The notes under the pieces were generated by a model. The model saw only the letters and a program-made list of their open reading frames with translations. It ran no database searches and had not been told where the DNA came from. A program made the translations under genes and the position numbers. DNA of 33,705 nucleotides from an uncultured Pelagibacteraceae bacterium (GTDB lineage: Bacteria > Pseudomonadota > Alphaproteobacteria > Pelagibacterales > Pelagibacteraceae): contig CACEPH010000007.1 in NCBI GenBank assembly GCA_902561465.1, positions 1 through 33,705 on the forward strand, given 5' to 3'. Below are positions 1 to 33,705 of this stretch, one piece after another (positions within the stretch are counted from its first letter, which is position 1; the number at the start of each line of letters is the position of its first letter).

Positions 1-2
1 AC

Positions 3-446
3 CCATCCATAAGCGATTATGAAAGGGAATCCCTAGTTAAAGCTGTTGAAACAGAAATGAGAACTAAATTTCCCAAGAGTGCAAAAAAGATTTTAGGTGG
101 AAAAAGCGCAAAAGCCCAAGAGTTTCTCGAAGAAATTTTTCATTCATTAGAAAAAGAATTTGATTGGTCGAAAAATTGTGTTGGTAGCAAAGTAAAAGTG
201 GGTGGCAGCATGATTAGTGGAAAAGAATATGTTTGTTGGTATATTTCGTATAAAAATGATGATGGATATTCAACGGGTTTGCACTATCGACAAAAAACAC
301 CAAAAGATGATCCTTATTTAGACGTTGAATATAGAAAAGTAGGCAAAGAGTTTGAAAAAGATAAAGAAGTGAAACTATTTCCAGTTGAATTAAAAGATGA
401 TGCCTTAAATCTTTATAAAAATTTCTTAACTAAAACAATAAAATAA
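3..446 (+). CDS. Hypothetical protein, 5' end truncated by window edge
   Basis: The listed ORF starts at ATG 57, but the frame is open back to base 3 (PSISDYERESLVKAVETEM...), so the true start may lie upstream of the window. No family recognised. Confidence 0.6.
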   Translation, partial: PSISDYERESLVKAVETEMRTKFPKSAKKILGGKSAKAQEFLEEIFHSLEKEFDWSKNCVGSKVKVGGSMISGKEYVCWYISYKNDDGYSTGLHYRQKTPKDDPYLDVEYRKVGKEFEKDKEVKLFPVELKDDALNLYKNFLTKTIK

Positions 447-528
447 TGATCACACTCTGATCGCAATCCAACTCCAATTTTAAGATTTCTCCGTTAAATA
501 AATATTGATTTTGCTACGTTTAAAAATT

Positions 529-595
529 GGCGCAGGCTTGGAAAGCTTGTGTACTGTCAAAGGTACCGTGGGTTCGAATCCCACTCTCTCCGCCA
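529..595 (+). pseudogene. 3' fragment of tRNA-Ser(GGA), probable attachment-site remnant
   Basis: ggcgcaggctTGGAAAGcttgtgtactgtcaaaggtaccgtgggTTCGAATcccactctctccgCCA contains the anticodon arm with a GGA loop, long variable arm, T arm, and 3' acceptor strand plus CCA. No matching 5' acceptor/D-arm (GGAGAGAG...) lies upstream. Confidence 0.8.
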
Positions 596-640
596 TTAAT
601 TTAATCTTTTATCTAGTTAAAAAAAAAGCTAGTATATAAT

Positions 641-668
641 TGATCACTTGCTGATCACTTTTAAAAAT
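641..668 (+). repeat. GATC hairpin: TGATCA-CTTGC-TGATCA followed by CTTTTAAAA
   Basis: Perfect self-complementary TGATCA arms at 641-646 and 652-657, then a short T run. Related hairpins at 447-463 and 1098-1116. Confidence 0.5.
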
Positions 669-687
669 AAATTACAAAGGATTTTTA

Positions 688-1095
688 ATGAATTTTATCG
701 AAGCTATTTCTTCTGGTTTAAATAATTATTTTAATTTTAAAGACAGGGCATCAAAATCTGCATTTTGGTATTTTTTATTATTTGAATTTATATATTTTTT
801 TATTGCGGGATTTCTTCTAGGCATGATGGGCGTTAGTGAAGATATTTTCTCTATAGCTACTTTATTTATTGTTTTACCAATCGCAATACCTGGTATAGCA
901 GTTACAGCTAGACGTATTCATGATTTTGGTAAATCAGGTTGGATGCAATGTATTTTCATTCCTGGTTTTGTTATAGATGAGTTTCTGGGCACAGGATACG
1001 TTATATGGTTAGTAACTTTTATTGTATTTGCTATATTCTGCTCACAAAACGGAACTAATGGAAAAAATAAATTTGGGTCCAAACCAAGAAAATAA
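688..1095 (+). CDS. DUF805 family small membrane protein
   Basis: 135 aa. FKDRASKSAFWYFLLF and ARRIHDFGKSGW resemble the DUF805 signature; multiple TM segments. Confidence 0.8.
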   Translation: MNFIEAISSGLNNYFNFKDRASKSAFWYFLLFEFIYFFIAGFLLGMMGVSEDIFSIATLFIVLPIAIPGIAVTARRIHDFGKSGWMQCIFIPGFVIDEFLGTGYVIWLVTFIVFAIFCSQNGTNGKNKFGSKPRK

Positions 1096-1097
1096 TC

Positions 1098-1121
1098 TAA
1101 TCACACCCCCTGATCATTTTT
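1098..1121 (+). terminator. Candidate intrinsic-terminator-like hairpin after the DUF805 gene
   Basis: TAATCA-CACCCCC-TGATCA (one mismatch) directly followed by TTTTT, just after the 1095 stop and before the convergent MORN stop at 1130. Confidence 0.4.
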
Positions 1122-1129
1122 AAAAGAAC

Positions 1130-2413
1130 TTATATGCACTCAACAACACCATTTGCAACTAATTTAACTTTAGTTTCTAGACCGTATGCTGGAGTTTCAT
1201 CAAGTTCTAATACTTCTATTTTTTTTTCTAAAACATTGTAATTAGATTTTGGTAAACAAAGTTCTTTTGCTTTAATTTCAAAATCTGCTTTTAATTTATC
1301 CATAACTTTTTTGCCTCGCTTTGTATTACTTTCGTACTGACTAATTCTAACCCATTTTCTTGCAACAATTTCAATCTTACGTATATCTTTCCCAGAAAAA
1401 TCTTTAGCTTGCGTTTCTTCTTTATCTTTACATTTAACAATAGATCCTTCCGGACTAACACAATCACCCACACCCTGTTCTATTCCAGAATTAAAACTAC
1501 CTATGTAAGCACTTCCATCAGAATATGTAAAAGTTCCTTTTCCGTGTCGTTTTCCATTTACAAATTCTCCTTCATATTTTTTGCCATCAGGGTAAAATAA
1601 AGTTCCTTCTCCATGTAATTTATCATCTTTAAATTTTCCTAAATATTTTCTACCATTTTTCCATACTTTAGTTCCGTTACCATGACTCTTACCATTTTGC
1701 CATTCGCCGTAATATTTATCTCCGTTTGCCCAAATAAAAGTTCCATATCCATGTGGTTCAAAATTTTTAAAATCACCTAAATATCGTGCTCCACCAGGAT
1801 ATATTGATATTCCTTTAATAATTTTTCCATTTTTAAACAATCCTTTATATTTATGTCCAGACCCAGCTTTGTAAGAACCCTTACAATTTGTCCATTCTTT
1901 AATATCGTTACCCTGACATGTAAATACAGATTCTTGCTCTTTTTTTAATTCTTCTTGTGCTTTTAAAATTTCTTCTTCTTCTTTATTAACTTTTGCTTTT
2001 TCTATTTTTTCTTTATCCCAATCACTTTTAACGTCCATGCAATAACTAACTCTTTTTCCGTTTAGTTTAAAAATCTCCATGTCAATTCCACTTTCTTTTT
2101 TATATTCTAGTTTAACTACAGATTTTGATTTGGAGTTTAAAAAATATTGATAATAGATTTCCTCACCTTTCGCGCTTTTTATTTTTTCACTAATAATTTT
2201 GTTTTTTTCTATTGATTTTATTTTGTCAGAAAAATTTTGAACTGTCCCATCGCCCGTTTTTAACTCTACATCAATGGTGTTCTTTTTAAGATTTATTGTA
2301 TAATTTCCTACTACCGCATTACTAATTTTACATTGTTTAAAAAAGTACATATCTGCAAAGCTGGTATTACAAAGAAAAACGCTTAGTAAAATTATTATAA
2401 AAAAATTTCTCAT
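1130..2413 (-). CDS. MORN-repeat protein with N-terminal signal peptide
   Basis: 427 aa. Tandem MORN-type repeats (YLGDFKNFEPHGYGTFIWANGDKYYGEWQNGKSHGNGT...YEGEFVNGKRHGKGTFTY); hydrophobic N-terminus. Confidence 0.85.
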   Translation of the reverse strand: MRNFFIIILLSVFLCNTSFADMYFFKQCKISNAVVGNYTINLKKNTIDVELKTGDGTVQNFSDKIKSIEKNKIISEKIKSAKGEEIYYQYFLNSKSKSVVKLEYKKESGIDMEIFKLNGKRVSYCMDVKSDWDKEKIEKAKVNKEEEEILKAQEELKKEQESVFTCQGNDIKEWTNCKGSYKAGSGHKYKGLFKNGKIIKGISIYPGGARYLGDFKNFEPHGYGTFIWANGDKYYGEWQNGKSHGNGTKVWKNGRKYLGKFKDDKLHGEGTLFYPDGKKYEGEFVNGKRHGKGTFTYSDGSAYIGSFNSGIEQGVGDCVSPEGSIVKCKDKEETQAKDFSGKDIRKIEIVARKWVRISQYESNTKRGKKVMDKLKADFEIKAKELCLPKSNYNVLEKKIEVLELDETPAYGLETKVKLVANGVVECI

Positions 2414-2484
2414 TTTAATTGAACAGTATAATAACGTGTTTTGCTTTAAACAAATAATTGATTTAAATGATATATATTTTGCTT

Positions 2485-2490
2485 TATAAT
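2485..2490 (+). promoter_or_regulatory. Candidate -10 box (TATAAT) upstream of microORF
   Basis: Consensus TATAAT about 43 bp before the ATG at 2533. No convincing -35 at 17 bp. Confidence 0.35.
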
Positions 2491-2532
2491 TTAGACTGAT
2501 TCGCGATTTAATTAACTAATAGGAGGCATATT

Positions 2533-2583
2533 ATGGTTTGGGTAGCTGCAGCAGTAGTAGTAATTTGGTACATGAATAAGTAA
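2533..2583 (+). CDS. Putative 16-aa hydrophobic microprotein MVWVAAAVVVIWYMNK
   Basis: ATG...TAA preceded by AGGAGG (2521-2526) with a 6-nt spacer. It lies in an otherwise unexplained intergenic gap and ends just before the convergent gene's stop at 2584. Confidence 0.6.
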   Translation: MVWVAAAVVVIWYMNK

Positions 2584-3312
2584 TTAAGATATTCTTCTTA
2601 TCCCAATTACTTTTAAATTTGTCGTTTTGTAAATTCTATCAATAGTTTTTTTGATAGGCATTATTAATGTTTTCTTTTTTGGTCCGTAAGCATGGATCAA
2701 AGTGTGTTTTGAAGTAGCAATAGCTACATGGCCTTTCCAAAAAATTAGATCGTTTTTCTTTATATTTTCTATTTTAATTCTTTTCTTAAAATACCTAATT
2801 TGATCTTTGGTATCTCTTGGGCAAAATTTATTATTAAAGTTAAAAGGCAACTGCACAAGCGCTGAACAATCGATACCACTATAATGCTTGCCTCCCCATT
2901 TATATCTTATATTGGTAAATTTTTTTATATTTTCAAAAATATTTTTTGTCTTATAATTAATTTTTTTTATATCTTTTTTTTTAATCCAAAAATTGTCAAA
3001 TTTATAATAATTTTTTTTACTTTCAGTAACTTTAATTTTAGATCCAAAACTAAGTTTTTTTTTAATTTTAATACCTGGTCTTGAATATATTATTGCACTT
3101 AAACTGAAAACTTTATGAGTGTTTTTTTGATTAGGATAAAAATTTTTTTTTTTAATAAAACCTTTATAATTATCTTGGTCATTTTTAATTTTGATCCATG
3201 ATTTATTTTTTTTTAATATTTTGAATGTTTCCCCATATAAAAGTTGTGTGGAGAGTTCGGATTTTATACTCTTTTTTTTATATACGTTTATTATAGGTAG
3301 ACTACTTCTCAC
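2584..3312 (-). CDS. NlpC/P60 (C40) family cell-wall peptidase with SH3-like N-terminus
   Basis: GIDCSALVQLPF catalytic Cys region, later GHVAIA and HAYG; SH3-like N-terminal half. Confidence 0.85.
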   Translation of the reverse strand: MRSSLPIINVYKKKSIKSELSTQLLYGETFKILKKNKSWIKIKNDQDNYKGFIKKKNFYPNQKNTHKVFSLSAIIYSRPGIKIKKKLSFGSKIKVTESKKNYYKFDNFWIKKKDIKKINYKTKNIFENIKKFTNIRYKWGGKHYSGIDCSALVQLPFNFNNKFCPRDTKDQIRYFKKRIKIENIKKNDLIFWKGHVAIATSKHTLIHAYGPKKKTLIMPIKKTIDRIYKTTNLKVIGIRRIS

Positions 3313-4679
3313 TTCAATTTGAGTTTATCTCTTATAAACCACAAGCAAATTAAAGAAGGGATTACCATAATGGCAGTTATTACAAAAAATATTCCCCAAT
3401 CACCATTTAACCAATCAACCATTGCTCCCGATGAAGCTGCAAGAGTTGTTCTGCCAGCTGTTCCGATTGAAGCAAGTAAAGCATATTGAGTAGCTGTATA
3501 TGTTCTATCAACTAACATAGAAATAAAGGCTACAAAAGCAACAGTCGCAAACGCAGCAGCAATATCATCAAAAATTACAGCTACCGCAAAAAGCAATTCA
3601 GATTTTCCTGTCCAGGCAAGCAAAGAAAACAAAAGATTTGTAGAGGCCATTAATATTCCAGATACAAACATTGCTTTTATGACACCTGAGCGAATTGCAA
3701 ACAAGCCTCCGAGAAGAGTAAAAATAACTGTCGTTATCCATCCCAAGCCTTTAGAATAAAGAGCAATATCTGATTTTGAAAAACCTATTTCTTTATAAAA
3801 TACTATGGACATTCGTCCAAGGAAAGCTTCTCCAATCTTAAACAGAAATACAAATCCTAAAATTCCTATAGCAATTTTAAATCCATTTTTTTTAAAAAAA
3901 CTTATAATGGGGCCTGCAATAGTTCCGCTAACCCACGCAACTGATTTTGTTGCTACGTTAGAAGATCCCAGTCTTTCTTCTATCATTTTATCAGTTCTTT
4001 TTTGAGATTCTTGTCTTTCTGTTGGTTGAGGCTCATGAACAAACATAAGACCGATGTTGCAAGCTATAATAACTATCCCAAGAACTAAAAAGGTAATTTG
4101 CCAATAATTTTGAAATCCTGATTGTTGGAAGTATTCAGCAGCGTTCAGGGCTATTACGCCTCCTAACTTATATCCCGTCCACCAACCAACCACTGCCATG
4201 GCAGCACCAGCCTGCATCGATTTTCCTTCATCTTGTCCAATCTGTTCAATCCTTAAGGCATCAACAGTGATATCTTGAGTTGCTGATGCAACGGCAATAA
4301 TCAATCCAATTGTAATTACTAACGCTAGATTTGCCGTTGGATCTACTACACTCCAACATACTAAACTAATTAAAATAATTAGTTGCATTGTTACAATCCA
4401 ACCACGACGGTGACCAATTTTACTAGTTAGCCATGGGATACGAATTCTATCTATTATTGGGGCCCACAAATAATTAAATGCATAAACAGCAAATATTAAT
4501 CCTGCCCAACCTATAGTACTACGACTTAAACCATCTTCTTTTAACCAAAGACTTAAACTGCTTCCTATCAACACCCATGGAAATCCACTTATAATTCCAA
4601 GCAAAAGAATTCTTATCATCCGTTTATCAAAATAAACAGAAAAGGTTTCAGACAATGTTTGTTTTTTATATATTTCCAT
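3309..4679 (-). CDS. AmpG-like MFS permease
   Basis: 456 aa polytopic; LLGIISGFPWVLIGSSLSLWLKEDG and ATQDITVDALR are characteristic of AmpG. 4-bp overlap with the NlpC/P60 gene. Confidence 0.85.
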   Translation of the reverse strand: MEIYKKQTLSETFSVYFDKRMIRILLLGIISGFPWVLIGSSLSLWLKEDGLSRSTIGWAGLIFAVYAFNYLWAPIIDRIRIPWLTSKIGHRRGWIVTMQLIILISLVCWSVVDPTANLALVITIGLIIAVASATQDITVDALRIEQIGQDEGKSMQAGAAMAVVGWWTGYKLGGVIALNAAEYFQQSGFQNYWQITFLVLGIVIIACNIGLMFVHEPQPTERQESQKRTDKMIEERLGSSNVATKSVAWVSGTIAGPIISFFKKNGFKIAIGILGFVFLFKIGEAFLGRMSIVFYKEIGFSKSDIALYSKGLGWITTVIFTLLGGLFAIRSGVIKAMFVSGILMASTNLLFSLLAWTGKSELLFAVAVIFDDIAAAFATVAFVAFISMLVDRTYTATQYALLASIGTAGRTTLAASSGAMVDWLNGDWGIFFVITAIMVIPSLICLWFIRDKLKLK

Positions 4680-4695
4680 AAATCACCAATAAGTT

Positions 4696-6144
4696 TCAGT
4701 TTTTCCAAAACGAAGGAAAAAACAAAACCAACACCGCAAACAGTTCAAGCCTACCAAGAAGCATACCGAAACTCAAACTTAATTTAGAGAAAGTTGGTAA
4801 ATTACTGAAATTTCCATCAGGACCAATTACATCGCCTAATCCAGGTCCCACATTTGATATTGCAGAAGCAGATCCTGAAATTGCTGTGATAAAATCTAAA
4901 CCATTTATCGACAAAAGTGCAGCTAAAATAAAAAAAATAAAGAAATAAAGAAATACAAAAGTTATTATTGAATAAATAAAACTATTACTAATTTTTTCAT
5001 TATTGTACTTTATAGAAAATACACCTCTTGGATATACGAGCTTTTTAATTTGGTTTAATATAAAATGCCCTAGTATTTGAAATCTAAAAATTTTAATACC
5101 ACAAGTCGTGGAACCTGCGCATCCACCAATAAACATTAAAAAAAGAAAAAATATCAATGGAAATTTTCCCCAAGAACTAAAATCTGCTGTCACGTATCCC
5201 GTTCCTGATAAAACCGATACAACGTTAAAAGCAGATATTCTTAGATTATCTAAAAAATTATGTTTTCCACCACTTAAAATTAAATACAAAAACATTAACA
5301 AAATAGAAATAATTAAAATATAAAACAAACCTTTAATTTGAGAGTCTTTAAAAAATATTTTTTTATCACCTTTTACAAATTTTAAATAAGATATGAATGG
5401 TATACTTCCTGAAATTATAAAAATTATTGCGACAACTTCAATTTTTGGATTTTCAAAATAACCAATTGAACTGCTATAAGTAGAAAAGCCTCCTGTGGCA
5501 ATTGTTGTCATAGCATGAGCGATGCTGTCGAATACATTCATTCCAACAAACCAATATGAAATACCACATGCAAAAGTTAAAAAAAGATAAATTGCTGAAA
5601 TAATCAAAGTTACTTTGCGCGTTCGTGGTAAAATTTTTTCGGTCGTATCAGAATTTTCCATCCGAAATAATTGCATGCCTCCAATATTTAGTAGAGGTAG
5701 TATTGTAATTGCCATTACGATTATACCTATCCCGCCAAGCCACTGTAAGATAGATCTCCAAATAAGAACGCTTTTTGGAGCCGCATCTAAATTAGTAATA
5801 ATTGTTGAACCGGTAGTTGTTATGCCGGACATACTTTCAAAAAAAGCATCAACATATGATAAATTAAGATTAGATAATAAAAATGGAATACATCCAAAAA
5901 TAGCAATACTAAGCCAAGACAAAGTTGTTAAAAGAAAAGCTTGCTGTAAATTCAACTTTCTATTTTCTTCTAGATTTGTAAGCACTAAAAGTATTCCAAT
6001 AAATGCTGTTACAGATGCTGATGATAGAAAAGTATTGCTTTTCTCGTCATATAAAAATTGAACAAAAAATGGTATAAGCATGAATGTTCCCAATATTATT
6101 AGGAGCACACCAATTGAAAAAAAAACAGTTTTGTTGTTGTTCAT
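4696..6144 (-). CDS. trkH: TrkH family potassium uptake protein
   Basis: 482 aa. SGITTTGSTI, ATGGFSTY, LSGTGYVTAD and SNVGPGLG selectivity-filter repeats. Confidence 0.92.
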   Translation of the reverse strand: MNNNKTVFFSIGVLLIILGTFMLIPFFVQFLYDEKSNTFLSSASVTAFIGILLVLTNLEENRKLNLQQAFLLTTLSWLSIAIFGCIPFLLSNLNLSYVDAFFESMSGITTTGSTIITNLDAAPKSVLIWRSILQWLGGIGIIVMAITILPLLNIGGMQLFRMENSDTTEKILPRTRKVTLIISAIYLFLTFACGISYWFVGMNVFDSIAHAMTTIATGGFSTYSSSIGYFENPKIEVVAIIFIISGSIPFISYLKFVKGDKKIFFKDSQIKGLFYILIISILLMFLYLILSGGKHNFLDNLRISAFNVVSVLSGTGYVTADFSSWGKFPLIFFLFLMFIGGCAGSTTCGIKIFRFQILGHFILNQIKKLVYPRGVFSIKYNNEKISNSFIYSIITFVFLYFFIFFILAALLSINGLDFITAISGSASAISNVGPGLGDVIGPDGNFSNLPTFSKLSLSFGMLLGRLELFAVLVLFFPSFWKN

Positions 6145-6185
6145 TTTTGAAACCGGAGGTTATTTAAAAATATTTGAAATTCAAC

Positions 6186-6203
6186 ATAATAAGACCTTAT
6201 TAT
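6186..6203. repeat. 18-bp inverted repeat ATAATAAG-AC-CTTATTAT
   Basis: Perfect 8-bp arms in the ~100-bp divergent intergenic region between trkH and lysS. Confidence 0.5.
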
Positions 6204-6244
6204 ACCTGTATTTTACTCATGAAATTTAATAAATCTTTTATATC

Positions 6245-7807
6245 GTGATTGATAAATCAGCAATTCAAGCAACTAGCTCCTGGCCATTTGTTGAAGCAAG
6301 AAAATTGGTTAAGGAAAGGAAAAAAATTTATGAAAAAAAAGGTAAAATCACTTTGCAAACTGGTTATGGCCCAAGTGGTTTACCACACATAGGAACTTTT
6401 GCTGAAGTAGCACGTACTACCATGATGGTTAATGCCATAAAACAATTAATCGAAATTCCAACGGAAATAATTACTTTTTCTGATGACATGGATGGCTTAA
6501 GAAAGATACCTGACAATATTCCAAATAAAGAAATATTAGAAAAAAATTTAAACAAACCTCTTACCAGTGTTCCTGATCCTTTTAAGAAATATAGTAGCTT
6601 TGGAGAGCACAACAACGAAATGTTAAAAAAATTTTTAGACGATTTTAAATTTGATTACATTTTTAAAAGCTCTACCAATACGTACAAAAAAGGATTATTT
6701 AATTCTGCTTTACTTTTGGTTTTGGAAAAGTATGAACAGATAAGAGAGATTGTTCTTCCCACACTGGGAAAGGAAAGGCAAAAAACTTATAGTCCTTTTT
6801 TACCTGTATGTCCTGAGACAGGAAAAGTTTTAGAAGTGCCAGTTATTGAAGTAAAAAAAAGTGAAGGAAAAATTATTTATGAACATGACAATAAAAAAAA
6901 AGAAACAGAAGTTACTAATGGAAAATGTAAATTACAATGGAAAGTAGATTGGGCAATGAGATGGTATTCTTTTGATGTCGATTATGAAATGTACGGAAAA
7001 GATTTAATTGAGAGTGCAATTCTTTCTGGAAAAATTTGTCAAATCCTTGGAAAAAAAAGTCCAAATGGTTTTGCATACGAAATGTTTTTAGATGAAAAAG
7101 GTGAAAAAATATCGAAATCAAAAGGAAATGGAATAACCATTGAAGAGTGGCTAAAATATGCTTCCCCTGAAAGTTTATCTTTGTATATGTATCAAAATCC
7201 TAAGAGAGCAAAAAAACTTTATGCCGATGTTGTTCCAAAAGCTGTTGATGAATATTTAACATCCATTGATAAATTTAGCGAACAAGATGATAAACAAAAA
7301 CTATTGAATCCGGTCTGGCATATTCACAAAGGCAATCCCCCAAAAGAAAAATCAATTATGCCATTTTCAGTTTTACTAAATTTAGTTGGAACAAGTAATG
7401 CTAACGACAAAGAAGTATTATGGAAATTTATAAAAAAAAATAAAAAAAATATTAAAGCTTCAGATCATCCTATTTTAGATAGTTTAGTTGGTTATGCATT
7501 AAAGTACTTTGAAGATATAGTTAAACCTAATAAAAAGTATAGAAAAGCAAATGATAAAGAAAAAAAAGCACTAAAAGATTTAGTTAAAAGATTGAAAGAA
7601 TGTAAAGAACAAATGGATCCGGAGGCTATTCAAACAATTGTTTATTCAGTTGGAAAAGATAATGGTTACGAAGAAAATTTAAGAGAATGGTTTAAAGCAA
7701 TCTATGAAATAATTTTTGGAGATCAAGACGGACCAAGAATGGGGTTTTTTATAAGTTTTTTTGGCATAAAAGAAAGTATAGAACTGATTAACAAATATAT
7801 TAAATAA
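6245..7807 (+). CDS. lysS: Lysyl-tRNA synthetase, class I
   Basis: GTG start. GPSGLPHIGTF (HIGH-like) and EKISKSKGNG (KMSKS-like) motifs; 520 aa class-I LysRS architecture. Confidence 0.93.
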   Translation: MIDKSAIQATSSWPFVEARKLVKERKKIYEKKGKITLQTGYGPSGLPHIGTFAEVARTTMMVNAIKQLIEIPTEIITFSDDMDGLRKIPDNIPNKEILEKNLNKPLTSVPDPFKKYSSFGEHNNEMLKKFLDDFKFDYIFKSSTNTYKKGLFNSALLLVLEKYEQIREIVLPTLGKERQKTYSPFLPVCPETGKVLEVPVIEVKKSEGKIIYEHDNKKKETEVTNGKCKLQWKVDWAMRWYSFDVDYEMYGKDLIESAILSGKICQILGKKSPNGFAYEMFLDEKGEKISKSKGNGITIEEWLKYASPESLSLYMYQNPKRAKKLYADVVPKAVDEYLTSIDKFSEQDDKQKLLNPVWHIHKGNPPKEKSIMPFSVLLNLVGTSNANDKEVLWKFIKKNKKNIKASDHPILDSLVGYALKYFEDIVKPNKKYRKANDKEKKALKDLVKRLKECKEQMDPEAIQTIVYSVGKDNGYEENLREWFKAIYEIIFGDQDGPRMGFFISFFGIKESIELINKYIK

Positions 7808-8853
7808 TGTTTTCTGTATTAAGACCTCTCTTATTTAACCTAGACGCAGAAACTGCTCATGATTTAGCTATTAAATCACTTAAGTTTAATCCTTTTCCTA
7901 GCAGCATGTTTGAGGTTGAAGACGAACAAATGTTAAATATTAAATTGTTAGGAAAAAATTTTCCAAATCCCATAGGTCTTGCAGCAGGGTTTGATAAAAG
8001 TGCCGAAGTTTATAATTCATTGTTAAGATTAGGATTTGGATTTGTAGAAGTTGGAACAGTTACACCGCTCAAACAATACGGCAATCCTAAACCCAGAATA
8101 TTCAGACTTGAAGACGATCAGGCTTTAATTAACAGGTTGGGATTTAATAATGATGGAATTGTAGCAATAAAAGCTAGGATTAAATCTGACAGAAGCAAAG
8201 GTATATTGGGAATTAATATTGGGCCAAACAAAGAAACTAATGATCAAAAAAATGATTTTTGTATAGGGTTAAAAAACTTTTTTGATGTAGCAGATTATAT
8301 TACTATAAATATTTCTTCACCAAATACTGAAGGTTTAAGAGATTTTCACGATCAAGAAAAACTTATAGAACTCATCACTTCGCTCAATAAAATAAAAAAA
8401 GATAAAGGAACTAGTATTCCTTTATTATTAAAAATATCACCGGATATAAATAATAGTTACATCCCAGAAATTGCGCAGGCTGCGATAAAAAGTAATATTT
8501 CTGCAATTATACTTACAAATACTACAAACGGTAATAGAGCTAATCTGAGAAGCGAACTAAGAAAAGAAGAAGGAGGACTTTCAGGTGAACCTTTGAACAA
8601 AATATCAAATAATATAATTAAGAAGTTTTATATAGAATTGAAAAATAAAATTCCTATCATTGGTGTTGGCGGTGTAAATTCAGGAAAATCCGCATACGAA
8701 AAAATCCTTGCAGGAGCATCATTATTGCAGCTTTATACTGGATTTGTTTATAGAGGACCTTCCGCAGCCAAAGATATAAAAAAAGAATTAATTCAAATTT
8801 TAAAGACCGAGGGAATAAAAAATATAAAGGATGTTGTAGGCAAAGGTATATAG
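7807..8853 (+). CDS. pyrD: Dihydroorotate dehydrogenase (quinone)
   Basis: NPIGLAAGFDKSAEVYNSLLRLGFGFVEVGTVTP; NRLGFNNDG; IIGVGGVNSG. Confidence 0.95.
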   Translation: MFSVLRPLLFNLDAETAHDLAIKSLKFNPFPSSMFEVEDEQMLNIKLLGKNFPNPIGLAAGFDKSAEVYNSLLRLGFGFVEVGTVTPLKQYGNPKPRIFRLEDDQALINRLGFNNDGIVAIKARIKSDRSKGILGINIGPNKETNDQKNDFCIGLKNFFDVADYITINISSPNTEGLRDFHDQEKLIELITSLNKIKKDKGTSIPLLLKISPDINNSYIPEIAQAAIKSNISAIILTNTTNGNRANLRSELRKEEGGLSGEPLNKISNNIIKKFYIELKNKIPIIGVGGVNSGKSAYEKILAGASLLQLYTGFVYRGPSAAKDIKKELIQILKTEGIKNIKDVVGKGI

Positions 8854-9570
8854 TTAACCGATCTTTTCAAACCAAGGAAAGTATTCCAATATAAAAAATC
8901 CAAGAATTTGTAACCGATCAGTCAAAATAGCTATTCCTGTTAGCAGTAAGACAGCTCCACCTATTTTATTTATATTTGATAAATTTTTTCTAAAAGTTTT
9001 AGAAAATAAAAAAAACTTATCAATCAAAACTCCAGATATAATAAATGGTATGGCTAAACCCAAAGAGTAAAAGGATAATAATAAAATTCCTCTGTTAGCA
9101 TTTTCTTCTAATGCAGCCAATGTTATAATTGATCCAAGAATAGGCCCTATGCAAGGTGTCCAGCCAAATGCAAAGGCTGCGCCAACAATTAAAGGGAATG
9201 TCAAATTATCACTATATTGACTAGTAAAAATTCTTATGTCTTTGTTCATAAAATTAAAATTAATAACTTCTAAAAGTTGAAGAGAAAATAATATTATAAT
9301 GGATGCAGCTATGATTCTAAAAATATTTGAATTAATTAAAAAAAATTTTCCAATAAGTGTAGCAGTAGAACCTAATGCTATAAATACAATAGAAAACCCT
9401 AAAGTAAAAAAAACTGTTTTAATAACTATTAAATTTCTTTTCTTTTCTTTTATTTTGTCAAGCGATGTACCCGAAATATAAGAAATATATCCAGGAATTA
9501 ATGGCAGAACACAAGGTGATAAAAAACTAATTAATCCAGCTAAAAAGGCTACAGTTAACGTTGCATTCAT
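8854..9570 (-). CDS. ccdA: Cytochrome c biogenesis protein, CcdA/DsbD-TM family
   Basis: GLISFLSPCVLPLIPGYISYISG and FAFGWTPCIGPILGSI motifs; six-TM topology. Confidence 0.9.
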   Translation of the reverse strand: MNATLTVAFLAGLISFLSPCVLPLIPGYISYISGTSLDKIKEKKRNLIVIKTVFFTLGFSIVFIALGSTATLIGKFFLINSNIFRIIAASIIILFSLQLLEVINFNFMNKDIRIFTSQYSDNLTFPLIVGAAFAFGWTPCIGPILGSIITLAALEENANRGILLLSFYSLGLAIPFIISGVLIDKFFLFSKTFRKNLSNINKIGGAVLLLTGIAILTDRLQILGFFILEYFPWFEKIG

Positions 9571-10661
9571 TAATACATTGATTGTTGGTTTATTCTCTCA
9601 GATCTCCATCTGCTTATAGCTCTTCTTAAAAAAGAAACAGCTACTCCTGCAACCAATGCTAAGAAAATTGATGAAATTCCATAAACAACTGGATAATTGT
9701 TTGATAAGTTAAAAATTGTATTTCCAAATTCACTGATTTCGACAACCTGATCAGTTGGGATTCGAAGACTCGGTGTTCCATTTCTGAAAAATGTATCGTA
9801 TGCCATTAAAACTCCTATTGAAAGCATAAGCAAAGCCAGCAAAGTTTTTAACTCTGATCCTTGAAGTTTTTGTCCAAGTTTTTGACCTGAGTGAACTCCT
9901 GCTATTGAACCTGTGATTAATATTAGAACAAGGACTAAATCAATTGTATTATATGTAAAGGCATGAGACACAACAACAAATCCGGTTACAAATATTGTAA
10001 CGAACAAAGATGTGCCCGGCACCAATTTTGTTGGCATGCCGATCAGATAGATCATAGCTGGCACCATTAAAAATGCTCCTCCCACACCCATGATTGCGGC
10101 GACAAAACCCACAACAACACCTAAGATAATTGGAACTAGGGCACTTTCGTATACTTGAGATTTTTTAAATCTCATTCTAAAAGGCAGTCCATGTATCCAA
10201 TAATGAGTGTGTAATTTTTTTTTTATTATTACTTTTTTTTTAATTCTATCAATTTCCATAAGCCCATCTCTAAGCATAAAACTTCCTATGATGGCTAAAA
10301 CGTACATATAGGCCAATGTTATAACTAAATCTATTTTATCTATTCCTTTAAAATATCCAAAAGTTAGCATTCCAATAGCAGTTCCCATTAGTCCACCTCC
10401 AATTATCATCCAGCCCATTTTTAGATCCATGGTTTTTTTAAACCAGTGAGTAATAGTACCGGAAGTTGATGATGCCAAAATATTATTAGCTTCATTGGCG
10501 ACTGCATAAATCGGAGGAATTCCCATGAAAATTAAAAAAGGAGTCATTAAAAAGCCACCACCTACCCCGAACAATCCTGACAAGAACCCTATTACATAAC
10601 TTACAAAAAGTATTAATATTACGTTAATTTGAACTTCAGCTATTGGTAAGTAAATTTCCAT
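9570..10661 (-). CDS. TauE/SafE family sulfite/sulfonate exporter-like permease
   Basis: GFLSGLFGVGGGFLMTPFLI and VVGFVAAIMGVGGAFLMVPAMIY duplicated motif. Confidence 0.9.
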   Translation of the reverse strand: MEIYLPIAEVQINVILILFVSYVIGFLSGLFGVGGGFLMTPFLIFMGIPPIYAVANEANNILASSTSGTITHWFKKTMDLKMGWMIIGGGLMGTAIGMLTFGYFKGIDKIDLVITLAYMYVLAIIGSFMLRDGLMEIDRIKKKVIIKKKLHTHYWIHGLPFRMRFKKSQVYESALVPIILGVVVGFVAAIMGVGGAFLMVPAMIYLIGMPTKLVPGTSLFVTIFVTGFVVVSHAFTYNTIDLVLVLILITGSIAGVHSGQKLGQKLQGSELKTLLALLMLSIGVLMAYDTFFRNGTPSLRIPTDQVVEISEFGNTIFNLSNNYPVVYGISSIFLALVAGVAVSFLRRAISRWRSERINQQSMY

Positions 10662-10724
10662 TTGAAAATCTTTGAATATAACTATTCCTCGATACTAAAG
10701 TTGTCAATATTTTAATATATTACC

Positions 10725-10753
10725 TTGATTCCATTTTCTACTGCATCTATATA
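10725..10753 (+). promoter_or_regulatory. Candidate sigma70-type promoter for rpmB
   Basis: TTGATT (10725-10730), 17-bp spacer, TATATA (10748-10753), just upstream of the ATG at 10772. Confidence 0.5.
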
Positions 10754-10771
10754 CAGCTAAGGAAATTTAAT

Positions 10772-11050
10772 ATGTCAAAGAAATGTGAACTTACAGGCAA
10801 GTCTCCCTTAAAAGGTCATAAAGTGAGCCATGCAAACAATAAGTCCAAAAGGAAATTTTTTCCCAACCTGAAGAAAGTGACCTTTAAAAGCGATATATTG
10901 AAAAGAAACATCAAGCTAAATGTTAGCAACTCGGCATTGAGAACTGTAGATTATAAGGGTGGGTTAGATTTTTACTTAAAAAGCGCCAAATCATTCAAAT
11001 TGTCATCAAGAGCAAAAAAGCTTAAAAATAAAATAATCGCTAAAGTTTAA
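10772..11050 (+). CDS. rpmB: 50S ribosomal protein L28
   Basis: MSKKCELTGKSPLKGHKVSHANNKSKRKFFPNL is the canonical L28 N-terminus. Confidence 0.95.
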   Translation: MSKKCELTGKSPLKGHKVSHANNKSKRKFFPNLKKVTFKSDILKRNIKLNVSNSALRTVDYKGGLDFYLKSAKSFKLSSRAKKLKNKIIAKV

Positions 11051-11056
11051 TTATTA

Positions 11057-11644
11057 ATGATTAGGTTAGAAAACCGTTTTTTTTTTATTTTAGCTTTTTT
11101 AATGGGTCTGGTAGTTACACTATCAAACTACCTTGTTAAATTTCCCGTAAACTATTTTGGGCTTAGTGATTTGTTAACATATGGAGCCTTTAGTTATCCA
11201 GTTGCATTTTTAATTACTGATTTGTCTAATAGAAGATACGGCAAAGATACTGCAAAAAAAATTGTATATTTAGGATTTGCGCTTGGAATTCTTTTAACAC
11301 TTTATTTTTCTACAAATTATTCAGATTTGATTTCCATTAGAATTGCGATTGGATCTGGGACAGCATTTCTTATTGCTCAACTAATTGATGTCAATATTTT
11401 TGATCATTTAAGAAAAAGAATTTGGTTTGCGGCACCTTTAGTTTCATCTTTAATCGGGTCATGCGTCGATACTTTTTTATTTTTTTCTATTTCATTTTAT
11501 GGAACCAATGTAAATTGGATAACCTTATCTATTGGTGATTTGTCAGTAAAAATAATTGTAGCATTATTGATGTTAATACCTTTTAGATTAGCAATATCTT
11601 GTATTAAGGAAGCTTCAGTTGTAAAAAAAAAAATTAATGTATAG
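11057..11644 (+). CDS. Queuosine precursor transporter, VUT/YhhQ family
   Basis: [28 protein letters not shown] and later [12 protein letters not shown] match the VUT family. Confidence 0.85.
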
Positions 11645-13445
11645 TTTTGTTATCTTTTACTGAAAAAAGTTTGGTTAACTGATTTACCATTACATCTCCA
11701 AGTTCTTGAACATCAGCTATTTTAATGGCTTTTTTATAATACCTAGTTACATCATGCCCTATACCGATAGCAAGAATTTCTATATTTGAATTTTCTTCTA
11801 TCCACTTAACAGTTTGTTTTAGATGTTTTTCCAAATAGTCTCCTGAGTTTACAGACAAAGTTGAGTCATCGACCGGAGCACCATCCGATATAACCATTAG
11901 TATTTTTCTTTCTTCTTTTCTTGAAGAGACTCTTTTAAATGCCCAAAGCAAAGCTTCTCCGTCAATATTTTCTTTTAACAAACCTTCTTTAAGCATTAAA
12001 CCAAGATTTTTTTTTGATTGTCTCCAAGGTTTGTCTGCAGATTTATAAATAATATGCCTTAAATCATTTAATCTTCCTGGGTTGGTTGGTTTATTTTCCA
12101 AGTTCCATTGCTCTCTGCTTTTTCCACCTTTCCAATTTTTTGTTGTAAAACCCAAAATTTCAACTTTTACAGAGCACCTTTCTAAAGTTCGTGATAAAAT
12201 ATCAGCACATATTGCTGCAACAGAAATTGGTCTTCCCCTCATAGAACCGGAATTATCGATAAGAAGCGTAACTATCGTGTCTTTAAATTCAGTTTCCTTT
12301 TCCATTTTATAAGATAAGGAGTGAAATGGATCGGCAACTATTCTAGATAATTTTGAGGCATCAAGCATTCCTTCTTCCAAGTCAAATTCCCACGATCTAT
12401 TTTGTTTTGCTAATAATTGTCGCTGAAGTTTATTTGCAAGTTTTGCTATTAAGCTCTGTAAATTAGTGAGCTGCTGATCTAAATTTTTTCTCAGTCTAAT
12501 AATTTCTTCTTCATTTTCTAAATCTTCAGCATTTTTTATTTCATCATATTTGTTGGTAAATATTTTATATTTTTCTTTCAGTAAATTTTTTTGATTTTTT
12601 TTAGATAAATTTGGATCACCCACAACTTCTTTTGTCTCTTTATCATCAACATCCTTATTTTCACTAAACGATTCGAAGTTGGCATCAATAACATTTACGT
12701 CAGAATCGTTAGATTTATCCTCATCTTTTTGAGTTGAGCTGTTTTCATCTTGATTTTTATCAGAAGAAGATGCGTCTTCTTTCGAAGTTTCCTTTTTTTC
12801 CTCCTGTTCTTTCGAATCTGAATCTTCAAAGTCTAAATTGTTAATTAAATCCGCTATTAATTGATTAAATTCGTTTTGATTTTCAACACAATTATCCAAT
12901 TCTTTTAGTTTTTTTTTTAGATTTTTATCAAACAAATTTTTCCAATAGCTTAATACCTTTTTTGTAGCTTCATTTTGGTTTATTTTGAAAAAGTGGCTTC
13001 TTAGGTATAATTCAAATGCTTCTGTAATTGGTACGTCCGATTCCGTTCTGATTTCTTCAATTTTTCTATCTTTAAACTTATTTTCGTAACACTGTGTAAT
13101 ATTATTTTTCACTCCTTTTAATTTTTCTGATCCAATCTTTTCATATCTTATTTTTTCAGCGATAGCATATAATGCCTTCGCCATCGATCCTGTTGGCTGA
13201 TTTTTATTATAAATTTTTTCATCAGTATATTTTATTTTTAAAGCTTCAGAATCAGCAAAAGCTCTTAAATTGGTAAAATCTTGTAGTTTTTTTAAGTTTA
13301 CAATTTCAGGAAGATTTAAAGAATTCTTTTTTGAGCTTAAGTTATTTCCAAATTTAATTTCAAGGTCATAATTTTCAGAAATAGCTTTAACAGCTGAAGA
13401 GACAGCAGATTTAAATCTTTCTTTTAAGAGTTCCCGTTCATCCAT
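11634..13445 (-). CDS. cobT: CobT-like VWA-domain protein
   Basis: C-terminal VWA with MIDAS motif ([13 protein letters not shown]), central acidic low-complexity linker, CobT architecture. Overlaps the convergent VUT gene by 11 bp. Confidence 0.88.
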
Positions 13446-13454
13446 TTGAAAATT

Positions 13455-14429
13455 TTATATTTTAATATTAATTGACGATTCTGGTAAATCTTCACCAAAA
13501 CATCTTTGATAATATTCTGCGATTATATTTTTTTCTAAATCGTCACACTTATTGAGAAAAGTTACTCTAAATGCGTAACCAACATCTTTAAATATTTCAG
13601 AATTTTCAGCCCAATGCAAAACTGTTCGAGGACTCATGACCGTAGAAATGTCTCCATTTACAAATCCTTTTCTAGTCAAGTCAGCAACCTTTATCATATT
13701 AGAAACAACTTCTTTGCCTTCTTTCGTATTTAAACCTTTTGATTTCGCAAGAATAATTTCTAACTCTTTATCAAATTTGAGATAATTTAAAGTTGTAATT
13801 ATATTCCACCTGTCTAACTGTCCTTGATTTATTTGTTGTGTTCCTTGATAAAGTCCAGTCGTGTCACCCAATCCTATAGTATTTGTTGTTGCAAACAATC
13901 TAAAGAAAGGATGTTGATGCAAAACTTTATTTTGATCCAACAAAGTGAAACTTCCTTCTTTTTCCAGAACTCTTTGAATCACAAACATTACGTCAGGTCT
14001 ACCAGCGTCATATTCATCAAATACTAATGCTATTGGATTTTGTATAGACCAAGGAAGTATACCTTCTTTAAATTCTGTAATTTGTTTATTATCTTTTATT
14101 ACAATTGCATCCTTTCCAATTAAATCTATACGACTTATATGACTATCCAAATTTACTCTTAAGCATGGCCAATTTAATCTGGCTGCAACTTGTTCTATGT
14201 GAGTTGATTTTCCGGTTCCATGATATCCTTGAATCAAAACGCGTTTATTGTATGCAAAACCTGAAATAATAGCTAAAGTTGTGTCTCTATCAAATTTATA
14301 ATTAGTATCAATTTCAGGGACATATTCATTTTTTTTGGAAAATCCATCAACTTTCATTTCTGTATCAATTCCAAAAATTTGTTTTACAGAAATTTTCATA
14401 TCCGGAGTTAATTCTGTTAATTGCACCAT
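13455..14429 (-). CDS. cobS: CobS-like MoxR-type AAA+ ATPase
   Basis: Walker [14 protein letters not shown], Walker [22 protein letters not shown]; paired with cobT. Confidence 0.9.
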
Positions 14430-14434
14430 AAGTA

Positions 14435-14953
14435 TTATTTTTCAATCATCATAAGTTTAAGATGGCTATATGCCAAAGTAATTTTTTTCAATTTATCTTC
14501 AAACTGTTTGTTACCAGCGTTTCTATCAGGATGAAATTTTTTTACAAGAGTTTTAAACTGTTTTTTTACTAATGGCCAGCTGGAGTTTAATTCCAGTCCC
14601 ATAATTCTGTAAGCGTCTATATCTTTCGGGTTTAATTTTCTGCCATTTAAATTATTAATATTTTTTTCTTGTTTAAAAAAATTAAATTTATCATTCAAAG
14701 CATTTTTCCATAAAATATTAAAAAAATTATCAGCTGAACCAAATTGTTGGGTAGGGCGATGCCACGTGAGATCAGATTTCAAAAAATTCTCAATTTCATT
14801 TTGGCCCATTCCATCAAAATAGTTCCAATTTTTGTTAAATAATTTTATATGCTCTTCACACAGCCATCTGTAGTTCCTGCTATTATCTTTTTCTAGTGGA
14901 GCCTTAAACTTTCCACTTTCTTTACAGCTTTCCCAGTCGCAAATATTTTCCAT
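14435..14953 (-). CDS. J-domain (DnaJ-like) protein with N-terminal Cys/His segment
   Basis: C-terminal [32 protein letters not shown] with HPD motif; N-terminal [10 protein letters not shown]...LCEEH. Confidence 0.88.
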
Positions 14954-14996
14954 TGTTTATAGGTATTATATGTTCTAAGATTTTAGAAGTAAAATC

Positions 14997-15248
14997 ATGA
15001 GTTTTTTTGACCAAATAAAAGAAAAAATAATTAAGTCAATTAATCCTAAAAATATAATATTAATTGATAATTCGAGTTTGCACACTAAACACAAATCTTT
15101 TGATTTAAATAAATATCATCTTAAAATTATAATAGAATCTGAAGAGTTAAAAAAGATGGACAAAATCACCGTTCATAGAAAAATCTTTTCCATTTTGAAA
15201 GATGAAATGCAAAGTAAAATTCATGCACTAGAGATTGAAATAAAATAA
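14997..15248 (+). CDS. BolA family protein
   Basis: 83 aa; KYHLKIIIESEELKKMDKITVHRKIFSILKDEMQSKIHALEIEI pattern. Confidence 0.85.
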   Translation: MSFFDQIKEKIIKSINPKNIILIDNSSLHTKHKSFDLNKYHLKIIIESEELKKMDKITVHRKIFSILKDEMQSKIHALEIEIK

Positions 15249-15255
15249 TTTCTTA

Positions 15256-16365
15256 TTAAAAGTACAATTTTAAAAAATTCTTTATTTGATTTGCCTTCAT
15301 CGAGATTTTTTTTGGATCAGTAGTTTTTCCTATTTTTTTCAATAGAATTAAGTTGATTTTTTCATCTACATTTTTTTTATCCTTTTTCATAAAATAAAGA
15401 ATTTTATTAATCTCATTTTTTTTAAAGATTTTTTTAATATTCATGACTAAATTAAGTTTTAAATAATGTTTTTTTATTAAAAGCAGGTCTCTTTGTGATA
15501 GCAACTTTTTTTTATTAGATAAATCACTAGCAATTATCATTCCAAGAAGCACTGCTTCGCCATGATTTAATTTCTTTGAAAAATTTTTTGCACCCTCAAA
15601 ACCGTGTGCGAATGTATGACCAAAATTTAATATCATTCTTAAATTTTTTTCTTTCTCATCTTGTTGAATGATTTTACTTTTAATTTTACAACTTTTTTTA
15701 ATTGCATTTATTAAAACATTATTATTTTTTTTATTTATTATTTTTTTTCCATTCTTTGAAAGCCAAAAGAAAAACTTTTTATCTAGGATTAATGAATGTT
15801 TTAATATTTCACCATAACCAGCAACCATTTCTCTTTCAGGCAAACTCTTAAGAATTGATACATCGCTCAAAACAAAATCAGGTTGATAATAAGTTCCTAT
15901 AAGATTTTTTCCTTGATTTGTATTAATTCCTGTTTTTCCGCCTATGGAAGCATCAACTTGAGCTAATAGTGTTGTTGGAATATTAACAAATTTTAATCCT
16001 CTTTTAGTTAAATTTGAAATAAACGCAGACAAATCTCCAATAACTCCACCACCGAATGCAATTACACAATCTGATCTGTTGAAATTATCTTTTAAAAGTT
16101 TTTCAATAATTTTATTTGCAACGCCAATACTTTTAGTTTTTTCATTTGATTGTAATTTAAAAATTTTTACATCATATTTTTTTAACGATATAATTAATTT
16201 TTTTAGTAATTTTTTTTTTAATTTAATATCACTTATAATACATACCTTTTTTACACTAGGCAGATTTTTTTTTATAAGTACACTAATTTTTTCCAAAATA
16301 TTATTTCCAAAATAAATTGGGTATGACTTGGTTTTCGTTTGAATAATTAATTTATTGTTTTTCAT
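15256..16365 (-). CDS. aroB: 3-dehydroquinate synthase
   Basis: FGGGVIGDLSAF, PTTLLAQVDASIGGKTGINTNQGKNLIGTYYQP, GHTFAHGFE. Confidence 0.95.
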   Translation of the reverse strand: MKNNKLIIQTKTKSYPIYFGNNILEKISVLIKKNLPSVKKVCIISDIKLKKKLLKKLIISLKKYDVKIFKLQSNEKTKSIGVANKIIEKLLKDNFNRSDCVIAFGGGVIGDLSAFISNLTKRGLKFVNIPTTLLAQVDASIGGKTGINTNQGKNLIGTYYQPDFVLSDVSILKSLPEREMVAGYGEILKHSLILDKKFFFWLSKNGKKIINKKNNNVLINAIKKSCKIKSKIIQQDEKEKNLRMILNFGHTFAHGFEGAKNFSKKLNHGEAVLLGMIIASDLSNKKKLLSQRDLLLIKKHYLKLNLVMNIKKIFKKNEINKILYFMKKDKKNVDEKINLILLKKIGKTTDPKKISMKANQIKNFLKLYF

Positions 16366-16861
16366 ATATAGATATAATTTTTTTAGAAATAATTTCTTTA
16401 TTCAAATTATTACAATTAATTCTATGCTGGGCTAGCCTATAAATTTTCTTTCTTTCAGTGTATAATTTCTTTATTTTTGATAGAGCATCTTCACCATCTA
16501 GTAAAGGTCTTTTATTATTCCATTCTACCCTCTTTGATAAAGTTTTCAAATCTATATCTAGCCATACTGAAATAGACTCTTGTAAAATTTTTTGCCTCAC
16601 AATTTTATTTAAAAATGCTCCACCACCTAAAGCTATAATACATTTATTTTTTTTTAATGATTCCAAGACTTCTTTTTCTTCTTGTTTTCTAAAAAAATTT
16701 TCACCCTTTTTTTTAAAAATTTCAGATATTTTCATGGAAAATTTTTTTTCTATATTTAGGTCTGTATCTATAAATTTTAAATCTGTCCTTTTAGATACAA
16801 TTTTGGCCAATGTAGATTTACCCACACCCATCATTCCCAATAAAATTAGGTTTTTTTTCAC
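16352..16861 (-). CDS. aroK: Shikimate kinase
   Basis: LLGMMGVGKSTLAKIV, FIDTDLNIE, ALGGGAF; 14-bp overlap with aroB. Confidence 0.95.
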   Translation of the reverse strand: MKKNLILLGMMGVGKSTLAKIVSKRTDLKFIDTDLNIEKKFSMKISEIFKKKGENFFRKQEEKEVLESLKKNKCIIALGGGAFLNKIVRQKILQESISVWLDIDLKTLSKRVEWNNKRPLLDGEDALSKIKKLYTERKKIYRLAQHRINCNNLNKEIISKKIISIYEKQ

Positions 16862-16935
16862 TGTTACCAGAAATTTTAAATTTGATTTTTCACAATTATG
16901 TCTTATTTTTCGAGTTTAAATATAATTTATAGATT

Positions 16936-17121
16936 ATGCAACTTAGATTACAGCCAAGAAAAAATAGAAATTTTATTAGCAGAGGTTTAATTTTAAAAAC
17001 AACTTTAGTTGTTCTATTTTTCTTTTTAGGAATATTTTTGCTTGATAAAATAGATTTTCCAACGCCAACAAAACTTATCAAGCAAGAAATTAGCAATGAT
17101 AAGCTTACTACACTTAAATAA
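16936..17121 (+). CDS. Small single-TM hypothetical protein (61 aa)
   Basis: Basic N-terminus then TLVVLFFFLGIFLLDK TM segment; overlaps the next ORF by 26 bp. Confidence 0.6.
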   Translation: MQLRLQPRKNRNFISRGLILKTTLVVLFFFLGIFLLDKIDFPTPTKLIKQEISNDKLTTLK

Positions 17122-18835
17122 ATTATCGCTTTTTGTAATTATTTTAATAATTTTTTCTTTCAGCCCAATCTTTGCTGAGGATGAGCCCGCAGATATTTGG
17201 AAGAAGAAAGAAGATGAAAAAAAGGAAGTAAACAAAAGTGATGATGAAAAAGATATTACAATTGAAAGCCCTATAATTTCAGACGACATAAGTAAAATAA
17301 TTATAAAAATAGATGAGGATAAAATTGTAGAAGATGGTCAATCAGTAATTGGAATATTTGATCCTGAAGAAAATAATTTTAGTTTAAACATGTGGTCAGG
17401 AACTGATGGTGAAGATATAAAAAAAATTTTAAAAAGGATAGATAAACTAAAACTTTCAAAACTTTCTGAAGATTTGCTTTTTCAAATATTATTTACCAAT
17501 TCCTATTCTCCGAAAAAAAATCTAAATTCAGAAGATTTTCTAAAAATAAAAATTAACTGGCTAATTAAAAAAAAAAGAGTTAAAGATTTAGAAACTTTAT
17601 TAAAAAATAATCCGGAAGTTGGGCATAATTCTAAAGCTATAAATTTTTTAATTAATGAATATATATCTGCAGCAAATATTAAATCTGCTTGCGATAATAT
17701 AAGTTTCATAGATTCGCGAGTGCAAAATAATTATTTAGAAAAATTTACAATTTACTGTTTAATAAATACTGATCGAAAAGAAGAAGCCCAACTGATTTAT
17801 GATTTGTTAATGGAAAGAGGTTTTAAAGATAAATTTTTTCAAGATAAAATTAATTTTCTATTAGGTTTTAAGAACACAACAACACAAAAAATTTTAGATG
17901 ATAGTCTCTTAAATTTTTACTTATCTCATGTAACGAGCGATAACTTTGAATACGAACCAAATGATAAAACTGACACTTATATATGGAGATATCTTTCTTC
18001 TGCTAATTTAATCCAGGTAGATAATTTTGATGATGAAAATGTAATATCATCATACGAACAGGCTGCAGCACAAAACTCTTTTGAAAGTGATGAAATTTTT
18101 AAAATTTATCTTAAAATGAATTTTAATTTTAATCAATTATCAAATTCTAAGGAAATTTATAAAAACTTGCCAAATTATAAAGCCAGAGCTTTGATTTATC
18201 AAAGTCTTCTGTTAAGTGATAACGTTGAAAAAAAACTTAATTTTGCTTTTTTACTAAAAGATTTATTTGTCAAAGATAAACTTATAAATGTTTATAATAC
18301 AGAATTATCAGAAATTTTAAAATCTATTGATCCAGATGAAATTCCTGATCAATATGATGAACTAGTCAAAGAAAATATAGATAAAAAACTAACAACCAAA
18401 GTTAAGTTTGATAATGATATTTTACACAGATCTAAAGTAATAAGACATTTTTTGGATGATGGTGAGGAGTTAATCAGAACGGAAAAAGACTTTAAATCAG
18501 TTTATAAAAAAATAAAAAGAAACAAAAAATATTTTATTTCAATTAAAGACATAGTTGTTTTAGAATCTCTTGCTGCCGACGGCATTTCTTTGCCTGTTGA
18601 TTTAGATTATACTTCGCTTTCTGCCAAATTGACCGTACCCAAAAATTTACAAGACCTTGCAGGCCAAAACCAAATGGGTTTAGTGATGCTTAAAATTGTA
18701 GAAATAATAGGAGAAGACAACATTAAGGATTTGGATCCAGAAACCATATATTTTTTAAATAAAATATTAAATGAACTTAATTTAAAAAAAATAAGAAACA
18801 ACATTTTAAGCGAAGCCTTACCAGCTAGGGTTTAA
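17096..18835 (+). CDS. Secreted, helix-rich hypothetical protein (579 aa)
   Basis: Signal-peptide-like N-terminus (LSLFVIILIIFSFSPIFAED), acidic linker, then long alpha-helical repeat-like body. Confidence 0.8.
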   Translation: MISLLHLNKLSLFVIILIIFSFSPIFAEDEPADIWKKKEDEKKEVNKSDDEKDITIESPIISDDISKIIIKIDEDKIVEDGQSVIGIFDPEENNFSLNMWSGTDGEDIKKILKRIDKLKLSKLSEDLLFQILFTNSYSPKKNLNSEDFLKIKINWLIKKKRVKDLETLLKNNPEVGHNSKAINFLINEYISAANIKSACDNISFIDSRVQNNYLEKFTIYCLINTDRKEEAQLIYDLLMERGFKDKFFQDKINFLLGFKNTTTQKILDDSLLNFYLSHVTSDNFEYEPNDKTDTYIWRYLSSANLIQVDNFDDENVISSYEQAAAQNSFESDEIFKIYLKMNFNFNQLSNSKEIYKNLPNYKARALIYQSLLLSDNVEKKLNFAFLLKDLFVKDKLINVYNTELSEILKSIDPDEIPDQYDELVKENIDKKLTTKVKFDNDILHRSKVIRHFLDDGEELIRTEKDFKSVYKKIKRNKKYFISIKDIVVLESLAADGISLPVDLDYTSLSAKLTVPKNLQDLAGQNQMGLVMLKIVEIIGEDNIKDLDPETIYFLNKILNELNLKKIRNNILSEALPARV

Positions 18836-18897
18836 ATTCCTTTTTACAAAAACACAATTACTTGACTATAATAATCTTATAATTTATTCATGCTTAT

Positions 18898-19422
18898 ATG
18901 GCTTTAAGAGAAATATTAACCGAACCAAATAGAATTTTGAGGCAAAAATCATTGCCTGTAGAAAAAGTAGATGAAGATTTACGTAAACTCATAGACGACA
19001 TGTTAGAAACAATGTATGCCGCCCCTGGCATTGGTTTGGCCGCTATACAAGTGGGAGTTCCCAAAAGAGTTATAGTTCTTGATATAGCCCAAAAAGAAGG
19101 TAAAAAAAATCCGATGTGCTTTGTGAATCCTGAGATAATTGACAAATCAAAAAATAATTCAACTTATGAAGAAGGTTGTTTATCCGTACCCGGCCAATTC
19201 GCGGAGATAGATAGGCCAGATCAATGTTACGTAAAATATTTGGATTATAATGGAGAACCAAAAGAAATTAAAGCTACCGGAATGTTAGCAACTTGCATTC
19301 AGCACGAAATGGATCATTTAGAAGGTATTTTATTTATTGACTATTTATCAAAATTAAAAAAAACAATGATTATAAAAAAGCTTTCAAAACAAAAGAAAGC
19401 AATAGAAAGAATTGTAGTTTAA
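18898..19422 (+). CDS. def: Peptide deformylase
   Basis: GIGLAAIQVG, EEGCLSVPG, QHEMDHLEGILF: all three canonical motifs. Confidence 0.96.
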   Translation: MALREILTEPNRILRQKSLPVEKVDEDLRKLIDDMLETMYAAPGIGLAAIQVGVPKRVIVLDIAQKEGKKNPMCFVNPEIIDKSKNNSTYEEGCLSVPGQFAEIDRPDQCYVKYLDYNGEPKEIKATGMLATCIQHEMDHLEGILFIDYLSKLKKTMIIKKLSKQKKAIERIVV

Positions 19423-19438
19423 TTTCACTAATAAATTA

Positions 19439-20359
19439 ATGTCACTCAACATAGCCTTTATGGGAACTCCAGAGTTTTCCGTTCCCACATTAGACGCATT
19501 GATAAAAAATAAATTTAATATTGTAAAAGTTTATACTCAACCACCTAAAAAATCTAAAAGAGGGCAAAAAATTAATCCATCACCAGTAGAGGAATATTGT
19601 AAGACAAATAAAATAAGTTTTAAAAATCCTTTAACTTTAAATTCTATTGAAGAATTTGAAAGTTTTAGAGATTTAAATATTAATTTAGCAGTAGTGGTTG
19701 CATACGGACAAATAATTCCAACAAATTATTTAAAAATAGCAAAATTTGGATTTATAAATGTCCATGCTTCTTTGTTACCTAGATGGAGAGGTGCCGCTCC
19801 AATTCAAAGAGCAATAATGAACGAAGATAAAAAAATAGGAATTAGCATTATGAAGATTGAAGAGAAATTAGATAGCGGACCTGTTTTAACTACAAAAGAA
19901 TTTGAATTGGATCAAAATGCAACTCATGGTGACATTGAAAAAAAAATTTCTATAGAGGGTGCTAATTTATTAGTTCAGAATTTAAAAAGTATTGAAGCAG
20001 GAGAAGCAAAATTTACAAATCAAGATCATTCCCAAGCCACCTATGCAAAAAAAATAGATAAGCAAGAAACAAAAATTCACTGGAAAATAGATGCTAAAAA
20101 GGTACTGGCGCATATACATGGTTTAAGTCCAAGTCCAGGAGCGTGGTTTGAATTTGAAGGTGAGAGATTTAAAATTTTAAGAGCTAAAATATCTTCAGAA
20201 AATGGAAAACCGGGCTATGTTCTTGATGAAAATTTAACTATAGGATGTGGATCAAATTCCATTCAAATTTTAGAACTCCAACGCCAAGGAAAAAATAAAC
20301 AAACTACCAAAGAATTTTTGTTAGGAAAGAAAATTAGCAAAGGATCAATTATAATTTAA
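19439..20359 (+). CDS. fmt: Methionyl-tRNA formyltransferase
   Basis: IAFMGTPEFSVPTL, NVHASLLPRWRGAAPIQRAI. Confidence 0.96.
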   Translation: MSLNIAFMGTPEFSVPTLDALIKNKFNIVKVYTQPPKKSKRGQKINPSPVEEYCKTNKISFKNPLTLNSIEEFESFRDLNINLAVVVAYGQIIPTNYLKIAKFGFINVHASLLPRWRGAAPIQRAIMNEDKKIGISIMKIEEKLDSGPVLTTKEFELDQNATHGDIEKKISIEGANLLVQNLKSIEAGEAKFTNQDHSQATYAKKIDKQETKIHWKIDAKKVLAHIHGLSPSPGAWFEFEGERFKILRAKISSENGKPGYVLDENLTIGCGSNSIQILELQRQGKNKQTTKEFLLGKKISKGSIII

Positions 20360-21096
20360 TGCAAAGATATAAGATTAAAATAGAATATGAAGGTACGCCA
20401 TTTGTTGGATGGCAATTTCAAAAAAATGGTCAGTCAATACAAGAAGTTTTACAAAAAGCAATATTTAGATTTTCAAATGAAAATGTGACAGTTATAGGCG
20501 CTGGCAGAACAGATTCCGGAGTGCATGCTTTAGGACAAGTAGCTCACTTTGATTTAAAAAAAAAAATAAGGAAAACAAAAATTTTGCCAGCTATTAATCA
20601 AAATATTGGAAATAAACCGATTACTATTTTAAAAGTTAATAGAGTAAATAAAAAATTTCATGCAAGACATGATGCAAAAAGAAGGACATATCAATATTTT
20701 ATTGTTAATAGACAGTCGCCTTTGGCGCTCCAAAAAAATAAGGCTTGGCATATACGAAAAAAATTAGATTTATTATCCATGAAAAAAGGGGCTAAGTTGT
20801 TATTAGGAACCCACGATTTTTCAACTTTCAGATCTTCATCATGTGGAGCAAAAACACCAATAAAAACTATGGAAAAAATATTAATAAAAAAAAGTAAAGA
20901 CAAAATTACTCTACAATTTACTTCTAGGTCTTTTTTACAACAACAGGTTAGATCAATGGTTGGATGTTTAAAATATTTAGGAGAATCAAAATGGGATTTA
21001 AAAGACTTTATAAAATCATTTAAATCAAAAAATCGAATTAAATGCGCTCCTCCCGCGCCTGCTTGCGGTCTGTACTTAACAAATATTGAATATTAG
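20359..21096 (+). CDS. truA: tRNA pseudouridine(38-40) synthase
   Basis: IEYEGTPFVGWQFQ, GAGRTDSGVHALGQVAHF, HDFSTFRSS. Confidence 0.95.
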   Translation: MQRYKIKIEYEGTPFVGWQFQKNGQSIQEVLQKAIFRFSNENVTVIGAGRTDSGVHALGQVAHFDLKKKIRKTKILPAINQNIGNKPITILKVNRVNKKFHARHDAKRRTYQYFIVNRQSPLALQKNKAWHIRKKLDLLSMKKGAKLLLGTHDFSTFRSSSCGAKTPIKTMEKILIKKSKDKITLQFTSRSFLQQQVRSMVGCLKYLGESKWDLKDFIKSFKSKNRIKCAPPAPACGLYLTNIEY

Positions 21097-22019
21097 TTTT
21101 CCAATAAAGATTTAACGTGGTAATCAACACTTTCTTTAAGAGCATTTAAATCATAACCACCTTCTAAAATAGATACAACTTTTCCACCACAAAGCTTTTT
21201 GGCTAGCGTTAATATTCTGTTAGTTAGTGTGTAATAATCTTTAGATTCCAAATTAATTTGTGCTAGAGGATCATCTTTATGAGCATCGAATCCAGCAGAT
21301 AGTAGAATAAATTCAGGTTTAAATGCTTTAAGTTTTTTAAAAATACTGTCATAAGCATTTAAAAATTCATGTGGCAGTGTACCAGCGCTTAGAGGAACAT
21401 TTAACACATTATTCTTATTACCTTTTTCATTAGCCGCTCCAGAGCCAGGATAATAGGGATATTGATGAGAAGAAATGTATAGAACTTTTTCGTTATCATA
21501 AAATATATCTTGTGTCCCATTACCATGATGAACATCAAAATCAATAATTGCAACTTTGTTCAATTTGTACTTTTCCAATAAATAGTAGGCACCTACCGCT
21601 ACATTATTGTATACACAAAATCCCATAGCTTTTTGTTTTTCTGCGTGATGTCCGGGAGGTCTTACAGCACAAAAAGCATTATTAAAATCTTTTTTCATTA
21701 CACCATCAATGGCAGTTAAAATTGAACCTACAGCATCTTTCGTGGCATCTTTGCTGCCAGGCGACACAATAGTATCTCCGTCTAAAAAATTTAAACCTTG
21801 TTTAGGAAAGGATTCAGTTACATTATTTAGATAGTCTTTATCGTGGGCAAATTCTAAATATTTAAGATCAAATTTTGATGGTTTTTTCCAAATTAAATCT
21901 TTTGATTTTACTTTTTTTAAATGATCTATAACGACTGTTACACGATCAGCTCTCTCAGGGTGTCCTTGTCCTGTATTGTGATTTAAATAAGTATCTGTTG
22001 TTAATATTCCTGTTTTCAT
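21093..22019 (-). CDS. Histone deacetylase family (acetoin utilization/HDAC-like) hydrolase
   Basis: RPPGHHAEKQKAMGFCVYNNVA, IIDFDVHHGNGTQDIFY, LLSAGFDAHKDDPL. Confidence 0.92.
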   Translation of the reverse strand: MKTGILTTDTYLNHNTGQGHPERADRVTVVIDHLKKVKSKDLIWKKPSKFDLKYLEFAHDKDYLNNVTESFPKQGLNFLDGDTIVSPGSKDATKDAVGSILTAIDGVMKKDFNNAFCAVRPPGHHAEKQKAMGFCVYNNVAVGAYYLLEKYKLNKVAIIDFDVHHGNGTQDIFYDNEKVLYISSHQYPYYPGSGAANEKGNKNNVLNVPLSAGTLPHEFLNAYDSIFKKLKAFKPEFILLSAGFDAHKDDPLAQINLESKDYYTLTNRILTLAKKLCGGKVVSILEGGYDLNALKESVDYHVKSLLEN

Positions 22020-22687
22020 TAATTGTTTCCATAGATTACTTTAAAATCTTCTTTTTCGGTACAGAAATAATGTAACCAAATAGAAATATAAGTATAAATA
22101 CTAACCACAAACATTGATTGAGATCCTGTCGCTACAGCAAAACCAAATGGAATTCCTATTGCAAAAACATACATTGCATTTGGTGTCCATTTAAAAATAC
22201 CTCTTCTTTCAAAAGGCATATTCCTATACTTGAGATCAAAATGATCAGCGCCTGCAGCACGAAGAAATCCAAAATATTTTTTAACCGAATACATCGTATA
22301 TATCCCAGGAATAAAAATAATAACTGCTAGAGACCAAGCAAACCATCCAGGCGTATATAAAGAACCGTAGTCTACAAAACATAAAACAATTGCCGAAAGT
22401 CTAGATATGATTAAAACAAAAAAAATGATTACATATCCTTTAAACCCGATCGTGCTACTAATTGATTTCCAGCATAATTCTGACCTCCAACATACCCAGA
22501 CATATGCTTGGTGGATCAATGGTATAGTCATAGCAATGATAAACCAACCGAAAGCACCTAAGTTAATAAATGTATTTGTATTGTTTTGAAGACCAGCAAA
22601 TTTAGTACCTATGTAAAACAAAATAAGCGTTCCACCTAAATGCCAAATCTGGTGTTTAAAGAAAAAACTTAATTTGTTATCAACCAT
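22019..22687 (-). CDS. Polytopic membrane protein, possibly PEMT/ICMT-like methyltransferase
   Basis: 222 aa with several TM segments; MPFERRGIFKWTPNAMYVFAIGI...WLHYFCTEKEDFKVIYG resembles the C-terminal SAM-binding region of PEMT/ICMT families. Confidence 0.6.
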   Translation of the reverse strand: MVDNKLSFFFKHQIWHLGGTLILFYIGTKFAGLQNNTNTFINLGAFGWFIIAMTIPLIHQAYVWVCWRSELCWKSISSTIGFKGYVIIFFVLIISRLSAIVLCFVDYGSLYTPGWFAWSLAVIIFIPGIYTMYSVKKYFGFLRAAGADHFDLKYRNMPFERRGIFKWTPNAMYVFAIGIPFGFAVATGSQSMFVVSIYTYISIWLHYFCTEKEDFKVIYGNN

Positions 22688-23826
22688 TACTTAAAATAAT
22701 TTTCTAATATATTCAGATATATATTAGTTAATTTTTTTAAGTCTGACAAAGGAACAGATTCATCAATTTTATGCATGGTTTTTCCAACTAAACCAAATTC
22801 TAAGCAAGGAGCAATTTTTCTAATAAACCTTGCATCAGAAGTACCTCCTGCGGTTGATAATTTAGGTTTAATCCTGGTAATTTTTTTAATGGTATTTTGA
22901 ATCATAAAGGTAGTTTTATTTGGTTTTGTTAAAAAAGCTTCACCAGAAACCTCATATTTTATACTAAATCTACACTTAGCCTTTTTAGTTATTGATTGAA
23001 ATATAGAGTTTAACTTTCTCTTTAATGAAGCAGACGAATGTTTATTATTAAATCTAATATTAAACACAGTGGTAGCCGATCCCGGAATCACATTATCGGC
23101 ATGATTATCTATATTAATTTTTGTTATCTCCAGATTTGATGGTTGAAAATTTTTGGTACCCCTATCTAATTTTATTTCTTTTATTTTTTTTAAAATTTTA
23201 ATTATTGTATTTGTTGGATTGTTTGCTCTATGAGGATAAGCTACGTGGCCTTGAGTACCAATTATTGTTAGTCGTCCTGTTATACTTCCTCTTCTTCCAA
23301 TTTTGATCATTTCACCAAGTTTATTAGGGTTAGTTGGCTCTCCAACTAAACAGAAATTAATTTTTTCTCTTTTCCTTTTTAAGTATTCAACTACTCTTTT
23401 TGTTCCATTAATTGCTATTCCTTCTTCGTCTCCAGTAATTAACAAGCTTATAGAACCATTAAATTTTTTATTTTTTGCTTTGAATTTACTTACTGCAGCC
23501 ACAAAGCAAGCAATCGAAGCTTTCATGTCATTAGCTCCTCGACCAATTAATTTATTATTTTTAATAGCTGGTTTGAAAGGATTAACGCTCCAATCTTTTA
23601 TATTTCCTGGAGGAACAACATCCGTATGCCCAGCATAGCAAAAGTTAGGAGATGATTTTCCTAACTTTGCGTATAGATTTTTAATATTTTTGAAATTTAT
23701 TAATTGACATTTAAAGCCAAGAGATCTTAAGTTTTTTGCTAAAATATTTATTGCACCAGCATCTTTTGGTGTAACGCTGGGACGACGAATCAATTCTTTT
23801 GCTAATTTTAATTCACTGATTGGCAT
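22687..23826 (-). CDS. dapE: Succinyl-diaminopimelate desuccinylase
   Basis: FCYAGHTDVVPPG, GRGANDMKASIACF, LITGDEEG. Confidence 0.95.
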   Translation of the reverse strand: MPISELKLAKELIRRPSVTPKDAGAINILAKNLRSLGFKCQLINFKNIKNLYAKLGKSSPNFCYAGHTDVVPPGNIKDWSVNPFKPAIKNNKLIGRGANDMKASIACFVAAVSKFKAKNKKFNGSISLLITGDEEGIAINGTKRVVEYLKRKREKINFCLVGEPTNPNKLGEMIKIGRRGSITGRLTIIGTQGHVAYPHRANNPTNTIIKILKKIKEIKLDRGTKNFQPSNLEITKINIDNHADNVIPGSATTVFNIRFNNKHSSASLKRKLNSIFQSITKKAKCRFSIKYEVSGEAFLTKPNKTTFMIQNTIKKITRIKPKLSTAGGTSDARFIRKIAPCLEFGLVGKTMHKIDESVPLSDLKKLTNIYLNILENYFK

Positions 23827-23834
23827 GAGTTTTT

Positions 23835-24662
23835 TTAATCTCTCAATAAATCGTTAATTGAAGTTTTGCTTCTTGTTTTTTCGTCTACCTTTTTTACGAT
23901 AACCACACAATACAAAGATGGACCATCAGGATTATTTTTGCTAGGCATAGTTCCTGGCACTACCACAGAATAGTTTGGTACTTTTCCATAATGTATTTCA
24001 CCTGTTGCTCGATCAATAATTCGCGTTGATGCTCCTATATAAACTCCCATGGATAAAACTGATCCTTTTCCGACAATAACGCCTTCAGCTATTTCAGCTC
24101 TGGCTCCTATAAAACAATTATCTTCAATGATGGTTGGGTTTGCTTGCATAGGTTCTAATACTCCACCAATTCCAGCTCCACCAGATATATGACAATTTTT
24201 TCCAACTTGAGCGCAAGATCCTACCGATGCCCAGGTATCAATCATACTTCCTTGATCTACATAAGCTCCGATATTTACAAATGAAGGCATTAAGACAACA
24301 TTCTTTGCAATAAATGCTCCTTTTCTTACGACACCATTCGGAACATATCTAAAACCTTCTTTAATAAATCTTTTTTCGTTCCATTTATGAGTTTTACCTT
24401 CTACTTTGTCGTACCAAGCAGCATAAGGACCTTTAGAAATTTTCATTTTATTAACTCTGAAACTTAATAAAATTGCTTTTTTAATCCACTGATTAACAAT
24501 CCATTCGTCATTTTTATTTTCTGCAACTCTTATTTTACCTGAATCTAATAACTCTATAGTTTTACTAATAGCATTTAATATTTTTCTACTAGATTTAGAA
24601 TTTACTTGGCTTTTATCATTCCAAGCTTCATTGATTATTTTTTCAAAAGAATTTGTATCCAT
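23835..24662 (-). CDS. dapD: 2,3,4,5-tetrahydropyridine-2,6-dicarboxylate N-succinyltransferase
   Basis: Left-handed beta-helix hexapeptides; [38 protein letters not shown]. Confidence 0.96.
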
Positions 24663-25333
24663 TATGCAGCTTTAGCTAAGTTAATTTTTTTTAAAAATTC
24701 AGATAAATTATTTGTTTTATAATTTACAAATTCACTATCTGAAAATTTGCTTGCCCACGGCTCATCATTTTCTATCCAAACTGTTTTCATACCCATTTCA
24801 TATGCTGGTTTTAAATTTCTTGCAATATCTTCAACTAATACACATAATTTTGGGTCAATTTTATGTTTTTTGACTAATTTTTTGTAAGGCTCTAACAAAG
24901 GTTTTGGAATAAATTCAGCATCTACTATGTCAAAAATATCGTCAAAAAGATGGTCTATACCTATTTGCTTAGATACATTTATTGCATGCTTTCTTGAGCC
25001 ATTAGTAAATATAATTTTTTTACCATCAAGCTTTTCAATTTCTTTACCAAGCGCAGGATCTTTTTGAAGGAAATCAATATTTATGTCATGTACGAATTCT
25101 AAAAATTCATCTGGATCAATTTTGTGATTTTTTATCATACCATTTAGCGTTGTATTGTATTTATGAAAATAATTTTTCTGAACTTTTTTAGCTTCTTCTA
25201 CGCTTATATTAAGTTTATCTGAAATATATTTAGACATTCTTTTATCAACTTGTTCAAAAACTTTAGTTTTTCCAGAATACAAAGTGTTGTCCAAATCAAA
25301 TATCCAATACTTGATAGAATTAAATGATTTCAT
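24662..25333 (-). CDS. HAD-family pyrimidine 5'-nucleotidase-like
   Basis: [36 protein letters not shown]. Confidence 0.88.
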
Positions 25334-26205
25334 TTTCTTATAAGCGTTCCTGAACCTTTGTCAGAGAATAATTCGAACAAGATAGAGTGTGGTTTTCTGC
25401 CATCAAGAATAACAACTGCTCTTACCCCATTATTTATAGCGTCAATACAAGTTTTAACTTTTGGTATCATGCCCCCATGAATCGTCTCATTATTAACTAG
25501 TTCTTTTGCTTCTGTAGTGTTTATTTCAGAAATTAATTTTTCGTTGTTATCTAGAACACCATCAATATCTGTTAATAACATCAATCTTCTGGATTTGATG
25601 CTTCTTGCTATGGCACCGGCAGCAGTATCAGCATTAATATTGTATGCAATTCCTTTTTCATCAAGACCCATCGGGACTATAACAGGAATAAAATCCTCTC
25701 TAATTATTTCTTTAAGCAGTTTTGCGTCTACTCTTTTTGGTTTACCAACATAACCTAACTCTTTATCTTCTTGCTCAACATAAATTATATTATTTTTTTT
25801 TATCGTTATAGATTTTGCTTTGCATGATTTTTTTTCAAGAGCATTAACAATTTCTTTATTAAATTCTGTCATAACACTTTCAACAATATTAATCATTTTT
25901 TCATCTGTAACCCTTAAACCCATAACAAATTTACTTTTGATATTTTTCTCATCTAACTTTTTTTTGATTCCTAAGCCGCCGCCATGAACCAGTATAGGAG
26001 TTAAACCTAATTTTTTCAAAACTACTATATCTTCGATTAAATTATTTAAAAGAGACGGATCTAAAAGGACTTTGCCTCCACATTTTATTACTATTTTTTC
26101 TTTTGAATATTTTTTAATATATTTTTCTACTTCTTGGCTAGAAGGCCCATCTTTTGGCCAAAGCTCTTTTATTTTGTTTTCTATATTTTGGACTGGTTGT
26201 TGCAT
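25330..26205 (-). CDS. argB: Acetylglutamate kinase
   Basis: VIKCGGKVL, ILVHGGG, LMLLTDIDGVLD, IHGGMIPKVKTCIDAI. Confidence 0.95.
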   Translation of the reverse strand: MQQPVQNIENKIKELWPKDGPSSQEVEKYIKKYSKEKIVIKCGGKVLLDPSLLNNLIEDIVVLKKLGLTPILVHGGGLGIKKKLDEKNIKSKFVMGLRVTDEKMINIVESVMTEFNKEIVNALEKKSCKAKSITIKKNNIIYVEQEDKELGYVGKPKRVDAKLLKEIIREDFIPVIVPMGLDEKGIAYNINADTAAGAIARSIKSRRLMLLTDIDGVLDNNEKLISEINTTEAKELVNNETIHGGMIPKVKTCIDAINNGVRAVVILDGRKPHSILFELFSDKGSGTLIRK

Positions 26206-26208
26206 TTT

Positions 26209-27894
26209 TTAAACAGTCTTTACTTTTGTTCCTCTCATAATTACCCATTGTTGAGCAATAGTTAATATGTTGTTTACCGTCCAATAGACCACTAATCCTG
26301 AGGGAAATGGAGCTAATATTATTGTTAAAAAAAGAGGAAAAAACATAAATATTTTTGCTTGAATAGGATCTGGAGGAGTAGGATTTAATTTTTGCTGAAC
26401 ATACATACTTAGACCCATTAATATTGGCCATGCTCCAATCATTAAAAAAGTTGGCGGGTCCCAGGGAATTAAACCAAATAAATTAAAAATAGATGTTGGA
26501 TCTCTTTCGGATAAATCTTTTATCCATCCAAAAAAAGGCTGATGTCTCATTTCTAAAGTAACATAAAGCATTTTATAAATTGCAAAAAAGAATGGAATTT
26601 GTATTAAAACAGGCAAACATCCTGAGATTGGATTTACTTTTTCTCTTTTATATAGAGCCATCATTTCTTGTTGTAATTTAACCTTGTCGTCTTTATGTAA
26701 TTCTTTAAGTCTAATCATTTCTGGCTGAAGTATTTTCATTTTTGCCATAGATTTAAAAGAATAATTTGCGAGTGGAAAAAATATTAATCTGACCAAGGCA
26801 GTAATAATAACTATTGCAAAACCAAAGTTTCCAGTTAACTTGAAAAAATAATCGATCACAAAAAATAAAGGTTTTGTAAAGAAATAGAACCAACCCCAAT
26901 CTATCGCTAAATCAAATTTTTCTATTTTTAATTGTTCAGCATAACCATCAATAACAGCAACTTCCTTAGCTGCTACAAATGCATTTATATTGTTAGTAAT
27001 AGAGTTGCCGGGATTAAGAATCTTTGGATTTTTTATTATATAATTGGCTCTGTATTTTTCATTTTTAGCAACAAACTCTGCTTTAAATTCATTTCCTTTT
27101 TCCGGAACTATTGCAGTTAACCAATATTTATCTGTAATACCCAACCAACCTTTTGAGCTATTGATAGTAAATTTTTCTTTTTCAATATCATCATAATCTT
27201 CTTCTACAAGCTCTTCTCCAAATACTCCAAGAAAACCTTCGTGTAAAATGTATATTTGCATTCCTTCAGGCTTGCCACCTCGAGTAATTTGTGCGTATGG
27301 ATAGAATTGAAAGGATTTATTTGAATTATTTTTTATACCTTGTGTAATTTTAAATAAAAACTTTTCGTCTAATTCAATTTTTTTTGTAAAAATTAAACCT
27401 TCACCATTGTCCCATTCGATTGTAACTGGATTATTTGGCGTTAGCGTACTATTTCCTTTAACTTTCCAAACTGTATCACCTAGTGGTAATTTTATCTTTT
27501 CATTTCCACCTGATGCCCAACCTGTTTCAATAAAATATTCTTCTGAAGAATTTTTTGGATTTAAAAAAATTACTTTGTTTTCACCGTTTAAAGTTTCGTT
27601 GTAATTTTTGAAAATAATATCATCTATAATTGCTCCTTGTAATGATATTGATCCTTTAATATTTTCGTTTTCAACTTTTATTCTTTTTGTATCGCCTACC
27701 AATTCATCTCTTGTAATTTCGGTTACTAAATTTTTTTGATTCTCATCAATTGAAGGAGAAGAGGCATCTTCACTTTTTGTTATTTGTTTTTCTTCGGGTT
27801 GCTGTTCAACAATAGGAGCTTCAAAAAAAGTTGCCCAAAAAACTAATACTATTGTAGAAAGTATAACTGCCAACAAAACGTTTCTTGTTTCCAT
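26209..27894 (-). CDS. yidC: Membrane protein insertase YidC
   Basis: 561 aa; RNVLLAVILSTIVLVFW N-terminus; NPISGCLPVLIQIPFFFAIYKML; LVVYWTVNNILTIAQQWVIMR. Confidence 0.96.
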   Translation of the reverse strand: METRNVLLAVILSTIVLVFWATFFEAPIVEQQPEEKQITKSEDASSPSIDENQKNLVTEITRDELVGDTKRIKVENENIKGSISLQGAIIDDIIFKNYNETLNGENKVIFLNPKNSSEEYFIETGWASGGNEKIKLPLGDTVWKVKGNSTLTPNNPVTIEWDNGEGLIFTKKIELDEKFLFKITQGIKNNSNKSFQFYPYAQITRGGKPEGMQIYILHEGFLGVFGEELVEEDYDDIEKEKFTINSSKGWLGITDKYWLTAIVPEKGNEFKAEFVAKNEKYRANYIIKNPKILNPGNSITNNINAFVAAKEVAVIDGYAEQLKIEKFDLAIDWGWFYFFTKPLFFVIDYFFKLTGNFGFAIVIITALVRLIFFPLANYSFKSMAKMKILQPEMIRLKELHKDDKVKLQQEMMALYKREKVNPISGCLPVLIQIPFFFAIYKMLYVTLEMRHQPFFGWIKDLSERDPTSIFNLFGLIPWDPPTFLMIGAWPILMGLSMYVQQKLNPTPPDPIQAKIFMFFPLFLTIILAPFPSGLVVYWTVNNILTIAQQWVIMRGTKVKTV

Positions 27895-28146
27895 TTACTT
27901 TTTCCTTTTTTTCAAATTAGGAACTGGATCAAATCCACTTCTTCCACCTAAAATTTTAATTGGGTGACATCTTAAAATTCTTTTTATTCCTAAAAATAAA
28001 CCTTTAAAGAAACCATTCAGTTTTAATGAATCTATAAAGTATTCTGAACATGTAGGAAGATATCTACAGTTTGAAGGAAAATAAGGTGAAATAAAATATT
28101 TATAAAATTTAATAATTATAATTAAAGCGCTGCTTAACAATTTCAT
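27895..28146 (-). CDS. yidD: Membrane protein insertion efficiency factor YidD
   Basis: [35 protein letters not shown]...RILRCHP. Confidence 0.94.
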
Positions 28147-28148
28147 AA

Positions 28149-28502
28149 TTAATTACCTGCTCGTTTTATCTTTTTAAAAGTTTCATTCACTTCGTTAAGA
28201 ACATTTTCGAATTTATCTTTGTATACATTATTTTTTCCGAAAATTACATAAGTGTAGTTTAAGTCTATTAGCTGCTTTTTTTTCGAAATTTTTTGCACAG
28301 CATACTTTAGTTTTCGTTTTATTCTGTTTCTAACTACAGCATTTCCTATATTTTTTTTCATTACAAAACTTATATTTAGGTATTTGTTGAATTTTGTTAA
28401 ACTTTTATCAAAATATATTGTAAAATATTTTGTATTCAGCCTTTTCTTTTTTAAAATTTTTAAAAAGTCTTTGTTGCGATTTAGGCTCTTAAATTTAATC
28501 AT
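28149..28502 (-). CDS. rnpA: Ribonuclease P protein component
   Basis: [21 protein letters not shown] matches the RnpA RNR motif; adjacent to rpmH and yidD. Confidence 0.9.
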
Positions 28503-28516
28503 CTCGAAAACTTAAT

Positions 28517-28651
28517 TTAAGCAGATATTCTTTTTCTTCCTTTTACTCTTCGTCTCGCAAGGGTTTTTCTGCCACCTTTAGTTTTCATTCTGGACCTAAA
28601 CCCATGTCTTCTTTTTCTTACAATTCGGCTTGGTTGGTATGTTCTTTTCAT
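28517..28651 (-). CDS. rpmH: 50S ribosomal protein L34
   Basis: Reverse-strand translation [44 protein letters not shown]. Absent from the supplied ORF track because it is short. Confidence 0.97.
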
Positions 28652-28730
28652 AAAATTTATTTAGTTCTTCTTAAAATTTTTTGATAGTTATAGGTAATAA
28701 GTACATATAAGTACAGTTAAAAATTGATTT

Positions 28731-29456
28731 ATGAATTTAAACTCTTTGAAATTTAAACTTATTTTAGGAATAACTTATTTAGCTATACTTTCAATTGGTT
28801 TGTATTTTTTATTTACTGCGATCGATATAAAAGATTTAATGAGTTATGAATTTATAAGATCAAATAAAGATATTATTCTAGAGTACAAAAGTAAAAATTT
28901 TTTATTTCTCTCTATTATTTTTTTTATTTTTTCTATAATTTGGATTCTTCTATTAGGATTTGCAATGCCTTTGCTATTATTTTCAGGCTTTGTTTTTGGT
29001 AAATGGTGGGGAATACTTATAGTACTGACGGCAACAACAATTGGTGCAACTTTCTTATACATGCTGGTAGGTTTTTTCTTTCGAGACTCCGTTAAGGAAA
29101 AATTAGCTCCTAAATTTTCTAAGTTGAAAGAATTTTTTATTAAAAATGATATTCTTTATTTTACGAGTTTTAGATTTGTTGGTGGAGGAGGAGCGCCTTA
29201 TGCTGTTCAAAATGTTCTACCAATTTTATTTGATATGCCAATAAAAAATTATATTATTGCTACTTTCATTGGTAGTTTGCCCTCGATGTTTGTAACTGTT
29301 GCATTAGGCAGTGGAATAGAAAAAGTTATAGATGAAAATGTGCAATTAAGCTTTTATACCGTTTTGTTTTCACCCGAGATATATATTCCAATAATTGCTT
29401 TTTTTATAATTTTAATTATTGCATTTATAATTAAAAAGTTTTATTTCAAACAATAA
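28731..29456 (+). CDS. TVP38/TMEM64 (DedA-like VTT) family membrane protein
   Basis: FAMPLLLFSGFVFGKWWGILIVLTATTIGATFLYMLVGFFFR and PYAVQNVLPILFDMPIKNYIIATFIGSLPSMFVTVALG. Confidence 0.8.
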   Translation: MNLNSLKFKLILGITYLAILSIGLYFLFTAIDIKDLMSYEFIRSNKDIILEYKSKNFLFLSIIFFIFSIIWILLLGFAMPLLLFSGFVFGKWWGILIVLTATTIGATFLYMLVGFFFRDSVKEKLAPKFSKLKEFFIKNDILYFTSFRFVGGGGAPYAVQNVLPILFDMPIKNYIIATFIGSLPSMFVTVALGSGIEKVIDENVQLSFYTVLFSPEIYIPIIAFFIILIIAFIIKKFYFKQ

Positions 29457-29462
29457 TCTATT

Positions 29463-30158
29463 ATGAAACATGCACATTTAGATAAAATAAAAAGTTTAGA
29501 ATCGGCTCCTAGAAAAGTTAATATTTTTTCTGAAAACGAAATAAAAATGATACAGGAGCTCTATTATAGTTTACCGGAAAGAACATTTAATAAAAAACAA
29601 AATGTTAAAAAAAAAGCATGGGTACAAAATTACAATAAAGAATTAGATAAAATTTACTTTAATAAACTTAAAGATGTATTAGGAGAATATAAAATGGATT
29701 CTTTAAAGTCAGAAAATGGTGAAGATTATTATGGACTTTTTCATGAAAGTTTTTCTCCTCTGCCATTACATGTAGATTCTGGATTTGATGAAAATGCAAT
29801 AATTTATAAACAAGTAATCACGCCTTTGAGTCCAATTGGAGATACTATTTTTTTCAAAAAAAGATGGTACGGAAGATCAACAACTTTTACTATTGATAAA
29901 AATGAATTAGATTTTAAACCAAAGCCCGGACAAAATGACAGATCCTCGGCACATTTAGGGGACACGGAATTTGATAAAGAAACACATCAAAAATATTTAA
30001 AACATATAGATATTAATAATCTTAAGGGACTTGAAATTGAAATGATATATAATTGGAAAGTTGGAGACACTCTTATCGTAGATAGAACTCATATTCACTG
30101 TGCTTCGTCTAGGATTAATAATAAAAAATTAGGACTAACGACTTTTACTAAAAAATGA
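29463..30158 (+). CDS. 2OG-Fe(II) oxygenase-like protein
   Basis: 231 aa; LPLHVDSGF (HxD) and distal VGDTLIVDRTHIHCASSRI (His, then Arg) typical of a cupin-like dioxygenase core. Confidence 0.55.
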   Translation: MKHAHLDKIKSLESAPRKVNIFSENEIKMIQELYYSLPERTFNKKQNVKKKAWVQNYNKELDKIYFNKLKDVLGEYKMDSLKSENGEDYYGLFHESFSPLPLHVDSGFDENAIIYKQVITPLSPIGDTIFFKKRWYGRSTTFTIDKNELDFKPKPGQNDRSSAHLGDTEFDKETHQKYLKHIDINNLKGLEIEMIYNWKVGDTLIVDRTHIHCASSRINNKKLGLTTFTKK

Positions 30159-31084
30159 TTAAGTTTGTGCTTTCAAAAATAATATTAGTTATTTCAAAAG
30201 TTCTTACAGTATTAAGATTGCGCGCTAGAACGGTAAACCAGCTAAATAAATTACGTTCCGAATCTCATAAAATTGATGATTACAGAGGTACTATTTCTCA
30301 ACTTATGGGAAATGAGAGACTAATAGCATTAGATGTTGGTGCCCAGGGCGGTTTTTTTAATGCTAATATTTTTTCAAAAAATTATAATATTTTTTTTGAT
30401 CCAATAGTAGTTGAACCGATACCAGACGAAGCAAAAAAACTAGAAAAGTACAAATATAAGGTAATTTCAAATGCACTTTGGAGCACAAATTGTAAAAAAA
30501 AATTGTATATCTTGGGAAGACGTCCGGGTAGCTCTTCAATGTACAAACCTAATAAAAAAGTATTGAATTTATATGGCTTTAAAAAAAAAGACTTTCAACT
30601 ATTTGATGTTACTGAAGAAATTGAAGTTAACTGTACAACAATTACAGAAAGTTTAAAAAAATTTAAAATAAAAAATCTTGATTTTTTAAAAGTAGATACT
30701 CAAGGATCAGAATTGGAAATTTTAAAAGGTTTAGGAGAATATTTGCCATTAGTAATGAAAATAGAGGCGCAAATCATTCCAATGTATGAAGGGGTTCCAA
30801 ATTGGAGTGAGCTAATAAATTATTTATATAGCATAAACTATATTACCTGTGAATGGATAGAAATAGGAAAACATTTAACTAGAACGCCAGCTGAAATGGA
30901 TATGATATTTATACCTAACTATTTAACTGAAAGTGGAAAAAAAATAATTTTATCTAGAGAAAAAGAATTTATTAGTTTAATGGTAATTTTTGGTCAAATT
31001 AAGCTATTGCAAGCTATCTCCGAAACATTAAACTTTTCTAAAAATGCAGAATTACAAAAATTAAAAGATAAATTTTTCTATTAA
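30155..31084 (+). CDS. FkbM family methyltransferase
   Basis: ALDVGAQGGFF, VVEPIPDEAKKL, LDFLKVDTQGSELEILKGL. Confidence 0.85.
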   Translation: MIKFVLSKIILVISKVLTVLRLRARTVNQLNKLRSESHKIDDYRGTISQLMGNERLIALDVGAQGGFFNANIFSKNYNIFFDPIVVEPIPDEAKKLEKYKYKVISNALWSTNCKKKLYILGRRPGSSSMYKPNKKVLNLYGFKKKDFQLFDVTEEIEVNCTTITESLKKFKIKNLDFLKVDTQGSELEILKGLGEYLPLVMKIEAQIIPMYEGVPNWSELINYLYSINYITCEWIEIGKHLTRTPAEMDMIFIPNYLTESGKKIILSREKEFISLMVIFGQIKLLQAISETLNFSKNAELQKLKDKFFY

Positions 31085-31157
31085 TGAAAAATTTTTATTT
31101 TAATTGTTTAAATAGCTTTAGTGTGTTACTTTTTTCTCTTTTTTAAATAGGAAAGAA

Positions 31158-32600
31158 ATGGCAAAAGTTTTATTAGTTAATCCACCCTTTTATAGATTAC
31201 TGGGATCTCATTATAATGCAAATTCATTGGGCATTGCTTATATAGCATCATATCTGAATAAACGTGGACACGATGCTTGGCTTTATAATGCAGATTATGT
31301 AAGCGATAAAAATTATGGAAACCTAAAAAAATTATTTCAAAATTTTACAAATTACAAAAATTATTTTAAAGATTTGGATAACCCTTTATGGCATGAAGTA
31401 AAAGATAAGATTTTATTGTTCAAGCCAGACTGGGTTGGATATACATCATACACAGCAAACATCAGTGCAATTAAAATTATTTCAGACAAAGTACGTAAAG
31501 CAAACCCTCATATTAAACAAGTTATTGGAGGAGTCCACGCAACCCTCGATAAAAAAATTTTAAACACATTAACTAGTATTGATTATAGCATTCAGAGAGA
31601 AGGTGAAGAAGCAATGACAGCGCTGGTAGAGAATAAAGATCCGAAAACTATTCCGGGTGTAATTTCAAGAGGAAAAGAATCTTTAATAGATAATGGAATA
31701 GCACCTGTAATCAAAGATATTGACAATCTTCCAATGCCGGAGAGAAATAAATTTTGGGGAATTTCAAAGGATGAAAGAAAAAATGTTGATGTTTCTTATA
31801 TTAATACTATTAGAGGCTGCCCATATAAGTGCACATATTGTGCGTCTCCTTTTCATTGGGATAGAAAAACTACCAGACTTAGATCTCCTGAATCTGTTAT
31901 AGAGGAAATGAAACTTTTAAAAGAAAAATATTGGGAAGCAACAAAGTACGATTATAGCGCATCTGCAAACATATCTGAAAAAGATTCATTAAAAATTGAA
32001 GATAACACCATAGTTTATTTTGTGGATGATGTTTTTACTGTTCATAAAAAACGTGTAAAAAAACTTTTAAGAATGATGATAGATCAAAAACTTGGCATGA
32101 AATGGAAATGCGAAGCCAGAGCGGATCATCTAGACGACGAAATATGTGAGCTGATGGTCGAAGCTGGATGTGAAAGGGTTAAAATAGGGTTTGAGTCTGG
32201 CAGTAATAGAATTTTATCTCAAGTTAAAAAACTTGAAACTAGAGAAGAAATGTTAAAAGGGGCGGCTATGTTAAAAAAAGCTGGCGTCCCATTCTCTGGT
32301 TATTTTATGGCGGGATTTCCTGGCGAGACTGATGATGATGTTAGACAAACAATTGATTTTGCAAAACAAGTGGAGGCTGACTACTATTCTTTATCTGTTT
32401 TAGCCCCTTATTATGGAACAGAATTATATGATCAATTAATGGCTAATGGTCACGCTCTAGATCAACAACCATGGGAATATTTTTTTCATCAGTCTCCAAA
32501 GCTTATGGTAAATAATAAAATTTCCACAAAAGTACTTCAAGATTTTTTGGCACTTAATGATTTAAATAACAAGAATCAAAAAAAACGAGGTTACATTTAA
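31158..32600 (+). CDS. B12-binding-domain radical SAM protein
   Basis: N-terminal VLLVNPPFYR...GIAYIASYLNKRGHDAWLYNAD, VIGGVHAT; radical SAM CxxxCxxC in RGCPYKCTYCASP. Confidence 0.9.
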   Translation: MAKVLLVNPPFYRLLGSHYNANSLGIAYIASYLNKRGHDAWLYNADYVSDKNYGNLKKLFQNFTNYKNYFKDLDNPLWHEVKDKILLFKPDWVGYTSYTANISAIKIISDKVRKANPHIKQVIGGVHATLDKKILNTLTSIDYSIQREGEEAMTALVENKDPKTIPGVISRGKESLIDNGIAPVIKDIDNLPMPERNKFWGISKDERKNVDVSYINTIRGCPYKCTYCASPFHWDRKTTRLRSPESVIEEMKLLKEKYWEATKYDYSASANISEKDSLKIEDNTIVYFVDDVFTVHKKRVKKLLRMMIDQKLGMKWKCEARADHLDDEICELMVEAGCERVKIGFESGSNRILSQVKKLETREEMLKGAAMLKKAGVPFSGYFMAGFPGETDDDVRQTIDFAKQVEADYYSLSVLAPYYGTELYDQLMANGHALDQQPWEYFFHQSPKLMVNNKISTKVLQDFLALNDLNNKNQKKRGYI

Positions 32601-32620
32601 TAATTTGGATTTTATTATTA

Positions 32621-33705
32621 ATGAGAAAGAAAATACCGCTTTTGCGCCTACCTTACTCGAAAAACGAAAGATCATATATTTCAAAGGGATTACAAGAAAT
32701 TTTGAACAGTGGTTTTCTTACAATGTCAAAAAAAGTTACTCATTTTGAGGAACTTTTTGCAAAATTTATAGGCACTAAATTTGCAGTAGCAGTAAACAGC
32801 GGAACAAGTGCTTTAGAAATTCCTCTTAGGGCACTAGGAGTTAATGGAAAAACAATTATCGTTCCAACCAATACTTTTATGGCTACTCCATTAGCAGTGT
32901 TTCATGCTGGAGCAAAAGTAGTATTCGCAGATATTTCTAGTAAAACTTTATCAATCGATCCTAAAGAAATTGAAAAAAGAATTACCAATAATACAGTTGG
33001 AGTAATTCCTGTTCATATAGGAGGAATCATATCATCTCAGTGGAAAGAAATAGAGAAGATATGCAAGTCAAATAATTTATTTATACTAGAAGACGCAGCT
33101 CACGCACATGGATCTGAAATTAATAATAAAAAAGCAGGAACCCTAGGTGTTGCTGCAGCATTTTCGTTTTACCCTACCAAAATATTAAATACTGGTGAAG
33201 GAGGAATGATAACTACAAATGACAAATCTCTTTATAAAAAATTTATAACGTTAAGAGATCATGGAAAAGAAAATCCTAAAAAAAATATACACACAGATCT
33301 AGGTTACAATTGGAGGATGGCAGAAATAACTGCTTTACTTGGAATACAACAAGTAAAAAAAGTTAATAAAATTTTATATGAAAGAAAAAAACAAGCAGAC
33401 TTATATAATAAAATATTAATTAATACTCCAAACTTAAAATTACAAGAGATTCCTAAACATCTCAAAAGTTCATATTACAAATATATAGTATTTGTTAATA
33501 AATCAATTAGAGATAAAATTAAGACAAAAATGCAAAAAAATTTTGGGATTACTTTACCAGGCGAAGTATATAATACACTTTGTCATTCTCAGCCAGTGCT
33601 TAAAAAAGATAAAAATTTATTAGTTAAAAAAGGCGATCAAAGTTTTAAAATTGCAAAAAGGATATCCTCTGAGCAACTATGTTTACCATTATATCCAGGA
33701 TTAAA
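32621..33705 (+). CDS. DegT/DnrJ/EryC1/StrS family PLP aminotransferase, 3' truncated by window
   Basis: Manual translation from ATG 32621: ...FAVAVNSGTSALEIPLRALGV...ILEDAAHAHGSE...AFSFYPTKILNTGEGGMITT. Open to window end, so not in the ORF track. Confidence 0.9.
   Translation, partial: MRKKIPLLRLPYSKNERSYISKGLQEILNSGFLTMSKKVTHFEELFAKFIGTKFAVAVNSGTSALEIPLRALGVNGKTIIVPTNTFMATPLAVFHAGAKVVFADISSKTLSIDPKEIEKRITNNTVGVIPVHIGGIISSQWKEIEKICKSNNLFILEDAAHAHGSEINNKKAGTLGVAAAFSFYPTKILNTGEGGMITTNDKSLYKKFITLRDHGKENPKKNIHTDLGYNWRMAEITALLGIQQVKKVNKILYERKKQADLYNKILINTPNLKLQEIPKHLKSSYYKYIVFVNKSIRDKIKTKMQKNFGITLPGEVYNTLCHSQPVLKKDKNLLVKKGDQSFKIAKRISSEQLCLPLYPGL

Follow-up and report, generated by a model that had tools for sequence, protein, structure and literature searches.

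KdpF, CydX, AcrZ, and MgtS are single-pass micropeptides of about 29–50 aa that tune membrane complexes, and a known partner generally accompanies them or is their target. WALP peptides are synthetic models in which a short Ala/Val/Leu helix is flanked by Trp. IbsC of E. coli has 19 aa, and 15 residues with 10 hydrophobic ones suffice for toxicity (PMC8309996). Promoters activated by GcrA carry the extended motif YGAKTCG (quoted in PMC7987155). Caulobacter promoters that are activated at mid-cycle have their GANTC sites between −35 and −10 rather than at the start site (PMC4287350). Pelagibacter/SAR11 is devoid of CtrA (PMC2877005), and the published SAR11 methylome shows methylation of GANTC throughout the genome (PMC9516812).

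Few groups of marine bacteria are as abundant as SAR11, and because its genomes are streamlined, a conserved gene of 16–21 codons is unlikely to be idle there. Here we describe such a gene in a 33,705-nt stretch of DNA from an uncultured Pelagibacteraceae bacterium, hereinafter designated the window. With a probability of roughly 60%, judged from sequence comparison, it is a real tiny gene that belongs to a Pelagibacteraceae family, forms a transcription unit by itself, encodes a membrane micropeptide, and is probably gated through GcrA/CcrM methylation. The family would be absent from standard annotation because its members are below the length that gene callers report. Models in Pfam, NCBIfam, and PHROGs do not match the two 20-aa members queried, a literature search found no SAR11 study of smORFs or of this peptide, and the family is previously unnamed.

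Sequence and conservation of the micro-ORF

The features of the locus are as follows.

529–595, plus strand: 3' part of tRNA-Ser(GGA), about 67 nt, without the 5' part; aligns to the 3' three quarters of intact tRNA-Ser(GGA)
1130–2413, minus strand: MORN-repeat protein, divergent upstream neighbour (Pfam PF02493, 1e-26)
2485–2490, plus strand: −10 hexamer TATAAT, at a similar distance in most orthologues
2498–2502, plus strand: GATTC, matching the GANTC target of CcrM-type methylation, where transcription is predicted to start; 8/8 in the genus, 27/37 family loci
2521–2526, plus strand: Shine–Dalgarno (SD) sequence AGGAGG with a 6-nt spacer (CATATT); AGGAGG, AGGAGA, or AAGAGG across 8/8 orthologues
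2533–2583, plus strand: 16-codon ORF, coordinates including the stop, MVWVAAAVVVIWYMNK*; read from the sequence, with seven genus orthologues and purifying selection
2584–3312, minus strand: SH3 and NlpC/P60 peptidoglycan endopeptidase, convergent neighbour (Pfam PF00877, 2e-13; PF08239, 5e-11)
3309–4679, minus strand: AmpG-family muropeptide MFS transporter, next after NlpC (NCBIfam TIGR00901, 7e-113, above cut-off)

The ORF, the AGGAGG, its 6-nt spacer, and the upstream TATAAT had been proposed in a first-pass annotation, and all are borne out by the sequence; the TATAAT is confirmed at 2485–2490, and its end is 42 nt from the ATG. The same annotation called the AGGAGG conspicuous because no other intergenic copy had been seen before a start codon in the window. 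The latter observation is right, as the two further window matches to AGGAGG-N4-10-ATG (22833, minus strand; 29186, plus strand) each lie within a long gene. Across the whole genome, however, AGGAGG-N4-9-ATG has 27 matches versus 36 for the reversed-pattern control, so the SD match alone is not significant and its rarity was rejected as evidence for a gene. The window could accommodate 686 ORFs of 12–25 codons, 10 of which have a strong SD; among the ATG-starting ORFs of these 10, the 2533 ORF has the highest hydrophobicity. It stands above chance because it is conserved, not because of the SD alone.

Used as a query against 148 relatives, the 16-aa peptide matches exactly one place in each of eight same-genus genomes, with 56–100% identity. 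All eight orthologous ORFs, including that of the window, are free of internal stops and frameshifts. The SD is AGGAGG in five, AGGAGA in two, and AAGAGG in one, and every ORF is convergent with the same NlpC/P60 gene, 3–7 nt from it. An alignment of the eight intergenic regions shows diverging flanks around three conserved stretches: the ORF, the SD, and a short block upstream. Pooled pairwise comparison of the orthologues gives a pS of 0.57 and a pN of 0.12 (pN/pS ~0.21). Specifically, in G000, G019, and G009, the three most informative genomes for this comparison, the peptide is identical and each pair has 4–5 synonymous and 0 nonsynonymous differences. The two results together indicate that selection acts on the peptide. 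Frameshifts or SD loss among close relatives had been set beforehand as grounds for abandoning the proposal of an unannotated membrane micropeptide; with open orthologues, an SD that is kept or nearly kept, and this pN/pS, the proposal survives and gains support at the sequence level. Among genus genomes with a readable NlpC end, a family member is located there in 11, a number that includes the G011 array and the copy MSGLEWIGIAAIVYVVWQVAS recognised by eye in G022; in two others (G001 and G005), different genes occupy the place.

Since strong SDs by themselves occur no more often than chance across the genome, a chance ORF within a conserved promoter or RNA element has to be weighed. The synonymous-biased change, the fixed length amid divergent flanks, and the use of alternative Ser codons all contradict it. 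The invariant Ser2 of the MSGxE branch uses AGY codons in 27 cases and TCN codons in 9; many loci are closely related, so that neither these nor the other counts of family loci are independent. Rfam has no match in the window, by which an RNA family was rejected, and none apart from tRNA in 14 related loci. The probability of a chance ORF is practically negligible. The short ORF, strong SD, and short leader would also suit a leader peptide or attenuator, in which translation matters and the product does not. However, the next gene is convergent and none is co-directional in 8/8 orthologues and in the g2 genus, which largely refutes this reading; moreover, amino acids are kept while codons change, and no attenuator-like fold is present. 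We give it a very slim chance. On the conservation evidence, the 2533 ORF is almost certainly a translated protein-coding gene.

Family, arrays, and genomic neighbourhood

Profile searches, together with inspection of gene neighbourhoods, place the ORF in a wider family of 16–21-aa, SD-led, Trp/Tyr-rich single-helix peptides, including MSG[WLF]EILAVVAVIYW.., MEWVVLAAVVWYVWSQQ, and MWWAIAAVAVAYWWYTNQ. At the equivalent spot, other genera carry longer relatives, e.g., MSGLEIAAVVVVIYWLMNK. The family was assembled by a search with one longer relative, then with a profile, and then with a DNA pattern run against 84,980 genomes of named species. The profile has matches in 45 of 246 genomes, and all those with E below 0.1 are in Pelagibacteraceae. 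Each short family-like match in the named species collection is likewise from Pelagibacteraceae, and the matches from other organisms are unrelated, mostly longer ORFs. Within the collections searched, the family thus defined by sequence is found only in Pelagibacteraceae. A rule-based scan of 746 kb yields 52 matches, essentially all family members, versus 2 in reversed sequence; the loci scanned were picked for having matches, so only the reversed-sequence control rate is unbiased. The profile search of g3, g5, g9, g10, g12, and f2 genomes gives no match, which does not prove absence because the same search misses the G022 copy. A phage origin was considered and rejected: the SGxE pattern in four viral contigs corresponds to three longer proteins and one unconvincing 24-aa ORF lacking the family C-terminus, the g1 pattern has no match in viral contigs, and a 20-aa member has none in phage records.

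Family genes occur singly or in arrays of two to five, and each array gene has its own SD. G003 has a tandem pair encoding two identical peptides, G048 (L205) and G063 (L206) have three-gene arrays, G056 (L175/L207) has five genes in about 0.8 kb, and G011 (L178/L209) has five genes over about 2.8 kb, one of them on the opposite strand. The last four hold three to five different micropeptide genes, and in these arrays MEWAVVALVVWYVWSQQ occurs as two identical copies in tandem, spaced at a period of 132 nt. The first-pass suggestion of additional copies therefore holds for relatives, while in the window's own genome, which is 63% complete, profile searches, the only source for its copy number, detect only this copy. 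In G027 (L155/L208), a further SD-led 23-aa hydrophobic ORF, MGADILLISMGALIVLTWIWNNA, lies 136 nt downstream of a family member and is perhaps a more distant relative. The g4 genus has a second recurrent family location (L072, L096, L118, L168, L169, and L172), adjoining a TRAP-type transporter permease gene in L072, L096, and L118; the upstream sequence is alike in all six loci and has no GANTC.

The neighbourhood of the gene includes traces of tRNA-Ser(GGA). No intact tRNA was detected in the window. Similar 3' copies of tRNA-Ser are present at 529–595 and in G022, and they are probably what is left of attachment sites where islands entered at the tRNA. In the window, the region that runs from this remnant (529) to about 2400 and holds the DUF805 and MORN genes is accordingly island-like. 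L123 has the compact order intact tRNA-Ser(GGA), micro-ORF, NlpC. With remnants or intact tRNA beside its loci, the family gene is often an island-edge neighbour. A functional tie to NlpC/AmpG was judged weak and set aside: g4 and g6 members lie elsewhere, away from NlpC, and the family has no constant partner gene. At G017:C1:287005-287725, in one of the genus genomes, the NlpC/P60 gene beside the locus appears frameshifted or broken. An ORF at window positions 3–446, open at the window edge, has no Pfam match.

The family peptides have a hydrophobic core of 11–15 residues, a hydrophobic moment of 0.07–0.15 (very low amphipathicity), aromatic residues at one or both ends, and a polar N/Q/K C-terminus. 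This composition points to a single short membrane helix, and the peptide is very probably inserted in the membrane. Phenol-soluble modulins are tandem tiny genes, and the tandem family genes, each with an SD, resemble them in this respect, as would befit a secreted or surface peptide with a signal or membrane-active function. However, the family peptides are uniformly hydrophobic with the low moment given above, have no leader, and adjoin no dedicated exporter, leaving secretion a slim chance.

In the main rival reading, the peptide would act like a type I toxin of the IbsC/Sib kind, depolarising the membrane and being held down by an antisense RNA. Such toxins are hydrophobic peptides under about 60 aa with a single membrane helix; the family peptides fit this description and match IbsC in size and hydrophobicity (16–21 aa, one predicted membrane helix, an 11–15-residue hydrophobic core). 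Tandem near-identical copies occur, the gene often adjoins the tRNA-Ser(GGA) integration site, and arrays and tRNA-island edges are expected of such modules. Against it, the antisense promoter score downstream of 61 ORFs is 8.08 versus a background of 8.09, a comparison with little power since the background in AT-rich DNA is high. The window mRNA is unstructured (z = +1.3), and four of five folded mRNAs are not more stable than shuffles, the other having z = −3.7; a structured mRNA with a sequestered SD is common, not universal, among type I toxins. The SD and spacer of the family look ordinary and exposed. Between G048 and G063, the promoter block, ORF, and ~40 nt downstream are conserved at 88–98%, but further downstream the DNA falls to 58–78% for two of the three array genes. 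We consider a toxin unlikely, if well ahead of the other rivals.

The promoter and its GANTC site

The first-pass annotation missed a feature of the promoter, a GANTC site between the −10 hexamer and the SD. In the window, it is the GATTC within the heptamer TGATTCG (2497–2503). Its presence in 8/8 window orthologues and 27/37 family loci compares with about 7.5% expected from local density. In an unbiased ranking of gapped motifs, GANTC is the first upstream motif in the genus (8/8), and in 12 tRNA-Ser/NlpC-locus loci of other genera it is second only to the SD (10/12). In most loci, the −10 hexamer precedes the site by 5–10 nt, which puts the site roughly where transcription is predicted to begin. 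Genomes differ in the central base (GATTC, GAATC, GAGTC, and GACTC) and agree in the flanking G-A and T-C, a pattern compatible with a GANTC enzyme, and TGATTCG is found in either orientation, as expected of a palindromic methylation site. The extended form YGAKTCG fits 21/37 family loci. A type I toxin leaves this conservation unexplained. An AT-rich block resembling TAATTGATTTTAAT (window 2450–2490; L205:4659–4700) precedes the −10 region by about 21 nt; common to the g1 genus and g6 arrays and too far for a usual −35 box, it is possibly a regulator site.

GcrA is present in 52/60 relatives and the RAMA domain of CcrM in 47/60. The window's own genome has a RAMA match, and gcrA was not found in that genome, which is 63% complete. 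Most family members away from the tRNA-Ser/NlpC locus lack GANTC, as do several array copies. A global TATAAT-GANTC regulon was rejected, since TATAAT-N3-10-GANTC is not enriched over the control in 31 genomes. Unlike in mid-cycle-activated promoters, GANTC in family loci is mostly downstream of the −10 hexamer rather than between −35 and −10. Because of the GANTC-less members, the lack of genome-wide enrichment, and the placement unlike that in Caulobacter, we infer regulation by methylation, with support from the sequence, rather than report it as a result. The odds that the promoter of the 2533 ORF responds to GANTC methylation appear about even.

Proposed role and comparison with known systems

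In the reading that we prefer, a membrane micropeptide gene probably gated by GcrA/CcrM, a small transcription unit of its own would make the peptide, with transcription presumably starting at the GANTC site. CcrM methylation and GcrA binding would couple peptide production to chromosome replication, and the peptide would enter the inner membrane as one short helix. Most likely, it would be a membrane-embedded regulator or act on the envelope, produced at a cell-cycle set point; an envelope or division role specifically is doubtful. A broader picture is possible, though we lean against it: the peptides would be a family of the shortest conserved membrane proteins, confined to one lineage and arrayed in some genomes, with transcription switched by GANTC methylation at the start point, giving direct epigenetic replication-coupled control without CtrA. 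If GANTC acts as in other Alphaproteobacteria, the gene would be a concrete candidate GcrA/CcrM target in a CtrA-less lineage and a test bed for the minimal size of a functional membrane protein.

The SAR11 family shares with the Ibs/Sib type I toxins its length, hydrophobicity, intergenic location, and several copies per genome. It differs in being Trp/Tyr-rich and in its conserved GANTC promoter; no shared sequence motif is seen by eye, and no antisense RNA signature was detected in a promoter test of low power. Like KdpF, CydX, AcrZ, and MgtS, the peptides have one short hydrophobic helix and a polar tail and are overlooked by gene callers, but they are only 16–21 aa long and are without a constant partner gene. 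With the GcrA/CcrM-controlled promoters of ctrA (P1) and mipZ, the family has in common a σ70-type promoter with GANTC, often in the YGAKTCG form, whereas the SAR11 site is at the predicted start site instead of between −35 and −10 and its regulation is inferred. The likeness in build to WALP is the Trp-flanked short Ala/Val/Leu helix, e.g., MWWAIAAVAVAYWWYTNQ; in contrast to these synthetic models, the SAR11 peptides are natural, genetically encoded, and have a polar N/Q/K end.
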